58,592 nucleotides of DNA, from positions 1-58,592 of IMG/VR virus record IMGVR_UViG_3300041809_003506; one strand, written 5' to 3'. Within the stretch, counting starts at the first letter, position 1. Every line of letters begins with the position of its first letter. Shown here one piece after another: positions 1 to 58,592 of the stretch. This DNA is from a virus. The position numbers and the translations under genes are program-made. A model generated the notes under the pieces. That model made no database searches and was not told the origin of the DNA. It worked only from the letters and a program-made list of their open reading frames with translations.

Positions 1-91
1 GGATTCCTTGTTTGCCGGACGGGGCACTAGATAGCGGAACCGGCCGGCGCTTGCAGGGCCGGAACGCGGACTGTATAAGCGCCGCCAATGT

Positions 92-168
92 CGGAGTGTA
101 GCGCAGTCTGGTAGCGCACCACGTTCGGGACGTGGGGGTCGCAGGTTCAAATCCTGCCACTCCGACCA
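92..168 (+). tRNA. tRNA-Pro (anticodon CGG)
   Basis: The sequence folds as a full cloverleaf. Acceptor strands CGGAGTG and CACTCCG pair, the anticodon stem CCACG/CGTGG closes the loop TTCGGGA with CGG at positions 34-36 and G37, and the T arm is GCAGG-TTCAAAT-CCTGC. The 3' CCA is encoded. The gene sits at one end of the prophage with the integrase at the other. The 3' half of a tRNA gene is a classic attachment site for tyrosine integrases, so this is the likely attB/attL, but the matching repeat beyond the integrase lies outside the window. Confidence 0.97.
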
Positions 169-242
169 GACCTTAGCTCAAATCGCAATCCTCATTGCCA
201 ATCCTTCCGCCAATCCAACGCGGAACGAGGGGCGAACATCCG

Positions 243-836
243 ATGTCTAAATTCCAAGCTTGCAAATGGCGCCACGGTTTTCTGAGGCCCGTCGTGCGCG
301 GCGAACATGGATGGCGCCGGGTGCGCCGGCGAGCGCCTTCCCGGCGTGGCCTTCCCGATGCCCAAACGATCAGAGAATTCTGGGCGCCGATATTAGCCAG
401 ACCGCCATGGAACAAGTTTCGGTCTCCCCATCATGGTCAATTCAGCTTCGATCGATGCTTCGCCTGCGGTGCTAACTCCATGATGGCGCGGGCTCACATC
501 GTGCCTCGCTGGGACGGCGGCAGTGACCGCGCAGCTAATCTTCACCTGCTTTGCCGCATATGCCACGAAATCAGCGAGGGTTATGACGGCCTTTCTTATT
601 GGCGCTGGTTTAGGGAGCAAACCTTTCAGACCGCGATCCAACAGGGCGCCGCCATGCGGGTGACCGACGTTTTCGGTGCCGCCGCCGCCGCGGAGATCAT
701 CGGCACAATTCCAGATTACGATTTGGCTTCGCTCGCCATTCAATACGCGTTCGGCATGACAGCTGCCGATCCCTTGGCGATGTCGATAAGCGGTAGCGCT
801 TTCACTCAGGAGTTTCAAAGCAGAATAGCCGCATAA
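243..836 (+). CDS. HNH endonuclease-like protein
   Basis: A 197-residue protein. A central segment has a Cys pair (CFACG), then ARAHIVPRWDGG, then a downstream Asn and LLCRICHE. This is the usual HNH arrangement, with two CxxC zinc knuckles around the beta-beta-alpha metal finger. The ATG at 243 is preferred over one 48 bp upstream because a GAGGGG stretch precedes it. It is on the plus strand between the tRNA and the terminator of the late operon, so it is outside the virion operon and may be cargo near the attachment site or a host gene. Its target is unknown. Confidence 0.7.
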   Translation: MSKFQACKWRHGFLRPVVRGEHGWRRVRRRAPSRRGLPDAQTIREFWAPILARPPWNKFRSPHHGQFSFDRCFACGANSMMARAHIVPRWDGGSDRAANLHLLCRICHEISEGYDGLSYWRWFREQTFQTAIQQGAAMRVTDVFGAAAAAEIIGTIPDYDLASLAIQYAFGMTAADPLAMSISGSAFTQEFQSRIAA

Positions 837-885
837 CTGTAGTATTCAGATCCCCTCGACACACTACCCCTAGATTCCCCTCCCC

Positions 886-930
886 TAAAACGCAAAACAG
901 GCCCGACCTGGCATCGCTGCCAAGCCGGGC
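886..930 (-). terminator. Rho-independent terminator of the leftward late operon
   Basis: On the minus strand, 12-nt arms (901-912 with 919-930; two positions are not Watson-Crick) form a GC-rich hairpin. It is followed by a T-rich run containing TTTTGCGTTTT (886-897). It lies about 100 bp after the last minus-strand gene and before the plus-strand HNH gene, so it should end the late transcript. Confidence 0.8.
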
Positions 931-1025
931 TCTAAAGTCATAGGGAGGAAACGCCCAAGGAGGGCAGTCACCGTCCGGCATTCGGTTCGGACGGCTTCTC
1001 GTTGGCGGCAGAGCCGCCGAATTCG

Positions 1026-1148
1026 TCAAGTCGCGAAGCGAGCGCCCAGGCGCGCGACGAGCAGCGACGCCAGTGCCCATCCAGCCCCGGTGAAGAAGCC
1101 AACGCAAAACCAGACGCCGATCGAATACAGCGTGACGGTTGCAGGCAT
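1026..1148 (-). CDS. 40-residue single-span membrane protein, end of lysis region
   Basis: A short ORF that starts with ATG after a good ribosome site (AAAGGAAG, spacing about 7). The product begins MPATVTLYSIGVWFCVGFF and has one strongly hydrophobic helix (about residues 5-32) and a basic C-terminus. It is the last gene of the late operon, 5 bp after the upstream gene. Position and shape fit a small holin-like or lysis accessory protein, but no family is recognised, so the role is inference. Confidence 0.6.
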   Translation of the reverse strand: MPATVTLYSIGVWFCVGFFTGAGWALASLLVARLGARFAT

Positions 1149-1152
1149 TGGA

Positions 1153-1401
1153 TCACTTCCTTTCCGGACCCATGATGCTCGGCGTTGATCCGAGCAGAGG
1201 ATCCCACGACCGCCGCGCCAGCCCCGGCGGCGCGTCGGCGAGCACCATCTGCAGCGTCGCCAGGATGGCGATCAGGACGATGAGCATCTGGCAGACCCGC
1301 TTCGGGATCGCCGGCATCCCCAAGACCTCGCAAACGAACCAAAGGATGATCGCCATGATGGCGAGCTTGGACACCTCGATGGCGAACGCGATGACGCTCA
1401 T
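1153..1401 (-). CDS. Small membrane protein with two hydrophobic helices
   Basis: An 82-residue protein beginning MSVIAFAIEVSKLAIMAIIL, with hydrophobic stretches at about residues 3-25 and 35-52 and a polar C-terminal tail. Its ATG overlaps the stop of the upstream gene in an ATGA arrangement, so translation is probably coupled. Two helices and the position by the endolysin and other membrane genes make it a holin candidate. No diagnostic motif is visible. Confidence 0.6.
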   Translation of the reverse strand: MSVIAFAIEVSKLAIMAIILWFVCEVLGMPAIPKRVCQMLIVLIAILATLQMVLADAPPGLARRSWDPLLGSTPSIMGPERK

Positions 1402-1544
1402 ATCCGGCCCATCAACAGCAGCACGACCAGAACGATGAGCAAGATGCCGACAATCCCGATGCCCCCATGTACGGGGCCTCCGATATAGAAGCCGCCGCCA
1501 CCAAACAAGAGCACCAGAACGATGATGAGAAGGATCAGACCCAT
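1398..1544 (-). CDS. DUF3309-like small membrane protein
   Basis: A 48-residue, almost wholly hydrophobic protein. It starts MGLILLIIVLVLLFGGGGF, has a glycine-rich turn, and ends LLIVLVVLLLMGRI. This two-helix hairpin with an MGLILL start and an L-rich MGR(I/L) end matches the small proteins annotated as DUF3309 or Thivi_2564-type. The ribosome site AAGGAAA precedes the ATG. It belongs to a run of membrane genes near the lysis enzymes; its function is unknown. Confidence 0.7.
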   Translation of the reverse strand: MGLILLIIVLVLLFGGGGFYIGGPVHGGIGIVGILLIVLVVLLLMGRI

Positions 1545-1597
1545 TGGAGTTTCCTTTCGTTAGCGGGCGCCGCGCGAAGCATCTCCGGCCTACTGGC

Positions 1598-2062
1598 CTA
1601 CTGGCAGGCCACGACGAATGACGCGACGTGGCTATCAACAATCGGCCAAAAGAGCCCCTGCAGCGGATTGCACCAGCGCGTCACTTGCGAATGATAGTTT
1701 GCGGGACCGCAGGCGATTGCCCCAGGGACGGGAAATTCCCGCACGAATTGAAAGCTGCCGTGGTCGATCGGCACAACCTCGGACGCATCGATGTTGTTGA
1801 GGCTCAGAACGACGCCTTGCGCATCGACGATCCAGCGATGCACGAGGCCGTGGCAATCGGCATCGAACCGACCGATCGCGGCGTTGGCTTTGAACTTGAA
1901 ATTGGCGGTCTGCCCCGGCTTGACGACATTCGGCTCGATTCGAACGTCGGCGTATTCGCGCGGCGATAATCTTTCCGCCAGCAACTCGATCGCCAGCATT
2001 CCCACGATTGCCGCCAGAATGATCGGCGGGGCGTGATAGGCCAGACGCCGCCACAGGCTCAC
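1598..2062 (-). CDS. Membrane-anchored protein, unknown function
   Basis: A 154-residue protein. Start taken as a GTG that overlaps the stop of the upstream gene (GTGA). One hydrophobic helix near residues 10-30 is followed by a polar domain with several cysteines. That domain should face the periplasm and reads like a small beta-sandwich (PNVVKPGQTANFKFKANA). A longer reading from 2296 is rejected because it crosses the well-supported upstream gene. No family recognised. It lies in the lysis/membrane cluster. Confidence 0.6.
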   Translation of the reverse strand: MSLWRRLAYHAPPIILAAIVGMLAIELLAERLSPREYADVRIEPNVVKPGQTANFKFKANAAIGRFDADCHGLVHRWIVDAQGVVLSLNNIDASEVVPIDHGSFQFVREFPVPGAIACGPANYHSQVTRWCNPLQGLFWPIVDSHVASFVVACQ

Positions 2063-2265
2063 TGCCTGCCATGCAGGACCAGTTGAATAATACCCCAAAC
2101 CGCCAACATGGCGGCCGGCAAGGCGAGCAGCCAGCGCAATGAAGTGGCGGCGATACCACGCCAGATTGCCCGGCGCTCGTACCAATGGATTACCCGCCGC
2201 GCTTTTTGTCTTTCGTGCGCGGCCAGCGGACCTTTTGGTAGGTCGTCCTCCGGATTCCATGGCAT
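2059..2265 (-). CDS. Small basic membrane protein
   Basis: A 68-residue protein with a charged N-terminus rich in Arg and Lys and one hydrophobic helix near the C-terminus (residues about 42-64, LLALPAAMLAVWGIIQLVL). GGAGAGAA precedes the ATG. This is an N-in single-span layout in the late operon next to other membrane genes. Function unknown. Confidence 0.6.
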   Translation of the reverse strand: MPWNPEDDLPKGPLAAHERQKARRVIHWYERRAIWRGIAATSLRWLLALPAAMLAVWGIIQLVLHGRQ

Positions 2266-2309
2266 TTCTCTCCGCGCCCCTCGTTTCCTGGTTCATGTCA
2301 TGGAACGCT

Positions 2310-2948
2310 TCATGCGGCCGTCAGTGTGGCTTTCAGTTTCAGATATGCCGCCACATCGGCGCAATAGCCGAGGATGCTGTGACAGGCGAACGGGTCACGC
2401 TGCGCCTGGCCGACTGCGATCAAGAAGTGCACGTCGAGGAACGTAAACAGCGGCGGCACGTCGAACGGCAGCATCGGCACCGGATCGTTGCCGCGGCGAT
2501 ATTGCCGCACGTCGATCGACGCCAGCGCATCGACAAACTTGCCGCCACCAAAGCGTGGCGAGCCGAACGTGACGATCGCCAGCGGCGGCTTCCCCATGCA
2601 GGCCAACAATGCGCCGACGCCGAGCGCAAGCGCACCACCGAGTGAATGCCCGGTGATGATCACCGGCTTATCGGCGAGCGCGGATTGCAGCGCCGGCATG
2701 ATGCCATTGGCGCCGTCGAGGAAGCCGACGTGGCAAAGGCCGAGCTGCGGATGATCCTTTTCCAGGACCGGCAGGCAGATGAAGTCCCGCGCCCAATCTC
2801 CCGCCGTGACCGAGCCGCGGAAGGCGACGACTTGCACGTCGCCCATAACCGTGATCCGCGCATCGGTGCCGGCCATCGGCACCGGCAGCGTCGGCGGATC
2901 GGCGTAGGTCGCAGCGCAGAGCTGCGCCAGATCGGCGTCGGAGATCAT
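2310..2948 (-). CDS. Class 3 lipase-family alpha/beta hydrolase
   Basis: A 212-residue protein with the nucleophile elbow GHSLGG (Ser102), a preceding VVAFRGS strand typical of class 3 lipases, a likely acid in GNDPVPMLP, and a late His in DPFACHSILGY that can complete the triad. The ATG overlaps the upstream stop (ATGA), which sets the start. There is no signal peptide. It lies in the lysis region, so a role in membrane breakdown at lysis is possible, but its substrate cannot be read from sequence. Confidence 0.85.
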   Translation of the reverse strand: MISDADLAQLCAATYADPPTLPVPMAGTDARITVMGDVQVVAFRGSVTAGDWARDFICLPVLEKDHPQLGLCHVGFLDGANGIMPALQSALADKPVIITGHSLGGALALGVGALLACMGKPPLAIVTFGSPRFGGGKFVDALASIDVRQYRRGNDPVPMLPFDVPPLFTFLDVHFLIAVGQAQRDPFACHSILGYCADVAAYLKLKATLTAA

Positions 2949-3154
2949 GCGGGCATTCCGAATTTCTTCTCTGCCGCCGCGCGTATCTTTTCGTGCAGCG
3001 CGATCAGCTCGCCGAAAACCTTCATGAACTTGTCGAAGGAGACTTCGATCGCCTCGCCGGCCGACACGCGGAGCCATGCCTGGTCGGCAGCGCCGCGTAT
3101 CTGCTCGGCGAGCGTCTCGTCGATCGCGGCGAGCACGCGCTCGCCGGGCGTCAT
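2945..3154 (-). CDS. Small helical protein, unknown function
   Basis: A 69-residue charged protein that appears mainly helical (AAIDETLAEQIRGAADQAWL and KFMKVFGELIALHEKIRAAAEKK). It overlaps the genes on both sides by 4 bp, so it is part of one coupled unit with the lipase. It is similar in tone to the 102-residue product encoded at 13345-13653 (MVDDLAPEF..EIEQFADKY). No function assigned. Confidence 0.55.
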   Translation of the reverse strand: MTPGERVLAAIDETLAEQIRGAADQAWLRVSAGEAIEVSFDKFMKVFGELIALHEKIRAAAEKKFGMPA

Positions 3155-4077
3155 GGCGTCAGCGTCATCGCCGGCAAGGTGATCGGCGCCAAGGCCGGCA
3201 TCAGAGCCGTTGCCGCCGCCGGCAGGATCTTGATGCCCACCATCGCCATGATTTGAATGAATGTGTTGATCTCGTCGCCGAGCAGCGGCGCGCAGCCGAG
3301 CTTGAGATAGGTGGGCAACCCGGCCTGCAACTGCGCAATGAAGTCACGCTTTTCCTGGAAGAGCTGCACGCCGACGAACTTGCCGGTCAGCTTGGCGGCG
3401 ACCGGCAATGATTGCAGGAACTTCACGGCAGCCGGATAGCAGGCATGCGAGATCGGGTCTTTGACGACCGCGGCAGCGCCAGGATTTGCCGGAACCGCCG
3501 GCGTCACGACCGTCACCCCGTCAGGCGCGATAACAGCCGGAACCGCCGGCGTCGCCGGGATCGCCGGAGTCACGACGGTGCCGGCGTCGACATCCGCCGC
3601 GTTGATGTCGACGACGATGGCGGCAACATCCTCCGCTTTGATTTTTTCCAATTTGTCCATCAAGTCGGCGATCGGATCGTTGCTCGTTGGCGGATTGGCT
3701 GCCGGAGCCGCGGGCACAGTCTTTTGCAGCGGCAACGACAACGGTTTCAACTTCGGGAAACTGACGCCATTCGCTGCCTGCGCCGGCATGGCGAAGGAAA
3801 GCGCAACGCCAATGATTAGAAAGCCGATCAGCGCCTTGACCGCCGGCGGGACCGAAGGCGTCGGGATCATCATCCCAGCGTCTTTCGACGAATACGCCGA
3901 CATTCCCGTCATGACAGTGGTACCGATGAACGCCAGCAATGCGCTCCAGCCCTTGACGTAGGGAATCCAGTCCAGCGGTACGACGTTGGTCAGCGAGACC
4001 GAACCCTGACCGATGCCCTGCTCGATCATCAACGCGATACCGAGGAAAACTACCCACTTCGGATCGATGCCTTTCAT
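3151..4077 (-). CDS. Phage membrane protein with Ala/Pro-rich linker
   Basis: A 308-residue protein. Two or three hydrophobic helices lie in the first 105 residues (around 8-28, 45-62 and 83-98). They are followed by an Ala/Pro/Val-rich linker with repeated TPAIPATPAVPA-type units (about 165-205) and a C-terminal domain with two cysteines. The N-terminal half resembles phage holin-type membrane proteins. It sits between the endolysin cluster and the lipase. A holin role is possible but unproven. Confidence 0.55.
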   Translation of the reverse strand: MKGIDPKWVVFLGIALMIEQGIGQGSVSLTNVVPLDWIPYVKGWSALLAFIGTTVMTGMSAYSSKDAGMMIPTPSVPPAVKALIGFLIIGVALSFAMPAQAANGVSFPKLKPLSLPLQKTVPAAPAANPPTSNDPIADLMDKLEKIKAEDVAAIVVDINAADVDAGTVVTPAIPATPAVPAVIAPDGVTVVTPAVPANPGAAAVVKDPISHACYPAAVKFLQSLPVAAKLTGKFVGVQLFQEKRDFIAQLQAGLPTYLKLGCAPLLGDEINTFIQIMAMVGIKILPAAATALMPALAPITLPAMTLTP

Positions 4078-4119
4078 GGCCTTTGTCTCCTTGAGAAAAT
4101 GAAAACGGGATTTGTTTGG

Positions 4120-4404
4120 TCAGACTTTGGCGATCCGCGCCTGATAGTCGACGAGGAGCGCCCGCAGCTTGCCGATCAGCGCGATGGCGCTTGCCACTTC
4201 CGGCATCAGCGGTTCGAGCTCCGGCATGGCTTCGCCGAATTCCAGGAACGCTGGCTGTTGCGCCTCGACGCGCTTCAGCGCCGGCGCCAGGATCGTCTGC
4301 GCTTTCTCGACCGTTTGCAGCGCCACGACGATCTCCGGGACGAGCGGCTTCAGCTCGGGAACGAATACGGCGAGCTTGCGCAATGCGGATTCGATCTCTT
4401 GCAT
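4120..4404 (-). CDS. Helical protein, unknown function
   Basis: A 94-residue protein with two similar halves (LAVFVPELKPLVPEIVVAL and FGEAMPELEPLMPEVASAI), which suggests a helical duplication. The ATG at 4404 follows AGGAAA at good spacing. A TTG 12 bp upstream overlaps the previous stop but has no ribosome site. There are no cysteines and no membrane segment. Function not recognised. Confidence 0.55.
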   Translation of the reverse strand: MQEIESALRKLAVFVPELKPLVPEIVVALQTVEKAQTILAPALKRVEAQQPAFLEFGEAMPELEPLMPEVASAIALIGKLRALLVDYQARIAKV

Positions 4405-4412
4405 GGCTTTCC

Positions 4413-4655
4413 TCAATCAATCAGGCGATGGCCGCGCAGCACGGCGCGGCAGGCTGGCGAAATCTGCGCCTTGTTGATGATCAGACAGTGTGCGACCGGC
4501 CGCGGATCGCCGAAATACGCCGCCAACAAATCCCCGATCGAGCACAGCCGCCGGGCATCGGCTTCGCAGGCGATGCGTTCGCGCGACATCGTCGCGGCGT
4601 CAGCTTGCGAAGCGCAAAGGCAGAATGCGAGAATGAGCGGACCGATGACGCGCAT
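4413..4655 (-). CDS. Small secreted cysteine-containing protein
   Basis: An 80-residue protein with an N-terminal Sec signal peptide (MRVIGPLILAFCLCASQADA) and a mature part with four cysteines (CEADARRLC, AHC, SPAC), probably two periplasmic disulfides. The ATG overlaps the stop of the endolysin gene (TGATG overlap), suggesting co-translation. The combination could suit a spanin-like or secreted lysis accessory, but no family is recognised. Confidence 0.55.
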   Translation of the reverse strand: MRVIGPLILAFCLCASQADAATMSRERIACEADARRLCSIGDLLAAYFGDPRPVAHCLIINKAQISPACRAVLRGHRLID

Positions 4656-5497
4656 CAATTCGACGCCTGCCTGAGCTGTGCATTGATCGCCAGCCAGGTC
4701 TCCGGCCCGGCGATGCCGTCGGCTTCAAGCCCGACCGCCTCTTGGAACGCGGCAACAGCGCGCCGTGTCTCGCGGCCGTAGCTGTCATCGACCGTCAGCG
4801 GCGGATCGCAGCCGAGCGAATTCAATGCGCGCTGCACGTCGCCGGCGTCGCGCAAGCCGACTGGTGTCGCCATCGGCGGCGGCACGACGGCCGCGGCGAT
4901 CTGCATCGGTGCGGCGGGGAAGGCGACCGGCAGCGCCAGGTCGGGGCGCAGCTCGACGATACGAAACATCATCGGGATGACGCCGAGCTGCTCGTCGACG
5001 GCATTAGCGTCGAACACGCCGTCGCCGGTAAACTTGCTCCGCGTATAAATGCTCGTTCCCGCCCACAGGTATGGCGTGTGAACGCCGCGCGCGCGATAGC
5101 CGAAGCCGTTGAATAGCTCCCACTCGTAGCAGGATCGCTCCCAGCTCCAATTCGCGGCGCCGACAGCGTCGAGATGATCGATCTGGTAGGATTTGATCTG
5201 TGCCGCAGTAAAACTCGCGAACGGTCCGATGCCGCGCGGCACATGCACGGAAACGTGGTCCCACGGATCGCCCTGTGCCGGGCTCAATCTGAAATTCGAT
5301 GCCGCCTCGCGCTCGAATGAAGCCGCAGCGTCAATCTCCGGCACTTGCGTCGCATCACAGCCGGCCTTGTAGCGGCCTTCGTCGATGAAGCTGATCAGCC
5401 TGTGCGCAGCCGCCTCGACCGCGGTCCCGCGCGTGATCTTCATCTGCGCGAGCAAAGCGGTGTATTCCGGCGCGAGAACCGTGAACGGATGCTGCAT
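4655..5497 (-). CDS. Endolysin with C-terminal peptidoglycan-binding domain
   Basis: A 280-residue modular protein. Residues about 40-185 resemble a lysozyme-like phage hydrolase domain, with a conserved Glu in FEREAASNF, the stretch RGIGPFASFTAAQIKSY, and FNGFGYRARGVHTPYLWAG. After a Pro/Ala linker, residues about 221-275 form a typical PG_binding_1 domain (VQRALNSLG.. RAVAAFQEAVGLEADGIAGPETW). There is no signal peptide, so it needs a holin. Neighbouring membrane genes are the candidates. Confidence 0.85.
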   Translation of the reverse strand: MQHPFTVLAPEYTALLAQMKITRGTAVEAAAHRLISFIDEGRYKAGCDATQVPEIDAAASFEREAASNFRLSPAQGDPWDHVSVHVPRGIGPFASFTAAQIKSYQIDHLDAVGAANWSWERSCYEWELFNGFGYRARGVHTPYLWAGTSIYTRSKFTGDGVFDANAVDEQLGVIPMMFRIVELRPDLALPVAFPAAPMQIAAAVVPPPMATPVGLRDAGDVQRALNSLGCDPPLTVDDSYGRETRRAVAAFQEAVGLEADGIAGPETWLAINAQLRQASN

Positions 5498-5519
5498 GTC
5501 GGTCTTTCAGCTTGTGCTT

Positions 5520-5804
5520 TTAGTCGTGCCAGCAGGCCGCGCGGCGATCGCGCAATTTCTTCTTTCTCGCGCCGACGGCCGCGCAGGAATGTGGTGCGAC
5601 CGGCTTGATTTTCGTGAAACGATAGTGCGGCGCGGGCGGAATGATGACGGACCGCGCCGGCGCCGGCTCGATGGGAACAACAGCAGGCGCAGCCGCAACC
5701 GCCTCATGGCGCTGCGCGTGATCGTAGGCATGCAAGCCAAAGGCCACGGCCAAACCGACGATGAGGCCGAGCAGCGCGCCGGGAACGTAATTGCGCAAAT
5801 TCAT
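5520..5804 (-). CDS. Single-span membrane protein, possible spanin-like component
   Basis: A 94-residue protein with an N-terminal helix (YVPGALLGLIVGLAVAFGLHA), an Ala/Pro-rich middle, and a basic C-terminus with two cysteines. It directly precedes the endolysin in the transcript. The N-in/C-out layout and position fit an inner-membrane lysis protein such as an i-spanin, but no coiled coil is evident, so this is only a suggestion. Confidence 0.5.
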   Translation of the reverse strand: MNLRNYVPGALLGLIVGLAVAFGLHAYDHAQRHEAVAAAPAVVPIEPAPARSVIIPPAPHYRFTKIKPVAPHSCAAVGARKKKLRDRRAACWHD

Positions 5805-5811
5805 TTTTCAG

Positions 5812-6279
5812 TCAGCCTTGCACCAGGACGCCGTTGCGCAGGAAACCGTGCCAACGCTGATTGTCCATAAAGAATGAGCCGGCGCCGGCGGCGCAGGTGT
5901 TGCCCGCCTTGTCGACCGTTAGCTTTTCCCCGAACGTGCCGTGTCGCACCCAGCAGCGATGCGTCTTGTCATCCGGCTTGGTGCAGTTGCTGGCGCGATC
6001 ATCGATGTACCAATGATGCCGACTGTCCGGACCGGAATTCCCGATACAGACGCAAACGATCGAGAGCCCATCAGCGCCCGCTGGCGGGCCAGCTATCCGG
6101 ACCTTGCAGTCGCTGCGATCATTGGCATAGAGCGCGCCGATCGGCAGCTCGCCCGCGAGCTTCTGCTCGCCGGTTTCGACACATTGAAAGATCGTTGAAC
6201 GTCCGCGCCCGACACCAGACGGCAGATCAACCCAATCGGTCTGCCCTATCTGCTTCCACCAAGTGCAGACGTAATTCAT
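5812..6279 (-). CDS. Cysteine-rich protein, unknown function
   Basis: A 155-residue protein with about eight cysteines and several aromatic residues (MNYVCTWWKQIGQTDWVDLP; CVCIGNSGP; HHWYIDDRASNC). The pattern looks like an extracellular disulfide-bonded fold, yet no signal peptide is seen. ATG 6279 follows directly on a GTG that overlaps the upstream stop; either may be used. It is coupled to the next upstream gene. No family recognised. Confidence 0.5.
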   Translation of the reverse strand: MNYVCTWWKQIGQTDWVDLPSGVGRGRSTIFQCVETGEQKLAGELPIGALYANDRSDCKVRIAGPPAGADGLSIVCVCIGNSGPDSRHHWYIDDRASNCTKPDDKTHRCWVRHGTFGEKLTVDKAGNTCAAGAGSFFMDNQRWHGFLRNGVLVQG

Positions 6280-6899
6280 CACGCGCCCGCTCCCGGCAGA
6301 AAACAGCGGATTTGTGTAACGCTCTCAACGTCCCAATAGGGCCATACGACAGCGGGACCATACCTGTTGGGATCGGGGATGACCGCGGTGTCCGGCACGG
6401 CGATCCACTCCTTCCTTACGGGGCAGTCGCCTCCCCCTTCGACCCAACGCGGACATAGCCGCACGCGATAGCCGCCGTTTGGTCCGTCGGTATCCCAATC
6501 GACGTCCCTGACTTCCCTGCCGTCGGCGCCGGAACAGCACGGACCTTTGCTACTCGCGAGCCCGTTCCACCATTCCGCCGGCGGCGCTTTGCCTTGAGCG
6601 ATCAGGTTTGCCCAATAGCCGGTCGGATCGCCGGCGTGCGCCGGTCGAGCAATAAACAAACCGACCAGCCAGACGATGAGAATGACGGCCATTGCCAGCG
6701 CAGCGACGACGCCGGCGACAACGAACATTCGATGAATGCCCCTGTCGGCGTCGTGATCGAGCTGCTCCAGCGGTCCGAGATCGAGATGCGGCCAGTCGCC
6801 GTGCGCTTCCTGATGCACGTCGCGCGCCGGAATACCGAAATGCCGCGCCATCAGAAACCCCAAAGGATCAGCATGGCGAGCAAGGATCGCATCGGTCAC
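6279..6899 (-). CDS. Membrane-anchored protein, unknown function
   Basis: A 206-residue protein with a GTG start. Residues about 58-85 form one hydrophobic helix (MFVVAGVVAALAMAVILIVW), followed by a domain with four cysteines (GPCCSGADG, RLCPRW, GDCP) that should lie in the periplasm. The GTG lacks a clear ribosome site. The last codons overlap the next gene. It lies downstream of the plus-strand methyltransferase and is the first gene of the left-end lysis/membrane run. No function is recognised. Confidence 0.5.
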   Translation of the reverse strand: MTDAILARHADPLGFLMARHFGIPARDVHQEAHGDWPHLDLGPLEQLDHDADRGIHRMFVVAGVVAALAMAVILIVWLVGLFIARPAHAGDPTGYWANLIAQGKAPPAEWWNGLASSKGPCCSGADGREVRDVDWDTDGPNGGYRVRLCPRWVEGGGDCPVRKEWIAVPDTAVIPDPNRYGPAVVWPYWDVESVTQIRCFLPGAGA

Positions 6900-6954
6900 C
6901 TTGAAACTTTGCGCGATTGCGCGCGGCTGGCGCGCGTTCTAAGCTACGAGCCGC

Positions 6955-7767
6955 ATGAATATTCGGGCGACAAATCGCTGGAACCGGATCAAGGCGCGAC
7001 TTGCCACGCCGTTTTTGCGTCGCCTGCTGCGGCGCCGGAGTCATCTTGAACTGAGAGAAGAATTAGCGAGGCGATACATCCGCGGCGACGGCATCGAGGT
7101 CGGCGCGCTCAATGCCCCGTTACGCCTGCCGGATTGTGCGAACGCCCGCTACGTCGACCGCGCGCCGGGGAACGCGTTGCGGACAATGTATTCTTCCGAT
7201 ATCCGCGTGCAGTCGCCAGACATCGTATCCGATCTGGAAACGCTTGACGGCATTGGCGATGCGAGTCTCGATTTCGTCATCGCCAATCACGTGCTGGAAC
7301 ACGTCGAAAATCCACTGCAGGCGCTGGCGGCGGTCAGTCGCGTATTGCACCGGGACGGCATTGCCTTCATCACCCTGCCGGACAAAAGGTTCACCTTCGA
7401 TAAACGCCGCGCGATTACGCCGCTGCAGCATATCATCAGGGATTTCAACGAAGGACCGAGATGCTCGCGCCGCGAGCACTACCGGGATTGGGTCAAGAAC
7501 GTCGAACGATTGGCGGCAACGAAGGTTGAAAGACGTGCAACCGTGCTACAGAACCAAGGCGAAAACATTCATTTTCACGTGTGGGATTTCGCGGCGATGC
7601 GCGAAATGTTCGATTATGCCGCAACAGCCCTTCTCATAGATCTCGTTGTCGAGCATGCGCGCGAAAACCGCGGCGAAGTAGTGTGGGTGCTGCGACGAGA
7701 ACATGCCGCCGCAGCCAATACCTATCTCAATTGCCGGTCACGATTTTGCGGGTTCAGTGATGCTTAA
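6955..7767 (+). CDS. SAM-dependent methyltransferase (class I), opposite-strand cargo gene
   Basis: A 270-residue class I methyltransferase of the Methyltransf_11 type. Motif I is GDGIEVGALNAPL, followed by DFVIANHVLEHVENPLQAL (the usual motif IV region) and AFITLPDKRFTFD. The N-terminus is basic. It is one of only two genes on the plus strand within the left part of the prophage. Its last 14 bp overlap, tail to tail, the end of a fibre-like gene. The isolated orientation marks it as a moron; a sugar or lipid methylation role is possible. Confidence 0.8.
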   Translation: MNIRATNRWNRIKARLATPFLRRLLRRRSHLELREELARRYIRGDGIEVGALNAPLRLPDCANARYVDRAPGNALRTMYSSDIRVQSPDIVSDLETLDGIGDASLDFVIANHVLEHVENPLQALAAVSRVLHRDGIAFITLPDKRFTFDKRRAITPLQHIIRDFNEGPRCSRREHYRDWVKNVERLAATKVERRATVLQNQGENIHFHVWDFAAMREMFDYAATALLIDLVVEHARENRGEVVWVLRREHAAAANTYLNCRSRFCGFSDA

Positions 7768-8503
7768 ATCCCGCGATGATGATGGCGTTGTAGTGCGACG
7801 TTCCCATTGTCGGGGCGTACTTGAGAGTTCCTGTACCGGAATTAACAACGCTGCCGCCTCCCCCGGAGGCGCTGCTGCTGTTCTCAAAAGTTAATGTGGA
7901 CGCCCATGCTGCGTTTGTTGAGTCCTGAGTAAAAGTCCCTGTGCCATTCCATCCTAAGAAGCCGACAAACAGTTCACCTGCTTGACCGGGGGTTCCGCTG
8001 GTAACGGATGGAGTCGAGCTGCTGGCAGTGGCCGACGCCGTCACCGCCGCATCTAATGGAGAAGGCGTGGTCTGGATGCAGGACGCGAAAAGCGCGCTGA
8101 TTGAAGTAGCATCACCGGAAGTCGCTTTAGTGTAGGTTATGCTACCGCCTGATAGCGGCAAGACGTTATAGGCATAGAAAAGCTGGATATTCCCCAAGCC
8201 AGAATTGCCGTTAACGTAGGCTTGTTTGATAAGCGTGTAGGAGTTGCCAGCAGAGTCAGCCACAGACCCGTTGCTGGATGGCTGTATTTCTGTAATTCCA
8301 ACGACGATGAGCGAGCGCGCCGGCACATTGACGCTAGTGAGCGCTACCGTTGCCCCCGATGCGTTGGCGTTCCCCCCAAGACTGTTGGCGGTTGGTACGT
8401 TGCAGCCAAAATCAACGATGGGCCACAGCAGTTGCGCGCGAGGCACATCGCCGTAAGCGAACAGAGAAACAAAAACGGAAAAAAATAAAAGAAATTTTTT
8501 CAC
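7754..8503 (-). CDS. Secreted fibre-like protein with Sec signal peptide
   Basis: A 249-residue protein with a GTG start overlapping the upstream stop (GTGA). It begins with a clear signal peptide (VKKFLLFFSVFVSLFAYGDV). The rest is rich in Ser, Thr, Gly and Ala with beta-type repeats (NSYTLIKQAY, GGSITYTKATSGDATS, FVGFLGWNGTGTFTQD) and ends in HYNAIIIAGFKHH. It is the last gene of the fibre cluster. Its codons are visibly more AT-rich than its neighbours, suggesting separate acquisition. It resembles tail fibre or adhesin domains, not an enzyme. Confidence 0.6.
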   Translation of the reverse strand: MKKFLLFFSVFVSLFAYGDVPRAQLLWPIVDFGCNVPTANSLGGNANASGATVALTSVNVPARSLIVVGITEIQPSSNGSVADSAGNSYTLIKQAYVNGNSGLGNIQLFYAYNVLPLSGGSITYTKATSGDATSISALFASCIQTTPSPLDAAVTASATASSSTPSVTSGTPGQAGELFVGFLGWNGTGTFTQDSTNAAWASTLTFENSSSASGGGGSVVNSGTGTLKYAPTMGTSHYNAIIIAGFKHH

Positions 8504-9897
8504 GATGCGGTCCAGGTACCAACAAAGGTCGTTGTCAGATAATGCGTTGAATCGAGACCGACAATGCAAACCATGTCGCCCACGGCGCCGCCGCTAGTCA
8601 ATGTTCCCGTGCCGGCCGTGCCGTACCCGGTGCGCTGGGTTTTTTCATAATAGGCGCTCGATCCGATCGCACCGAGCGTTATCACCGTGCTGACGTTGTC
8701 GCCGTTCATGACGCAGAACTGATAACCCGCCGCCGGCACCGGGGGCGTTACCGTGCAGGTCGAAGTGCAAACAAAATATCCGAAAGGTGCGGTGAGCGTG
8801 TGGCCGGTGCTTGAACCTGTTGCCAGCGACGGCGCCGATACCGAAAGTGTGCAATTTATCGATGACGTCGAATTGCACGTTCCGCTTTCGCTGATGCCCG
8901 TCCCGGCGACAATATCGACACTCGACAGCCCGCCGCCGCCGCCAGCGGCCGCATCGATCTCCGGACCGAACAGCAGCATCGCATAGGTGCCGCCAGCGCC
9001 ATTGGTCGACAGCACCCGCCCTAGCACTTCATTGCTGGTCGGATAGGTCGCCCCGGCGTCATGGCAGTCGCCCGCCACGGTCGAGCTGATCTGCACATAA
9101 TCGCCGGCCGTGGTGGCCCCGTCGAAAACGCAGGACGCTTGCCCTTCGAGCGCGATCTGCGCATTGCCGGTGGTGCCGGCGTTGCCGACGACGACGCCCA
9201 GCGCCGTATTGGTATCCGTGGTTGCGGTAATCAGCGCCGTCGACGGCGCCCCGGTCAGCTTCGCCAGCTTGTTGAGCGTGGTGCCGGTCGACGAAGCGTT
9301 GGCGATTTCAGAAATCAGCGCGTTGCTGGTGAGGTCGATCGACTCCGACGATGAAACGATCGTGCCGTTGTCGGAAAGCGCCGACGCCGTCGGCGCGCTC
9401 GAGCCATTGCCTTTGTAGATGACGTTTGAGGATTCGCTGGCGACGGTCGCGAGAGGGCCGAACGCCGTGCCACTGGTCTTGGTGCAGGTGATCGCGCCGC
9501 TTGCCGCAAGCGCGCAATCGCCACTAAGGGCCTTTGACAGCCAATCCGAGCCGGCACCCTGGTCGATCGGGATATTACCGGCGGTCGCTGCCGTGATCAG
9601 ACCGAGGGCGCTCGTTCCTTCCGCCTGCAACAGCGAATGCGCAGTTGGTGCATCGATGCCGGTGCCGCCGTTCGTCGTATTGAGCGGTGAGCTCAACGTC
9701 GCCAAGGGGCCGATCGTAACGCCGTTGACCTTGGGGCAGAGGATGACGTGCAGCGTCGGATTCCAGGTGCAGTCACCCGTCATCCACGCCCGCGGCCGCG
9801 ATCGCTCGCCGGGCGAGATGAATTGCGCCTGCGCGGCACTCAAGGTGCCGGCAAGCAACAGCGTCGCGAGCGCGATCTTGAGAGCGCGTTTCAGCAT
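8500..9897 (-). CDS. Tail-fibre-like protein with Sec signal peptide
   Basis: A 465-residue protein with signal peptide MLKRALKIALATLLLAGTLS and an AQA cleavage site. It is followed by a PGERSRPRAWMTGDCTWNP segment shared in form with the 230-residue product two genes upstream (PGERANQRMWMIGDCTWSP). The body has fibre-type repeats (PLNTTNGGTGIDAPTAHSLLQ, IYKGNGSSAPTASALSD), a Gly hinge (AAAGGGGG) and a C-terminal beta domain. NTTNGGTG-type repeats are common in tail fibres. A signal peptide on a fibre is unusual. Confidence 0.7.
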   Translation of the reverse strand: MLKRALKIALATLLLAGTLSAAQAQFISPGERSRPRAWMTGDCTWNPTLHVILCPKVNGVTIGPLATLSSPLNTTNGGTGIDAPTAHSLLQAEGTSALGLITAATAGNIPIDQGAGSDWLSKALSGDCALAASGAITCTKTSGTAFGPLATVASESSNVIYKGNGSSAPTASALSDNGTIVSSSESIDLTSNALISEIANASSTGTTLNKLAKLTGAPSTALITATTDTNTALGVVVGNAGTTGNAQIALEGQASCVFDGATTAGDYVQISSTVAGDCHDAGATYPTSNEVLGRVLSTNGAGGTYAMLLFGPEIDAAAGGGGGLSSVDIVAGTGISESGTCNSTSSINCTLSVSAPSLATGSSTGHTLTAPFGYFVCTSTCTVTPPVPAAGYQFCVMNGDNVSTVITLGAIGSSAYYEKTQRTGYGTAGTGTLTSGGAVGDMVCIVGLDSTHYLTTTFVGTWTAS

Positions 9898-9935
9898 GGC
9901 GGCCTATTCTCTGCTTCGTCGTCCAAGGACCGCAC

Positions 9936-10448
9936 TTAGAAGTCGGCGCAGACCGCCATGAAGTTGATCTGATCGGTGGATGTCAGGTTGGTGGCGTAGG
10001 TCGCCTTCAAGGTGTCGCCGTTTGTCAGATAAAAATACGGATTGCCGTCGCTATCGACCGGCAGCCCCGGCCAGTTGGTCGACGACATCAGGTTGAGCGG
10101 CGTCCCGTAGGTCGAGGCGCCGCCGCTCAACGGGATCGTGACGGCAGCCATCGGGACCGTGGTCGAGCTGTGAATGATCTCGACGGTCAGCAGATGCGTG
10201 GCGCTGTTGTCGTTGCTCTCCGCCATCAGGCCGGTGCATTTCGAACCGTTGCTGCCGCCGGTATAAAGCGTCTTATAGGTGCCGGCGGTATCGGTGCCCT
10301 GAATGAAGGTCTGCACGCCGATATTCGGCGTCTGCACGAAGACCGGCGTCGCGGTGACCGCTGCCAGCACCGGCAGCGGCGCCAGCGCCGCGGCAACAAC
10401 AATAGCAAGCGCCGTGACGGCGCCGATGATTCTGCGCAGCATTTTCAT
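9936..10448 (-). CDS. Secreted beta-rich protein of the fibre cluster
   Basis: A 170-residue protein beginning MKMLRRIIGAVTALAIVVAA with an ALA-type cleavage site near residue 29. The mature domain (TPNIGVQTFIQGTDTAGTYK, HLLTVEIIHSSTTVPMAAVT, NGDTLKATYATNLTSTDQIN) looks like a jelly-roll virion decoration or fibre-tip domain. GAGGAC precedes the ATG. Longer readings in this frame overlap the next gene and are rejected. The pattern is repeated in neighbouring signal-peptide genes. Confidence 0.6.
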   Translation of the reverse strand: MKMLRRIIGAVTALAIVVAAALAPLPVLAAVTATPVFVQTPNIGVQTFIQGTDTAGTYKTLYTGGSNGSKCTGLMAESNDNSATHLLTVEIIHSSTTVPMAAVTIPLSGGASTYGTPLNLMSSTNWPGLPVDSDGNPYFYLTNGDTLKATYATNLTSTDQINFMAVCADF

Positions 10449-10468
10449 GTCCTCGCTGATGGTAATTT

Positions 10469-11161
10469 TCAGATGCCGCCGATGTTGGCTTGCGCAAATG
10501 CCGCGATCAGCGGCACCTGCAGATTGCCGCCGCCCTGCGATAGCCCGTAGCCGACATTGGAGACGGCGCCCGACGATCCGAGATTGACCTGACCGAAGTT
10601 GCAAGCCGTACCACCGCTGTTGACAACGAGCACCTGGTTGGCCGTACCCGTCACGTCGGCGACATTGGCCGTCGAGCTGGTGCAGTTGCCGACGACGGAT
10701 AGCGCCGCCGACTGACGGAATTTCGCGTTGCTGACGGCATTGGCGCCGATGGCGGTCACGCCGCCATTCGTGATCGTCACGTCGCCGCTGATCGTCTGAC
10801 AAGAGGGCGCGCCGGATTGCCCGATCGGAATTTGCGCGCTGGTGCAAACGGCAATGGTGGCAGGCGCGCCCCCGACGCCGCCGCCGATGACGAAGGCGTT
10901 TTGCGCCAACAGTGCGGACGATGCGATAGAGCCCGTGGTGAGAAAATACGGAATGCCGCCAGACGTGCCCGAGCTCGGCCAGCTTATCGAATTGATACTC
11001 TTGCAAGTGAGCCCATGCTCGGCTGGCGACCAGGTGCAATCGCCGATCATCCACATGCGCTGATTGGCGCGCTCGCCCGGCATCAGGAATTGCGCGTGCG
11101 CGGCGACGATGCTGCCGCACAGCCCGAACAGGACCGCAGCGATGCGAAGTGCGCGCGTCAT
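10469..11161 (-). CDS. Fibre-like protein with Sec signal peptide
   Basis: A 230-residue protein. ATG at 11161 overlaps the upstream stop (ATGTGATG). The signal peptide is MTRALRIAAVLFGLCGSIVA with AHA cleavage, followed by PGERANQRMWMIGDCTWSP and fibre-like repeats (SISWPSSGTSGGIPYFLTTG, SGDVTITNGGVTAIGANAVSN). The last motif, GDVTITNGGVTAIG, is typical of phage tail fibre and stalk proteins. It shares its N-terminal domain with the 465-residue fibre-like protein, suggesting duplication and divergence. Confidence 0.65.
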   Translation of the reverse strand: MTRALRIAAVLFGLCGSIVAAHAQFLMPGERANQRMWMIGDCTWSPAEHGLTCKSINSISWPSSGTSGGIPYFLTTGSIASSALLAQNAFVIGGGVGGAPATIAVCTSAQIPIGQSGAPSCQTISGDVTITNGGVTAIGANAVSNAKFRQSAALSVVGNCTSSTANVADVTGTANQVLVVNSGGTACNFGQVNLGSSGAVSNVGYGLSQGGGNLQVPLIAAFAQANIGGI

Positions 11162-11613
11162 CACATGCCCCCGAGATCGCGATGCAGCGCGACGAAACAT
11201 TCAGGACATGAGACCGAAAGCGATCCGCCCGACAGATTCGACGTGATCGGTGCACTGACGGTCACCGGCGATGCTCCGAAATATGGCTTCCATACCAGCG
11301 TCGAGGTGTTGAGCGTGCCGATCTCGACCCAATTCGTGCCATCCGGCGTAACGGAGAGCACCCACGGATTGCTGGTCGTGTTCCACCAGCACTCGCCGGC
11401 GAACGCCGCGCCATTATCATTGGCCGGCGCCGAGTTGCCGCTGTTGCAGCTACCGATCGAAAGAAATGCCGCGTTGAGATATGTTGCCAGGCTCGACATC
11501 GGCAACGGCGAGCCGGGCACCGGCGACACGGTCGCCTGCGACGCGAGCGCAGGCGAAATCATAACGCCAAGCGCAAACCAGATCCCGGCAACGATCGCTT
11601 TGAAAGAGCGCAT
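11161..11613 (-). CDS. Small secreted virion-cluster protein
   Basis: A 150-residue protein with signal peptide (MRSFKAIVAGIWFALGVMIS, cleavage after PALA). The mature part contains ECWWNTTSNPWVLSVTPDGTNWVEIGTLNTS. This segment, W-W-N-T-plus-D-G-T-x-W, also occurs in the 566-residue protein just upstream (MLWWNTSTSIVSQYDGTDWN) and is common in fibre proteins. The C-terminus is PECFVALHRDLGGM. ATG preferred over a TTG 6 bp upstream. Confidence 0.6.
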   Translation of the reverse strand: MRSFKAIVAGIWFALGVMISPALASQATVSPVPGSPLPMSSLATYLNAAFLSIGSCNSGNSAPANDNGAAFAGECWWNTTSNPWVLSVTPDGTNWVEIGTLNTSTLVWKPYFGASPVTVSAPITSNLSGGSLSVSCPECFVALHRDLGGM

Positions 11614-11619
11614 CAGCAA

Positions 11620-13320
11620 TTACCCGACCATCTGCAGTGGCGCGCCGTCGTCGTTCGCCGGCTCCAGCGCGCTCATGTATTCTATGAGCATCATTGAACT
11701 CTGCGTACCCGTGGTGAATCCGCCGAGCCAGGTGCCGGTGCCGGTTCCGTTCGTCTTCAAGTAGACGCTGTACTGCGTCGCGCTCGTCGTGTTCGGCGCG
11801 TCGAGACCGTCGAGCGCGGCAGACGCTCCCGCGTTTATCGAACCGCCGGTATAGGTGGCTGCGATATTTCCAAACAGATTTGACGGTCCAGAACTGGCGT
11901 TGCTCCGCGCGAGCTGCGCTACGGCTTCTGTGCCGACGTTAGTTCCGGTATATAGAAATCCCAGTACCTGGGCATTCACGAGATTCGCGGCCGACGTCGG
12001 CGTTATGCTCAGCACCGTGCCTGTGATCTGAAACGTGGAGCTGGTCGTGCTGGTCCCTGTTACGTTCACGCCGTAAACGATCTGCACCACGTCTCCCGGC
12101 TTCTTGATGCCGGGGCCGAACATTTGCACATAGCTCGGCGACGCCCAGCCGGTGCCCGACGTCCAGATCGCCTCGACGTAGCCGACGATGCGGATTGCCT
12201 TGCCGCTCAGGCTCGCAATCGAGGTCTGGATGGTACCCGCCGCCGTGCCGCCGGTAGTGCCAGATCCGGTATTCTGCAGCACTGCCTCGTTGAGCTGATA
12301 GATTTGCGTCGGCGTGGATTGATTGCTCAGGCCGAGCAGGATCGAGGTGCAGGCGCCGGCGCTTTCCGTCTGGCAGACCGCCGTGACCCACAGGCGGCAC
12401 AGCACCGCCGTGGTGCAGCCCATGTTGTCGGTCGAGCCGAGCGTCATGCTCAGGGCCGCTGTCAGCACGCCGGGAATGACCGCAGACGTGCTGTTGTTTC
12501 CAGTTTGGCTGCGGAAGCTGGTCAGGATCGGATTGGTCGACGAGGCGTTGGAGCCGTTGACACCGACCAATGCGACCGTGAGCTGGTTGCTCGCGCTCGA
12601 TCCGAGCAGGCTGCCGTTGATCGGAGATCCGAAGCCGGTCGCCGACGCTGCCAGAGCCGAGGAGCCGAGGCTGAGCCCGACTGACGACAGTGGCGCTCCC
12701 GTCGCGCGCATATAGACGACGACCTGCACATTGGTCGCGGTCAGCGCCATTACCAAAGCATAGTCGCCGGCCGCCGTCGTGATGTTGTTGCCGCCATTCG
12801 GCAGGCCAAGCGGCGTCCCTTGCGTCAAGGTCAGCGCGCCCTGGAACGTCACCAGCTTGAGCGAGCCCGGCACCGCATCGTTATTGGCGAGCTGCGTGAT
12901 CGTCGTCGTGCCGCTGACGGTAACCGACGATTGCGGCACCGACCACAGATCGGTGGTCGACGCCGAGGCAATGGTCTGCTGCTCGCCGCCGCCGATCTGC
13001 ATCGCGATCAGATGATTAGTCGCGTCGACATACCAAAGTGCGTTCCAGTCGGTACCGTCATATTGGCTGACGATGCTCGTCGACGTGTTCCACCACAGCA
13101 TTCCGGTCGATGCCGGCGACGGCGCCGAGCCGCCGCTGTAGACCGTGAGGATCGAGCCGGTGCAGGCATTGATATCGTTGACCAGCGTCAGGCCGGAGAC
13201 CGTGCCGGTCGTCGGCATTACGCACGAATTCTGCGAGGCGCCGGCGATGAACGGCGCGGCCAGCGCCGCCAGCAAAAGCGCGCAGCCGAACAGCGGCGCC
13301 AGGGCGCGTCTGAGCATCAT
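11620..13320 (-). CDS. Large tail-fibre-like protein with Sec signal peptide
   Basis: A 566-residue protein. The signal peptide is MMLRRALAPLFGCALLLAAL followed by an A-rich cleavage region near residue 28. Then come a TVYSGGSAPSPASTGMLWWN fibre motif, a beta-helical-looking Ser/Thr/Gly-rich middle (residues 130-330), and a C-terminal sandwich domain (GSINAGASAALDGLDAPNTT; VYLKTNGTGTGTWLGGFTTG). It lies just downstream of the tail tip gene and two small genes, where receptor-binding fibres are usually found. Confidence 0.7.
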   Translation of the reverse strand: MMLRRALAPLFGCALLLAALAAPFIAGASQNSCVMPTTGTVSGLTLVNDINACTGSILTVYSGGSAPSPASTGMLWWNTSTSIVSQYDGTDWNALWYVDATNHLIAMQIGGGEQQTIASASTTDLWSVPQSSVTVSGTTTITQLANNDAVPGSLKLVTFQGALTLTQGTPLGLPNGGNNITTAAGDYALVMALTATNVQVVVYMRATGAPLSSVGLSLGSSALAASATGFGSPINGSLLGSSASNQLTVALVGVNGSNASSTNPILTSFRSQTGNNSTSAVIPGVLTAALSMTLGSTDNMGCTTAVLCRLWVTAVCQTESAGACTSILLGLSNQSTPTQIYQLNEAVLQNTGSGTTGGTAAGTIQTSIASLSGKAIRIVGYVEAIWTSGTGWASPSYVQMFGPGIKKPGDVVQIVYGVNVTGTSTTSSTFQITGTVLSITPTSAANLVNAQVLGFLYTGTNVGTEAVAQLARSNASSGPSNLFGNIAATYTGGSINAGASAALDGLDAPNTTSATQYSVYLKTNGTGTGTWLGGFTTGTQSSMMLIEYMSALEPANDDGAPLQMVG

Positions 13321-13344
13321 GGAACGATCCTTATCGGGAGAACG

Positions 13345-13653
13345 TCAGGCCGCGGGCTTGGCGGCGACGGCCTTGGCGATGGTCGCGCTGGTCTTGCCGA
13401 TCATGTCGAGCCAGAGGTCGACATATTTGTCGGCGAACTGTTCGATCTCCTTCACCATCGGCGGCGTCGGCGAAAATTCCGGCGCCAGATCGTCGACCAT
13501 TTCCTTGCTCGCCGCCTTGACCGCCGCGAGCATGGCCTGCGCGCGGTCGGGCGGCAGCGTCGCGGCGAGCTGGCCGGCAACGGCGGTCACCACCGCCTCG
13601 AGCGCAATCAGCCGCCCGGCAAATTCCTTGCCGCTCAAAGTCGGTCCAGGCAA
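13345..13653 (-). CDS. Small helical protein, unknown function
   Basis: A 102-residue, Ala-rich helical protein (AGQLAATLPPDRAQAMLAAVKAA; EIEQFADKYVDLWLDMIGK). The start is TTG: a perfect AGGAGG lies 5 nt upstream and no ATG is placed correctly, so the ribosome site decides the start. It lies between the tail tip cluster and the fibre genes. Possibly a chaperone or assembly factor by position only. Confidence 0.55.
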   Translation of the reverse strand: MPGPTLSGKEFAGRLIALEAVVTAVAGQLAATLPPDRAQAMLAAVKAASKEMVDDLAPEFSPTPPMVKEIEQFADKYVDLWLDMIGKTSATIAKAVAAKPAA

Positions 13654-13678
13654 TGACGCCTCCTAATGTGCGGCCGTC

Positions 13679-14149
13679 TCAGCGCGGGCGCTTGCCGATA
13701 GTGATGATCATGAAGTCGCGGTTGCCTGGCACCACGGTGACCGCGTAACGATCGCTGAGTGCGGCCTTCAGCGCCGACGCGACCTTCCCGGCATCCGCAA
13801 GCTGTTTGTCGCCTCGCGCCGCCGTCAGCTCGATGCCATAGCCGAGCGGATAAAACGATCGGTCAAGCGCGCTGCTGACTTTCGCATCCTCGAACGCGTC
13901 ATCGAGATCCTGGGCAAGATCGGTCGCTGCCGCGTCGGCCGAGACGATATCGACCTTGTAGCGCAGACCCTTCACCGCGGCCGCGAATGCCGCCTTCTGC
14001 ACATCGGTAAGATCGGGCCACGCATGCTTGCTTACGGCGATCGAGTGCGTGACCTGCTCGACGTGCTTCGGCGCATAGTGGACCGCACCCGCACTGACAG
14101 CCACAGCAACAACGGCGGCTATCGAGCCATGAATGATGTGATCGCGCAT
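13679..14149 (-). CDS. Membrane-anchored protein, unknown function
   Basis: A 156-residue protein with an N-terminal hydrophobic helix (HGSIAAVVAVAVSAGAVHYA), an uncleaved anchor or signal peptide, and a mixed alpha/beta domain (YKVDIVSADAAATDLAQDLD; AVTVVPGNRDFMIITIGKRP). ATG 14149 lies just after the tail tip stop. No family recognised. Position between tail tip and fibres suggests a virion or entry role. Confidence 0.5.
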   Translation of the reverse strand: MRDHIIHGSIAAVVAVAVSAGAVHYAPKHVEQVTHSIAVSKHAWPDLTDVQKAAFAAAVKGLRYKVDIVSADAAATDLAQDLDDAFEDAKVSSALDRSFYPLGYGIELTAARGDKQLADAGKVASALKAALSDRYAVTVVPGNRDFMIITIGKRPR

Positions 14150-14150
14150 T

Positions 14151-17100
14151 TCAAAACCCTTCAACGGTGAGTGTGAGCTGACGCGCGACCTTGCTGCCGC
14201 CGTTCAAGATTTCGAAGGTGACGGCCGACAGCGACAGCGCCGTGACGATCAGATCATCGCCGGCTTGCGCGTTGACGATGCCCCACGAGATTGCTGGCAA
14301 GTCCCCTGGCCCGGCACCACCATTGAACGGCGACGCCGTGCCGATTAACGGCGCAGTCGAAGTAACGCCGGATTGCCCGAATGTTACGCTGGTCGTCGCC
14401 GACGACGACGTGGTCAGCGGATATTGATCGATGCGCGGCGGGATCGTCGCCGTGATCTTAAAGACCGTGTCGTAGCCGATCGCAGCCGGATCGACCGACT
14501 CCAGAAAGAACGACCAATCGAGGAACCGCGCCTGATAGGCGCCCGGCGAGAACTTCTGCCAGTCGCCCCACGCCGGATCGGAAGCAGCGTAGAGATCGGG
14601 ATAGGCGTAAAGATCGCCAAGCGCATAGAGGTCGCCGCCGAGTGCGGTCGCCGTCTGGATCAGCGGATAGCCTTCGACGAAGGCGGTGTTGGCGGCGCCG
14701 AGAATATCCGCGGTGCCGAGAAAGTCGGCAAGCGCCAGCACGTTCTGCGATGCCGGCACGCCGGTGAGTTGATAAGCGACCGACACCGACACGTTGGCGA
14801 CATAGCCGATGTCGAGATAGGTATCGGAGGGATAGAACGTACCCGATCCGGAATCGCCGCCAATGTTGAGAATGTCCGGCGTATTGAGAAAATCGGTGAT
14901 CGCCAGGACGTTGGCGCGCGACCCGGTGCGGATCGCGTTGTCGGTCGCATCGTAGCCGACCGCGCCGGTAAAAGTCCCCGGCCAGTACGCCGCTGCCACG
15001 TCGATCGACAGAATGACGTTCTGCGTGAGAACGGCGCCTGAGATCGTGATGCTCTGCGGCGCTTCGGAGTAGACCTGCAGTCCGGATGCCGGTTGTGCGT
15101 AGGCCGACACCCAATAGGTGCCGTTGCCGGGAACGGTGAACGGCGATTGCGCGTCGTCGTCGAGAATGACCGCCGATTGCCAGGTGGCACCGACCCTGAC
15201 CTCATAGGTCGGATTGCGGAAGTCGCTCACCTTGTCCCAGATGAGCTGATTGAAGCCGATATTGGCGTTGTAGTTGGAGCGCAGGTTGGTGACGTTCGCC
15301 AGCGGCGAGGACAGTGCCGCCCCGGTGATCAGGTAGGGATAAGCCGCACAGTCGGCGAGGTTTTGTGTCCCTCCTTGATAGATGTTGAAGGATTGGAATT
15401 TCAGATAGACGACCGAGCCGATGCGGCTCTGATCGTAAGGGAAGGCGAAAATGTTGCTGTCGAGCCGGGCAAACGGCGTGCCGGCCGGATGATCGACGAT
15501 CTCGCTCTCGGTGCCGTAAGCGCCGCGCACCAGGTAGGTAAGATTATAGGCATTCGGCCCGGTCAGCGTCGCCGTTTCATAGGCGATGACTTCGCTGCCG
15601 ACCAAGCAACGCGTGTTGAGCGAGAGCACATCGAGCGTCGTACCGGATGATAGCGTGCCGGCGCTTTCCGCGAGCGAAACCGCCAGCGTGTCGGCCTGGT
15701 CGATGGTCTGTCCGGTCGGATTGATATCGACCGGCGGCAGGTCAGCGGTAGTGACGCCCATGCGCGCTGGACCGATGATCTCCCCTATCTGGGTATATTT
15801 CTCGCCATCGTAACTCGCCCAAACGTTACAGCCGCCCCAGAGACTTGTATTTTCTCCCGAGATGGCGCCGGCGATCATCAGGCCGCCGCCCGAGATCATC
15901 GTGGCGGCGAGTTCGTCGGTCGGCTCGAAGATGATCGGGGCGTTGATCGGTCCCGGATCGGCGTTGTAATTCAGCGCCGGCTGCAAGCTCGGCTGCGTGC
16001 CATATTGCGGCGCCGATACGGTGCCGAGATATTCCTCGGCGGTGATAGTGAGCGAGAAGTCCTGGTTCTCGTAAATCTCGATGATGCGGACCGGCTGCTC
16101 GAGCAGCCCCTGGCCTTCGTCGGTCACCGTGACCAGCGCCATCAGCTCAAGGATGAGCATGAAGTGGCGGCCGCAGGTCCACTGGAAAGTGCGCGCGATC
16201 TGCTGCCGGATCAGCGACAGCGTTGCTGATTGCTGTGCCGCCGCGGCCAGACAGAAGAAATGCAGTTGCTTGATGTCGCTCGGTCGCGTGCGGTTGAACG
16301 AGGTGATCGACGCCTCGTCCTTTACCTCAATGTCGACCGGGTTATAGGTGTTGTTCCTGTCGAGGTATTCGACCTTGATGTCGTTGAGCATCTGATCGCG
16401 CGACTTGCGCACACAGATCAGCGGCGAATTGTTGACGGCCAGTCCCGTGCCGAGCGTGCCCTGATTGGGCAGGAAGTCGTCGAGCGTGAAGGCGTAGAGC
16501 GGCGAGGTGTTCGGAACGTAGGACGCGGTCGCTGCGTAATTATAGGTGATCAATACGCCGGCGTTGATATCGGCCGGGCTGAAATAATAGACGCCGCCCT
16601 GCTCGTAGTATTGCCCCTGCGCCGGCGTTCCCGATGTCGAATAGCCGGTCGGCGCGTAGGTCGAAACCTTCTGTAGCGGGGCGCCGCTCAGATAAGTGAC
16701 ACCACCATCGCCGGCAAAGGTCGCATAGAAGCTGACCTTGATGCTCGGGAAATAAAGCGGCGTATTGTTGCTGTCGACGCCTTCCTGATCCTGCGGGACG
16801 TCGTAGGTTTCGGTGATGGCCTGGATCTGCCCGGCGGTAACGGACTTGTCGCCGTAGGGAACAACCGTGAACTCGCCGTCCTGCCAGCACGGCGCCGCAT
16901 TGGTGGCTGCGGTCAGATCATTGACAAAGGCAGAAGCCGCGATCGGCGAAGCGATCACCGGCGAGACGCCAAAGCCGAGCGCGATGCAATAGCTCTGCCA
17001 ATTTGCCAGCGAGCCGAGACGCGCGCTCGGGAAGCCGAGGCCGTAATACTCATTAGTCAGGAATGCCGTCAGCGCGATCGAGGGATCGCCATCAGGCTGG

Positions 17101-17672
17101 CCGGGAATAACATTGCTCTGGTTGGTCGACCCGACCTGAAAGGTGAAGTTGGGAATCGCGGTCGACGAGCCGAGCGGAAAGTTACCGAATGCACTGTAAC
17201 AGATGCCGCGATAGTTGAGCGCGTGCGACGAGTCCGTGTCGAGCATATAGCCCCACGGATCCTGCTCGTAATCGCCGAGATAATCCTCCGCCTGATAGCT
17301 GTAGTTGCCGAGCGTGAGAATGGTCGATGCCGGCAGATCGGTGTCCGGCAGCGCATTGCCGGTGCCGTTGATCCACATGCCGGAGATCGAGGCAACCGGG
17401 CCTTCGCAGATGCCGACGATGAAGGTAACGAAATAGATATAATTGCCGGAATTACCCTTGCCCGATCCGGCACTAAACAGGCCGCCTTTGCCGCCAGTCG
17501 GCGCGTTCTGATAGTTGAAGTTGGTATAGTCGATTAGATTGCCGGCGAGCCGATTGGCGCCGCCCAGCATCAACGCGATCGGGACGCCCTGCAGCGAGGT
17601 GTTGATGCGCAGCGACGTCGCCGGCGGCGAAACAGGGCTTGCACCGAAGAGACCAGTGAGAAACCGAGCCAC
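14151..17672 (-). CDS. Tail tip / host-specificity protein (gpJ-like, phage-tail_3 type)
   Basis: A 1173-residue protein starting with GTG. The first part (GLFGASPVSPPATSLRINTS; LGGANRLAGNLIDY) and the middle (LYFPSIKVSFYATF; VDIEVKDEASITSFNRTRPS; AAAAQQSATLSLIRQQIAR) match the large tail-hub proteins of GTA-like siphophages with a Phage-tail_3 domain. FN3-like beta domains follow (SNYNANIGFNQLIWDKVSDF) and a C-terminal repeat region. It is directly downstream of NlpC/P60, DUF2163 and DUF2460 genes, the standard order for this tail type. Confidence 0.85.
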   Translation of the reverse strand: MARFLTGLFGASPVSPPATSLRINTSLQGVPIALMLGGANRLAGNLIDYTNFNYQNAPTGGKGGLFSAGSGKGNSGNYIYFVTFIVGICEGPVASISGMWINGTGNALPDTDLPASTILTLGNYSYQAEDYLGDYEQDPWGYMLDTDSSHALNYRGICYSAFGNFPLGSSTAIPNFTFQVGSTNQSNVIPGQPDGDPSIALTAFLTNEYYGLGFPSARLGSLANWQSYCIALGFGVSPVIASPIAASAFVNDLTAATNAAPCWQDGEFTVVPYGDKSVTAGQIQAITETYDVPQDQEGVDSNNTPLYFPSIKVSFYATFAGDGGVTYLSGAPLQKVSTYAPTGYSTSGTPAQGQYYEQGGVYYFSPADINAGVLITYNYAATASYVPNTSPLYAFTLDDFLPNQGTLGTGLAVNNSPLICVRKSRDQMLNDIKVEYLDRNNTYNPVDIEVKDEASITSFNRTRPSDIKQLHFFCLAAAAQQSATLSLIRQQIARTFQWTCGRHFMLILELMALVTVTDEGQGLLEQPVRIIEIYENQDFSLTITAEEYLGTVSAPQYGTQPSLQPALNYNADPGPINAPIIFEPTDELAATMISGGGLMIAGAISGENTSLWGGCNVWASYDGEKYTQIGEIIGPARMGVTTADLPPVDINPTGQTIDQADTLAVSLAESAGTLSSGTTLDVLSLNTRCLVGSEVIAYETATLTGPNAYNLTYLVRGAYGTESEIVDHPAGTPFARLDSNIFAFPYDQSRIGSVVYLKFQSFNIYQGGTQNLADCAAYPYLITGAALSSPLANVTNLRSNYNANIGFNQLIWDKVSDFRNPTYEVRVGATWQSAVILDDDAQSPFTVPGNGTYWVSAYAQPASGLQVYSEAPQSITISGAVLTQNVILSIDVAAAYWPGTFTGAVGYDATDNAIRTGSRANVLAITDFLNTPDILNIGGDSGSGTFYPSDTYLDIGYVANVSVSVAYQLTGVPASQNVLALADFLGTADILGAANTAFVEGYPLIQTATALGGDLYALGDLYAYPDLYAASDPAWGDWQKFSPGAYQARFLDWSFFLESVDPAAIGYDTVFKITATIPPRIDQYPLTTSSSATTSVTFGQSGVTSTAPLIGTASPFNGGAGPGDLPAISWGIVNAQAGDDLIVTALSLSAVTFEILNGGSKVARQLTLTVEGF

Positions 17673-17673
17673 A

Positions 17674-18123
17674 TCAGCGCTGCCATTTGCTAAAGAATTT
17701 TACGTCGAGGATCGGAATGCCGAGATGCACGGAGGTACCGAAGCCGCGGCGCACACAGCGGGCGCCGAAATGAGCGTGAATGATCGACGGCCAGCCCGGC
17801 TTGACGATCAATGCAGCGTGAGAAAAACACTTTCCAGCCTTATACAAAACCACATCGCCGTGCTTGACATGCTCGAGCGGAATCTCGTGGGCAAATTTCC
17901 GCACCCAGCCGAGGTAACGCTCTTCCGATTGGTGAAGAAAAAACTGCGGTGAATAATAGCCGATCTCAAAAGGCTCGATCAGCCCGGCTTCCAGAAACAC
18001 GCATTTCAGAAGCGTGGCGCAATCAACTCCCGCGCCCTTGACCTCGCCATGATCGTGAAACGGCGTCCGCAGCCACGTCCGCGCGATCGCATCGACGCGG
18101 TCGCGTTCGGCTTCCTCGGTCAT
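17674..18123 (-). CDS. NlpC/P60 family tail peptidase
   Basis: A 149-residue phage cell-wall peptidase. The nucleophile Cys35 lies in GVDCATLLK, the catalytic His102 in FSHAALIV, and a third polar residue in IIHAHFG. The length and the position between the DUF2163 protein and the tail tip protein match the GTA Orf14-type peptidase, thought to open peptidoglycan during DNA entry. It overlaps the upstream gene by 4 bp. Confidence 0.9.
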   Translation of the reverse strand: MTEEAERDRVDAIARTWLRTPFHDHGEVKGAGVDCATLLKCVFLEAGLIEPFEIGYYSPQFFLHQSEERYLGWVRKFAHEIPLEHVKHGDVVLYKAGKCFSHAALIVKPGWPSIIHAHFGARCVRRGFGTSVHLGIPILDVKFFSKWQR

Positions 18124-19088
18124 CCTTGCGACTCTGGCGGCGGAATCCAGGGCTGCCCGCCGTAATTAGGTTGATTGTTGAACAGACCGCATGTCGCGTA
18201 GAGCTTGTTGCAGCCCGGATAGACCGTGAATGGGTCGCCGGCGGCGATTGCAAACGGAAAGGGATTGAGCAGCGATAACGTTTGATTGCCATCCCAGCCA
18301 GAGATCGTGCGCTGGAATCCGGCGTTCAAGCCGCCGGTGAAGACAATGCGACCGAGTAGGTAGGTTCCTGATCCCAGAGGCACCGGGAAGTCGGTGCCGA
18401 CGATAACCGCTTGTGTCGAGCTGGAGCCAGCCGTTCCATTGATGGCAAAGCTCGCCGCATTCATGTTGCCGGATGCGTTGCACCCGACGTCAAACAGGGT
18501 ATGCCGGCACTGCGCTTCATAGAAGTGCAGCGGCATCTGGATGGTGAGCAGCGACCGATAATCGTTGACCGTGAGCACGGCCACGGCGTTCGTGGTGTCG
18601 ACCTCCGCGACAGTGCCGGCGAAGATGGTTCGGCATCCGACCGGCGAAGCGCCACCGGGCGGCATCGGCCACGTCGGCAATGCCGAGAAAAAGGCCTCGT
18701 CGACCTGAAAGTCCGCGGCGTCGAGAGCTCCGCCAGAGGCCGCCTGCAGCCAGGGCACCGAGCCGATGGTGTCGGGAAACGCCGCTCCGGTCACCAAATC
18801 GAACGGCCGCGGCATCAGCACCAGCACCCAGGTATCGGTATCGGTGCCGACTTTCAGATGCGCTTGGGTCTTGCTCTGTTTCTGATCGACCTTGATGCCG
18901 CCGGACGGATACCTATAGCCGTTGACCAACGTGCTTGTGGAATTCCCGACGATGTCGAAGTCGGCATCAGTGAAGCGGATTCGTCCGCCCTGAAACATCG
19001 TGATCGTGTAGAGCCTTGCAACATAGAATGGCGCGGCCGTCTCGACGATGTTATTGAACAGCGCGATCAGTGCCGGAGTTGTCGTCAT
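18120..19088 (-). CDS. DUF2163/BR0599-type tail protein
   Basis: A 322-residue protein of the GTA Orf13-type family (DUF2163 with a phage_BR0599 C-terminus). Supporting segments are IRFTDADFDI, VGTDTDTWVLVLMPRPF, the conserved CRHTLFDVGC, and the C-terminal PGCNKLYATCGLFNNQPNYGG followed by PWIPP. The four cysteines in these two motifs are the family hallmark and could bind metal. It is part of the tail tip hub. Confidence 0.88.
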   Translation of the reverse strand: MTTTPALIALFNNIVETAAPFYVARLYTITMFQGGRIRFTDADFDIVGNSTSTLVNGYRYPSGGIKVDQKQSKTQAHLKVGTDTDTWVLVLMPRPFDLVTGAAFPDTIGSVPWLQAASGGALDAADFQVDEAFFSALPTWPMPPGGASPVGCRTIFAGTVAEVDTTNAVAVLTVNDYRSLLTIQMPLHFYEAQCRHTLFDVGCNASGNMNAASFAINGTAGSSSTQAVIVGTDFPVPLGSGTYLLGRIVFTGGLNAGFQRTISGWDGNQTLSLLNPFPFAIAAGDPFTVYPGCNKLYATCGLFNNQPNYGGQPWIPPPESQG

Positions 19089-19091
19089 GGC

Positions 19092-19703
19092 TCACGGCAA
19101 TTTTTCCGTCGAGAATTTCAGGCTTTTCACTTCAGCCAGCGTCGACATGAAGTTGGAGAATTCGATCGAGTCATCGTCGAAACGACACGGCCAGTAGAAA
19201 AACCCGGTCCACGTCAACGCCGCGCCGGATGCCGGTGCGCTCGAGAAATTCACCACGCCGTAAGGCGAGATCGATGCCGGCACTACAGGCGACCCGGCGA
19301 CGTTAATCGTCGGCGTGCCGTTGACCAGAAACACCGGCTCGGTAAAACCGCCGAGCGTGCGCACCAACTGAAACGCCGTGGTGACGCCGTCGCCGGTACC
19401 GAATTCCTGATTGGCAGCCGCGTTATCGTTCGGATCGCTATAGGCCCAGAGCTGCCCCGGCCCCTGCACCGAGTTGATGAAGCCGAGCAGCGCCTGCCAT
19501 TCCAAAGCGACAAGACCGCCGAGCGCGATCGTCGCGGAATTCAGCGCATTGATCGTCAGCTCATAACTGTAGGTCGGATAGCTGTAGAGCGGCACGCGGG
19601 TGCGTTTGCCCGACAGCGCATCCTGCTTGACGGTATTCCAATTCACCGGCCGTTTGACCGGCCAGCCCAGGGCCGACAGCGTCGGGAAAACGGGAAGTGC
19701 CAT
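19092..19703 (-). CDS. DUF2460-type distal tail protein
   Basis: A 203-residue protein of the DUF2460 family, the GTA Orf12-type distal tail component. It begins with FPTLSALGWPVKRPVNWNT, contains SYPTYSYELTINALN and a variable insert with GTGDGVTTAFQLVRTLGG, and ends FFYWPCRFDDDSIEFSNFMS. Position between tape measure and DUF2163 protein supports this. It probably forms the ring joining the tail tube to the hub. Confidence 0.88.
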   Translation of the reverse strand: MALPVFPTLSALGWPVKRPVNWNTVKQDALSGKRTRVPLYSYPTYSYELTINALNSATIALGGLVALEWQALLGFINSVQGPGQLWAYSDPNDNAAANQEFGTGDGVTTAFQLVRTLGGFTEPVFLVNGTPTINVAGSPVVPASISPYGVVNFSSAPASGAALTWTGFFYWPCRFDDDSIEFSNFMSTLAEVKSLKFSTEKLP

Positions 19704-19706
19704 CGA

Positions 19707-21758
19707 TCATGCCAAGCTCGGATTGAGTGGGCCAGCACCGGAGAGCGCCTTCATCAGCTGTAGCGTGCCGCCACGCGTGAGCCAGCTCTGCACCGACGGG
19801 CCGTCCCACGCCATGATGTTCCAGTTGTGCGTCACGCCACCGCCGCTTGAACCGCCAGGCCCGGCATAGGGCGTCTGAACGTTCGCCGGCGTGATCGTCT
19901 CGCCGGCGTGGATCATCGCCAAGCCGCCGCCGAGCACATAGCCCCCAACGTCGAGCGCAGCGATGCCCAACAGCGAGAACAACGATTTGAAGCCACTCAG
20001 CAGGCCGCCAGCGCCGCCTGCAGCCGCCGCAGCACCGCCCCCAGCGGCCACCGCTGTTTCACCACTAAGCGCTACAGTGTTGGCGGCAACCGCCGCAGTC
20101 AGCGCCGTGACGGCCGTTGTGTTGGCCGTCTGCGCCGCGGCCTGGCCGCCGCCCAGCAAACCCCCGAGCAGGGACGTCGGACCGCCGCCCGTCAGCGAGG
20201 TCAGACCGACCGCCGCCTTCTCGATCGCCAGCTTCTCGAGATATTTGATCCCATCGAGGACCAAATCCTGGATGATCCTCTTCGTCGCGGTCGCCCAATT
20301 TTCTGTGCCGTCCAACAAGCCCTTTAATTGCGAGTCAAATGCCGACGTAAACGGAGTCAATGCCGCCTGCCATTCCTTGGCGTCTTTTTCTGCGGCCGCG
20401 ATGACGATCTTGTCGTGATCTGTTCGCCATTTCTGATCGAGCAGGAGCTTTTGATCGATGAGCTTCTGATATTGCGCCGCCGTCAATCCGGCGATCTGAG
20501 ATTCCGTATTGAGCGCCGCGAGCTCCTCAGTGTGACGGCGATTGAGCGCCTGCAGAAGAAGCTGCGTTTCCTGATCATAAGTGATCTGATGCAACTTGAC
20601 TTCGCCGGCGAGAATTTCCTGTGTCTGCTTGTAGGCGGCGTCATAGAGCTTGATCTGGGTCTGGAATTGCTCCATCTGCGCCGTTATGGCAGACCTATCG
20701 GGAGCCGCTGATGATGGCGCTTGCGGCTTTGCTTCACCGGGCTCACCAGCAAGGATTTTCTGCAGTTCGGTCGCCGCCTGCCGGGCGATGGCGTTGATCT
20801 TGTCGTCGCCCTCTTTCTGGATCTGTTCGACCCGCGCCAGCCCGGCCGCCCGATCAGAAGCGATGGCGCCCCAATTGAGCGTGAAGACATCCTTGGCAAT
20901 CGTGCCGAGATTGGCCAGCGCCTGGCCGAGTTCCGCCGCGCCAGTGGCGAGCGCGATCATCTCCCGTTGCCAGACCGTATGAGTTTGAATGGCAACGTTG
21001 ACACTACCGATCAGTTCGGTGGTGCCAGTGACGGCGCGCGTCAACGCCGGCGCTAACTCCGCAACTAACGCGCCGGCGGCGCCGGTGACGGCACCCTTCA
21101 AACCAACCAGCGCGCGCTCGAGCGCGCTCAAGCTATCGACAGCAGTCTTCGAAAGGACCGCGCCGGTATTATCGGCCACACCACGGAGCTTTTCGAGCCC
21201 GTCGCTGCCCTGATCGAGCACCGGGATCATCTGCGCGCCGGCGCGGCCAAGGAGCTCAATCGCGATCGCCGTCTTGTTTGGGCCATCGCCGAATTTGGCG
21301 AAGGCGTCGGCGATCTTGTTGAGCTGCTGATCAAGCGAAAGACTGCTCAGTTCTTTCGCCGACAGACCGAGTGCTTTCAGCGCCTGATAGGCCGGTCCGG
21401 CGCCCGATTGCGCCTTCTGCAGATTGACCTGCAGCCGCTCCATGGCGAGCGATAGCCCTTCGGCATCGCCGCCGGTCGACTTGGCGATGAAGCCGAGCTC
21501 CTGCACGCTCTTGGTTGATGTACCAAGGATTGCGGACGATCGCTCGACCTGTTCGCCGAGCTCGGCCATTTGCCCGACAAATGCGATAATCTTTTCGCTC
21601 GAAAATGCAACGCCGAAAACCTCGAGCAGCGACTTCGCGCCCGCGGTCACCTTGTCGGTTGACTCCTTGACCGACTCGATTGCCGACTTGGCGTCCTCGA
21701 CGCCCTTGATCAGCGCACCAATCGAGGCGGAGAATTGCACGCGGACGGTATCGGCCAT
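19707..21758 (-). CDS. Tail tape measure protein
   Basis: A 683-residue protein. Long helical and coiled-coil N-terminal half (IGALIKGVEDAKSAIESVKE; AELGEQVERSSAILGTSTKS; LLGRAGAQMIPVLD) is characteristic of lambda gpH-like tape measure proteins. A long charged coil follows (residues about 330-480). The C-terminal third is Ala/Gly-rich and hydrophobic (TANTTAVTALTAAVAANTVA; LGGGLAMIHAGETI). About 680 residues would predict a short tail of around 100 nm by the usual rule, which is inference. ATG at 21758 chosen over a preceding TTG. Confidence 0.92.
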   Translation of the reverse strand: MADTVRVQFSASIGALIKGVEDAKSAIESVKESTDKVTAGAKSLLEVFGVAFSSEKIIAFVGQMAELGEQVERSSAILGTSTKSVQELGFIAKSTGGDAEGLSLAMERLQVNLQKAQSGAGPAYQALKALGLSAKELSSLSLDQQLNKIADAFAKFGDGPNKTAIAIELLGRAGAQMIPVLDQGSDGLEKLRGVADNTGAVLSKTAVDSLSALERALVGLKGAVTGAAGALVAELAPALTRAVTGTTELIGSVNVAIQTHTVWQREMIALATGAAELGQALANLGTIAKDVFTLNWGAIASDRAAGLARVEQIQKEGDDKINAIARQAATELQKILAGEPGEAKPQAPSSAAPDRSAITAQMEQFQTQIKLYDAAYKQTQEILAGEVKLHQITYDQETQLLLQALNRRHTEELAALNTESQIAGLTAAQYQKLIDQKLLLDQKWRTDHDKIVIAAAEKDAKEWQAALTPFTSAFDSQLKGLLDGTENWATATKRIIQDLVLDGIKYLEKLAIEKAAVGLTSLTGGGPTSLLGGLLGGGQAAAQTANTTAVTALTAAVAANTVALSGETAVAAGGGAAAAAGGAGGLLSGFKSLFSLLGIAALDVGGYVLGGGLAMIHAGETITPANVQTPYAGPGGSSGGGVTHNWNIMAWDGPSVQSWLTRGGTLQLMKALSGAGPLNPSLA

Positions 21759-21761
21759 CAA

Positions 21762-22303
21762 TCAGCCTCGCATGATCCCGTCGGGATAGCGCATCTTGAT
21801 TTCCGCGATGGTCGGCGGCCGCCGCTTGTCGTCAGGGGATGTATCGGGCGGGGGTTTGTAGCCGATGAAGCCAGCAACCAGGTCGCGCAGCGGGGGATGC
21901 TTGCGCCAGTATTTGAGCAATGCCATCACGTCGTCGAAGGTCATTTCCTCGATCTGCGCCGGCGTCCATCCGGTATTGGAAATCAGCCGCCCGAACAGCT
22001 CGTCCCAGAACTCTATCCAGTTGCCTCCGCCCGGGGCGCCGTAGGGTTTTCAGCCGCAGCCTTCGTGAAGCCGGCGAACTCAAGGATCGCCGAGACGGCG
22101 GCGCCGATCTCGGTAACCTCGGCCTCGATCGCCATCGGGTCGATCGGCTTTGGATCGGCGCGCTTGAGCGCAATCGCCAGGATCGAGAACGAGATATCGT
22201 CCTTGTCCCCGGAGAACGCCTTGGTGACCTCGCGCATTTGCCCGAGGTTGAGCTTGGGGACGGAATAATCGACGCCGCCCAGCGTCACTGTGATGCTGGC
22301 CAT
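21762..22303 (-). CDS. Tail assembly chaperone, long form made by -1 frameshift (G-T fusion)
   Basis: The short chaperone frame and the next frame overlap without a separate start. If the ribosome slips back one base at 22043-22049, 87 codons of the first frame join 93 of the second, giving a 180-residue fusion. The second part reads GGGNWIEFWDELFGRLISNT, then TPAQIEEMTFDDVMALLKYW, and ends IKMRYPDGIMRG. The position just before the tape measure gene is where lambda-type G/GT chaperones lie. An ATG at 21944 could start a 60-residue fragment but has no usable ribosome site spacing. Confidence 0.75.
22013..22303 (-). CDS. Tail assembly chaperone, short form (G-like)
   Basis: A 96-residue protein made by normal decoding, starting MASITVTLGGVDYSVPKLNL. 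It is followed by GQMREVTKAFSG and a helical C-terminal half (SAILEFAGFTKAAAE). It lies between the tail tube gene and the tape measure gene, as expected for a G-type chaperone that coats the tape measure protein before tube polymerisation. Its last 10 codons overlap the -1 frame extension. Confidence 0.8.
   Translation of the reverse strand: MASITVTLGGVDYSVPKLNLGQMREVTKAFSGDKDDISFSILAIALKRADPKPIDPMAIEAEVTEIGAAVSAILEFAGFTKAAAENPTAPRAEATG
22043..22049 (-). other. -1 ribosomal slippery heptamer AAACCCT
   Basis: On the minus strand the zero-frame codons read GAA AAC CCT ACG, so A-AAC-CCT fits the X-XXY-YYZ rule for simultaneous -1 slippage (AAC to AAA, CCT to CCC). It lies 9 codons before the short-form stop, inside the overlap with the long-form frame. 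The GC-rich sequence that follows (GGCGCCCCGGGCGG) could pair as a stimulator. Confidence 0.7.
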
Positions 22304-22305
22304 GA

Positions 22306-23046
22306 TCAGAACGTATCCGGGAAGGACCACTCGCCCATATTGCCGGCGGCGTTGACGTAGCACTCGCCCTCGAAGTCCGGCAGCGTGAAATCCTCGAGCT
22401 TGGTGCCGAAGGAAAGCTTCGCCATCACCACATTGTAGAGCTGCAGCGTCATGTTGCCGCCTGTGGTCGGATCGACGGTATAGAGATTGGCGCCGAAGCT
22501 CACGGTCGGACCGATCAGCGGATTGGGAATCGTGATCGTCTGCCCGGTCGAGGCAACCGTGTAATTGTACGAGATCAACACCTTCGCCGAGGCGTCGCCG
22601 GAATAGAACGTATAAACGCCGGCCGAGACGCTGTATTGCCCGACGGCTGAAACCGAAGCAACCCGCGTCAGCGGCAATCCGGTTGCCGCATAGATGACGC
22701 CCTGATCTTGCACCCAAGTCGTATGATTTGCGGTCTGGATGGTGTAGGTCGAGCTCGCCGGAACTGTGCCCGCTTCGCCGATCGCCGTGGTGTTTTGACC
22801 GGCGACGGCTGCGATGCCGTAATAGAGCGAAGCAAACATCAGCCCGCTGATGCGGGCCGACTTCGCTTTCAGCGTCGTCTTGATGGTTCCTGCCCCGACG
22901 GCGAGCGCCCGGCGGTTCTGCCCAAAGAGCGACTTGAGCGTGCCGGCCTCATCGAAGGTTGCTTCTTGGATGAGACCGAAATTCACTGGCGTCGGCACTG
23001 CTCCCGCAGGAGTGCCGATCAAAACGCCGGAGCCGAATGAGAACAT
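22306..23046 (-). CDS. Major tail tube protein
   Basis: A 246-residue beta-rich protein. It starts MFSFGSGVLIGTPAGAVPTP, with an early TPVNFGLIQEATFDEAGTLK and a late LYNVVMAKLSFGTKLEDFTL-type strand, and ends CYVNAAGNMGEWSFPDTF. The pattern and the position between tail completion genes and the chaperones identify the tube subunit of siphophages. A middle insertion (about 120-175, VISYNY/YTFYSGDAS style) looks like an Ig-like surface domain. GGAGGG precedes the ATG. Confidence 0.85.
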   Translation of the reverse strand: MFSFGSGVLIGTPAGAVPTPVNFGLIQEATFDEAGTLKSLFGQNRRALAVGAGTIKTTLKAKSARISGLMFASLYYGIAAVAGQNTTAIGEAGTVPASSTYTIQTANHTTWVQDQGVIYAATGLPLTRVASVSAVGQYSVSAGVYTFYSGDASAKVLISYNYTVASTGQTITIPNPLIGPTVSFGANLYTVDPTTGGNMTLQLYNVVMAKLSFGTKLEDFTLPDFEGECYVNAAGNMGEWSFPDTF

Positions 23047-23099
23047 GGTCGAGCCCTCCTGAAAGAGCCTGGGTTGCTGGTGTTAAAGAAAGAAAGTTC

Positions 23100-23288
23100 T
23101 CAGCCGGCCTTATCGAGCCGCACCTTGAGATCGTCGAGCGCCTTCTGCAGCACGTTCCAGCACTCGGTATTCCGAGATATCGCCGAGTTGACGAAGTTCG
23201 CGGCGACCCATTGGCTGACGAGCTGATCGTATTTGCCAGCCGGCGCAGCGGCGGCATTGGCTGCAGTCGCGGTTGTCTCTTCGACCAT
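23100..23288 (-). CDS. Small tail-module protein, unknown function
   Basis: A 62-residue protein. Ala-rich N-terminus (MVEETTATAANAAAAPAG) and a helical C-terminus (VSQWVAANFVNSAISRNTEC; VLQKALDDLKVRLDKAG). It lies between the tail terminator and the tail tube genes. No known family recognised. Confidence 0.55.
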   Translation of the reverse strand: MVEETTATAANAAAAPAGKYDQLVSQWVAANFVNSAISRNTECWNVLQKALDDLKVRLDKAG

Positions 23289-23302
23289 GATATTTGATCC
23301 CT

Positions 23303-23752
23303 CTATGGCAGGATAATTTCGATCGGCACGGCGCACAGGCTCTTGCCGGTAGTGTCGCCGGCGGCACGGACGCCTTCGGCTTTCAGCATGCAGGAATAGA
23401 CCAGGCCGCCGAGCGTAAAGCGCCCGACCATCGGATTATCGGGTGCCAACGCAGCCTCGATCGCTTCCATGAAGTAATTGACCTGCGTCGCCGGGATCAG
23501 ATTTTCGTCCGTGCCGACGTCGGTGTAGAGGATCGCCCACACCAGCATCTTGCGGATCGGCGGAACGGAGGGCGACGGCCGCTCCCATTCGTCCTTGTAT
23601 TCGACCAGAAACAACGCGGGGCGTTCGTTGCCGGGAACATTCTCAGGATCGCGCAGCCGGCGGCCGATTGCCACCAGCGCCTTACCCTGCGCGGTGATAC
23701 CTTCGAGCTGCGCCACCAGCGCAGTCATGATCTGCTCGCGGGTCGCGCCCAT
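23303..23752 (-). CDS. Tail terminator-like protein (gpU position)
   Basis: A 149-residue alpha/beta protein. REQIMTALVAQLEGI at the N-terminus, PALFLVEYKDEWERP, then ILYTDVGTDENLIPATQVNY with a late GRFTLGGLVYSCMLKAEGV strand, is the usual form of minor tail proteins that cap the tube (gpU-like). It is flanked by the gp10-like completion protein and tail tube genes. It overlaps the upstream gene at TGATG. Confidence 0.75.
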   Translation of the reverse strand: MGATREQIMTALVAQLEGITAQGKALVAIGRRLRDPENVPGNERPALFLVEYKDEWERPSPSVPPIRKMLVWAILYTDVGTDENLIPATQVNYFMEAIEAALAPDNPMVGRFTLGGLVYSCMLKAEGVRAAGDTTGKSLCAVPIEIILP

Positions 23753-24255
23753 CAGTCATTCCCGGCTTCCGACTGATCGATTGCCCCAGATGCAGCCATG
23801 GTCCCGGCCGCGGTCAAGCGCGCCTGAATATCGTCTTTCTGTTCCTGCAGCGTCGAATTGAGCACCGAATGCGGTTTGATCTGCGCGCCGGGATTGTGGA
23901 CGAGCCCGGCAAAGACTTCGCCGCTCGAGCCGAGGAAATGCAGCGCCTTGACATTCTTCGGCGCGATATCTCTTGGCGGTGTATGGCCGCCCCATTCCAG
24001 AACGCCCGCCCGAGGATCCTTGGTGAAGACCTGGCCGCTCACGCTCTTGGGGTTGACCTTCACCTTCGACTGGAAGCTTTCCAGATATTCTCCGGTGATG
24101 ACCTTGACGACATCGCCGCCGGCCTTTTCCTTGACCGCGCCGAACAGTAATTCCGTCAGGAGGGTCGCTTCGCCGACCAGCGCTTGCTTGACGACATCAG
24201 GAAGCTGATCAAGCTTGCCAGACAGATCCCCGGTATTGACCGTGACGCGGAGCAT
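23752..24255 (-). CDS. HK97 gp10-like tail completion protein
   Basis: A 167-residue protein with an N-terminal LRVTVNTGDLSGKLDQLPDV, a central GEYLESFQSKVKVNPKSVSG and EWGGHTPPRDIAPK, the PGAQIKPHSVLNSTLQEQKD segment, and a helical tail. The first helix-strand unit, a central VLEWG-type motif and the C-terminal long helix are typical of HK97 gp10/phage tail completion proteins. Neighbours agree. Confidence 0.8.
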   Translation of the reverse strand: MLRVTVNTGDLSGKLDQLPDVVKQALVGEATLLTELLFGAVKEKAGGDVVKVITGEYLESFQSKVKVNPKSVSGQVFTKDPRAGVLEWGGHTPPRDIAPKNVKALHFLGSSGEVFAGLVHNPGAQIKPHSVLNSTLQEQKDDIQARLTAAGTMAASGAIDQSEAGND

Positions 24256-24668
24256 CAGACGCCCTCCGCTTTGCCCGCAATAGCGCCCGCAACAATGCGA
24301 GTGCCAGGATCGACTTCAGTGATATTGAAAAGCTCCGTTCCAGGAACGAATGAGTCATCGACCATCGTCCCCGGAATGATCCGATCGTTCTTGCGCAGCG
24401 GCAACGGAAAGCGCTGCTCGGCAAGATCGGCCTGCAGCACGATGAACTCGCGCAAGCCCTCGCTGATTGCCCCAGACTTCGCACCCGATCCGATCGGCGC
24501 CGTCGGCTGATAGGCGCGGAACACCGCCAGCACGACAGCGTCCGTCGTTGCGACGTTCGGCGCCTGGCCGGAAACGCGGCGGAACAGTACCGCTTGCCCG
24601 GTGCGCGCCAGCATGCGCCGATAGGCCGCGACCGCGTTGCGGTCGGGAAGCGCCGGCGCGATGGTCAC
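24255..24668 (-). CDS. Head closure / head-tail joining protein
   Basis: A 137-residue protein by position the head closure (lambda FII-like or SPP1 gp16-like) factor. A mostly beta pattern with RRMLARTGQAVLFRRVSGQA, FIVLQADLAEQRFPLPLRKN and ELFNITEVDPGTRI supports this. Its start overlaps the upstream coding end by 4 bp and its stop meets the gp10-like gene. Confidence 0.7.
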   Translation of the reverse strand: MTIAPALPDRNAVAAYRRMLARTGQAVLFRRVSGQAPNVATTDAVVLAVFRAYQPTAPIGSGAKSGAISEGLREFIVLQADLAEQRFPLPLRKNDRIIPGTMVDDSFVPGTELFNITEVDPGTRIVAGAIAGKAEGV

Positions 24669-25138
24669 CGCGCCACGCCGTTGACGGCGACCAAGGTCTG
24701 CCCGGCATAGGTGCCGGTCGAAACCACGCAGGCCTGCAAACGATCTCCGATCGGTCCGTTGAGCACCGTGTTATTCGACAAGGCAAGATTGCTCGGCGCC
24801 GTCGGCGTGGTGACGGAATTCAACCCCGACAGATTGACCAGCTCGACGCCGGATGAAGTCGTGAATTCGATATTGGCAATATCGAAGAAGCTCTGCCCCT
24901 GATCGACGCTCGTCTGGATGAAGACGTTGGTCTGCGTTCCGCCGGAACCGTAGGCAAAGCGCACCTGCAGGGTGACGGCATCGAGGCCTTGAAGGTTTAT
25001 AACCGGAACCGGCGAGCATTGCGTCCCGGCCGCGGCAACGATGAAGTTGCCGAGGTTAAAGGGACCGGGATTGTCCATCGCCAGCGCCGGCGCGAGCAAC
25101 GCGCAGAGCGCGAAAAGCAAAACTCCGATGCGGCGCAT
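24665..25138 (-). CDS. Sec-signal protein in the connector region
   Basis: A 157-residue protein with a signal peptide (MRRIGVLLFALCALLAPALA) and a beta-sandwich mature domain (TLQVRFAYGSGGTQTNVFIQ; SVDQGQSFFDIANIEFTTSS). Phage connector and head proteins are normally cytoplasmic, so a secreted protein here is unexpected. The mature part looks like a decoration protein fold. It is coupled to the head closure gene. ATG at 25138 chosen over TTG 12 bp upstream. Confidence 0.6.
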   Translation of the reverse strand: MRRIGVLLFALCALLAPALAMDNPGPFNLGNFIVAAAGTQCSPVPVINLQGLDAVTLQVRFAYGSGGTQTNVFIQTSVDQGQSFFDIANIEFTTSSGVELVNLSGLNSVTTPTAPSNLALSNNTVLNGPIGDRLQACVVSTGTYAGQTLVAVNGVAR

Positions 25139-25142
25139 GTTA

Positions 25143-26201
25143 TTATCCAATCACCGGCATGCGATGCTGATCGATCATCGCGGCGATATCAGGCGGGAAC
25201 TGGCCATCGGAACCGGGCCCCGAGGCGAACCAATATTGCGTCTCCAGCGCGCCGACGACGTTCTCGGAACGGATCGAGGGATCGCGCAACCGCCCGTAGT
25301 AGCGCCGCTTGATCAATTGCTCGCAGGCGTCCTGCAGCTCGGGCGGCAGCGTTTCTTTGGTATAGCCCGCCCAATACTGCACGGCGATCGGCAGTGCCTC
25401 CCAGCGCCGCGGCATGCCGTCTGTGAAGTACCGGGTGAGCTGCGCCTTGCCTCGATCGGCGATGTAATCGACGCCCTCGATCAGATTGGTCGGCAGATTG
25501 TTATTGTCAGCATTCGGGACATTCACGGTCACCGAAATGAAGATCGGAAACGTCGGCGCCTGGCCTGCAGTCAAGAGCCCCGCGGCGGGCTCGGTCCATG
25601 ATGCATTCAGGCTGATCGGCGAGGCATTCTGCAGGATCTCCGTTCCTGCGCTCGTCGAGACATAGACGTTCCAGCCGATGGCAAGAGCGGCCGGATCCGG
25701 TTGCGGGTTATCGACCTGCAACAGGCTTCCTGCCGGCACTACGAGGTTCTGTTCTGTCGACGTCCCGGTCTCGCCGGTTGCCGTCACGAACGTCGTGCGC
25801 ACGAAGTAGTTTGTCCGTGCCAGAGATCCGCCGCCCACCGCAGCGATCGTCGATGGCAGCGGCGGCGCCGTGCCGGAGAGCGAAGGTGTGCCTCCGATCG
25901 GCCATTGCGAGAGCTGCAACGGTGCGAATCCCGAGGGCAGCTGCCACGGATAGGGATCGCGGAACGCCCAGAATTGCTCGAGATAGCCCTGCAGCTGGAA
26001 CGTGCGATTGCAGTGCCTTCGAATATCGGTCGAGACCCGCGTGATCGCCCGCTGCAGGAACTTATCAGCGGAACCATCCTTGATATCGAGATCGTCCTTG
26101 AGCGTCGGCAGATCGATCAGATCGTACAAACCGCCGCCCTGGAACAATCCCGCGGTCGGAACCGCGACCGACTCGATGATGGTAGGGCCGGGAGAGACCA
26201 T
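25143..26201 (-). CDS. Head-tail adaptor (gp6-like) with an inserted FN3-like domain
   Basis: A 352-residue protein. The N-terminal DLIDLPTLKDDLDIKDGSAD and KFLQRAITRVSTDIRRHCNR are the helical HK97 gp6/SPP1 gp15-type adaptor. The C-terminus (YTKETLPPELQDACEQLIKR, then RRYYGRLRDPSIRSENV) completes that fold. Between them, about residues 120-225 hold a beta domain (NYFVRTTFVTATGETGTSTE; AIGWNVYVSTSAGTEILQNA) of fibronectin type III character. Adaptors are usually 100-200 residues, so this is nearly double. Confidence 0.8.
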   Translation of the reverse strand: MVSPGPTIIESVAVPTAGLFQGGGLYDLIDLPTLKDDLDIKDGSADKFLQRAITRVSTDIRRHCNRTFQLQGYLEQFWAFRDPYPWQLPSGFAPLQLSQWPIGGTPSLSGTAPPLPSTIAAVGGGSLARTNYFVRTTFVTATGETGTSTEQNLVVPAGSLLQVDNPQPDPAALAIGWNVYVSTSAGTEILQNASPISLNASWTEPAAGLLTAGQAPTFPIFISVTVNVPNADNNNLPTNLIEGVDYIADRGKAQLTRYFTDGMPRRWEALPIAVQYWAGYTKETLPPELQDACEQLIKRRYYGRLRDPSIRSENVVGALETQYWFASGPGSDGQFPPDIAAMIDQHRMPVIG

Positions 26202-26220
26202 GGTCGACCTTCCGGCTCAT

Positions 26221-26697
26221 TCAGGACGTCAGCTTCGTCCAGCGCACTAGCAGTTTGCCGCCGGTCGTCGCCGTGCCGCCGGTATTGTTGATGGTGTTAG
26301 CGCCGGTGATGGTGAATTGGCTGGTGAGATCGGAGATATCGGTCACCGCCGTACCGGCGCCGATGAAATACAGCACTTCGTCGAGCTCGTCGCCGACTTT
26401 GATCCCGGTCGCCGTAAAATTGCCCGCCGCGCCGCCAGCAAGCAAAATGTGTTTGGCGAAGCCGCCGCCGCCGATACCCGATCCGGCCACCACCGGCTGC
26501 ACCGCCGATGCCGCAGCTGCACCCTCGGCTGCCGTAGCAAAGGCCGATGATGCCTGAGTTGCCGCGGAGCCGAGCCCGAGAGCAGTCCGGGCCGCCCCCG
26601 CATTCCCTGCAAAAATATCGGCGACAGATGCGTCACTCGGCGTTTCGCCGCTGGCGCTGGTCTCACTGACAACGAGCTTAGTGTTGACATCGACCAT
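26221..26697 (-). CDS. Head-fibre or stalk-type protein
   Basis: A 158-residue protein with AGNAGAARTALGLGSAATQA and ATAAEGAAAASAVQP repeats, a stalk pattern common in phage fibres and phi29 head-fibre-like proteins. A C-terminal beta domain follows (DLTSQFTITGANTINNTGGT, then KLLVRWTKLTS). It lies in the head region, so a capsid-attached fibre is more likely than a tail fibre. Confidence 0.65.
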   Translation of the reverse strand: MVDVNTKLVVSETSASGETPSDASVADIFAGNAGAARTALGLGSAATQASSAFATAAEGAAAASAVQPVVAGSGIGGGGFAKHILLAGGAAGNFTATGIKVGDELDEVLYFIGAGTAVTDISDLTSQFTITGANTINNTGGTATTGGKLLVRWTKLTS

Positions 26698-26710
26698 CTT
26701 AGCGGTCCCC

Positions 26711-27127
26711 TCAGTTATAGTTCGCCGAGATGAACGCCGTGTCGGTGCCGGTGGTGTAGGTGAAGGGCGATGACGCAGAGGTCACCAGGATGGTGATGCC
26801 CAGCGAAAACTCGATGCCGCCCGGCGAATAGTTGATCAAGCAGCCCGCGCCGCTGGTATCGAAATAGCAAGCATCGAGCACCAGCGCGCCGGTCAGCGAG
26901 CCGGTATTCGGCGCCGCGACGCCATTATACGCGATGCACCAGCCGGCTGCGCCGCCGACGACGCCGGTGCAATTGAAATACGCCAGGACATGCTGCGGCT
27001 TGGTCTCAACGACCAAGGAGGTTCCGAGCGAGAGGCTATTGGCATGCGAGAACAGCGCGGTCTGCGCCAGCGCCGCGCCGCAGAACAGAAACCACAGACC
27101 GACGATTGATCGGGCGATCAGCTTCAT
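26711..27127 (-). CDS. Sec-signal protein in the head region
   Basis: A 138-residue protein. Signal peptide MKLIARSIVGLWFLFCGAAL with ALAQ cleavage. The mature part is Gly/Ser/Thr-rich with five cysteines (FNCTGVVGG; GWCIAYNG; DACYFDTSGAGC). It resembles the other secreted genes of the prophage in layout. Longer starts read into the upstream gene and lack signal peptide character. Confidence 0.55.
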   Translation of the reverse strand: MKLIARSIVGLWFLFCGAALAQTALFSHANSLSLGTSLVVETKPQHVLAYFNCTGVVGGAAGWCIAYNGVAAPNTGSLTGALVLDACYFDTSGAGCLINYSPGGIEFSLGITILVTSASSPFTYTTGTDTAFISANYN

Positions 27128-27134
27128 GACCGGC

Positions 27135-27458
27135 TCATTTCTGTTCGCTAGTGTTTGCTTGCTCATTGCCGAGGATTTCGGCAAACGCGCTTTTAACCTC
27201 GGCGGTCTCAGCGCGAATGCGCTTGACGCCTTCCTTGCCGTTGGCGATCTCGGTCGCGAGCTCGGTCAGCGCGGCGGCGGAATCAAGTTTCAGATCGTCG
27301 ATCTGCTTTTTAAGATCAACGAGTCCCAGGCGCACCTGCGCCGCCAATGACTTGCCACCGATCTCCGGCATCTTTGCAACCTCGCGCGGCTTTGCACCGC
27401 CGAATTGGGCGATCGCCTCACTCAACATGCGATCGAGTTTTTCGCCCGCAGGCGTCAC
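27135..27458 (-). CDS. Coiled-coil protein, unknown function
   Basis: A 107-residue protein with GTG start overlapping the upstream stop (GTGA). After a short N-terminus (VTPAGEKLDRMLSEAIAQF), a long charged helix dominates (RLGLVDLKKQIDDLKLDSAA, then AETAEVKSAFAEILGNEQ). It may be a small assembly scaffold. No family recognised. Confidence 0.55.
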   Translation of the reverse strand: MTPAGEKLDRMLSEAIAQFGGAKPREVAKMPEIGGKSLAAQVRLGLVDLKKQIDDLKLDSAAALTELATEIANGKEGVKRIRAETAEVKSAFAEILGNEQANTSEQK

Positions 27459-27646
27459 GTAGGGCGGACCGTCGCCGTCAAATGCGTCGCGACGGCGCTG
27501 GCCAGTGCCGCGACCACCGTCGGATCGGTTTTCAGATCCTCGAGGATCTGTTGCCGGATGCCATCGATCAATGTGCCGACGGTGATATCGAGCGCCGAGC
27601 CATGCGGATCGACGTACAGAAGCCGCATGTCGCGATCGAGCGGCAT
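27455..27646 (-). CDS. Small protein, unknown function
   Basis: A 63-residue protein, MPLDRDMRLLYVDPHGSALD then TLIDGIRQQILEDLKTDPTV. No membrane segment, no cysteine. It is coupled by overlap to the next gene and starts 3 bp after the previous stop. Confidence 0.5.
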   Translation of the reverse strand: MPLDRDMRLLYVDPHGSALDITVGTLIDGIRQQILEDLKTDPTVVAALASAVATHLTATVRPT

Positions 27647-27649
27647 CTG

Positions 27650-27874
27650 TTAGATCATCCGCGCCGCGGCTGCGCCCTTGAGCTTGCGGGCAGCCTTGGT
27701 CAGATAGGTCTGCGGCTTGTGCGCTTCGAGCGGAGGGGAAGGCTTGGCACCAGGCGGCCAATCCTCCGCCGAGACAACTTCGCCGCGCGCTGCGGCTGCC
27801 GCTGCGACATCATCCGGCACCAGCGCCGGATTGCCCATGCCTCGAAGCATGCGGTTGAAGGTTACAAGTTTCAT
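27650..27874 (-). CDS. Small protein, unknown function
   Basis: A 74-residue protein starting MKLVTFNRMLRGMGNPALVP with an Ala-rich middle and a basic C-terminus. Its ATG overlaps the stop of the glycosyltransferase gene (ATGA). No family recognised. A longer reading in this frame is rejected because it runs across the glycosyltransferase gene. Confidence 0.55.
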   Translation of the reverse strand: MKLVTFNRMLRGMGNPALVPDDVAAAAAARGEVVSAEDWPPGAKPSPPLEAHKPQTYLTKAARKLKGAAAARMI

Positions 27875-29376
27875 TCTGCGGCCTCCAGGCGCTCGACCGG
27901 CGCCGGCAACATGGTTTCGGCGAGCGCGCCGGTCCATGCCTTGCTGCCGACATGCGACAGCACAATTTCCGGATCGACCCATATCGAACCGCCGAGCTCG
28001 CGCCAGCGCTGACAGAACACATAGTCCTCGCCCATCTCCCGCTGGTCGTCGGGATCGAAGCGGAAAAACTGATAGTAATTCGCCCTGATGTCGGCCGGCA
28101 TATTCGGCGGACCGTCGCGCTTCCAGTCCGGATGCGCGGCGATCAGTTGCTCGAACACGCAGCGCTCCACTTTCATGAACGCAGTGCCGACCGCAAACAC
28201 TTCCACGGCGCCCATGGAGTCCTGCGGCGGGAAACTCATGTCCTTGGCGACCTTGCGGTGCAGGCACCAGACTTCCGGATCGCTGTTCGGCTTGTCGACC
28301 TTCATGCGGCCGACACCGGCAATAACTTTCTGCTCGGAGGCCAATAAGCGCAGCAGCGCATCCGGATTCCAGCCCATGTCGTCGTCGATGAAGACAAGGT
28401 CGGTGCATCGCGACGCCAGGAACTTCGCCGCGATCTTGTTGCGGGCGGCGGGAAGGTTCGACGAGCCGATGATGAAATAGGTCTCGTATGCCATGCCGAG
28501 CTGCGTCAGCTTCACCAGCGTGTCGGCGAAGGCGACCGTGAACTCGAAGACCGGCTGCCGCGCCGTCGGCACACCGATCATCACGCGGCGCGAAACAGCG
28601 CGCTTGCGCCGCGCTTCCACGATCGGATCGGCTTTGGCAGCGACCTTCAATCGCGCCGGCTCATTGCGATGGCTCCTGATCTTCGCTGAGATGACCGCGC
28701 GATCACCCTGCAGCCAGGCGCGATAGATTTCCTCGTCGCCCTTCCACAGACCATTGTGTAGATCCGGCCCATGATGCTTCTGCGTGAAGCCTGCGCCATA
28801 GACATCCTGATGCGTCGCGTCGGGCTGGGCTTCGCCCTTCATGACGTGGGCGTGGCGCACCATCACGTCCATCAGTACGCGCCAGCAAGAGCTGTCGCGG
28901 CCGATCGTTTCCCAAAGATCGTCGACGAACAGATGATGCATGCCGGGCGCGAAGATATAGTCAACCGCTCGGATAAGCTCACCGGACATCACCCAGCAAT
29001 TGGCGACGCGGTTCGGCGCCAGCCAGCCGTCGTTGCAGGACACGATGCCGACGTTCCAGCCATCGAGCGCATCGACCAGGCGCCGATCCCAGGCGATCGT
29101 CTCGGGCACATTGTCGTCGCCGATCAGGCCGAGCCAACCGATGCCCTGCCTTGCCGTTTCCCAAATTTCGCGGATCTTGTCGCCTTGGGTCACACCAATG
29201 GTCTTGATGATCCGCCAATCGTGCGGCAGCTCGAGCGCGTCGTAAGCTTGCCGATGGCGCTCGTAGTCCTTGGCATCGATCAGAAGGAGGCCGGGCGTCG
29301 ACAGGCCGGTCGATCGGCAGGCGTCGAAGAAACGCTCGAGATGACCAGGACGGTCTTTACTAGGCAGCAGCCACAT
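27871..29376 (-). CDS. Two-domain glycosyltransferase (GT-A type)
   Basis: A 501-residue protein with two tandem GT-A-like domains. The first (1-240) has WLLPSKDRPGHLERFFDACR and a DxD-like LIGDDN at 85-89. The second (about 263-500) begins RRVMIGVPTARQPVFEFTVA and carries FIIGSSNLPAARNKIAAKFL followed by VFIDDDMGW (Asp331-333), the usual metal and sugar-nucleotide site. Its start overlaps the end of the radical SAM gene by 17 bp, so the two are likely made together. It lies between capsid and connector genes, where a virion modification role is plausible. Confidence 0.8.
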   Translation of the reverse strand: MWLLPSKDRPGHLERFFDACRSTGLSTPGLLLIDAKDYERHRQAYDALELPHDWRIIKTIGVTQGDKIREIWETARQGIGWLGLIGDDNVPETIAWDRRLVDALDGWNVGIVSCNDGWLAPNRVANCWVMSGELIRAVDYIFAPGMHHLFVDDLWETIGRDSSCWRVLMDVMVRHAHVMKGEAQPDATHQDVYGAGFTQKHHGPDLHNGLWKGDEEIYRAWLQGDRAVISAKIRSHRNEPARLKVAAKADPIVEARRKRAVSRRVMIGVPTARQPVFEFTVAFADTLVKLTQLGMAYETYFIIGSSNLPAARNKIAAKFLASRCTDLVFIDDDMGWNPDALLRLLASEQKVIAGVGRMKVDKPNSDPEVWCLHRKVAKDMSFPPQDSMGAVEVFAVGTAFMKVERCVFEQLIAAHPDWKRDGPPNMPADIRANYYQFFRFDPDDQREMGEDYVFCQRWRELGGSIWVDPEIVLSHVGSKAWTGALAETMLPAPVERLEAAE

Positions 29377-30580
29377 AGGCGCGCTCTCCGTTCAACAACT
29401 TGCGCGTCATGGCGCGCACATCGGCATCGGCCGCAAGCTTGATGACGCCGGCGGCCGGATAATCGAGCCGCGCCTCGTCGATGATGTAGCCGCGATAACG
29501 CTTGGCTGGCTCGATCTCGTGATCGCCGAAGCTCTGCAGATAGCCGCGATCGATTCCGTCGCAAACGTGCATGGCCTGGCAGCCGCGGCACTTCTCCGGA
29601 AACACCTTGCCGGATCCAGCCCGCGCCGCGAACAACTCGATATTGCCGACGCGCTCTTTCAGATCGCGCAGCGGAAATTGCGTTTGTGTATCCTTCAGTG
29701 GCCAGGGCTTGCCCATCTCGCGCATCGAGGAAGACGTTGCCGCAACCGGATCGGCCGTATGGTCGATCTGATTCATCCACTCGTGGGTATCGTGGCGGAC
29801 GCCGACAACGCCGACGTGATTGCGTTCCATGCCGGCGATCATGCACTGCGGCGCGTAGCGGACGGTGCACGCGATGCCCGCAGCTTCAACGGTTGCCACC
29901 GCCTCGCGCAGATAGCCGGCGATCTCCGTGTAGCTCACCCGATGATCGCCGCTGTGTGTCGGCCGCGACCATTGATAGTAGGGCATGAAGAACAGGAACG
30001 TCGTCGCGTAGACTTCCGGACGCGCCGCGATCCACTTGGCGATCTCCGGCAGATATTTGTAATTCTGCTCGGTGATCGTCGTGTTGGTGATGTATTGGAA
30101 GCCGCGACGCTGCAGCGCGTCCATCGCCGCGACCAGAAGCGAGAGCTCGCCGCCGGTCATGGCCTTGAACATCGCCGCGTCGGTCGAATGCAGCGAGAAC
30201 CGAAAATCAACAAGTCCAGCCTCGAGCAGCCGCTCGAGCAGATTGCGCCGCGTGAGGAACTGGCCGAGCGTGATGATGCGCGAGGCAAGCCCGCGCGACG
30301 TTGCATACGCTATCAGATCGACGATATGCGGAAACGCGCCAGGCTCGCCGCCAGTCACATCGAAGCCGAGAAAGCCGTGCTCGGCTAATGAATCGACCAG
30401 CGCCCGCAGATTATCGATGCCATGCCACTTGGCGTGGCGCATGCCGGTGAACTGATCTTCCGTGTCGCCAAGATATGAGTAGAAGCAATGGCGGCATGAA
30501 TGCGTGCATTTGAGGCCCACATCCACGACGCCCCACCGGGACAGCCGGCCTGGCGCGTGGATGTGGAGTCCTTCAAACAC
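29360..30580 (-). CDS. Radical SAM enzyme with SPASM-like C-terminus
   Basis: A 406-residue protein with the CxxxCxxC cluster motif at Cys25, Cys29 and Cys32 (CTHSCRHC), the SAM-binding GGEPG near residue 78, and later TIxLG and FRFSLHSTD strands of the radical SAM barrel. The C-terminal CRGCQAMHVC arrangement (about 335-345) looks like an auxiliary SPASM/twitch cluster, common in enzymes that modify peptides. GTG start; ribosome site weak. It is set between the decoration protein and the glycosyltransferase gene in the late operon. Substrate unknown. Confidence 0.85.
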   Translation of the reverse strand: MFEGLHIHAPGRLSRWGVVDVGLKCTHSCRHCFYSYLGDTEDQFTGMRHAKWHGIDNLRALVDSLAEHGFLGFDVTGGEPGAFPHIVDLIAYATSRGLASRIITLGQFLTRRNLLERLLEAGLVDFRFSLHSTDAAMFKAMTGGELSLLVAAMDALQRRGFQYITNTTITEQNYKYLPEIAKWIAARPEVYATTFLFFMPYYQWSRPTHSGDHRVSYTEIAGYLREAVATVEAAGIACTVRYAPQCMIAGMERNHVGVVGVRHDTHEWMNQIDHTADPVAATSSSMREMGKPWPLKDTQTQFPLRDLKERVGNIELFAARAGSGKVFPEKCRGCQAMHVCDGIDRGYLQSFGDHEIEPAKRYRGYIIDEARLDYPAAGVIKLAADADVRAMTRKLLNGERAYVAAA

Positions 30581-30593
30581 GATCGTTACGCTA

Positions 30594-31115
30594 TCAGACC
30601 GCAGGCGCCGCGAGCTGGTCGAAGCCGCCCACTACCATGCCGACCGCACGGATCTGCCCGGTATCGGTTCCGGTTGCCGACAAATGCGGCACCCCGAGAT
30701 AACGCAGATACCGCGCCGCCGCGCCGAGATTGATGCCGGGGCCCGGCGACGGATTGTCGGCCGTGGTCTGCACCGTCATCCGGTGCACGCCGTTGACCGC
30801 GCCGCCGCCGGAAGGTCCGGTAGCGAGCGTGGCCTGCTCCGAAGCGTAGGGCGTCCACGTCGAATTGTCCGGCGAGCTGTCGATCTCGGAATAGAGCGTG
30901 AGCGTCTTTCCCGAGGCCAGCGTCGCCGACCAATAGATTTCGACATCCATCGACCGCGGCATAGAGCCGGTGGCAAAACCTTCGCGATCGACCGAGGTCG
31001 ACGTGAAGGTGACGGAGTCCGAACCGCCGCCGGCGGTCCACGGATAATCGGGGGCCGCGATCGACGCGACGTCGATCAAGGCGCCGATGTTTTTCTGTTG
31101 GACGATGTCGCCCAT
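30594..31115 (-). CDS. Head decoration / minor capsid protein
   Basis: A 173-residue beta-rich protein directly downstream of the capsid gene, beginning MGDIVQQKNIGALIDVASIA, with VTFTSTSVDREGFATGSMPR, LASGKTLTLYSEIDSSPDNS and a C-terminal ARYLRYLGVPHLSATGTDT strand. This looks like a jelly-roll head decoration protein. AGGAGAT at good spacing before the ATG predicts strong translation, as expected for a virion protein. Confidence 0.7.
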   Translation of the reverse strand: MGDIVQQKNIGALIDVASIAAPDYPWTAGGGSDSVTFTSTSVDREGFATGSMPRSMDVEIYWSATLASGKTLTLYSEIDSSPDNSTWTPYASEQATLATGPSGGGAVNGVHRMTVQTTADNPSPGPGINLGAAARYLRYLGVPHLSATGTDTGQIRAVGMVVGGFDQLAAPAV

Positions 31116-31151
31116 GAAAGTATCTCCTAGCGAGAGGGGAATGGGGGTGAA

Positions 31152-31176
31152 GGGTGCCGGGGGTTAACCGGCACCC
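31152..31176. other. Intercistronic hairpin between capsid and decoration genes
   Basis: Nine-bp perfect arms (GGGTGCCGG and CCGGCACCC) with a 7-nt loop, between the capsid stop and the decoration protein ribosome site. No T-run follows on the minus strand, so a full terminator is unlikely. It may protect or process the transcript or reduce read-through. Confidence 0.55.
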
Positions 31177-31195
31177 GAGCTCACGGTTAGGACAC

Positions 31196-32689
31196 TTAGG
31201 TCAGCGCCGGCGCCCAGATCACGCCCTGGTCGACCGCGACCGACGGCAGATGCCGCATCTGGAAATCGTGCTCGGCGATGGCGCGCACGATGGTCTGATC
31301 CTTCTGGAACGCGGACTGCAGCGCGCCAGTCGTATCGTAGTAGGTGCCCTCGCGAGAGATCGCGAGTTCCAGCGTCATCGAGTCGAGGATCATGGCGTCG
31401 TCCATTTCCACCAGGAAGATGAACGTGCAGATCTTCTGCGCCGCATTGGTATCCCACAGGTTGATCGGGATCTGCGTCGACTTCGAGAACGGGTATCCGA
31501 GCAACGTGCCGCGGCTCAGCTCGTCGCGATATACATAGACGCCGAGCGAGTTGAGCAGGTTGTTCAGATAGTTGAAGATCCGCGGATGGAAGAACCAACG
31601 CCGGCGGATATCCGGCACGTTGGCGGTATCGAGCTTGTTGACCAAACCGGCCAGCTCGTTCGCCACCGTTGTGAGCGTGTTGGTCTCGTTCGACGTGATG
31701 AAGTTGCCACCGACCGCATAGGTCGAGTCCGCGGTCGCCGACCAGACGCCGACAGTGCCAGCCTGGTTCGCAACATAGTTGTTGGCGAAGCCAAGAAAGC
31801 CCTTCGGGGTATCGAGCGTGCCGTCGCCGGTGATGAAGGCGAGATCCTCACGCAGCGCGATCACCTTCACCAGGTCGTCGCGCACGAAGGCATCGGCGGC
31901 CGGATCGGCGAAGCGCATCAGGTCGTTGGAGACCGGAACCAAGGCGGTCAGTTTCTTATAGGTCGCAACGATCTGACCGACCTGTTGCTGCGAGGCGTTG
32001 ATCTGCGCGTTTTCCCCGCCGTAGGTCGCGGTCGCCGCGGCCGTCTGTGCCGGGAGCGTCATCGTGCCGCGCGGCATCGGCATGGTGCGCGGGTTTGCAC
32101 TGCGCACGACCGCACGCGGCCGCAAGAGCTCGATGATCTCATTGACGTACTCGGGCGGCACGATGAAGCCGCCGGAAGCGCCGATGCCGGCCGCCAATGC
32201 CTTGGCGATCTGCACCGTGACCGGATGATTCTCGCCATAGGCCTGCTTCGATGCCGCGAGCGCATTGAACGGCGAACCGCCGCCCATCAACAGCGCCTTG
32301 GCGAAGCCACCGACGATCAGACCCTTGTTGGTCATGAGGCCGCGCGCTTTGGCAGCTTCCTCACTGGTATAGGGATCCTTGTTGACGGTGGCGGAAACGC
32401 TGCGTTGCGTTTCCTCCTGGCCGGCAACCGGGACTGCGGTGCGGCGCTCCGCGTCCTGCAGATCGACGGCGCGCTGGATCTCGGCGTCAAACTCTTCGGT
32501 CGTCGCCTTGATCAGAATGTCGACGTCCTCGAGCACTTTCTTGCAGCGATCGAATTCGGCCTGATCGACGGACTTCTTGAAGTCCCTCTTCTCGGCAATG
32601 GCCTTGAAGGCATCGAAGGCGGTTTTGCGCTTGCCGGCGAGCTCGTCGAGCTTCGCCTGTTTGGCTGCGCGCAGGGCTGCGATTTTCAT
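31196..32689 (-). CDS. HK97-type major capsid protein
   Basis: A 497-residue protein. Residues 1-120 form a charged coiled-coil delta/scaffold domain (RAAKQAKLDELAGKRKTAFD), expected to be cut off by the prohead protease. The mature part begins around ARGLMTNKGLIVGGFAKALL and includes GFIVPPEYVNEIIELLRPRA, TMPMPRGTMTLP, VSNDLMRFADPAADAFVRDD and GYPFSKSTQIPINL, all typical of HK97-fold capsids. GGAGAT precedes the ATG. Longer starts are rejected because they overlap the spacer to the protease gene. Confidence 0.95.
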   Translation of the reverse strand: MKIAALRAAKQAKLDELAGKRKTAFDAFKAIAEKRDFKKSVDQAEFDRCKKVLEDVDILIKATTEEFDAEIQRAVDLQDAERRTAVPVAGQEETQRSVSATVNKDPYTSEEAAKARGLMTNKGLIVGGFAKALLMGGGSPFNALAASKQAYGENHPVTVQIAKALAAGIGASGGFIVPPEYVNEIIELLRPRAVVRSANPRTMPMPRGTMTLPAQTAAATATYGGENAQINASQQQVGQIVATYKKLTALVPVSNDLMRFADPAADAFVRDDLVKVIALREDLAFITGDGTLDTPKGFLGFANNYVANQAGTVGVWSATADSTYAVGGNFITSNETNTLTTVANELAGLVNKLDTANVPDIRRRWFFHPRIFNYLNNLLNSLGVYVYRDELSRGTLLGYPFSKSTQIPINLWDTNAAQKICTFIFLVEMDDAMILDSMTLELAISREGTYYDTTGALQSAFQKDQTIVRAIAEHDFQMRHLPSVAVDQGVIWAPALT

Positions 32690-32808
32690 TTCGATATCTC
32701 CGAAAGAGTTGAGTGAATGCGCCTCACGGGTCGGGCGTGTCGCGATGCGACGCGCTCGGCGCGGCGAAAACCCCGGCGTGTCACCGGGCAAAAAGCTGGA
32801 ACGGAAAG

Positions 32809-34782
32809 TCAGGCGGCGCTGGTCGCCATCAGTTCGACCTGGCGCTTACGCTGCTCGGCCTCGAAGGCGAGCTCGTTGTCGGCATTGGCCGGATCGGGAT
32901 CTTGCTCGGCATCGGCAGCGGGCTTCGCTGATTTCACCATCGCCTCGGCGTGCTCGCCGGCGGACGTGCCGTGATCTTGCCACTCGACCAGCTGATCGTG
33001 CAGATCGTCGTGGAGGTCCGCGGCCTTCTGATAGCAATCGGCCATCTTGCCGAAGCACTTCTGCATCTCGGCTAGGTGATTCATGTTCGCTTCGGAGAGC
33101 ACGCGGCCGGCCTTGCGGAAGGCGGCGCGCAGATTCTTGGCCTGCGGCGTGGCCGCGGCTTCGACGTAAACAACGTCGACGACAAGCGGATCGACCCGGC
33201 CGGCCAAAAGCTCGGCAGTTTCCTCCTGCGTCATTGCCACGAGAGCATCAGCGCAGAGCTTCATCACAGCGGCGAGCATGGCCGGCAGCTTGGAATCGTC
33301 GCCCTCGGCCTCCGCTTCCCACTTCGCCATGTCCTGGATGAAGCCGAGATCATTGAGCACGCGGGCAAGCTCCGCGCAATGATAGAGCCCCTTGATCTTT
33401 GCTTTGCCGTTGGCGCCGAGAATGATGGTCTTGGTACGCGGCGCGTTGCCGCCCTTCCCGTCGCCGTCTTTCATTTTCGCCTCATAATGATCGATGACGG
33501 CGCGCGCCTTCTTGGCGACGTCGTCGGGAATGTCGGTTTGCGGCAGCCGCGACGCGGCGTTGCGAATGCCGGCGGCGATCGCGACCAGCCGGCCGTCCTT
33601 CACCGTGGCAAAGGGCAGCTTGTACGATCCCTTGAGCTTCGGGTTGGCCGCGTCATAGACCAGGAAACCCTTGCGCGCGAACGTGGTGTCGGGCTTGTCG
33701 CCGTCGAAGTTGGCGTGCTCGAAGATCGCGGCCTTGGCCGCGGCGCCGTCCCAGCTCGAGTCCTCGTCGATCGACAGATTGCGCGAGGCACCGACTTTCC
33801 ATTCGTGCTTGTCGGCCTTGTTTGTTTGCTCGGCAGACAGCGCACGTTGAATCACGGTCGCCGCCGGATTGGCAGGGACGCTGACGCAAGAGATCTCCAT
33901 CAGTTCCCATTTCTCGTAACGCAGGCCGCCATCCTTGATCGGCTTGACGTCGATCGGATCGAAGCCGACCGAGACCGCGCTCATGACGCCGCACTTATAG
34001 AGCCCGCAATATTCGTCAGCCTTGACGGAAATTCCCTTCGGCGCGAATTCGATCAGCGCCTCGAGGCGGCCGTTCTGTATCGTCGGCACCGCGCGTCCGA
34101 TCGGATGATCGGCGTCGTGATTGGCCAACACGATCGGATTCGATTTGTAGTTATCGAGCACGCAGCCTTCCGGCACCATAACGTCCTTAACACGATCGAC
34201 CGTCGGATCGCTGGCGACGACGCGGATCTGCCGCTCGCCCAACGTCGCGTCGGCGACGACGGCGCCCTGCAGGAACTTACGGACTGCTGTCATCCGAAAC
34301 CCCTTGTTGTCCTCGATGATCGCTTCGAGCGCGGCCTTGTCGTCGTCATCAACAAATACCCGCTTATCGATATCGGCGGGGACGCTCGTCATCGCCTCGT
34401 CGGCGACTTCGCGGACGTAGGCTTCGATTTCCTCTTGGTATGCTTGCCAGTCGCCACCGAGCTCTTCAACGCGGCGTTTCTCGCAAGGATTGCCGCAGCT
34501 TTGGTGCGCTTCGTCATAAACCTTGCCCTCGTTCATCCCGAGCCATTCGCCGAGCTCGTGGTAGGGCAGCGTTAGGCCGGTATTGATCTGCGTCTTCGGC
34601 AGGATGACCGGAACGCACTCGTCGATAAAAACAACGCGGCCGTCGATCGAACGATTGGCCAGCCATGGGATGGTGTGATCGCGATCGACGCGAGCGGCAT
34701 CAACCAGGTCCGTCACCCGGCGGTAGAAGTCATCGTCGATCACCGGAACATCGTTCCGGTCGGCATGGTGACCAGCGGACAT
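32809..34782 (-). CDS. Prohead protease (S78) with extra N- and C-terminal domains
   Basis: A 657-residue multidomain protein. The protease core (about 165-320) has RVVASDPTVDRVKDVMVPEG, His222 in LANHDADHPIGRA, and Ser271 in AVSVGF. Before it, residues 1-150 are an added domain with LPYHELGEWLGM (His75, Glu76, Glu79) and YDEAHQSC, resembling a small metal-binding hydrolase. After it, 340-450 hold the DEDSSWDGAAAKAA...GSYKLPFATVKDGRLVAIAA domain often fused to prohead proteases, then helical segments. Typical S78 proteases are near 200 residues. Confidence 0.88.
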   Translation of the reverse strand: MSAGHHADRNDVPVIDDDFYRRVTDLVDAARVDRDHTIPWLANRSIDGRVVFIDECVPVILPKTQINTGLTLPYHELGEWLGMNEGKVYDEAHQSCGNPCEKRRVEELGGDWQAYQEEIEAYVREVADEAMTSVPADIDKRVFVDDDDKAALEAIIEDNKGFRMTAVRKFLQGAVVADATLGERQIRVVASDPTVDRVKDVMVPEGCVLDNYKSNPIVLANHDADHPIGRAVPTIQNGRLEALIEFAPKGISVKADEYCGLYKCGVMSAVSVGFDPIDVKPIKDGGLRYEKWELMEISCVSVPANPAATVIQRALSAEQTNKADKHEWKVGASRNLSIDEDSSWDGAAAKAAIFEHANFDGDKPDTTFARKGFLVYDAANPKLKGSYKLPFATVKDGRLVAIAAGIRNAASRLPQTDIPDDVAKKARAVIDHYEAKMKDGDGKGGNAPRTKTIILGANGKAKIKGLYHCAELARVLNDLGFIQDMAKWEAEAEGDDSKLPAMLAAVMKLCADALVAMTQEETAELLAGRVDPLVVDVVYVEAAATPQAKNLRAAFRKAGRVLSEANMNHLAEMQKCFGKMADCYQKAADLHDDLHDQLVEWQDHGTSAGEHAEAMVKSAKPAADAEQDPDPANADNELAFEAEQRKRQVELMATSAA

Positions 34783-34783
34783 C

Positions 34784-36229
34784 TCAGGCGGCTTCTTGCG
34801 AAGCGGAGCCGTTCAGACTTTTCGGATCGACCGGCGGCATGGTGAATCTCATTTCCGTTGCCGCAGTTTTTTCGCCTTCGCCTTCCTCGTCCGCGGCAAG
34901 CGGCTTGGCCGGCGCTATGCTCGGCCCCGGCAATGTTCCCGCTTCCGGCCGTCCCGCGCCATCCGGCGCGCCGCCGGTCTTGTCCGAGCCGACCGCCGCG
35001 ATATTGCTCGGCTGATAGAGCACGTCGCCGGCAGGTCCAATAGATGGCAGGCCTTCACCGGCACGGACCTCGTTGATGGTGAGAAAGCTGGCACCACCGA
35101 GTCCGATGCGATTGTTGGCAAACCGCGTCTTCGTGGCAGATCGCAACAGCGCCCGTTCGTCGAATGACACCATGAGATTCTGCGCCGGCAGATCGAACGT
35201 GTCGCCGAATTTCTCTTCCAGCCGCGTCAAGTCCGGCATAATGGTGCCGGACACGTAGTCGTTGTTGATCTCTTCGATATCAATGCCGCGGATTTCAGTG
35301 GCACCGATCTTGAAGGGAGGCACCCGGAAGAACCGCGTGATGTCGGTGACCGAGAAATTCCGCTGCGCCATGAACTCGAGATCGACCGAGGTGAGCTGCA
35401 GCTCCTTGGCCTCGAGGCCATCCTCGAGCACAACCGTGTTGCCGGTATTCTCGATGCCGGACTTGAAGGTATCCCAGGCCTGCTTCAGACGATCCGCCGC
35501 GGCTTTGGTCAGCGCCTTCTTCGATTGCAGCACCACGCTCGGCCGCGAGCCGTTCTTCATCCAGCGGGCGGTCTGCTGCTCGAGTCCCATGGCGACGCCG
35601 ACCGCATCGCGGGCGACGCCGATGGTAGAGAGCGCAACCAGCGCATTGAACGTCAGGCCGCGCAGATAGAACATATCCTCGCTGGCGATCGCCGGCGGGA
35701 ATTCCCGCAGCATGGCGATCTGCCAAAGCCCGAGCCGGTTGACGTTGTAGAAGATCTCGCCGTTCCAGGATTCCAGCACCAGGACCGCGTCGGGATTGAT
35801 CGGGATGAGCTCGTTGACGATCTTGCGCTTGCTGTTGCGCTTGATGGCGGCATAGCCGCCGCCGCGCAGCAGATAGGCGACCATCATCTGCTCGATGAAC
35901 TCGAACCAATCTTGTTGCCGGTTTGGCTTCTTGAACAGTTCGACCAGGTCGTGCTCGGTCACTTGCTCGCGCGTGCCGCTTTTCGGCTTCTCGTAGTAGA
36001 GCCGAGGCTTACAGCGCGCCACGTCCTGCGCGCGGATGGTCACGCAGGCATAGACCGCGGCGACCGACATCGCCGTGCCCTGGCTGATCAACAGCCCGGT
36101 AGCGGACGGCGTCGCACCCAGCGTCGGCAGAAAACCGCCGCCGCCCTGGTTGGCGGAGGGCGCGCCGGCTGCCGCGTCTTTGGCAACCAGCACGGATCCG
36201 GCGGCGCGGAGGCGGGAGACTAGACCCAT
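34784..36229 (-). CDS. Portal protein (HK97 family)
   Basis: A 481-residue portal. TAMSVAAVYACVTIRAQDVA, VELFKKPNRQQDWFEFIEQM, AYLLRGGGYAAIKRN, INPDAVLVLE and VTDITRFFRVPPFKIG are conserved portal segments. The C-terminus is variable and Pro/Gly-rich. It starts at the stop of the large terminase gene (1-bp sharing of ATGA type) and is followed by the prohead protease, the canonical head order. Confidence 0.95.
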   Translation of the reverse strand: MGLVSRLRAAGSVLVAKDAAAGAPSANQGGGGFLPTLGATPSATGLLISQGTAMSVAAVYACVTIRAQDVARCKPRLYYEKPKSGTREQVTEHDLVELFKKPNRQQDWFEFIEQMMVAYLLRGGGYAAIKRNSKRKIVNELIPINPDAVLVLESWNGEIFYNVNRLGLWQIAMLREFPPAIASEDMFYLRGLTFNALVALSTIGVARDAVGVAMGLEQQTARWMKNGSRPSVVLQSKKALTKAAADRLKQAWDTFKSGIENTGNTVVLEDGLEAKELQLTSVDLEFMAQRNFSVTDITRFFRVPPFKIGATEIRGIDIEEINNDYVSGTIMPDLTRLEEKFGDTFDLPAQNLMVSFDERALLRSATKTRFANNRIGLGGASFLTINEVRAGEGLPSIGPAGDVLYQPSNIAAVGSDKTGGAPDGAGRPEAGTLPGPSIAPAKPLAADEEGEGEKTAATEMRFTMPPVDPKSLNGSASQEAA

Positions 36230-37935
36230 CAGATCACCAGGAAGCCGCCGGACCGCTCTTGCGAGTCATAGACCGATTTCGCGTTTTTCGGTTCCGGATT
36301 GCGCACCATCACCGTCGCGGCATCAAACAACGCCATGACCGGATCGATCTTGGCATCGCCGGCGTTCTGTTTGGTGGCGCGGATCGCCGTCGCCAACGGC
36401 TCGATCTTGACGTTCTCGACGCACCAATTCATCAGCCGGCTCGGCGCGTGCAAGAAAGTCCCGTTGGCGAGCTTGCGCTCGGCTGTCTTGATCGCCGACA
36501 TCAGCTTATAGCCCTGACCGACGCCGACAATCTGCTCGCTTTCCTCGTTGATGCCGATTCCGTCGAGGGCGTCGACAAATTCGCCAAAGGGCCCCTCGGC
36601 ATCGAGCGCCACACAGCCGAGCAGCCCGGCATCGTTGATCTGCGCGATGATCTCAATAATCGCGCTGACGTCCTCGAGCTTGTCGCCGACGATGGTCAGT
36701 TCGCCGTCGGCGGCGAAGCCCTCGAGTGCCGCGGCGATGGTCTGCCGGCGCTGTAGCACGCCCTTATGGCACCAGGCGTGCGACCAGCTCAACCAGCGCT
36801 TGGTTTCCTTTTCGCGGCCCAGAATCGTCAAGCCGAACAGATCGTCGAGGCCACCGCCATCGATGCCGGCCACGATCACTTCGCAGCGCTCGAGCAGAGC
36901 GTCGAGCGCCAGCGTCGGATCTTCCGACTCGAGCCAAAACTCGGCGCCGGGCCAGCGGTCAGTTTTCAGTCCGATGCCGATCTCGATGTTGAGGTGATTT
37001 GATGCCCAGACGCGGATCGCGTGGTCGCCCTTCGCCCGCTCGGTTTGCCAATCGGCCGACAAGCTCCCAAGATGCACGGATCTTCCCAAATTCGGCATCA
37101 CCATCGGCCAATTCGAAGGATCCTGCCAGCGCGCGGGATCCTTGGCGATCGCCAACGGCAATTCGTAGATAATCGGCAGCATCGGGCGGATGTTTTGTCC
37201 GCGGAACCGGCCGTCGCGGATCTTCCGCGCCATCATCAGTTCGTCACGAAAGGCGCCGGCGGGAATGTCGTCGCTCTGCGTGGTGATGATGAGAAGCATG
37301 CCTTCCGGCGTCTTCTCCAGGCCGCCCCTGATCTGGCGCAGCACCTTGCCGGTGTGCGGGTTGCGGCCGAGCAGGTGCAGCTCGTCGACCAGCGCCAGGA
37401 TGAGGATGGTGCCGGTCAGGATGTTGACGTCGAACGTCTTGACCTTGAGCTCCGACTTGGTGACCAGGTCTTCGATGGTCTTGACGTGGTCGCGGGTGCG
37501 GAAGCGGCGCTTGAGGTCGGCCGAGGCCTCCACCATGCCGACCGCCTTGTCGTAAGCGTTATCGGCGATCGCCTGCGTCGGGCCGACGAACAGCGCCTCC
37601 GCCCGCGGGCGTTTGTTCATCAGCATGGCCGCCAGCAGCAGGCCGGCGCTGTAGGTTGTTTTCGACTGCCCCTTCGGTAGCATCGCGAAGATGTCGCGGA
37701 CGTAGCGCAGCTGCGCGGCCGAATCCCATGAGCCGAAGGCGACACGGACGATGTCGCGGAACCATTGCCCGGCGCCATCGCGCATCTTGGGCAGACCGGG
37801 AACGTCGGGAAGCTGCAGCTCGTCGAAAAATGCCAGCCCGAGCTTGGCCTCGGATTCAACCAGCGGCAGATCGGGGATAAGCGATCGTCCCTCCCGGATG
37901 CGATCTTCCCAATCCGGACAGCTGAGATCCCACAT
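36229..37935 (-). CDS. terL: Terminase large subunit
   Basis: A 568-residue packaging motor. Walker A-like PKGQSKTT at 87-94 and Walker B ALVDELH at 181-187 define the ATPase. The nuclease part has the first acidic residues in VAGIDGGGLDDLFGLTIL and the last in VMALFDAATVM. The ATG at 37935 lies just before the small-subunit stop, so the longer reading upstream is rejected. The Walker A departs from the classical GxxxxGK form, as is usual for phage terminases. Confidence 0.95.
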   Translation of the reverse strand: MWDLSCPDWEDRIREGRSLIPDLPLVESEAKLGLAFFDELQLPDVPGLPKMRDGAGQWFRDIVRVAFGSWDSAAQLRYVRDIFAMLPKGQSKTTYSAGLLLAAMLMNKRPRAEALFVGPTQAIADNAYDKAVGMVEASADLKRRFRTRDHVKTIEDLVTKSELKVKTFDVNILTGTILILALVDELHLLGRNPHTGKVLRQIRGGLEKTPEGMLLIITTQSDDIPAGAFRDELMMARKIRDGRFRGQNIRPMLPIIYELPLAIAKDPARWQDPSNWPMVMPNLGRSVHLGSLSADWQTERAKGDHAIRVWASNHLNIEIGIGLKTDRWPGAEFWLESEDPTLALDALLERCEVIVAGIDGGGLDDLFGLTILGREKETKRWLSWSHAWCHKGVLQRRQTIAAALEGFAADGELTIVGDKLEDVSAIIEIIAQINDAGLLGCVALDAEGPFGEFVDALDGIGINEESEQIVGVGQGYKLMSAIKTAERKLANGTFLHAPSRLMNWCVENVKIEPLATAIRATKQNAGDAKIDPVMALFDAATVMVRNPEPKNAKSVYDSQERSGGFLVI

Positions 37936-37936
37936 C

Positions 37937-38407
37937 TCAATTCGTCGGCTGGCCCTGGCGCTCCGCCATAAGGCTGCCGAGCGTCGATCCGGCGTCAGGC
38001 ATCCGCGCATCGCGAGCCGCCTGGTCCTTCTTCCCGAGCTTGGGTTCCTTCGGCTTCGGCGGCTCGGTCTGGCCGTACACCATCAGATCGTTCTGCTCGA
38101 GCAGCGCCCGGAATTCCTTGCCGGCGGCGACGTTGCCCGCCATGAACAGCGACCAAAGCTGCGTCGCGAGCTCGGCGTTGAGCCGATCGCGGGCGACATC
38201 GCGAAATTTGAGCTCGGAAAAATAATGCTTGCGCAGCGTCGGCAGCGTGACGAAGATTGCGTCGGCAATCCGCTTGTTGCTCCAGCCGAGCGCCACTAAC
38301 ATGCTGACGCGATTCCGGTTTTTCTGACTGGCGATGTGCTCGGGGCGGCCGCGCTGGCCCCAATTGGCGGGGACCGGGTCGCCGAACAGGTCCAAAATTT
38401 CAGTCAT
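37937..38407 (-). CDS. terS: Terminase small subunit
   Basis: A 156-residue protein with an N-terminal helix-turn-helix (MLVALGWSNKRIADAIFVTL then PTLRKHYFSEL), a central helical oligomerisation region (LATQLWSLFMAGNVAAGKEF) and a polar Pro/Lys-rich tail. This is the normal build of a small terminase, and it directly precedes the large subunit. It should recognise the packaging site. Confidence 0.85.
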   Translation of the reverse strand: MTEILDLFGDPVPANWGQRGRPEHIASQKNRNRVSMLVALGWSNKRIADAIFVTLPTLRKHYFSELKFRDVARDRLNAELATQLWSLFMAGNVAAGKEFRALLEQNDLMVYGQTEPPKPKEPKLGKKDQAARDARMPDAGSTLGSLMAERQGQPTN

Positions 38408-38472
38408 CGAAAAAAAATCCTTGGATTAGGGCGGCGCTTACTGCGCGGCGGCGGCGGCGATTGTTAAACCCC

Positions 38473-38817
38473 CTACCCGCTGCGGCTGTCCCGCTCTGAC
38501 TTCATGAGCGCCGTCTTGGCCTCGTGGTGACCGTGGCAAAGGCATTGCCCATTGCTGAGGTCGGTGGGCGATCCGCCATCCTCAATCTCGACGATGTGAT
38601 CAGCGTAGAGGCGATGGCTCGGTGAAGCATGCTTGCAGCGCTCGCCTGAAATGAGGATTGCCTGGCAGCGCCAGCCAGCGCGTTTAAGAACCGCGCTGCG
38701 CCACGCCCGATGTTCGGGCTTTTGATACCAGTCCCGATCGACCTTGCGATGCAGATTGGCGAACGGACTCGACAACGCCTTGATGAGCGGCGGCAGCTTG
38801 CGCAGGGGCATCGCCAT
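38473..38817 (-). CDS. HNH endonuclease of the packaging module
   Basis: A 114-residue HNH protein: AWRSAVLKRAGWRCQAILIS, then CKHASPSHRLYADHIVEIED, GGSPTDLSNGQCLCHGHHEA. The Asp-His pair in ADHIVEIEDGG, the later Asn and the final CHGHH give the HNH finger with zinc-binding cysteines. HNH proteins next to terminases in HK97-like phages are needed for cos cleavage and packaging, so cos-type packaging is likely here. Confidence 0.88.
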   Translation of the reverse strand: MAMPLRKLPPLIKALSSPFANLHRKVDRDWYQKPEHRAWRSAVLKRAGWRCQAILISGERCKHASPSHRLYADHIVEIEDGGSPTDLSNGQCLCHGHHEAKTALMKSERDSRSG

Positions 38818-39136
38818 GCAGCCTTACCATCATCCACACCCGCCAGGCACCCGTTCGGTCGCATTGGATATCGCAGACAACAGCGTCTAAGGACAGACGT
38901 TCATCTTCAATCGCACGGTGTATCCAATGATGCTTCACTGGCACGTAGCCGATGATCAAGTGCGGCGCGTTGGCTGGCGATATGGCAACCGCGTCGGCAT
39001 CGAACGGATTGTCAGGTTCGAGCCGGAAGAGCAGCCGATCGCCGACGTGAACGTGGACGGCGCAATAGCGCGCGCGATTGAAGCCGTCACGCCCGTGATG
39101 GCTCAACCCAGCGACGAAGCTTGGATATTCCTGCAT
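38684..39136 (-). CDS. HIRAN-domain protein overlapping the HNH gene
   Basis: A 150-residue protein. Residues 1-95 read as a HIRAN domain: FVAGLSHHGRDGFNRARYCA, the LLFRLEPDNPFDADAVAI core, and HLIIGYVPVKHHWIHRAIED. HIRAN domains bind ssDNA ends and stalled forks. GGGGGA ahead of ATG 39136 gives the start. The last 45 codons overlap the HNH gene in another frame by 134 bp, an unusual amount, so the true C-terminus may differ if a frameshift or error exists. Confidence 0.65.
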   Translation of the reverse strand: MQEYPSFVAGLSHHGRDGFNRARYCAVHVHVGDRLLFRLEPDNPFDADAVAISPANAPHLIIGYVPVKHHWIHRAIEDERLSLDAVVCDIQCDRTGAWRVWMMVRLHGDAPAQAAAAHQGVVESVRQSASQGRSGLVSKARTSGVAQRGS

Positions 39137-39164
39137 CGCTATCCCCCGCACGCCGTCACATGAC

Positions 39165-39196
39165 GCCAGGGAATCAGCGTTTCTGCGCTATGTCAA
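39165..39196 (-). promoter_or_regulatory. Candidate late promoter
   Basis: Just downstream of the terminator and upstream of the HIRAN gene, the minus strand holds a perfect TTGACA (39191-39196). The -10 region at a 16-17 bp spacing is GATTCC-like and poor, as expected if an activator is needed. It would drive the terminase-to-lysis operon. Confidence 0.35.
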
Positions 39197-39202
39197 TGTC
39201 CG

Positions 39203-39239
39203 AAAAAGCAAAACGCCCCAGAATGGACATTCCGAGGCG
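39203..39239 (-). terminator. Rho-independent terminator between early and late runs
   Basis: On the minus strand, 12-nt arms (39214-39225 with 39228-39239, two G-U type positions) form a hairpin followed by TTTTGCTTTTT. It lies 57 bp after the DUF6456 gene stop and 67 bp before the HIRAN start. It separates the replication operon from the packaging operon. Confidence 0.8.
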
Positions 39240-39296
39240 CGGACGACTCACAGAGCAACACAGTGGCAATTTACTGCCCCTGATGCGTACCCCATG

Positions 39297-40043
39297 TCAA
39301 GGCCGCGACTTCGCCGCAAGAACGGCACGATGCAATTGTGGGCTCCAGGCATAGCGTGCCGCTTCGTCGAACACGTCACGCGCGCGGCGCGGTCCGCGGG
39401 CGCCTTTAGCTTCGATGCTGATGCCGAGTTCGCTGGCGATCGTATCGAGGCATTCGCGAAAGCGAACGCCCAGCGCCCGCTGCTCCCATTGGCCGCTGCG
39501 CCCGAGCAGCAATATCACTTTTTTCAGGTCGTACTTATGGCCGAGCACCCAAGTGACGATCCGATCGCCGACAATGCCGAGCGCCTGGCGCAGTTCGTTG
39601 AGCTGCGCTTGCGCGGACAATCGCGCATCGGTATCCGGCATTTCGAAGCGGCCGCCATCGACGATGTCGCGTGTTGGATCGATGCCTCGAGCGCCGCCGA
39701 TTTCGGCGAGCTCATAGAGCCGCTGCCATCGCCGCGCTGCTTTGAGCCGCATTTCGGTTTCGGTGATGCTGTCGCCGAGCTGGCCGCGCTTCGCCATCTG
39801 ACCGACCGGGTCATCACGCAGATTGACTATTTTGGCGCGGACCTCGCCGTTGGCATCATGCGGGTCGGAAACGTAATGCACGCCGAGATCATCGCGGCCG
39901 TTGATGTAAGGCACGCGCCGTTCGGCGACGTCGGCGAGCGCCGTTTCGAGCAACTTCTCCGCAGCACGCGCCTGCTTGCGCTTACGTCTCAGATCGGCGT
40001 CAACAGCATTCCGCGCAGCAGTCCGTTTTTTTGCTTCGCTCAT
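39297..40043 (-). CDS. DUF6456-type protein, possible late regulator
   Basis: A 248-residue, very basic protein. The N-terminal third is Arg/Lys-rich helix (SEAKKRTAARNAVDADLRRK). The centre has SITETEMRLKAARRWQRLYE and the C-terminal half has ALGIVGDRIVTWVLGHKYDL and VRFRECLDTIASELGI, a pattern I associate with DUF6456 proteins with a sigma-like helical DNA-binding fold. It is the last gene before the early terminator and the late promoter. A role in switching on late genes is inference. Confidence 0.6.
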   Translation of the reverse strand: MSEAKKRTAARNAVDADLRRKRKQARAAEKLLETALADVAERRVPYINGRDDLGVHYVSDPHDANGEVRAKIVNLRDDPVGQMAKRGQLGDSITETEMRLKAARRWQRLYELAEIGGARGIDPTRDIVDGGRFEMPDTDARLSAQAQLNELRQALGIVGDRIVTWVLGHKYDLKKVILLLGRSGQWEQRALGVRFRECLDTIASELGISIEAKGARGPRRARDVFDEAARYAWSPQLHRAVLAAKSRP

Positions 40044-40100
40044 TCGCCGTTTCCCTCTTAATCTTGCTGTTGCGGCCGAACACTGGCGGTTACGGAGCAC

Positions 40101-40129
40101 AACGCTTTTGGCAATTTGCCAAAAGCGTT
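40101..40129. repeat. 29-nt perfect inverted repeat
   Basis: Fourteen-nt arms (AACGCTTTTGGCAA and its complement) around one base. It lies 58 bp before the DUF6456 gene start on the minus strand, at the edge of the repeat array. It could be an operator or an extruded hairpin of the origin. No T-run follows on either strand, so a terminator is less likely. Confidence 0.75.
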
Positions 40130-40141
40130 CCGGGAGGCAGT

Positions 40142-40427
40142 GGGAGGATCAGAAAATCAGCGCATGCGATCCTCCCACGTCGAAAAGCCAACAAACACAA
40201 GATTTTTAGAAGCGATTTGGGAGGATGGGAGGATTGGGAGGATTTTGGTAACTGTGACTCACGTGTGCGCGCTCGCGCACATACACGTGAGTCCTCATTG
40301 CCAATAAGCTGCGAAACCTTCCACATCCTCCCGACGCCTTTTCTAACAATGGGTTACACGGACGCCACAAGCTCCCAATCCGGGAGGATGGGAGGATCAG
40401 AACGTGACTTCTTCATCCAATCCTCCC
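40142..40427. repeat. GGGAGGAT repeat array, putative replication origin
   Basis: Nine exact copies of the octamer GGGAGGAT lie in 286 bp: plus orientation at 40142, 40219, 40227, 40236, 40382 and 40390; inverted at 40169, 40325 and 40420. An A/T-rich stretch (40177-40218) and a hairpin (40256-40293) lie between them. There is no gene from 40044 to 40396. Three further copies lie in the helicase gene (41100, 41995, 42065). Chance expectation for one octamer on both strands is under two in the whole window. The setting next to the helicase suggests an iteron-type origin. Confidence 0.65.
40256..40293. other. Imperfect 38-nt hairpin within the repeat array
   Basis: Outer 11-bp arms GACTCACGTGT and ACACGTGAGTC, an inner GCGCG/CGCGC stem, a 2-nt loop and a 4-nt bulge (ACAT). 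It is central in the gene-free region, between the third and fourth groups of GGGAGGAT copies. Confidence 0.7.
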
Positions 40428-42226
40428 CTATTGACATTTTGCGAATCACCCTTGAGCACGTGACCGTCGCTGTCGACGAAGTCGCTGACCTGGTGCTTGA
40501 GCTTGACGCCGAGCCACCACATCACGTCCGAATGTTTAGAGATAAAGCCGCGCTCCTTGAGCGCCATCGCCAATCCCTTCGGCGACCACTCGGCGACCGA
40601 GTTGGCCTTACCCCACGCGCAGAACAGCGCATGCATTTCGCTCGAGCGCACGCGGCCGGCCTTTGAAACGACGACGCAGGCCTCGAGGAAGCGGCCGCAC
40701 GGATCACTGTCGCGGCGATAGTCGGCTGTGGCGGCAGTGACGTCTTCCGGCGTGACCAACCCATGCTCGAGCCAATCGCGCAGACCGTCAAGCAAACGAT
40801 TGAGAATGCCGGAGGCCTCAGCGCGCACTTTCGCGCCCAGATGGCGATCGATTTTCTCCTTCGGCACGGTGATGGCCCACGGCACGAGCTCGACGCGACG
40901 CCAGATGCCTTCATCGGCGCCGACGATTTGCGGTCGATAATTGCCGCTGATCGTGAGCTTGAATTGCGGATAGAACTTGAAATAGTCGCGGTTGAGATGG
41001 CGCGCGAGCAGCGGCTCGCCGCCGGTCGCGAGCTTGATTAATGTTTCGGCGAGCTTGGCGCCCTTGTCAGGCTCCGACGTGCGCAGATGGCGAACGCCCG
41101 GGAGGATGGCCAGATCCGGCGTCGCCTGACCAGCATTGCGCGATCGACCTTCGTTCAAAAAGGTTTCGATCGGCACGGTCTCGGAATAGTCGCCGGCGAC
41201 GTAAGCGCAAACATCGATGAAGGTGGACTTGCCGTTCTTGCCCTTGCCCCAGAACACGCAGAGTTTTTGATCGGTGACGTCGCCGGTGAGCGACAGGCCT
41301 TGCCATTGCAAGAGGAAGCGTCGGTTTTCCGCCTTTGGCTGCACGTAGGCAAGGAAATCATCGAAGATCGGACAGACCGCGTCCTTGTTGTAGACGACCG
41401 GCGAGCACTTGGTCATGAGGTCGGCGGGATCGTGTTGCTTGAATGTGACGCTGTCGCCTTCCGCGACCTTGCGGCAGATTAGCGTGCCGTTGGCGACGTT
41501 GAGCTTGAACGGATCGGCGTCGAGGAGCTCCGTTGCAACGTGCAGATATGGCGCCGCGCGCTTGGCGATCGGCGCCAGACGGTTCGCCTGTTCCGAAGAA
41601 CGTCCCCAGGCGCGCAATTTGTCCGACATGAGGATCACGCCCTGACCCTTCGGGACTTCGAAGTCGCGGCCGCTGGCGGCGAGCGCAGTGCCTTCGTCCT
41701 GAATAGCTCGGACGGTGACGTGCTCGGCGAGCTTGACCTTTTCCTCTGATCCGTCACGGCACCAACGCTTGCCGTCCCACCACAACCAGCCGAGCGCCGG
41801 ACACCAGAGAAGCTTGCCGCGGTAGCGCTCACGGAAGCGCTCGGCGTTGCCGAGATCGGTGTGCGGAAAGAACGCCAGCCGAAGATTGAGGCCGTCGCCG
41901 TCGTCATCGGCAGGTGCCAGCGGCGGCAGATCGCCTCTGTTGCCGCCGCCTCCACTTTCCGATGATGGATGCTTTTGCGGTAACGCTCCCATTTGGGAGG
42001 ATGTTCGAAAAGAAACGACATTGCCGCCGACAGGCGCGGCAACCGGCGCGGCCGCGGCGGCAGTGGGAGGATCTGTGCCCTTGTCGCTGGAAGGCGAAGA
42101 CCGATCGGTGCGCGCCTGGCGGCGCGCCGGTTTTTTCGCAGCGCGCTCCGCGCGCGGGATCTCGGGCGCCTCGATCGGCCCCGCAGCATCGATGATGGCG
42201 ACGATACGTTCCCAGCCCATGCGCAA
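40397..42226 (-). CDS. Phage SF3 helicase (D5/P4-type primase-helicase C-terminal family)
   Basis: A 609-residue protein. Residues 1-110 are a low-complexity Ala/Pro/Ser linker. Residues 115-290 form the D5N-type region (ANRLAPIAKRAAPYLHVATE; LLDADPFKLNVANGTLI). Walker A is GKGKNGKST at 327-335, followed by TPDLAILPGVRHLRTSEPDK and FKLTISGNYRPQIVGADEGI (sensor). This is the D5/P4 SF3 helicase used to open replication forks. It follows the CHC2/Toprim primase gene, and its stop touches the repeat array. Confidence 0.92.
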   Translation of the reverse strand: MRMGWERIVAIIDAAGPIEAPEIPRAERAAKKPARRQARTDRSSPSSDKGTDPPTAAAAAPVAAPVGGNVVSFRTSSQMGALPQKHPSSESGGGGNRGDLPPLAPADDDGDGLNLRLAFFPHTDLGNAERFRERYRGKLLWCPALGWLWWDGKRWCRDGSEEKVKLAEHVTVRAIQDEGTALAASGRDFEVPKGQGVILMSDKLRAWGRSSEQANRLAPIAKRAAPYLHVATELLDADPFKLNVANGTLICRKVAEGDSVTFKQHDPADLMTKCSPVVYNKDAVCPIFDDFLAYVQPKAENRRFLLQWQGLSLTGDVTDQKLCVFWGKGKNGKSTFIDVCAYVAGDYSETVPIETFLNEGRSRNAGQATPDLAILPGVRHLRTSEPDKGAKLAETLIKLATGGEPLLARHLNRDYFKFYPQFKLTISGNYRPQIVGADEGIWRRVELVPWAITVPKEKIDRHLGAKVRAEASGILNRLLDGLRDWLEHGLVTPEDVTAATADYRRDSDPCGRFLEACVVVSKAGRVRSSEMHALFCAWGKANSVAEWSPKGLAMALKERGFISKHSDVMWWLGVKLKHQVSDFVDSDGHVLKGDSQNVNRGGLDEEVTF

Positions 42227-42232
42227 TTTTCT

Positions 42233-43429
42233 CTAGGCCGCTCGCCGCAGCTCATCGTTGAAGTCCTCGCCATCGGGTGCCCAGGCGACGCGCACGCTGC
42301 GACCAGGCGCGGCATAACGTCGAGCTGATCGAGCCAGGGCGCATTGCGTGGTGAAGCGATCGCTGTCGCCGTCGCCGAGCAGTACCAGGTCCGTCACGCT
42401 CTCCGGTATCGTTAGACCTGGCGCGCGCAGATCGGGCTCAGCGCCCGGCACCCGCCGCGTGCGGCCGGCTTTATCTTTCAATGTCGGATGCGGCACGCTG
42501 TCGGCCGCCTTGCCGGCGAGGTTGCCGAGATCGACGGCCGACCAGAACGCCATATTGACCATGCCGACCGTGTCCTTGTTGCGCCGGCGGTCCAAGAGCA
42601 GCGCCAGCCAGACCGAGAGAACCGTTTCGATGCCCTCGCCGATCATCAACGTGTGCGGCCACTCGCTCATGCAGGCCACGCGAATGATGTTGCCGGCCTT
42701 CGAACCGCGCACCTTTTTCGCCGGCAGCGTGGCGTTGGGATCCTCGCTGTCCGTGTCTCGTATCCAGGCCTTGCGCCCGGGCTTGACCGGATCGAGCCAG
42801 GTGATGTGCACAGCACGGAAACGTCGCTCAGCGTCGACGATCGCCGCCAGCATCGCCGGCCCGCGATAGACGACGCGCGGCGACATGCGGCCAACCTCGT
42901 TTTCCGCCTCGCCATGGAAATAGGCGACGTCGGGAGCAAAACGCAGCGGCACGCGATCGGGCAGTTCCACCAAGCCGCGATGGATCAAATAATCCTCGGC
43001 CCAAGAACCGCGCAGTTCGGCGCCGGCGTGCCAGATATCGAAGGCGACCTTGCGTTCCCGTTCACGATAGCTGTTGGCCTCGCGCTCCGACAGTTGGCGC
43101 TTCTCCTCGCGTTCGCGCTCGAGCTCGGCCGCGCGATCGGCGGATGGCTCGGCTGAGCCGCCCAACAATTCGACGGCACGGGGAAAATCGACGTCCTCGC
43201 GCTTCATCATGAGCTTGATGACGTCGCCGCCGTCGGCGCAGACGGCGCACACCCAGCCATCGGCGTCACATTCGAACGCCGTGGAATCCCGCGCCTGTGG
43301 ATCGGGCGAATGCAGCGGGCACGGCCCAATCAGCTTCTTGCCGTGCTTGCGCAGCTTCACCCACTTACCCGCGACCTGGTCGCAGGGATTGCGGGCTTTC
43401 AGATCGGCAAGGGCGGCCTCGGAGATCAT
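42233..43429 (-). CDS. CHC2 zinc-finger / Toprim DNA primase
   Basis: A 398-residue primase. The N-terminal zinc finger is CPLHSPDPQARDSTAFECDA with WVCAVCADGGDVIKLMM (CHC2 type, residues about 37-75). A Toprim-like C-terminal half includes HTLMIGEGIETVLSVWLALL and VLLGDGDSDRFTTQCALARS, with acidic DGDxD residues. The gene precedes the SF3 helicase by 6 bp, the usual primase-helicase pair. Confidence 0.9.
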   Translation of the reverse strand: MISEAALADLKARNPCDQVAGKWVKLRKHGKKLIGPCPLHSPDPQARDSTAFECDADGWVCAVCADGGDVIKLMMKREDVDFPRAVELLGGSAEPSADRAAELEREREEKRQLSEREANSYRERERKVAFDIWHAGAELRGSWAEDYLIHRGLVELPDRVPLRFAPDVAYFHGEAENEVGRMSPRVVYRGPAMLAAIVDAERRFRAVHITWLDPVKPGRKAWIRDTDSEDPNATLPAKKVRGSKAGNIIRVACMSEWPHTLMIGEGIETVLSVWLALLLDRRRNKDTVGMVNMAFWSAVDLGNLAGKAADSVPHPTLKDKAGRTRRVPGAEPDLRAPGLTIPESVTDLVLLGDGDSDRFTTQCALARSARRYAAPGRSVRVAWAPDGEDFNDELRRAA

Positions 43430-43950
43430 GTGCCGACCTTCGGCCCTTCCGAGCCATCATTCTCATACCAAGTAAATTCGCCGTCCTCGCCGACCGGGAA
43501 ATGGGCACGGCACGTGGTGCAGAAGGTGCCGTTATAGAACTTTGGATCGCGAGCGTATGTCTCGGCGATTTCGCGGCTCATGGTGGTGATCTTGCCGCAC
43601 TTCAAATGCCGATAGGCGTCACGTACCGGTCGCACAAAGCCTTTAGCTCGTTCGGCGGGCGTCAAAACGATGTAGCCTTTTTGTTGGCCGGTTGAAGGAT
43701 TGATCTCGCGATGATCTTCCGTCACGGAACCGCCGCCGGATAGCTCGCGCGCCGAACGATCAACCGGGATGGCCTCCGCGGCTTTCCTCTTTGCTATCTC
43801 CCATTTTGCATACGCTGCGGAAACAGTCTTCTCCGCTTCGTACAAAGCCATCCTGGCCTGTTCTTTCAACAAGACTGCCCGGTCATAGTCCCATTGCGCG
43901 CGCTCGAGCTCGGTCGTCGATTGCTCGGGAAGACTGTCGCCGTGGCCCAT
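43426..43950 (-). CDS. Zinc-ribbon phage protein
   Basis: A 174-residue protein. After a charged coiled-coil N-terminus (ERAQWDYDRAVLLKEQARMA), a domain with KCGKITTMSREIAETYARDP and GTFCTTCRAHFPVGEDGEFT carries three conserved cysteines and a WYENDGSEG end. I know this fold only as a frequent hypothetical protein of alphaproteobacterial phages. Its ATG side overlaps nothing; its stop overlaps the primase start by 4 bp. Confidence 0.65.
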   Translation of the reverse strand: MGHGDSLPEQSTTELERAQWDYDRAVLLKEQARMALYEAEKTVSAAYAKWEIAKRKAAEAIPVDRSARELSGGGSVTEDHREINPSTGQQKGYIVLTPAERAKGFVRPVRDAYRHLKCGKITTMSREIAETYARDPKFYNGTFCTTCRAHFPVGEDGEFTWYENDGSEGPKVGT

Positions 43951-43960
43951 TGTTTTTTCC

Positions 43961-44239
43961 TCAGTGGACGGTATCGCGGACTTCTCTCATCTGCTTCAGC
44001 AGATACTCGGAAATTCCGCGCTCGTTGGTCTCTCGGATCGTCGCCCATGACATTTCGATGATCAGGGCCTTGTCATCCATCGCCACGGCGAATCTCACAG
44101 CCTCGCGAGATCGCGCCGCGACAATCTTGCCGCCAACGTCATCAGCAACTTTCTCGCCGCGCTCTACGCGCTTGAGGATCTCGGCGATACGGTCAGCTTG
44201 CTGCTTGAGGACGCGAAGCGGCGATCGAGCCGTCGTCAT
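43961..44239 (-). CDS. Small charged protein, unknown function
   Basis: A 92-residue helical protein (VLKQQADRIAEILKRVERGE; AVAMDDKALIIEMSWATIRE). Start ATG overlaps the upstream stop (ATGA), so longer readings are not needed. No membrane segment, no cysteine. Part of the early coupled operon. Confidence 0.6.
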   Translation of the reverse strand: MTTARSPLRVLKQQADRIAEILKRVERGEKVADDVGGKIVAARSREAVRFAVAMDDKALIIEMSWATIRETNERGISEYLLKQMREVRDTVH

Positions 44240-44469
44240 GCCGTCACCTCCGCCAGGCGCTCGGCCTTGCGCTGCGCATTGAGGCATTTGCGCAGCCCGA
44301 GCTTGCGCTGCCAGAGCCTGATCGTGGATTCCTTGACGCCGAGCTCCTCCGCCAACAGCGCCGGATCGACGCCGGCATGGCTGCGCAGGAAGGCCGCGCG
44401 TTCGCTGGTGAGCCAATAGGGCTTCGGCTCCCATAGTTCGGGCGCGTGGACTTTGACCTGGCGCGTCAT
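44236..44469 (-). CDS. Small helix-turn-helix protein
   Basis: A 77-residue protein with LTSERAAFLRSHAGVDPALL then AEELGVKESTIRLWQRKLGL, a helix-turn-helix of the transposase/GcrA-like style, and a basic C-terminus. Overlaps both neighbours by 4 bp. It may be a local regulator or DNA-binding factor. Confidence 0.7.
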   Translation of the reverse strand: MTRQVKVHAPELWEPKPYWLTSERAAFLRSHAGVDPALLAEELGVKESTIRLWQRKLGLRKCLNAQRKAERLAEVTA

Positions 44470-44903
44470 CGGGCGCCTTCCTGTAGCCGCTGCAGCAACG
44501 GATCGGGGAGGCGCTGTGCCGATATGATTTTGGACTTGTTACGTCGCCGTCCGGCCCATTGGCGCTTTCGCACCTTCGGGTTCTTGTTGATCTTGATGCA
44601 GTGGAACCGCGCCTGGCGGCGCATTTCCGGCCGCGACATGACATCGGCCATCACCGCTGCCTGCACCGAGCGGTACGCCGGCGCGCGCCGCACCCGCTTC
44701 TGCCCGCGGATGCACTTATTCTTCAGTGCCTCGTTGTCGCGCATGCACGCGTTGAGCCGCTTCATGCGGCCGGACCTGGCAGCCCGCTCATCGGCGGTGA
44801 TCGTTGCCGGTCGGCGGTCAGCGTATTGGCCGCTGCGCCACCGCTGCCGCATCGCGGCGCTGAAGGCTTCCCGGCGCTCTGGTGTCCAGGGCTTGCCGCT
44901 CAT
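44466..44903 (-). CDS. Basic protein with NUMOD3-like motif
   Basis: A 145-residue, highly basic protein. The N-terminus KPWTPERREAFSAAMRQRWR is NUMOD3-like, a DNA-binding motif seen in homing endonucleases, and a second basic segment follows (AARSGRMKRLNACMRDNEAL). No catalytic HNH or GIY-YIG domain is visible, so it is probably a DNA-binding protein rather than a nuclease. Confidence 0.55.
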   Translation of the reverse strand: MSGKPWTPERREAFSAAMRQRWRSGQYADRRPATITADERAARSGRMKRLNACMRDNEALKNKCIRGQKRVRRAPAYRSVQAAVMADVMSRPEMRRQARFHCIKINKNPKVRKRQWAGRRRNKSKIISAQRLPDPLLQRLQEGAR

Positions 44904-45256
44904 GCCGCCTTCTCCGTCTTGCGGCCCTTGAGGCGATCGATGATCTCGCGATCGGCGACGACGCGGTCGATCAGCTTGGCGCAGGCGCGCAGTTCCTGTG
45001 CGCGTCTGAGCATCGGCTGATAGCGATAGGTGCGGATGGGCGGCGACGTCGGCGTGTTCATCACCAGGGCGTCTTGCGATGACTCGATGCGCTCGGCTTC
45101 GGTCAATGCGGCGTCACGCATCCGGGCAAAGGTCATCGGCAGACACGCAGGCGGCGCGTCGCCGTCGTCCCAGGCGAGCCCGCAGCGTTCGCATTCCCAG
45201 CCGCTTGTGAGCTGCTGGGCGACGCAGACAACGGTCGGGGTTTTCTGCTCGCTCAT
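44900..45256 (-). CDS. Zinc-finger-like early protein
   Basis: A 118-residue protein. CERCGLAWDDGDAPPAC near residue 25 is a likely zinc-binding knuckle with a third cysteine after it; helices with IESSQDALVM and AQELRACAKLIDRVVADREI follow. The ATG overlaps the upstream stop (ATGA). Function unknown. Confidence 0.6.
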   Translation of the reverse strand: MSEQKTPTVVCVAQQLTSGWECERCGLAWDDGDAPPACLPMTFARMRDAALTEAERIESSQDALVMNTPTSPPIRTYRYQPMLRRAQELRACAKLIDRVVADREIIDRLKGRKTEKAA

Positions 45257-45567
45257 GCTCGGCATGCCTCTTTCGGCGAGTTGTCGATGATGTGAAATTC
45301 GATCGGCTGCTCCGGATAGAACACGCCGAGCCGCACCAGCCATTCCTCGACCTCGCGGCGGATGATTTCGCGCGCCGCTTCGAAGGATGGCGCCGGCCGG
45401 AAGCTGGACCTGTGATATTCCGGCAATCGCAGCGAGAACGTCGCCTTGATGCGCTGCCCGCGATATTCGGAGATCTCGCCGACGATCACGTCGCCGAGCC
45501 GCACCAGTTCGCGATCGAACTCGCCGCGGGTGAAGGTGAGGATCGGCGTCACGGCACGATCCACCAT
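45253..45567 (-). CDS. Early protein, unknown function
   Basis: A 104-residue alpha/beta protein (ILTFTRGEFDRELVRLGDVI; RGQRIKATFSLRLPEY; IIRREVEEWLVRLGVFYPE). Its 5' end overlaps the upstream 23-codon membrane ORF by 19 bp. No family recognised. Confidence 0.55.
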   Translation of the reverse strand: MVDRAVTPILTFTRGEFDRELVRLGDVIVGEISEYRGQRIKATFSLRLPEYHRSSFRPAPSFEAAREIIRREVEEWLVRLGVFYPEQPIEFHIIDNSPKEACRA

Positions 45568-45620
45568 GCGATGCCGGCGGCGGCGAGCAAAGCGAGGAGG
45601 GTGATTATTTCATCGCTCAT
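45549..45620 (-). CDS. 23-residue membrane mini-protein
   Basis: MSDEIITLLALLAAAGIAWW then IVP: a single hydrophobic helix with an acidic N-terminus. ATG overlaps the upstream stop (ATGA), the pattern used by all neighbours, which argues that it is translated. It also overlaps the next gene by 19 bp. Too short for any homology call. Confidence 0.45.
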   Translation of the reverse strand: MSDEIITLLALLAAAGIAWWIVP

Positions 45621-46048
45621 ATGCTCGACCATCCCTGCTCGCGATGCGTCTTGCCGTGGGCGAGCGGCAGTTTCAGAATCTCCGGAAACAGCTCGCGCAA
45701 TTCATTCAGCGTCGGCTCTTGCTTGTCCGGCTCCCATTCCCGCGCCCGGCTGCAGAGCTGATCGGCGATGATCCACCAGCTGGCGATCATCGATTTGGAA
45801 TCGATCGCCTTCTGGATGTGATCGGTCATGCGACGGAGCAAGTTCTCGCACTCAATCAGATAGCGGCGGTCATCCTCGCGGCCATCTTCGAGCACGCCGC
45901 CCTTGGTGACCGGATGCTTGATCATCTCGACCAGGGTGCGGCGATCGTCGATCGACAACCTGGCGCCGGCCCAGGCCAGGCATTTGCGCAGATTGGAATT
46001 CTCCAGCTCGGCGAGATCGCAGCACTCGGGCGATGGATGCGTGGTCAT
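45617..46048 (-). CDS. Early protein, unknown function
   Basis: A 143-residue protein with a cysteine-containing N-terminus (PSPECCDLAELENSNLRKCL), AWAGARLSIDDRRTLVEMI, and an ERRYLIEC-like helical centre (RRYLIECENLLRRMTDHIQK). Ends GKTHREQGWSSI. Coupled by 4-bp overlaps on both sides. No family recognised. Confidence 0.55.
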   Translation of the reverse strand: MTTHPSPECCDLAELENSNLRKCLAWAGARLSIDDRRTLVEMIKHPVTKGGVLEDGREDDRRYLIECENLLRRMTDHIQKAIDSKSMIASWWIIADQLCSRAREWEPDKQEPTLNELRELFPEILKLPLAHGKTHREQGWSSI

Positions 46049-46400
46049 CGCTGCGGCTCCGCTTCGATCTCGACCAGCCTGCCGAGCGGCTCGCGATACT
46101 TACCGGCGATCAAATCAAGGAGCGTGCCAAAGGGGCCGGCGGCGGAGCCATCCGGATTGCGGGTGATGGTTTCGCGTATGGCGTCGATCGAGCATCCATG
46201 CTGCAGCAACAGGCTGAGCATGACCGCGCCGTCCCTGGCGTGCGTCTCCAGCGCAGTGCCGGATTTGCTGACGTTCAAGAAGACTTCGCCGATGCGGCCG
46301 TGCCCATAGCGGCCGACGCCGGCCGTGTAGTGAAAGCCGCAGTGGTCGAACTCGAAAACCTCATGACTGCGGAGATCGGGCATGCGTGAGCGGGCGGAGC

Positions 46401-46404
<4 letters not shown>
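46045..46404 (-). CDS. TSCPD-domain protein
   Basis: A 119-residue protein. The segment HCGFHYTAGVGRYGHGRIGE, VFLNVSKSGTALETHARDGA, VMLSLLLQHGCSIDAIRETI matches the TSCPD domain found at the C-terminus of class II ribonucleotide reductases and as standalone proteins. In stand-alone form its function is unclear; a nucleotide-related or zinc role is possible. It overlaps the DUF5131 gene. Confidence 0.75.
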
Positions 46405-47560
<1,156 letters not shown>

Positions 47561-47564
<4 letters not shown>

Positions 47565-48931
47565 TCGGCGGCCTCTTTGAGCTCAGCAATCGTAACCGCA
47601 GGGATCATGTCGCCGTGCCCATCCCATTTCTCGCCGCGATCGACGGTCTCGAACAGCGTGGCATAACGCGGCGCCGCGACCAGGCGTTCGAAGTCATCGA
47701 AGAACTTCTTCGGCTTGAGCGAATGACGCTTCTTATCGATCGCGCCATGAAAGAACGTGGTGATGTTGTCGACCTGGATGACCGGCTTGCCGCGCGTGGC
47801 GATGATGCAATGCTCGGTCTGGCCGCGCAGCACCTGGCCGCGTCCCATACGGTCTTTGACCCAGGTCTTTATGGTGACGGGATCGAAGCCCCAAGCTTTG
47901 AATATCTCGACGTGATCGCCGCGCGCCAGGTGATAGTTGGTGATCCAAAGCCCGAGCACGCAATCATCGTGCGCGATCGAAGCGACTGGAACCGCGGCGA
48001 TCTGCGCCGGCGTCATCGTCGGATAGGGATAGTAGCCACGTTCCAGGCGCGCCGGATCCTCATCATCCGGCTCGGCCGCCCATGGCGGATCGACGACGAT
48101 GCCGCGATAGGGACCGTTGCCCGGCAAGGGCGGCGGCTCCTTGCGGATCTGCTCGGCCGCCTGCATGGTCTGCAGCCGTTTGAACGGGCCGTCGACGCGG
48201 CCCGATTTGTCCATGTCAGATTTGAGCTTGCCGAACCGGCTGGGGTTTTTCTCCGCCGCATCGACGATCGCTTCCGCCTTCTCAATGGTGCGCCGCGACT
48301 TGCCGGTAAACGACGCCGCGCGCTCGCCGGCGTTGATCTTGTCGTCAGTCGCTGCAGGGCCGCCCTTGCGTCCAGGCGCCGTCTTGCCGTGCGCCTGGCG
48401 CGCCTTGCCGAGCGGCTTCAGCCGGGCCTCGATCTCGCGCTTAATGGCAACGGCTTCCGATGGCCGGAAGTCCATGCGCAGCGCCGGATCGTTCTCCGCC
48501 CATTCGCCGGCGACGATGTCCTCGAGCGGCACGACGCGGACTGGGATCGGCTGATCGCGGAAGATCGAGAGCTGCCAGGCTTTCAACCGGCGCTCGCCGG
48601 CAATCAAGATATTGTCGCGGCTAACGACGATCGCGTGCAGCAATCCGTGTTCGTTGATGTCGCGGGCGAGCGCGGCAATATTGCCCATCTCCTTTCGATG
48701 GCGCTTGCCGATCTTGATCTTCTTCCAGGGAACGCAAATCTGCATGCGCTCGTCGAGCGTTAGTGCGCCTTTTTTCCAGCCGGCGGCGCGAACATCTTCT
48801 GCAGCCGCACGCTTATCAGCGGCCGCCATCTCCGCGAGCACAGGATCCGAGCGTTTGCGCGGCCGTGCGGCCTTGTGCTTCTTCGCCGGCGCCGGCTTGC
48901 GGGCGCGTTTTTTGGTGTGGCGCTTTTTCAT
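47561..48931 (-). CDS. ParB-like nuclease domain fused to MT-A70 adenine methyltransferase
   Basis: A 456-residue fusion. The N-terminus is very basic. A ParB/Srx-type domain (about 65-160) has GNIAALARDINEHGLLHAIV and NILIAGERRLKAWQ (108-120). The C-terminal MT-A70 methyltransferase has the catalytic DPPW at 281-284 and a following LWITNYHLARGDHVEIFKAW. Such proteins make N6-methyladenine in DNA. A ParB part could give target choice. It is coupled to a second ParB-like gene upstream. Confidence 0.9.
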
Positions 48932-49797
48932 GCGCGCTTCCTCGCCTTAAACTGTTTCTCGAGTGCATCGACTAGGCGCGACTCGAACTGATTGAGCGTT
49001 GAAGTGCCTTTCATCCTGGCCGCCGCCGACGCGCCCTCGACGTACAGCACGCCGAGATCGATCTGGTCGAAGGCCGCCGCTAACAGTTTTTGATTGCTGC
49101 GCCATTCCGGATGATCGGCGAGCACCTCGCAGGCGCCATAGATAATCGTCTGCGTGAGGAGCCCGGCGTTGTCCTCGCAAGCCCGTATTGCCTTCAATGT
49201 CGGAATGATGCTGTCGCCGAATTTCGCCACAGCGCGGCCAAGGGCGCGAACCGAAACCGTTTCGCCTGGCTTCATGTCGACCGTCTTTTTCGGGTAACGA
49301 CAGACCGTTATCCCGACATGGGCGCAGACTTCGGCGATGCGCACAGCTTCCGGCTCTCCCGCCATGACCGCGGCGTGATAAACCTGGATGGAATGCAGTC
49401 GCGTCGTGTTGTTGTTGATCGCCTTGAAGGCTGCGGCTTGCTCGCTGCGGCTGCATTCGATGATCGCGCAGGGCACACGATCGAGACCGCACAAGGCGGC
49501 GGCCGTCACGCGATGCTGACCATCGACAATCGCAAATCTGCCCCCCCCCGCGGCAGCGACGGCAACGGGTGTAAACATCGACCAGTTGAATTCCGATGCG
49601 ATGCGGCGGATATTTTGGCGGCCATTATAGCCAACGTCGCGTTGATAGTCGGGATCGACTACCAGATCGCGGATGGCCAACCATTCAAGACGCGGCGGCT
49701 TGCCGAAGGTCGAAGGCGGCCTGATTTTATTCGCGTGCGAAAGCTTCGGGCTCAGAAAGCTCTCGATTTCGATGGCACGGAAAGCCGGCGCGCTCAT
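48928..49797 (-). CDS. ParB-like nuclease-domain protein
   Basis: A 289-residue protein. Start at ATG 49797, which overlaps the upstream stop. The ParB-like fold is seen in LEWLAIRDLVVDPDYQRDVG, NWSMFTPVAVAAAGGGRFAI, and the signature VDGQHRVTAAALCGL. A long helical C-terminal domain follows (HSIQVYHAAVMAGEPEAVRI; ALGRAVAKFGDSIIPTLKAI). A run of nine G on the coding strand (49541-49549) lies inside the domain. It belongs to the same unit as the ParB/MT-A70 fusion. Confidence 0.85.
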   Translation of the reverse strand: MSAPAFRAIEIESFLSPKLSHANKIRPPSTFGKPPRLEWLAIRDLVVDPDYQRDVGYNGRQNIRRIASEFNWSMFTPVAVAAAGGGRFAIVDGQHRVTAAALCGLDRVPCAIIECSRSEQAAAFKAINNNTTRLHSIQVYHAAVMAGEPEAVRIAEVCAHVGITVCRYPKKTVDMKPGETVSVRALGRAVAKFGDSIIPTLKAIRACEDNAGLLTQTIIYGACEVLADHPEWRSNQKLLAAAFDQIDLGVLYVEGASAAARMKGTSTLNQFESRLVDALEKQFKARKRA

Positions 49798-50147
49798 CGT
49801 GTTGGCCTTTCCGGAGTGTCGTGCATCGAGGCGAGAGCAGCGCCGGCATCGGCGCGTGCGATCGGCATCAGATGGCCAATGACGCCGTCCCAATCCTTGG
49901 CGCCGATTTCGTTGAAGAGATGCCGGCAATAGAGCGAGCGATCGACGGCATGCAGGAGTGCCGGCGCTGCATTATCGAGGAAGCGCGCACCCGTGCCACT
50001 GGCGGCGATCGCCGCCTCCAGCGTGCCCTCGAGCGCCTCGCAGCGCAGCCGCCGCGGATCCAGGTCGCCGGTCGGCGGCCGGCAGAGGATCTCCTGCGCG
50101 AAGCCGACGATCTCGATGAGCAGCCCGGAGGCTTCGTAGGGGGTCAT
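49794..50147 (-). CDS. Early protein, unknown function
   Basis: A 117-residue protein of mixed helices (YEASGLLIEIVGFAQEILCR; ALEGTLEAAIAASGTGARFL; CRHLFNEIGAKDWDGVIGHL). Overlaps both neighbours by 4 bp. No family recognised. Confidence 0.55.
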   Translation of the reverse strand: MTPYEASGLLIEIVGFAQEILCRPPTGDLDPRRLRCEALEGTLEAAIAASGTGARFLDNAAPALLHAVDRSLYCRHLFNEIGAKDWDGVIGHLMPIARADAGAALASMHDTPERPTR

Positions 50148-50458
50148 GGCTTAGCCGCCTCATAGAATTCCGTCGGCTGGCGGCCTGATCTAAGCCATCG
50201 CTCTTCGACCGGAATGCTTTCCTGAATTTGATCGGATCGCTCTTGCGCGCATTTTCGATGTGCCATGACCCTGCAACGCACGCGACCTGGCGCGCCGAAC
50301 TTGCTGCCGATGCGGAAGCGCACTGCGGACTTCGGATGCCCGGCTTCGCCGCCTTGATAATCGAGAATGGCATCCTCGCCGCAGATGTGGCATTTGCCGT
50401 TCTGCTTGTTGAACAGATAGGCGAGCTGCTCGCGGCGATCGGTCCTGGTCTCGGTCAT
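50144..50458 (-). CDS. HNH-type zinc-binding protein
   Basis: A 104-residue protein. FNKQNGKCHICGEDAILDYQ followed by GEAGHPKSAVRFRIGSKFGA and VRCRVMAHRKCAQERSDQIQ gives CxxC, a central GHPKSAVRFR and a final HRKC. This is a compact HNH-like layout also common in phage early genes. It may lack the usual first His of the motif (GHPK in place of DHI), so catalysis is uncertain. Confidence 0.65.
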   Translation of the reverse strand: MTETRTDRREQLAYLFNKQNGKCHICGEDAILDYQGGEAGHPKSAVRFRIGSKFGAPGRVRCRVMAHRKCAQERSDQIQESIPVEERWLRSGRQPTEFYEAAKP

Positions 50459-50589
50459 CGCGGCGCTCCCCCAATCCAGGCGAGGCCATAGACGACAACG
50501 CCAAGCAGCGGCCCGATGATCAAACACACGGCGCGGATGTAGAGATCGGCGGCGCCGGAGGCGAGATGATCGAGGAGCTGCGCGGTCAT
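50455..50589 (-). CDS. 44-residue membrane protein
   Basis: A short ORF coding for LLDHLASGAADLYIRAVCLI then IGPLLGVVVYGLAWIGGAPR, with one hydrophobic helix. Its ATG overlaps the upstream stop and its stop overlaps the next ATG, both in ATGA form. This tight coupling supports translation. Function unknown. Confidence 0.55.
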   Translation of the reverse strand: MTAQLLDHLASGAADLYIRAVCLIIGPLLGVVVYGLAWIGGAPR

Positions 50590-51158
50590 GCGGCCGGCTT
50601 TCTCGGCTCGAGCGCCTCCGACATGGCCTCCCATTGAGATCGCTTATGCGCCGGCCGTGTCTTGAGCCGATCGAACCGTTCACCCTCGGCCAAGATCAAA
50701 GCGCCGGCGCGGACAAGATCACGGCGGAAGTTCTGCGGCTTCCACCACGATCGATCCCATGGCCAGGTCGAGGGCATCGGCACATCTTCGCCGGCATAGA
50801 AGGCATAATGCGAAGCGGCCTTCGCTAACTCGCCTCGCTCATGAAAGTCGTCGTGCTCGTGCGACCAGCCTTCGGATTCGATCTGTCGATAGCGCTCCGA
50901 AATCACGGCCTGCATGAAGGGCGACAGTGCTCGACGGATATGCAGCGCCTCGAAGATGCGCCGCATGCCGTACTGCCGCGCGATCGAGATGACCGTCATG
51001 ATCAGCGCGAAGATGAAATTCTGCCGTAAGCTGATCTCAAGGCCGAGCAGCGGGAGAAACGTCGCCTGCGCCGCCATCGAAATGCCGAAGCCGACCAGGA
51101 TGCTGACGAACGCCTCGATCAGCGACATGATTTTGGACTGCTTCAACGAATCCCCCAT
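50586..51158 (-). CDS. DUF7220-like membrane domain fused to a phage nucleotide-metabolism-like domain
   Basis: A 190-residue protein. The N-terminus KQSKIMSLIEAFVSILVGFG has two membrane helices and the RQYGMRRIFE end of DUF7220-type phage proteins. Residues about 85-175 hold ISERYRQIESEGWSHEHDDF, GELAKAASHYAF and KPQNFRRDLVRAGALILAEG, a domain usually found as a separate early phage protein (MazG-like in helical character). The fusion is notable. It is the first gene of the leftward early run. Confidence 0.7.
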   Translation of the reverse strand: MGDSLKQSKIMSLIEAFVSILVGFGISMAAQATFLPLLGLEISLRQNFIFALIMTVISIARQYGMRRIFEALHIRRALSPFMQAVISERYRQIESEGWSHEHDDFHERGELAKAASHYAFYAGEDVPMPSTWPWDRSWWKPQNFRRDLVRAGALILAEGERFDRLKTRPAHKRSQWEAMSEALEPRKPAA

Positions 51159-51226
51159 TGCTCGCGTTCAATCGAAACGCGGGAACGCAAAGCAACAACA
51201 CTGACTTACGCGGGAAAGAACAGACG

Positions 51227-52234
51227 CTAGGAACGACCCTCGGCCCCTTGTTGTTCGGATAAGCCGAGGCTACGGATCAGATTGGCACTATCGGCGAAAC
51301 GCGCATGGCCGAGCCATGCGGCAAGGAAGCTATCGAGACGTTTATGATCGCCGGCGGCGCGATAGGCGGCGATCTTGCGTCGTGCACGGATGACGCTGTC
51401 GCGCCGCAATAGCTTGTGCGTCGACCAGATGAGGTAGCCGAGAAAATTGATGCCGCGGCTTGCCGGCGCGATCTGCCATTTCGAGAAGCGCAAGCCCAGC
51501 TCAGCGCGCGAGAACGCCTCGATGCTCTCCTTGACGGCGCGCAGATGACGGGAGCTCTCGCCGAGCACAACGAGATCGTCCATGTAGCGAAACCAGTAAT
51601 CCTCGCCCAGCGTCTGCTGCAGATGCCGATCGAGCGTAGCGCCGGTGTAAAGATTGGCGAAGACTTGCGAGGTGAGGCTGCCGATCGGCAGGCCGATGCC
51701 GCGCCGCGGCACCATCGCTTCGATCAACCGCAACGTGGCTTGGCAGCTGATCTTCGCTTCGATCAGGCGCCAGAGCGCGCCATGCTCGATCGAGGCAAAG
51801 TATCGAGAGAAATCCGTCTTCAGGAAATAGACCTGGCCCCGGCGCGAGAGATGCCGGAGATCGCGCTGCAGGGCGATCGCGCCGGCGTGCGTGCCCTTGC
51901 CGGGGCGGCAGGCGAAGCTACGCGGCAGCAACGCGCGATCGAAGATCGGCGCGATGATCAGGCACAACGCCTGCTGCGCGACCCGGTCGCGGAACGGCAA
52001 CGCCGAGATCAATCGTCGCTTCGGATCGAGGATGAAAAACTCGTTCGGAGCGCCAGGCGAATAATGACCGGCCGCCATGTCCTGGGCGAGATCGGCGAGA
52101 TTGAGCGCGTCATATTCCTTGAAATCGAGATAGCCAGCGGTCAGACGCTTGCCGCGCGCCGTCAACCGATAGGCTGTCTGCATCGTTTCGAACGATGTGA
52201 TCTGGCCGATGAGGTTGCGGTAACGCTGTGACAT
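51227..52234 (-). CDS. DGR reverse transcriptase
   Basis: A 335-residue reverse transcriptase. Motifs: KTDFSRYFASIEHG (139-152) for the first catalytic Asp, GLPIGSLTSQ at 181-190 (the GxxxSQ form that marks DGR enzymes), and YMDD at 217-220 with the two catalytic Asp. The thumb follows (FSKWQIAPASRGINFLGYLI). It lies 183 bp downstream of TR. The ATG at 52234 starts the RT homology; the same frame stays open upstream through TR to 52585. It copies TR RNA and, with Avd, makes adenine-mutated cDNA. Confidence 0.96.
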   Translation of the reverse strand: MSQRYRNLIGQITSFETMQTAYRLTARGKRLTAGYLDFKEYDALNLADLAQDMAAGHYSPGAPNEFFILDPKRRLISALPFRDRVAQQALCLIIAPIFDRALLPRSFACRPGKGTHAGAIALQRDLRHLSRRGQVYFLKTDFSRYFASIEHGALWRLIEAKISCQATLRLIEAMVPRRGIGLPIGSLTSQVFANLYTGATLDRHLQQTLGEDYWFRYMDDLVVLGESSRHLRAVKESIEAFSRAELGLRFSKWQIAPASRGINFLGYLIWSTHKLLRRDSVIRARRKIAAYRAAGDHKRLDSFLAAWLGHARFADSANLIRSLGLSEQQGAEGRS

Positions 52235-52417
52235 TCCTGGTTCGCACGCTGAGATGAAGATGCCGGCCGCGGGTCTCGACGGGCTTTGCCCGCTACGCCC
52301 CGCTCTGCCGGACCTTGAAGTGTGTTCGCCGAAGCAGGACAGACGGGCTGACCACCGACCTTGATCTTGTGTGGCCGGCCGGCGTGACCTTAGTCGTCGC
52401 CGAGCCGTGATCCGGTC

Positions 52418-52544
52418 GTCACAGCGGCCGCGAGCGCCCAAGTTATCGTTCGAGTTGTCCGGCCAGTTGTAGGCGACGTTCGCGTAGCGCGAGCCCGCGT
52501 TGTCGACGTTGAGCCAGGAACCGCCGAAGAAGGAAGCGCGCGGC
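52418..52544 (-). repeat. DGR template repeat (TR)
   Basis: A 127-bp segment matching VR at a constant offset of 564 bp. On the coding (minus) strand TR has adenines at 20 positions; nine differ in VR (plus-strand coordinates 52450, 52455, 52467, 52468, 52470, 52480, 52501, 52503, 52510), and none of the other 107 bases differ. Six of the eight altered codons are AAC in TR. It begins 5 bp after the avd stop. The GC-rich end (52421-52440) is the likely IMH-star region. Confidence 0.97.
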
Positions 52545-52548
52545 AGCA

Positions 52549-52935
52549 TCATATCCCCGTCCGCCCTCCGAGCTTCTTTTGCCACGCGCCCAGCATCCGC
52601 CCCGGCTCCGACAAGAGCGCTAGAGCAGTCTTGTGTTGATGCGGGGTGATGATCCGGATGCTGTCGCGGGCTAAGAAGCGCAGGTATGACCGCAAGGTCG
52701 CGAACTGAGCATCGACGGCGTGCAGCCGGGATATCTGTCTCGACTTTGCGGAGTGATAGAGGCCGCCGATCGGCTCGAACAACGCGGTTAACACGGTGTC
52801 GCGAAGAACGCCATGTTGACGCGGGCTGCGCTGCAGGATCGGGTAGAGATAGCTCACGAAGGCCTCGTATTTTTCGACGATCGCCAAAGCGTCAGTGCTG
52901 GTATTTTCGTCTCTGATGATCGTCGTTTCGTTCAT
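52549..52935 (-). CDS. avd: DGR accessory variability determinant (Avd-like)
   Basis: A 128-residue, basic, all-helical protein with LAIVEKYEAFVSYLYPILQR then SPRQHGVLRDTVLTALFEPI, GGLYHSAKSRQISRLHAVDA and TALALLSEPGRMLGAWQKKL. This fits the four-helix bundle of Avd proteins that form pentamers and bind RT and TR RNA. It sits between target gene and TR, as in Bordetella phage BPP-1. Its stop overlaps an ATG (ATGA) that opens the TR frame. Confidence 0.92.
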   Translation of the reverse strand: MNETTIIRDENTSTDALAIVEKYEAFVSYLYPILQRSPRQHGVLRDTVLTALFEPIGGLYHSAKSRQISRLHAVDAQFATLRSYLRFLARDSIRIITPHQHKTALALLSEPGRMLGAWQKKLGGRTGI

Positions 52936-52963
52936 TTCTCAAGCGCCGTCGCTGTCGCGCCGG

Positions 52964-53878
52964 CTAAGCAAGCTGCAGGTGGTCACAGCGGCCGCGAGCG
53001 CCCAAGTTATCGTCCGAGCTGTCCGGCCAGACGCAGGCGACGTCCGCGTAGCGCGAGCCCGCGTAGACGACGTAGAGCCAGGAACCGCCGAAGAAGGAAG
53101 CGCGCGGCTCGTCCGGATCGCCATCGTGGCCCCAAACCCACATATTGCCGGTCGCCTGCATCAAGCCGAATTTGCTGGTGCGAGGCGCATCAAGCGCGGT
53201 GACGCGAGGGTTGCTGGAATGCGCGGTCTTTTCCGTCACGCCGAGGGCGGCGGCAAAGAACTCCTCAACGCTGAGCAATCCCTTGCCGTGATGCTTCATG
53301 ACGGCAACGGCCGTGTCATAGTCGAGCTTGGAGAAATGCTTGCCGTTCGGCTTTGCCGGCGGATCGTCGCCGTCCGCGATCGTCGCACCCAACTTGCTGG
53401 TGCCGTCGGCGACGTGGCTGACGCCGAGTAAATAGATATCGCACCAAAATTTGCCGGTCGGCGCATCGACCAGCACCATGCCGCGCGGATCGGGGCATAC
53501 CGGACGAAAACTCAGATCCCATAGTGAGTAGGGATTAATCGCCGGGATCTCATCGCCGCCTTTACGCGCTGCCGCGCTGCCGCCTGGCGCGAAGTGGAAA
53601 CCGCCGAGGATATCGTCTCCGACGATCGGCGAGGTTAGATGAGCGTAGCCGACTGCCCCGTCCTTGATCACAACGACGTAGTCGCAGCCAGGCTCCAAGG
53701 GAATGTCGAAAACGACGGGCGTATCCTTATCAAAGGTCACGCCGGCGTAGATCGTGCCGGCCTTGATTGCAATTGAATCTCGTCCGGTCACCAGCAGCGC
53801 CGGCGAGTTCGGATCCTTTTTGACCATCGTCGCCGTCGCGGCGGCGAGCCCGGTCTTCAATGCAGCATGCGAGTTCAT
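52964..53878 (-). CDS. DGR target protein with C-terminal lectin-type (FGE-like) variable domain
   Basis: A 304-residue protein. Residues 1-100 form a beta-rich N-terminal domain (PNSPALLVTGRDSIAIKAGT; IYAGVTFDKDTPVVFDIPLE). The C-terminal domain ends with FGLMQATGNMWVWGHDGDPD and ASFFGGSW, typical of the formylglycine-generating-enzyme-like C-type lectin fold used by DGR targets. Residues changed relative to TR are 269, 271, 272, 279, 282, 283, 287 and 289, on the expected binding face. GGAG precedes the ATG. It is probably displayed for ligand binding, but the virion location is inference. Confidence 0.93.
   Translation of the reverse strand: MNSHAALKTGLAAATATMVKKDPNSPALLVTGRDSIAIKAGTIYAGVTFDKDTPVVFDIPLEPGCDYVVVIKDGAVGYAHLTSPIVGDDILGGFHFAPGGSAAARKGGDEIPAINPYSLWDLSFRPVCPDPRGMVLVDAPTGKFWCDIYLLGVSHVADGTSKLGATIADGDDPPAKPNGKHFSKLDYDTAVAVMKHHGKGLLSVEEFFAAALGVTEKTAHSSNPRVTALDAPRTSKFGLMQATGNMWVWGHDGDPDEPRASFFGGSWLYVVYAGSRYADVACVWPDSSDDNLGARGRCDHLQLA
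52982..53108 (-). repeat. DGR variable repeat (VR)
   Basis: The 127-bp recipient repeat in the 3' end of the target gene. Differences from TR on the coding strand are A to G (5) and A to T (4) only, over eight codons, for example Asn to Tyr, Asp to Val, Asn to Ser. The identity runs to within 18 bp of the target stop. The GC-rich end (52985-53004) is the likely IMH. Confidence 0.97.
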
Positions 53879-53902
53879 GTGTCAGGACTCCAGGTAATGC
53901 CG

Positions 53903-53922
53903 GCACCCCGCCGGCGGGGTGC
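53903..53922. repeat. 20-nt perfect palindrome upstream of the DGR target gene
   Basis: GCACCCCGCC followed by GGCGGGGTGC, perfectly self-complementary, 25 bp upstream of the target start. There is no T-run on either strand, so it may be an operator, or a stem at the 5' end of the target mRNA. The gene-free stretch 53879-54166 otherwise shows no reliable gene. Confidence 0.6.
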
Positions 53923-54166
53923 AAGAGGATCGGGCGACGGCGGGGCACATAGCGCGATCACGCGCCTTCCCGACGGAGGCGGCCGCAAAGCAGGCCCCCG
54001 CATATTTGACCCGGGCTCATGGATGCCAAGGCCGCCGCCCGAACTGAATATCCCCATCAGAAGCGTCAGAACTCCGGCGGGCGTCGCTTGCCAATGGCGA
54101 CGGTGGTCCCTTTTGGCAGGCTGCCGGCATTTCGTATGACCTACGCTGACGCTCCTGGTGGGGATT

Positions 54167-54400
54167 TCAATCGACGAATTCTTTGTTGACGACGACGATG
54201 CCGCGCGCCGGCACTTTGCGCTCGCCGTTGATGATGCGATTGGCGTGGCGCTCGCTGCACCGGATGCGCTGCGCGAGCCATTGTGCCGGCTTGATGCCGC
54301 CGGCGAGCGCGACGATGCATTTGCCGAAGGAACTCTTAGGGACCAATTGGTCCCTAATTGGTTTTGACCGGCGCCGCTTCCTTGTGAACGATTCGCGCAT
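54167..54400 (-). CDS. Small helix-turn-helix regulator
   Basis: A 77-residue basic protein. The N-terminus is RESFTRKRRRSKPIRD. A helix-turn-helix follows: CIVALAGGIKPAQWLAQRIR, then CSERHANRIINGERKVPARG. It lies upstream of the DGR and is divergent from the next plus-strand gene, with operator-like repeats in the space between. A perfect 20-bp palindrome is inside its coding part. Probably a transcription regulator of Cro/antirepressor type. Confidence 0.6.
   Translation of the reverse strand: MRESFTRKRRRSKPIRDQLVPKSSFGKCIVALAGGIKPAQWLAQRIRCSERHANRIINGERKVPARGIVVVNKEFVD
54337..54356. repeat. 20-nt perfect palindrome inside the HTH gene
   Basis: TAGGGACCAA followed by TTGGTCCCTA, fully self-complementary, early in the coding sequence of the small HTH gene. 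It resembles a dyad operator and could allow self-repression, but its position within codons leaves chance open. Confidence 0.6.
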
Positions 54401-54565
54401 GACAACACTCCAACGCAGACACAACACAACTTCGCCGCGGCGAGACGCGGGCCGACCGGATTGGAGGGCAAGTCCAGCGTACCGATCGGCCCGCACGCAC
54501 CGCGCGAAAAACTCTCGATCGTCCCCGCAAACGAGGGGCTGTGCACAATGGTGCATAAGTTCACC

Positions 54566-54608
54566 CTTGCGTTGCGTCCGCTTGCGTACATCGCAAGATT
54601 GTCTTGCG
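54566..54608. promoter_or_regulatory. Cluster of CTTGCG half-sites forming two overlapping dyads
   Basis: The hexamer CTTGCG occurs at 54566, 54581 and 54603, and its complement at 54592. They make two 17-bp dyads, CTTGCGtacatCGCAAG and CGCAAGattgtCTTGCG, that share a half-site. The cluster lies between divergent genes, 29 bp before the plus-strand ATG. This is a likely operator for one of the HTH proteins. Confidence 0.65.
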
Positions 54609-54636
54609 TGGAGCATACAAGCGGGGAGCTTGGGCA

Positions 54637-54894
54637 ATGAGTGGGAATGGAAATGGAGAATTGTTGGAGCTGACAAGCATCGCGGATGTATTTGCAGACG
54701 ACATCCATCACGTCGAGGTTATCGGCGACAACTGCCGGATGGTCTTCTTTCGCTGGCGAATGATCGAAGGAACCTGGCGCCGCGTCGCCGTCGAATGGGC
54801 AATGGTGCGCCCGATCAAATCGTTGCATCTGCCACTGCCGGCCTGGGGATCCCTGGTGACCCCGCAGCGGGAGAGCGTCGTGCTGCACAGTTAA
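54637..54894 (+). CDS. Small protein of the immunity region, unknown function
   Basis: An 85-residue protein: GELLELTSIADVFADDIHHV, then VIGDNCRMVFFRWRMIEGTW, ending TPQRESVVLHS. Mostly beta with one cysteine. GGGGAG lies upstream of the ATG. It is convergent with the Cro-like gene, 5 bp away. No family recognised. Confidence 0.6.
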   Translation: MSGNGNGELLELTSIADVFADDIHHVEVIGDNCRMVFFRWRMIEGTWRRVAVEWAMVRPIKSLHLPLPAWGSLVTPQRESVVLHS

Positions 54895-54899
54895 GCCGC

Positions 54900-55109
54900 T
54901 CATTCGGCAGCCTCGAGAAAATCGTTGGCTGTCACAGCACCGCGCGTCTCGCGGCGGATGGCTTCCATCTTGTCTTTTCCCGGCCATATCCGGCCCTCAG
55001 CGTATTCGGTCACCATCGTCGGCGTGACGCCGATCGCCTGCGCGAATTTGTATCTGCGCTTGCGGGAACCGTCGGCGTTGGGGATGCGTAACCAGTCGGC
55101 CAGCTTCAT
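54900..55109 (-). CDS. Cro-like helix-turn-helix protein
   Basis: A 69-residue protein with KLADWLRIPNADGSRKRRYK, then FAQAIGVTPTMVTEYAEGRI (helix-turn-helix) and DKMEAIRRETRGAVTANDFL. It is divergent from the larger HTH repressor gene, as Cro is from CI. No ribosome site precedes the ATG; a 12-bp tandem repeat abuts it. It may be leaderless. Confidence 0.75.
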   Translation of the reverse strand: MKLADWLRIPNADGSRKRRYKFAQAIGVTPTMVTEYAEGRIWPGKDKMEAIRRETRGAVTANDFLEAAE

Positions 55110-55135
55110 GTGCGAATCTCTGCGTGCGAATCTCT
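55110..55135. promoter_or_regulatory. Tandem 12-bp repeat at the divergent regulator starts
   Basis: GTGCGAATCTCT occurs twice (55110-55121 and 55124-55135), 14 bp apart, immediately upstream of the Cro-like gene on its minus strand. It is a candidate operator for the divergent promoters. Confidence 0.55.
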
Positions 55136-55216
55136 ACCATGAATGAAATTCTAGCTCAACAAGATTTATGGCCACACTCGATGGCACCCGCTACAGGTAT
55201 GGCTAAAATTCTAGTT

Positions 55217-55585
55217 ATGCCGAAGAAAGGCCCATATCTGCGCCGGCAGGAGCATCGCCTTCGGCTGCGCGAAAAGACGAACTTCGTGCGCGAGTGGCGC
55301 GAGACGAAGGGCTGGACGCAAGAAGAGCTGGCCGCTGAGTCGGGACTATCGGTCTCCAGCATTTCGGCCTACGAGCGGCTCACGATCGACGGCAACGATC
55401 CGAGCGTCGAGGCGCTGCGCAAGCTCGGCAAGGCCCTCGGCGTGCCCGGCGGCATGATCCTCGATATTGACCCGACTCAGGATCCGACGCTCTGGTCGGC
55501 GTTTCAGCGCGCCACGCCGGATCAACGGCGCGATATGGGAAGGGCCTTCGATGCAATGGTCGGACCGCAGAAGCGGAAGAAATAG
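55217..55585 (+). CDS. XRE-family repressor (CI-like)
   Basis: A 122-residue protein from the ATG at 55217. Helix-turn-helix: FVREWRETKGWTQEELAAES followed by GLSVSSISAYERLTIDGNDP. The C-terminus (TLWSAFQRATPDQRRDMGRA) lacks a LexA-type peptidase domain, so induction must work another way. None of the possible starts (GTG 55124, ATG 55139, 55199, 55217) has a ribosome site. A leaderless message, as for lambda cI, is possible. A TCTAG element overlaps the chosen start. Confidence 0.7.
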   Translation: MPKKGPYLRRQEHRLRLREKTNFVREWRETKGWTQEELAAESGLSVSSISAYERLTIDGNDPSVEALRKLGKALGVPGGMILDIDPTQDPTLWSAFQRATPDQRRDMGRAFDAMVGPQKRKK

Positions 55586-55868
55586 CTTCGTCGCCGCGAT
55601 CGTTGCCGCGGCGCTGCTCGCCGGCTGCGCCACGCAGTCAGCCGTGCCGCAGATCGACCCGCATCGCTACACGGAGCTGACGCCGGGCACCTCGACGAAG
55701 GATGAGGCGATCGCGAGGCTCGGTACGCCACAGAGCATTTCGGCGATGCCGGCCGGGGCCAGCCTGTTGCAGTGGATCGACAATTACTCCGCGGCGCCGA
55801 TCCACGTTGCCATCATGTTCGGCGCCGATGGCCGCATGATCCGCGTCGAGCACGTTTTCAGCCAGTGA
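55551..55868 (+). CDS. BamE/SmpA-like small lipoprotein
   Basis: A 105-residue protein with a basic N-terminus, a hydrophobic stretch and a lipobox (AALLAGC, Cys about 26), then TELTPGTSTKDEAIARLGTP and SLLQWIDNYSAAP. The GTSTKDEAIARLGTP pattern is typical of the BamE/SmpA fold. Its start lies within the last 35 bp of the repressor gene, so it should be expressed with the repressor in lysogens. A superinfection-exclusion role is a reasonable guess. Confidence 0.7.
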   Translation: MQWSDRRSGRNSFVAAIVAAALLAGCATQSAVPQIDPHRYTELTPGTSTKDEAIARLGTPQSISAMPAGASLLQWIDNYSAAPIHVAIMFGADGRMIRVEHVFSQ

Positions 55869-55943
55869 TTGCCTTACTAAAAATCTAGTTGTGCCGTAGT
55901 TCTAGCTGAGCTATAAGTCCCTCGTCTTTTCGACGGGGCACTC

Positions 55944-56180
55944 ATGGCACTCATTCTCCCACTGCACGCGTTCTGCCCGAAGTGCCGGAAGCCAATCCGG
56001 CTGGCGCTGATCGAGCCGCATCCGACGCGGGATGACGTCGCGCATCACATCTTCGACTGCGCCAAGTGCGGGCCGGTTCTTACCATCGTCGAAAATCTGA
56101 TCGAGGAAACGGCCGAGGTCGTCGAGATCGATTACCTGCGCACGATGGCGCGGATTTCGCGCGTCATGGCGGCGGGGTGA
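55944..56180 (+). CDS. Zinc-ribbon protein
   Basis: A 78-residue protein. CPKCRKPIRLALIEPHPTRD followed by HHIFDCAKCGPVLTIVENL forms two CxxC knuckles. It is the first of a coupled plus-strand run ending with the integrase. Function unknown. Confidence 0.7.
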   Translation: MALILPLHAFCPKCRKPIRLALIEPHPTRDDVAHHIFDCAKCGPVLTIVENLIEETAEVVEIDYLRTMARISRVMAAG

Positions 56181-56185
56181 ACGCC

Positions 56186-56299
56186 ATGCCCTCCGATCGC
56201 CCGCGCCGAAATCAAACTTCATTGTTCACGGCCATCAGCGTGTTCGCCACCGTGGGCTCGATCATTTTCATTCTGTCGATCGCGGCGGGGATGCATTGA
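56186..56299 (+). CDS. 37-residue membrane protein
   Basis: MPSDRPRRNQTSLFTAISVF then ATVGSIIFILSIAAGMH: a basic head and one membrane helix. GGGGTGA lies upstream at good spacing. A GTG 9 bp earlier overlaps the previous stop and is an alternative start. The stop overlaps the next ATG. Confidence 0.55.
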   Translation: MPSDRPRRNQTSLFTAISVFATVGSIIFILSIAAGMH

Positions 56300-56679
56300 T
56301 GATCCGCCGTCAACGCCTCTCCACCAAGCAGAAGGTCGCGCTGTTCGAACGCCATCGTGGCATCTGCCACATCTGCGAACGGCCGATCATTCCCGGCCAG
56401 CGATGGGAAGTCTCGCACGTCATCCCGCTCGGCCTGGGCGGCCTCGATGTCGAGAGCAACCGCGCGCCGGCGCACAAGCGTCCCTGCCACGAATGGCAGA
56501 CCCGCGTCACTGACCTTCCGGCGATCGCCAAATCCCGTCGCATCTATGCCCGCTACATCGGCGCCTATGAGCCGCGCCGGCGCTTGCCGTTCGGCCGCGA
56601 CGATCGATTGAAGCGCCGGATCGGCGGCCAAATCGTTTTCAGATCAACCGGCGAACCTTGGGGAAGACCAAGAGCATGA
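56299..56679 (+). CDS. HNH endonuclease
   Basis: A 126-residue protein. KVALFERHRGICHICERPII, then WEVSHVIPLGLGGLDVESNR and APAHKRPCHEWQT provide the CxxC, the His of the SHVIPL strand, the Asn and the final HxxxCH of a complete HNH finger. Basic C-terminus. It is one of several HNH proteins in the prophage and lies in the lysogeny/excision run, so a packaging role is less likely than for the one by terminase. Confidence 0.85.
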   Translation: MIRRQRLSTKQKVALFERHRGICHICERPIIPGQRWEVSHVIPLGLGGLDVESNRAPAHKRPCHEWQTRVTDLPAIAKSRRIYARYIGAYEPRRRLPFGRDDRLKRRIGGQIVFRSTGEPWGRPRA

Positions 56680-57002
56680 AAACCAGCATTGCAATTGCAG
56701 TTCTTGCGACGACCATCATGGCGCATCCAGCCAGGGCAACCATCGCATCCTGTTACGGCACTGAGACCGGAAACCGCACGGCGACCGGCGCGCGCTACGA
56801 TCCGAACGGCTTGAGCGCGGCACATCGCACACTGCCGTTCGGCACCAAGGTGCGCATCACCAACATCGCCAACGGGCGATCGGTAACCGTGCGGATCAAT
56901 GATCGCGGGCCTTTCATTCGCGGCCGCGAATACGATCTTTCGCTCGGCGCCTGCCGGGCCATCGGTCTCAGCCTCGGTCAAGTCAATGCGGAGATCCTAT
57001 GA
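56676..57002 (+). CDS. RlpA-like double-psi beta-barrel protein
   Basis: A 108-residue protein with a signal peptide (KTSIAIAVLATTIMAHPARA) and one RlpA-type double-psi beta-barrel: IASCYGTETGNRTATGARYD, then LPFGTKVRITNIANGRSVTV and RINDRGPFIRGREYDLSLGA. RlpA proteins cleave glycan strands lacking stem peptides. The SPOR domain is absent and no lipobox is seen. A short periplasmic RlpA in a prophage early run is uncommon; it could alter the cell wall of the lysogen. Overlaps both neighbours by 4 bp. Confidence 0.85.
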   Translation: MKTSIAIAVLATTIMAHPARATIASCYGTETGNRTATGARYDPNGLSAAHRTLPFGTKVRITNIANGRSVTVRINDRGPFIRGREYDLSLGACRAIGLSLGQVNAEIL

Positions 57003-57214
57003 GCGAAGTCACTGACATCATCCTCGCCACGCTCGAGAAGGCGCCAGAGGGCCTGCTCTCCGCCGAGGTCGTCGCGCGTTCAGGTTTACCCTCCTACGTC
57101 GTCGGCAGCAGGCTCTCAAAGCTCGCTGCCTACGGGCACATCGATAAGCGGCCGGGCACAACCAAACAGAACTTCCGCTGGGCGACGAAGCGAATGGCCG
57201 CACATCCCGCATGA
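56999..57214 (+). CDS. Small winged-helix-like DNA-binding protein
   Basis: A 71-residue protein: VTDIILATLEKAPEGLLSAE, VVARSGLPSYVVGSRLSKLA, AYGHIDKRPGTTKQNFRWA. The three helices followed by a beta wing fit a winged-helix domain. Its position just before the excisionase gene suggests control of excision. Confidence 0.65.
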   Translation: MSEVTDIILATLEKAPEGLLSAEVVARSGLPSYVVGSRLSKLAAYGHIDKRPGTTKQNFRWATKRMAAHPA

Positions 57215-57660
57215 CGCGCGCCCTACCCTCACGCGATCAGATCGGCCCCGACACGCCGCTGCGACTCGCCGACGCCGTCGCCACGGCCTACCCCTGCGGC
57301 GGAATGACCGTTAGCGGGTTACGCACAGAGGCACGCAAGGGGCGCCTTGTCATCGAGCGCGTGGCGGGCAAGGATTTCACCACCTTGGCGGCGATCGAAC
57401 GTATGAGGGTACTATGCCGCGGACAGCAACCGGACCTCACCTCTGGCTCCGCCCCGAACGCCGCAATCGACGCGGACACGTCACTCACCAGGCCAGCTGG
57501 ATCATTGTCGACGGAAAACATCAACAAGGCACTAGCTGCCTTCACAGTGACCGCCGAGGAGCTGAGCGAGCGCTTGAACGCTACATCGGCCTCAAATACC
57601 GCGACGCGGCGAAAGCGGGCACCCGTGATCCAGCTTCGATCCCGGTCGTCGACGTCCTAA
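57211..57660 (+). CDS. Excisionase-like DNA-binding protein
   Basis: A 149-residue protein. The first half contains TPLRLADAVATAYPCGGMTV and SGLRTEARKGRLVIERVAGK, a MerR-like winged helix typical of excisionase proteins in rhizobial prophages. The C-terminal half is low complexity, and its gene shares 247 bp with the integrase gene in another frame. It should direct integrase toward excision. Confidence 0.7.
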   Translation: MTRALPSRDQIGPDTPLRLADAVATAYPCGGMTVSGLRTEARKGRLVIERVAGKDFTTLAAIERMRVLCRGQQPDLTSGSAPNAAIDADTSLTRPAGSLSTENINKALAAFTVTAEELSERLNATSASNTATRRKRAPVIQLRSRSSTS

Positions 57661-58592
57661 CTCTCTATGCAGCGAACATCGTCCCGCGCCATGCGCGGCC
57701 GCGCGAGACGCTGGCCCGCATTCAACGGTTGGTCGACTTCTTCGGCAATAAGGCGCTCGCCGATATCAACGGCGAGCTCTGCCGCAGCTTCGTCCGCGCG
57801 CGGTCGACGCCAGGTGCCGGCCGTGACGATCTCAGCGTGCTGCGCGCCGCGATCAATCACCATCGCGAGGAAGGGTATTGCCGCGAGCTCATCAGCGTCG
57901 CGCTGCCGGAAAAGAGCCGCGGCCGGGAACGATGGCTGACCCGCGCCGAGGCGGCCGAGCTGATCTGGCGCGCCTGGCGCTTCCGCGAAAAACAAAAGGG
58001 CAGGGCGACGGCGCGGGCAAGCCGCCAGCACGTCGCCCGGTTCATCCTGGTCGCGCTCTACACCGGGAGCCGCGCCGGCGCCGTCTGTTCGGCAGCGCTC
58101 GATCCGATCGAGGGTAGGGGCTTCATTGATCTCGACCGCGGCATCTTCTACAGGCGCCCTGCGGGGGCCGCTGAAACGAAGAAGCGGCGGCCGCCAGTAC
58201 CGTTGCCCCGGCGGCTTTTGACTCACCTACGGCGCTGGAAACGGCGCGGGCAGGCCTTTGCCGTCGAATGGAATGGCGCACCCGTCAGAGACGTCGACAA
58301 AGCGTTCCGCCACGTCGCCCACGAAGCCGGCATGCACGACGTCACCCCGCACGTTCTCCGCCACACGGCGGCGACATGGCTGATGCAGCTCGGCACGGAT
58401 CTATGGGAAGCCGCCGGGTACCTCGGCATGAGCGTCGACCAGCTCGAGCGCAATTATGGTCACCATCACCCCGATCATCTCAAGGGTGCCAGGGATGCTT
58501 TCGATCGGCCGCCAAAACGTCGCCAATCCAACGCCATCGCCGAGAGCGATTTAACGGCTTCGAATGTGCGCAAGATCGCCGATAATCGTTGA
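57414..58592 (+). CDS. int: Tyrosine recombinase / phage integrase
   Basis: A 392-residue integrase. N-terminal arm-binding segment with LWLRPERRNRRGHVTHQASW; core-binding domain about 78-165; catalytic residues Arg220 in LYTGSRAGAV, His313/Arg316 in HVLRHTAATW, and Tyr348 in RNYGHHHPDH. The window ends on its stop codon. It overlaps the excisionase gene. It should insert the phage at the tRNA-Pro gene at the other end of the window. Confidence 0.95.
   Translation: MPRTATGPHLWLRPERRNRRGHVTHQASWIIVDGKHQQGTSCLHSDRRGAERALERYIGLKYRDAAKAGTRDPASIPVVDVLTLYAANIVPRHARPRETLARIQRLVDFFGNKALADINGELCRSFVRARSTPGAGRDDLSVLRAAINHHREEGYCRELISVALPEKSRGRERWLTRAEAAELIWRAWRFREKQKGRATARASRQHVARFILVALYTGSRAGAVCSAALDPIEGRGFIDLDRGIFYRRPAGAAETKKRRPPVPLPRRLLTHLRRWKRRGQAFAVEWNGAPVRDVDKAFRHVAHEAGMHDVTPHVLRHTAATWLMQLGTDLWEAAGYLGMSVDQLERNYGHHHPDHLKGARDAFDRPPKRRQSNAIAESDLTASNVRKIADNR

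Follow-up and report, generated by a model that had tools for sequence, protein, structure and literature searches.

What function could a radical SAM enzyme and a glycosyltransferase fulfill when their genes lie within the head operon of a virus, and on which substrate would they act? The question is raised by the window studied here, that is, the whole of a 58.6-kb IMG/VR virus record, the structural operon of which is located on the minus strand. This operon encodes, in order, TerL, the portal, a protease, an HK97-type major capsid protein (MCP), a decoration-type head protein, a radical SAM enzyme (rSAM), a glycosyltransferase (GT), small ORFs and the connector. An integrase gene found on the plus strand (57414-58592) indicates that the phage is probably temperate. 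Elsewhere, the window contains a diversity-generating retroelement (51227-53878), with a reverse transcriptase (51227-52585), an Mtd-like tail gene (52964-53878) and 131-bp variable (52978-53108) and template (52414-52544) repeats having 10 mismatches, 9 of them at template adenines. It also encodes a DUF5131 (Gp37/Gp68-like) protein (46401-47564; 3.2e-96), adjoining an MT-A70/ParB-type gene.

The Two Enzymes and Their Neighbors

Both reading frames were recovered where the initial annotation had placed them (Table 1). The rSAM gene is separated from the preceding decoration gene by 13 bp and overlaps the GT gene by 17 bp (29360-29376), which leaves little room for a separate promoter. In several relatives, the corresponding gaps are larger. 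The capsid and connector genes previously proposed as neighbors were confirmed, since the HK97 MCP, the portal, TerL and the connector are all family matches. The decoration protein matches no Pfam or PHROG family, and its family taken together is likewise devoid of Pfam matches. The best PDB match of its family profile, a weak one (E 0.019), is the cementing protein of phage BPP-1 (entry 3j4u); this fits a decoration role without proving it.

Table 1. Positions in the window of the two enzymes, their motifs and the candidate acceptor proteins.
Feature	Position	Strand	Evidence or remark
HK97-type MCP	31196..32791	(-)	PF05065 2.5e-38; alternative acceptor
Decoration/cementing-type head protein, 173 aa	30594..31115	(-)	Kept between MCP and GT; candidate acceptor
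rSAM, 406 aa, GTG start	29360..30580	(-)	PF04055 2.7e-15
CxxxCxxC, SAM-binding [4Fe-4S] cluster motif (Cys25/29/32, Met counted)	30485..30508	(-)	13/13 relatives
Cys246 of rSAM (Met counted)	29843-29845	(-)	Conserved in 12/12 intact rows
CX2CX5C (Cys331/334/340, Met counted)	29561..29590	(-)	Cys in 12/12 intact rows
Tandem GT, 501 aa, ATG start	27871..29376	(-)	phrog_14945 7.8e-19, phrog_1574 3.7e-22
GT domain D1 (residues 1-235), rSAM-linked	28672..29376	(-)	Identity split, tree, AU tests
D1 acidic motif GDD	29113-29121	(-)	D87-D88; DD invariant
GT domain D2 (residues 255-501), usual domain of the slot	27871..28614	(-)	After decoration gene, 35 loci
D2 DDD motif	28378-28386	(-)	D331-D333; D331 and D333 invariant
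D2 ED motif	28024-28029	(-)	E450-D451
Second small protein, head-tail region	24665..25150	(-)	Conserved; alternative acceptor

The identity of rSAM is well founded. Its Pfam Radical_SAM match spans residues 22-183, and the CxxxCxxC motif characteristic of the superfamily is found in a TIM-barrel core. In an alignment of 13 relatives, where one row (L030) is frame-broken in the region of Cys246, 331, 334 and 340, only seven cysteines are conserved, corresponding to the CxxxCxxC triad and to these four residues. Cys246 and the CX2CX5C motif may thus supply the four ligands of one auxiliary cluster. The SPASM-like C-terminus previously described is retained as far as this motif and the single upstream cysteine are concerned. 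The full seven-cysteine SPASM set is lacking, as the C-terminal part has four cysteines only, and a Pfam search returned no SPASM match in rSAM.

The AF2 model of rSAM (pLDDT 82.9, pTM 0.87) is matched by solved rSAM structures at Z 15-20. The fold neighbors in the PDB are mixed, with no single best one (viperin-like, SuiB, BlsE, MoaA, DesII), so that the fold cannot separate a sugar from a peptide substrate. By sequence, the top match among solved structures is BlsE (7vob, 7.8e-10); this match is limited to the core of rSAM, where identity is about 17-22%, and the corresponding fold Z of 19.3 is tied by many rSAMs.

As anticipated, GT has two domains. Its model (pLDDT 85.7) shows two GT-A folds having DxD-type acidic motifs, DDD together with ED in D2 and no more than an invariant DD pair in D1. 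Neither domain belongs to a Pfam family, and the GT profile had no significant match among PDB sequences. Among solved structures, the closest in fold to D2 is STIV A197 (Z 17.8, 2.1 Å over 162 residues). D1 resembles ppGalNAc-transferases, WrtF and SpsA, and the D1-D2 tandem is similar to bifunctional GTs, for instance heparosan synthase. D1 also matches phrog_2675, labelled 'DNA methyltransferase'. This label is doubtful, because the profile apparently consists of a D1-like GT (81-205) fused to Methyltransf_24 (305-458).

These assignments bear on the idea that rSAM and GT modify the phage DNA, yielding hypermodified, glycosylated bases. Phage GTs often glycosylate DNA, and the phrog_2675 label points in the same direction. 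Nevertheless, given the doubt attached to that label, the location in the head operon and the lack of any base-hypermodification enzyme in the set of window proteins scanned, this explanation appears very improbable.

Gene Order and Joint Inheritance in Related Phages

Scans with rSAM alone gave 11 loci from 11 contigs, one of these loci (L024) being on the contig of the previously found L012; a single-sequence peptide-pattern scan had no match, but a two-row alignment scan did find relatives. The enzyme is found in nine phage lineages including the window, at 46-70% identity. In the ninth (L012), the contig ends inside rSAM. In all eight readable lineages, a D1-D2 GT lies directly downstream, within 1.4 kb, and in seven of these the pair directly follows the MCP and decoration genes. 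The co-occurrence looked for is therefore observed, and random placement elsewhere is not: in the sole exception, L021, the pair sits behind a tail-tube family gene (PF18906; PHROG: minor tail protein) and a gene for a 130-aa protein.

When D2 and capsid proteins were used as queries, a larger set of 35 distinct phage loci emerged. In these, GT comes immediately after the decoration gene or is separated from it by one or two genes for SAM-dependent enzymes. The recognized inserts are only rSAM or methyltransferases of the FkbM, Methyltransf_24, _11 and _23 types. At D2-only loci, the gap between the decoration gene and GT is mostly about -3 to +15 bp. Hence, the view that only structural genes are expected in this slot has to be abandoned, since it is usually occupied by GT in this group of phages. 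Of the 38 lineages having both the MCP and the decoration gene, just two readable ones (L010, L013) lack GT. This fraction is biased, GT having itself served to find many of the loci; searches with MCP or portal only showed GT in 5 of 7 readable slots. As L010 and L013 keep the decoration gene without GT, the latter is not essential to the head. Recurrence of the order in independent contigs argues for more than chance. In many related phages, relatives of the second small protein (24665-25150) come directly after GT.

The linkage of phage GT genes to virion structural genes thus holds at the 35 loci and with other capsid types. At L082 5176-8898, L041 1567-4681 and L091 6320-9710, related GTs adjoin P22-type and Mu-gpT-type capsid genes, and one GT is followed by a methyltransferase and an NAD-dependent sugar epimerase. 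A search of plasmids gave no match. Known phages gave only 23-25% matches, in Campylobacter phages, and that in CP220 is not beside capsid genes. Among 385 genomes of one class, the Magnetospirillum genome serving as center was the only one with rSAM; D1 had no match in this set, which holds no known D1 positive and is hence uninformative for this domain.

The genomic position also bears on the possibility that the two enzymes form a lysogenic conversion cassette, or moron, altering a host envelope glycan and blocking superinfection. Such a role would suit a phage carrying an integrase, temperate phages are known to carry such GTs (PMC12619734) and PHROG files phrog_14945 under moron. We nevertheless consider it unlikely, as the genes are embedded in a tight late head operon offering scant space for a promoter of their own, their position behind the decoration gene is fixed in dozens of phages and the genes scanned included neither a partner flippase nor a membrane GT.

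The two GT domains have different histories with respect to rSAM. D1 sequences are 58-75% identical among rSAM-containing loci and at most 51% identical to the D1 of loci lacking rSAM, whereas D2 displays no such split. A single origin of the rSAM-containing state is not rejected on the D1 maximum-likelihood tree (AU p 0.41), but it is rejected on the D2 tree (AU p 6e-4) and on the MCP tree (AU p 6e-66). Within the D1 group, support is moderate (85/99), and one long branch lacking rSAM (L094) falls inside. In lineages that have MCP and decoration genes, 7 of 11 with D1 contain rSAM, versus 0 of 24 with D2 alone (kinship uncorrected), and rSAM and D1 pairwise distances are weakly correlated (Mantel 0.32, p 0.06). 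Because the AU tests leave the D1 of rSAM-containing loci as one group and the D2 and MCP of these loci scattered, rSAM and D1 move together between head operons. On a plain reading of these comparisons, they travel as a unit that becomes joined to resident D2 genes.

A Possible Route to a Tailored Virion Glycan

On the basis of these results, it can be proposed that rSAM and GT constitute a late, self-directed virion glycosylation module. D2 would use a nucleotide sugar made by the host to glycosylate an exposed protein of the virion, the most likely one being the product of the decoration gene immediately upstream, with MCP as the alternative. D1 would add a further or alternative sugar, which rSAM would make or alter either at the stage of the nucleotide sugar or once the glycan is attached; epimerization, dehydration, decarboxylation and oxidation are candidate reactions. 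The radical SAM enzyme would thereby occupy the niche held by methyltransferases in the same slot of sister phages. The enzyme families and folds, the order and conservation of the genes and the joint inheritance of rSAM and D1 are observations. Within this scheme, we infer late co-expression, a virion substrate, a glycan rather than a peptide as substrate of rSAM, and the rSAM reaction itself; taken as a whole, we judge the scheme somewhat more probable than an even chance. Because the enzymes co-travel and adjoin the decoration gene, the phage probably covers its particle with a sugar altered in an unusual way. An acceptor other than the decoration protein is conceivable, since the L021 pair lies behind a tail-tube family gene.

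The genomic context of bacterial rSAM relatives bears on the substrate of rSAM. These proteins, 39-52% identical to that of the window, are found in Humidesulfovibrio, Desulfocurvus and Magnetospirillum (L026-L032), where they adjoin genes for GT41, Gly_transf_sug, TPR-GT4, a PglD-like methyltransferase and a glycerophosphotransferase. In the Desulfovibrionales glycan loci of this set, two or three rSAM paralogues are adjacent to each other.

The initial annotation had seen in rSAM a form common in peptide-modifying enzymes. On that reading, rSAM might alter an amino acid of a virion protein by oxidation, cross-linking or epimerization, and so create or flank the site glycosylated by GT. The auxiliary-cluster cysteines, the presence of SuiB, SkfB and anSME among the fold neighbors, the directly adjoining structural gene and the resemblance of D1 to polypeptide GalNAc-transferases would all agree with such an activity. 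However, the bacterial relatives belong to glycan clusters, the best solved sequence match, BlsE, is a sugar decarboxylase, the SPASM set is incomplete and no residue of the decoration protein marks the rSAM-containing loci, none being clearly specific to them in a search for such residues. Peptide modification thus seems rather unlikely, while deserving consideration. Glycan tailoring is better supported, because the bacterial relatives lie beside glycan genes, methyltransferases replace rSAM in the slot and rSAM is inherited together with a GT domain.

A more specific version of the glycan-tailoring proposal is that a portable rSAM-D1 cassette was repeatedly fused upstream of resident D2 and equips phage particles with a radical-derived sugar or sugar-amino-acid linkage, which would make it the first radical-SAM-tailored virion glycan. 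We advance this version tentatively, its chances being in our opinion a little short of even. If true, phages would go beyond attaching sugars to their particles and would use radical chemistry to remodel these sugars. At one locus, methyltransferases and rSAM would be interchangeable as tailoring enzymes, and such swapping would suggest that the virion surface diversifies rapidly. Moreover, the locus would offer a genetically linked enzyme-acceptor pair for probing this uncharacterized rSAM subfamily and its relatives in bacterial glycan clusters.

Comparison With Known Systems

Mycobacteriophages Che8, Corndog and Myrna encode GTs that modify their own capsid and tail-tube proteins (Freeman et al. 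2023, as cited in PMC12363180 and PMC12619734). Phage GTs would act here as well, but the two citing accounts mention no rSAM. Among the tblastn matches listed for D1 and D2, none is from a mycobacteriophage. In STIV, A197 is a GT that the virus requires and that is believed to glycosylate its capsid protein (PMC10551542). STIV (A197/B345) thus also associates a viral GT with a glycosylated capsid, and D2 has an A197-type GT-A fold. In contrast to the present system, STIV is an archaeal virus, its A197 has one GT domain, with putative donor and acceptor, and there is no accompanying rSAM. In the Actinoplanes phage phiAsp2, a GT and a D1-like GT annotated as an O-methyltransferase (Pas33/Pas34) are encoded shortly after the major head gene; a methyltransferase stands in place of rSAM there, and no D2 match was found.

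On the bacterial side, the surface-glycan clusters L026-L032 contain the same rSAM subfamily, likewise beside glycosyltransferases and methyltransferases, but they are chromosomal, several have further rSAM paralogues and none has capsid genes. BlsE and other sugar-acting rSAMs are similar to the window enzyme in core sequence and fold. In a search of openly accessible literature, we found no rSAM involved in phage virion modification. The earlier suggestion of a new, joint virion-modification system is therefore to be kept in a narrower form. The two genes are conserved as a translationally coupled pair and are linked to that of an exposed head protein; as phage GTs are already known to glycosylate virions, it is the rSAM part alone that would be new.

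Follow-up and report, generated by a model that had tools for sequence, protein, structure and literature searches.

The helicase gene and the octamers beside it

The window, by which we mean the whole 58,592-base stretch of viral DNA analysed, carries at 40397–42226 on the minus strand a gene for a 609-residue initiator helicase of the P4-family/D5-type within SF3. The protein matched Pfam D5_N (E 5e-23, 82.4 bits, cut-off 22.4) and passed the family threshold of TIGR01613 (211.9 bits, cut-off 108.7); its AlphaFold2 model had PDB matches to full-length D5-like AsfvPrimPol, and blastp aligned P4 alpha with it across the helicase core (E 3e-07, 24%). Upstream, a separate gene (42233–43429, −) encodes a CHC2/DUF7146/Toprim primase, and the downstream gene (39297–40100, −) belongs to phrog_21451, a family of unknown function. 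This downstream gene may start at the ATG near 40043 instead of the GTG at 40100, and the gene-free space would then measure ~300–350 nt. The early region of the phage also holds a reverse-transcriptase gene (RVT_1, E 2.6e-18; 51227–52585, −), and at 47561–48931 (−), beside a DUF5131/GP88 protein, ParB_N-like and MT-A70 methyltransferase domains are combined in one protein.

The octamer GGGAGGAT occurs as an exact match 12 times in the record, both strands counted, and every copy falls within 40142–42072; in 100 dinucleotide shuffles of the window the mean was 1.88 and the maximum 5. The recount thus bears out the number given in the first-pass annotation, and the equal density elsewhere that it had considered as a possible refutation is not seen, the rest of the record holding no copy. 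Nine of the copies lie in 40142–40427, six on the plus strand and three on the minus strand, again as described there; the remaining three start at 41100, 41995, and 42065. The number of copies inside the helicase gene, previously put at three, is instead four, because the octamer at 40420–40427 covers the last helicase codons; a further copy, at 40390–40397, overlaps the stop codon.

The array begins at the helicase stop codon, the TGA of which overlaps one ATCCTCCC copy, and is divided into clusters. Cluster A (40382–40427) comprises octamers at 40382–40389 (+), 40390–40397 (+), and 40420–40427 (−), overlaps the stop, and in relatives corresponds to a conserved cluster 0–36 nt from it. Cluster B is a single minus-strand octamer (40325–40332) that faces cluster C, where three plus-strand octamers (40219–40243) have their counterpart in a cluster conserved 140–200 nt from the stop in relatives; cluster D (40142–40176) consists of octamers at 40169–40176 (−) and 40142–40149 (+). 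Two of the copies within the gene form a plus-strand pair (41995–42072) in the part encoding a disordered linker, where they had been placed before, and constitute a weaker second iteron cluster; the lone plus-strand octamer at 41100–41107 is probably incidental.

Both of the inverted repeats reported earlier are real, and so is the A/T-rich patch. The first inverted repeat is a perfect palindrome at the end of the array (40101–40129), AACGCTTTTGGCAA-A-TTGCCAAAAGCGTT, with a 14+1+14 structure that is operator- or terminator-like; no intrinsic terminator was found in the array. The second coincides with a central GC-rich tract of alternating purines and pyrimidines (40256–40293), which in the window can also form a hairpin with perfect 11-bp arms (40256–40266 and 40283–40293). 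The A/T-rich patch (about 40178–40218) adjoins cluster C and is a candidate unwinding element. GC skew, computed for the window and three plasmids, left no mark at the array and is uninformative for an origin, and a literature search with the octamer returned unrelated papers only.

Arrays beside related helicases

IMG/VR was scanned for the doubled octamer GGGAGGATGGGAGGAT, without regard to encoded proteins. This yielded 51 stretches, 37 of which had a homologous helicase gene (25–63% identity) ending just upstream; 36 of these were recognised by tblastn with the window protein and the 37th (L013) by a more distant query, whereas the rest of the 51 mostly held just two chance copies. In the reverse direction, loci were fetched by the helicase protein or its alignment, and 360 nt spanning the stop and the sequence past it were checked for repetition of any 7-mer, which had to beat all 40 shuffles. 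A repeat array followed the stop in 32 of 37 loci at ≥50% helicase identity and in 108 of 123 at 40–50% (140/160, ~87%, at ≥40%), and in 50/72 at 35–40%, 16/26 at 30–35%, and 12/26 below that, against 7/289 at control positions 900 nt upstream and 8/278 at positions 600 nt downstream (~3%). The array is therefore tied to the helicase and not there by chance, and the conservation of the repeats in relatives with the same helicase, on which the first-pass annotation had staked its proposal, is observed. Hosts named on the genome contigs were mainly Bradyrhizobium, Tardiphaga, Mesorhizobium, Methylobacterium, Rhodoblastus, Sphingomonas, and Sphingobium; a search of genome contigs with the single protein found no relative, whereas the alignment-based search did find them.

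The octamer core varies between phages, being GGGAGG or GGAAGG (G or A at base 3), while the layout stays fixed. Among 221 loci with repeats of these two types, copies read in the helicase sense and counted from the stop were reversed at 0–20 nt, forward at 20–100 nt, reversed at 140–200 nt, and in both orientations at 200–300 nt; a forward copy was followed 40–140 nt on by a reversed, facing copy in 214 of the 221 (median 81 nt). Repeats of their own occupy the same place in Bacillus phage phi105, Phaeobacter and Tritonibacter phage-plasmids, RcapNL, and cyanophage Pan4. A 46-kb plasmid of Methylobacterium currus (L458, NZ_CP089299.1) likewise encodes a P4-family helicase (4554–6560) with its own downstream repeats; its cargo includes a type I-E CRISPR system and chromate-resistance genes, it has no recognised phage genes, and neither its annotation nor a scan of its larger unannotated ORFs revealed a second replication initiator. 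Other replication genes are present on two of the plasmids, pP88_h and perhaps p5.

The remaining elements of the locus are conserved to different degrees. In 196 aligned loci, a stretch of ~40 nt after cluster C had a mean A+T content of 0.60–0.65, compared with ~0.4 around it. An alternating purine/pyrimidine tract often fills the space between clusters (mean longest run 16.3, compared with 9.1 in shuffles), but folding of the centre into a hairpin is not conserved, with a median fold z of −0.6 and values below −2 in only 26 of the 196 loci, and the hairpin was thus discarded as a conserved element. The CcrM (GANTC) sites of this hairpin were likewise set aside, since the window has them but relatives show fewer than expected (18 against 65). 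The palindrome at 40101–40129 recurs in the same place in ~17 near relatives only, mostly bradyrhizobial; its sequence there is altered yet still paired (e.g., AAATGTTCC/GGAACATTT), as in an operator or terminator. Octamers in the linker-coding part form a weak cluster, occurring in 87 of 217 loci, but one specific to class: per 10 kb, octamers of a phage's own class numbered 7.5, those of the other class 1.8, and reversed ones 1.1. These linker octamers, which in relatives lie −2300 to −1500 from the helicase stop, encode class-specific peptides, SSQ in GGGAGG phages and SF in GGAAGG phages.

A C-terminal winged helix and its covariation with the octamer

The AlphaFold2 model of the helicase ends in a winged-helix domain (residues 518–576; 40499–40675, −), composed of a strand (518–527), two helices (528–541 and 549–558), and two further strands (562–565 and 569–576), which is the putative octamer-binding domain. 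Modelled alone together with 74 relatives, the domain reached a core pLDDT near 98. Its best structural match was the DNA-binding domain of RFX1 (1dp7; VIA-align Z 9.0), which belongs to a eukaryotic transcription factor with 7% identity and another target, and it also matched the origin-binding domain of P4 (1ka8; Z 8.0, 79 residues aligned, 18% identity). Since a Z near 8 could by itself reflect a common fold, added support comes from the sequence kinship with P4 alpha and from Pfam matches of the 74 C-terminal domains, 53 to Pox_D5 and six to RFX_DNA_binding. The predicted structure thus points, at the level of fold, to a winged-helix origin-binding domain like that of P4. RFX1 reads bases on DNA mainly by its wing, and this fits the location of the covarying residues described below.

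Beside GGGAGGAT, octamers in relatives include GGAAGGAT, GGGAGGGT, GGAAGGGT, TGCAAGGG, GGATAGTT, and GGAGAGA. With classes defined by base 3, 7-mers of a phage's own class reached 133 per 10 kb of array, compared with 1.3 for the other class and 1.6 for the reversed motif. Across the whole helicase, mutual information with octamer class was highest at column 568, where the initial set had Gly in every A-class sequence and Val or other residues in the G class; in loci fetched later, Gly568 was present in 54/54 GGAAGG loci and 8/60 GGGAGG loci. In the window this residue is Val568 (codon 40523–40525), within the wing (residues 565–570; 40517–40534, −), which holds the residues covarying with base 3.

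These associations were corrected for phylogeny in a scan of the whole helicase alignment on a tree from which the winged-helix domain was excluded and on which octamer class changed independently only about 5–6 times. For residue 568, five supported independent pairs gave 4.0 changes in the same direction and none in the opposite one (sign test p 0.125 for 568 by itself); the case for the wing rests on the clustering of the best columns in one loop. The best three columns were 568, 565, and 570, with 567 fifth, all in the wing. Lys565 was present in every G-class exception and in no A-class sequence, and the rule that base 3 is A only if residue 568 is Gly and residue 565 is not Lys, in which Lys565 was included after the holdout exceptions had been seen, described 217/217 loci (103/103 and 114/114). 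Cyanophage Mae-JY28, which lay outside the scans, has TGGAAGG repeats together with Gly568 and lacks Lys565, in agreement with the prediction of the rule. Two further octamer positions also track this domain best, base 7 (A or G) with residues 552 and 575 and base −1 with residue 554. Three loci with helicases near the family of the window (L067, L155, and L145) variously carry quite different repeats (GGATAGTT, AGTGTCG) or, in L145, GGGAGG repeats with an altered recognition-helix region.

A probable cis-acting replication region and its known counterparts

We interpret the array as a cis-acting replication region, most likely an origin, bound by the helicase encoded at 40397–42226, and assign this reading, which draws on sequence covariation, a probability of roughly 85%. 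Position, conserved layout, and wing/octamer covariation together strongly support an origin function tied to the helicase. The most likely binder of the octamers is the helicase itself, as opposed to the DUF6456 protein or the primase, and if the array does act in replication, we lean toward its being the start site itself. In the mechanism envisaged, the C-terminal winged helix would bind the GGGAGGAT octamers, and the facing clusters (in the helicase sense A−, B+, C−, and D+/−) would load helicase rings on either side of the central tract; the A/T-rich patch by cluster C might then be opened, after which the primase encoded separately in the operon (42233–43429) would prime synthesis.

The alternative that survives best is a narrower form of this reading, in which the array is an accessory region like the crr of P4, bound by the helicase while synthesis starts elsewhere. 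The crr of P4 shares both the position and the octamer order of the array, and the class-specific octamers of the linker-coding part would supply a second iteron cluster, which could be a partner site of the array. The window, however, has no other array, the linker cluster is weak, and the A/T-rich patch sits in the array itself; of the two, an accessory role is held the less likely.

The genes on either side of the octamers share a strand, and together with the palindrome at 40101–40129, which could be an operator, this might suggest operators for a regulator of the early operon or of the downstream gene. We regard such a role as very improbable, as the array stays with the helicase while the downstream genes differ among relatives, up to 13 copies would be many for an operator, and no sigma-70-like promoter was found in 39900–40600; the helicase could nevertheless also regulate its own operon.

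A packaging site (pac/cos) with the small terminase as binder would account for TerL lying 2.1 kb downstream of the array in the window, for the terminase genes that come next in many relatives, and for the genome end of phage RcapNL that adjoins its array. Linkage to terminase is, however, not kept throughout the family: six checked loci of a distant helicase group have primase genes after the array, and the module occurs on the M. currus plasmid. Octamer changes moreover track wing residues of the helicase, the only protein of which the columns were scanned, and a packaging function is accordingly given hardly any weight. Finally, an action of the repeats in RNA, through SD/anti-SD pairing or as a structure at the 3′ end of the helicase mRNA, is the least credible explanation, since the ribosome-binding core within GGGAGGAT and the complementarity of the A/B to the C/D copies are offset by the lack of an Rfam match to the array, the unconserved central hairpin, and the fact that octamers change together with the wing of a DNA-binding fold, which would be unexpected for RNA.

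The replication reading could extend to one origin design in a large, mostly alphaproteobacterial group of phages, with its specificity determined by a small number of helicase residues in wing and helix (565/568 reading base 3, 552/575 reading base 7) as an evolvable recognition code readable from sequence, and with the second octamer set in the linker codons as a possible built-in crr-like site; to this broader proposal we give even odds. If it is true, hundreds of unstudied phages, and some plasmids, could have their origins located and matched to their initiators from sequence alone, single substitutions could test the rule by which octamer and wing pair, and the principle known from P4, SaPI, and Cch2 would reach cyanophages and the full-size phages that infect Bradyrhizobium, Sphingomonas, and other hosts.

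Among known systems, the array differs from classical iteron plasmid origins, which have direct iterons of ~17–22 bp, in its 8-bp units in both orientations. The plasmid pRN1 encodes a primase-helicase, orf904, with a C-terminal winged helix, and its stem-loop origin lies directly after the gene (PMC4234260), the same place as the array; pRN1, however, has no iterons and depends on a conserved stem-loop, whereas the window group keeps iterons and, across the 196 loci, no conserved large stem-loop after the replication gene. Close counterparts are SaPI Rep and SCCmec Cch2, initiator helicases (D5_N/Primase_Cterm) that bind short repeats lying immediately past the genes encoding them; Cch2 does so with its C-terminal domain (PMC7581432). 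The iterons of SCCmec Cch2 are three copies of AAGTG, in contrast to the 8-bp repeats of the window group, present in up to 13 copies and both orientations.

Another close counterpart is phage P4, with which the window shares a TIGR01613-family helicase, a winged helix that models like the P4 origin-binding domain, and 8-bp repeats in both orientations right after the helicase gene in a matching order. In the P4 record, crr (4291–4590) directly follows the alpha gene and contains ten type 1 octamers TGTTCACC in both orientations, arranged in the alpha sense as −, ++, −−, and then an A/T-rich stretch, twice. P4 differs in octamer sequence, in the primase fused to alpha (separate in the window), in its crr of two 120-bp direct repeats, and in being an 11.6-kb satellite; it also has, and needs, a separate strong ori, annotated ~4.7 kb from the alpha stop, and hence two octamer regions. 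The window has a single strong array, and only its weak linker cluster could take the role of the second region. The array had been introduced as a candidate new origin type, and of this proposal the origin function is retained as likely while the novelty is not, because P4 crr has the same anatomy and SaPI Rep and SCCmec Cch2 bind downstream repeats (PMC7581432). The array is better described as a variant of the P4/SaPI/SCCmec kind, characterised by a fixed layout, a split primase, and a readable specificity code.

Follow-up and report, generated by a model that had tools for sequence, protein, structure and literature searches.

The locus at 51227-53878 of a viral contig raises the question of whether its cassette is a complete and recently active diversity-generating retroelement (DGR), and how the reverse transcriptase (RT) of such an element is made when the open frame of the enzyme also takes in the template repeat (TR). 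The window, by which we mean the whole stretch of DNA analysed (58,592 nucleotides, positions 1 to 58,592 of IMG/VR record IMGVR_UViG_3300041809_003506), carries genes for integrase, repressor, primase, terminase, portal, head, tape-measure, tail and endolysin proteins, and on this gene content the phage is temperate with siphovirus-like tail genes. We think it very probable that the locus is a complete DGR of the BPP-1 type in a temperate tailed phage, and its sequence pattern points to a translated frame that covers TR and spacer and leads into the RT.

Genomic setting of the cassette

The DGR cassette has the repressor end on one side and the replication genes on the other. A search of genome contigs gave two metagenome-assembled genomes, one from Xanthobacteraceae and one alphaproteobacterial, and the host is probably an alphaproteobacterium. 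Near the left end of the window are a tRNA-Pro (CGG; 92-168) and, at 886-972, a sequence matching the alphaproteobacterial mmgR/suhB RNA, and this end is a probable host flank or attachment region. Comparison of the two window ends for an att repeat found nothing beyond one match of 16 bp and one of 14 bp, and no convincing att site. A perfect 22-bp palindrome (TTAGGGACCAATTGGTCCCTAA, 54336-54357) adjoins a cro-like ORF (minus strand, ending at 54167) and the repressor (55124-55585, plus strand), and is likely to be the operator of the lysis-lysogeny switch. A second, GC-rich palindrome (GCACCCCGCCGGCGGGGTGC, 53899-53925) sits just 5′ of the start codon of the target gene; a promoter scan 5′ of that gene found nothing above chance. 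Between the head and tail genes, the minus strand encodes glycosyltransferase/methyltransferase-like and radical-SAM-like proteins (27871-30580).

The cassette is a complete DGR of the BPP-1 type

The cassette has every part of a BPP-1-type DGR, in the BPP-1 order. On the minus strand, the target gene (53878-52964) is followed by avd (52935-52549), the TR (52544-52418), a spacer and the RT (52234-51227). The DGR-clade RT has a core of 335 amino acids with the motifs GSLTSQ (GxxxSQ) and RYMDD (YMDD) in its translation, and matches Pfam RVT_1, PHROG 1423 (E = 1e-107) and the solved RT of the BPP-1 DGR (PDB 8ub7_A, E = 5.1e-110). The accessory protein Avd (128 amino acids) matches Pfam bAvd (E = 2.7e-26), PHROG 3206 and the structures 4dwl and 8ub7_B. 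The structured spacer (Sp) RNA 3′ of the TR (52262-52405, minus strand) is a full-length match to Rfam RF03022, Phage_DGR, at 89.2 bits (gathering threshold 50). The set is completed by an adenine-only relationship between TR and variable repeat (VR), by a C-type lectin target whose gene carries the VR at its 3′ end, and by the GC-rich hairpin after the VR (7-10 bp with a GRNA loop in this type), here with one mispair. The cassette is thus a complete DGR of a known type. A separate arrangement is seen on an Ideonella plasmid (L078, 1888-5287), which has two tandem avd-RT pairs.

TR (52418-52544) and VR (52982-53108), both on the minus strand, align without gaps over 127 bp. Nine of the 20 template adenines are changed (five A to G and four A to T), as against none of the 107 other bases (Fisher's exact P = 9e-9), and the first non-adenine mismatch, G/C at 52417, falls just beyond this stretch. 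The VR encodes the C-terminal end of the target protein, and the TR has the codon frame of both the VR and the RT. A search of the window for a second VR found none. Thirteen TR codons bear adenines, all of them AAC, GAC, GAT or TAC, from which adenine changes cannot reach a stop codon. By analogy with BPP-1, the RT-Avd complex would copy the TR RNA while misreading adenines, and the cDNA would replace the VR, so that as many as about 7e11 protein variants (a number computed from these codons) could arise without stop codons.

An earlier sequence-only reading had named an RT with GxxxSQ and YMDD, an Avd-like protein, a VR in a lectin-fold target and the BPP-1-like order target-avd-TR-RT, and each of these held in our searches; its count of 9 of 20 adenines and 0 of 107 other bases was reproduced exactly. 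The extent of the RT needed correction: the core starts at 52234, and the open frame starts at 52552 and takes in the TR.

Relatives point to recent activity

We compared 50 TR-VR pairs from 38 related cassettes. Template adenines differed at 613 of 1193 positions, and other bases at 22 of 4987, the latter a lower bound because the pairs were picked to have at most two non-adenine mismatches. Changed adenines had become G (331), T (171) or C (111). Pooled within cassettes, 21 of 4978 non-adenine sites differed, versus 19-21% between the templates of different cassettes, which indicates that each VR has been rewritten repeatedly from its own TR. Two pairs of close relatives gave the same picture: L041 and L043 differ at 20 positions over 10,071 bp, all in the VR and 19 of them at TR adenines, and all 12 VR differences between L060 and L061 fall at template adenines. 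The sequence-only reading had suggested recent activity and had named a comparison of VRs among relatives as a check. That comparison, in which differences lie nearly all at template adenines, bears the suggestion out: with each VR tracking its own TR and near-identical relatives differing almost only at VR adenines, recent activity of the DGR is a well-supported inference. Both pairs are distant from the window element (RT about 54% identical), and therefore show that this kind of element is active rather than that the window copy is.

Further target arrangements were seen among the relatives. Two tandem targets share a single TR, each VR being diversified separately, in L010, L016, L017, L020, L030, L031, L033, L035 and L037. 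Extra target copies lie away from the avd-side target in L006 (363-1226, minus strand), L023 (10896-11747) and L054 (2001-2879); one of these is on the opposite strand and some have no hairpin.

The hairpin of the window copy (GCCGGCGC-GACA-GCGACGGC, 52945-52964, minus strand) lies outside the repeat, and its first base is also the final base of the target's stop codon, as in BPP-1. Its loop fits GRNA and seven of its eight stem pairs form, with the mispair at pair 5. In BPP-1 the loop likewise fits GRNA and the stem must form (PMC3240598). Across 29 distinct relatives, a set that excluded rows with fewer than 6 pairs, the stem was 96.6% paired, seven of the eight pairs had changes on both sides, and the covariation score was 0.51 versus 0.12 for shuffled controls. 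The mispair leaves the present activity of the window copy uncertain and, given the importance of stem structure in BPP-1, would fit an element that diversified its VR in the past and has since become inactive. We regard such decay as improbable, as 17 of 67 related targets also have 7/8 stems, many of them mispaired at the same pair, the RT, Avd, Sp RNA and TR are intact, and the VR has not drifted at non-adenine sites.

A short Mtd-like target among early genes

The target (304 amino acids, 52964-53878, minus strand) has a C-type-lectin-type C terminus that contains the VR. It matches Mtd by sequence (PDB 1yu3, E = 2.9e-51) and belongs to PHROG 11262, classed as a tail protein. When its predicted fold was searched with Foldseek, hits 1-5 were all Mtd (E = 3e-24 to 3e-23, best 1yu3); the VR part of the model had pLDDT below 50, so that the hypervariable end is not predictable. 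The alignment starts at residue 17 of the query and residue 56 of Mtd. Of the three Mtd domains (prism, sandwich and lectin), the target thus keeps the sandwich and the lectin, and the N-terminal prism of about 55 amino acids is absent. The same is true of its clade, in which 1-16 residues precede the second Mtd domain, versus 52-68 in BPP-1 and the long-form relatives. In Mtd, the prism promotes trimer formation together with the sandwich domain (PMC6328139).

The short forms also differ in where they sit. For 18 short-form cassettes, the matches in the flanks are to methyltransferases, ParB, repressors and integrase, and the 25 PHROGs most common there include no head or tail families, whereas long- and medium-form cassettes are flanked by tail fibre, tape measure, sheath and terminase genes. 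Where both landmarks were found, short-form cassettes lie roughly 6-27 kb from terminase and 2-12 kb from integrase. Judged from sequence, the window clade consists of short Mtd relatives placed among early and lysogeny genes, not tail genes. A search for tail-protein families as a measure of placement in the relatives was dropped as too narrow (3/19). We also rejected the idea that an early position is unique to this clade: phages Magia, Bise and QDWS have DGRs beside methyltransferase or integrase genes, and because these other phages, with unrelated small targets, share it, early-gene location alone does not set the clade apart. Separately, in two records named Escherichia phage T7 (LR745707.1 and LR745708.1), which are possibly engineered, the tail fibre gene (gene 17) includes an Mtd-like segment.

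The missing prism, together with neighbours such as repressor, ParB, methyltransferase and integrase where long forms have tail genes, would suit a diversified binder that is expressed early or in the lysogen, such as a surface factor or an exclusion factor, rather than a tail protein of the virion. On balance we think this unlikely. Gene position does not tell the time of expression, PHROG classes the family as a tail protein, the N terminus shows no signal peptide or membrane segment by eye, and the target still has two of the domains of Mtd, a protein with proven receptor binding. These short, early-placed relatives of Mtd nonetheless raise the question of whether every DGR target in phages is a tail protein.

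The template lies in an open frame that continues into the RT

A continuous open frame of 441 amino acids (51227-52552, minus strand) covers TR, Sp and RT, and its start codon overlaps the avd stop in an ATGA (52549-52552, minus strand). On this 441-residue RT, the alignment of the PHROG 1423 profile begins at residue 8, so the family covers TR-encoded residues, and annotators of VP58.5, ARM81mr, ACA1 and Magia have called long RT genes. The frame could nevertheless be incidental in an otherwise ordinary BPP-1-type DGR, a product of GC-rich sequence, of a TR tied to the coding VR and of shared ancestry, with the RT initiating only at its own start.

Frame statistics speak against chance. In 43 cassettes, the interval from the avd stop to the RT was free of stops in the RT frame in 36, and in the other two frames in 13 and 4. 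The depletion is confined to the RT frame in the spacer alone, where there were 8 stops versus 37 and 55. Within the window set, 34 of 40 cassettes had the RT frame open from the avd stop to the RT (expected 10.0, P = 6e-16); in two separately collected test sets, it was open in 15 of 15 VP58.5-like cassettes (expected 1.9) and 25 of 38 BPP-1-like ones (expected 5.1). The VP58.5-like, Vibrio-type cassettes are less GC-rich, and their continuity counts against base composition as the cause. Counting any frame, the interval was open in 40/40, 15/15 and 33/38 cassettes of the three sets (13.1 expected for the BPP-1-like), and off-frame ORFs mostly stop at RT −2, +1 or +5, that is, on or beside the RT start codon. 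Distances from the avd stop to the RT vary but leave the same remainder modulo 3 in 31 of 40, 15 of 15 and 24 of 38 cassettes, respectively. Cassette counts are not independent, because the cassettes are related; after clustering at 80% RT identity, Sp was open in 21 of 23 (expected 9.9, P = 9e-7), and the excess persisted at 75% and 70% identity (P = 1e-3 and 0.01).

Start codons follow the same pattern. In 27 of 31 cassettes the first ATG at the avd stop shared the RT frame (17 of 21 in another count); of the four exceptions, three open a frame that closes with an ATGA at the RT start codon, and the fourth opens one that ends 5 nt inside the RT. Cassettes without a Shine-Dalgarno sequence at the RT start were more often continuous (71/92 versus 14/28; P = 0.009, kinship ignored). 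In BPP-1 itself there is no ATG at the avd stop, only GTG, CTG or TTG options.

The content of the frame behaves differently from its continuity. Indels in Sp favour multiples of three (301:118:77), and substitutions fall evenly across codon positions in Sp (0.26, 0.22 and 0.23), unlike in the RT (0.20, 0.17 and 0.43). We rejected protein-level conservation of the Sp-encoded extension, as Sp shows no third-position excess; the frame is thus kept and the amino acids are not. This lack of protein-type constraint suits an incidental frame, as do the solved BPP-1 complex (8ub7), which matches the RT from its first residue, and the distant DGRs without continuity. Several such cassettes led us to reject continuity as a universal DGR rule, and it is not a general requirement. 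Against these points stand the frame-specific loss of stops, the open Vibrio-type cassettes, the placement of start codons and of off-frame ends, and the excess of continuity where a Shine-Dalgarno sequence is missing, and we hold an incidental frame to be rather unlikely.

A possible dual role for the template RNA

Continuity conserved far beyond chance in the window set, the BPP-1 relatives and the Vibrio-phage relatives suggests instead that the RT is made by ribosomes that traverse the template. Ribosomes finishing avd would restart at the overlapping ATG and run through TR and spacer into the RT, which would be produced with an N-terminal extension or, in some relatives, by way of a second stop/start overlap. 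Continuity of the TR-Sp frame would then matter, and the encoded content seemingly would not. From this we put forward, tentatively and with somewhat less than even confidence, that template RNA of the BPP-1 type doubles as coding sequence: avd-coupled ribosomes would make the RT, mostly without a ribosome-binding site (RBS) of its own, and ribosome clearance, perhaps by RT-Avd bound to the spacer, would be needed before templating, creating a feedback switch between enzyme and diversification. Coupling of avd and RT cannot be absolute, because TR donors with stop codons were functional in Bordetella (PMC3240598).

Comparison with known systems

As a DGR, the window element is one further member of a well-studied class. 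What we add to the sequence-only reading is descriptive in one part, a clade of Mtd relatives that are short and placed early, and a hypothesis in the other, a translated template in BPP-1-type DGRs, for which sequence comparison gives strong statistical support. Roux et al. 2021 catalogued phage DGRs with C-lectin targets in a large metagenome set (PMC8144416), which probably contains relatives of the window contig; the main text of that paper mentions neither Alphaproteobacteria nor Mtd. The DiGReF survey (PMC3521204) defines a structural group 3, in which the TR overlaps the annotated RT ORF, and with the TR inside its frame at 51227-52552 the window element falls in this group. In the parts of the survey on which we draw, gene order was read as irrelevant, RT and TR RNAs were inferred to be separate transcripts, and no test of frame conservation was found. 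We found no earlier test of TR-RT frame conservation in the open-licence literature, and single cases of the architecture have been noted before. Pseudoalteromonas phage ACA1 and Vibrio phage VP58.5 resemble the window element in having the TR inside the RT open frame and an ATGA overlap with avd, and the authors of PMC10612066 state that translation of the TR gives the RT an N-terminal extension. Unlike the window cassette, theirs have an RT only about 35-37% identical to the window RT, another target protein and a position in the tail module.

The closest model is BPP-1 (mtd-avd-TR-brt), which shares the gene order, Avd, the adenine-only TR/VR pair, the RF03022 Sp RNA, the hairpin after the VR and an RT frame that is also open through TR and Sp; its Mtd is 38% identical to the window target and its RT 53% identical to the window RT. 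The window differs from BPP-1 in a target without the N-terminal prism, a siphovirus-like genome and a cassette between repressor/cro-like and replication genes rather than after tail genes. Its TR-RT frame, unlike that of BPP-1, starts at an ATGA overlap with avd, and its TR shares the frame of the VR codons and the RT. When the BPP-1 DGR was moved to E. coli, in work from 2026, no clear RBS was seen before brt, an added RBS gave a 100-fold gain, and the TR contained tandem stops (PMC12875486); if these stops lie in the RT frame of that construct, they may have cut avd-RT coupling. A translated template, if true, would explain both why native brt has no clear RBS and why the stop-bearing operon performed poorly until one was added, and would bear on how the output of a DGR is set.
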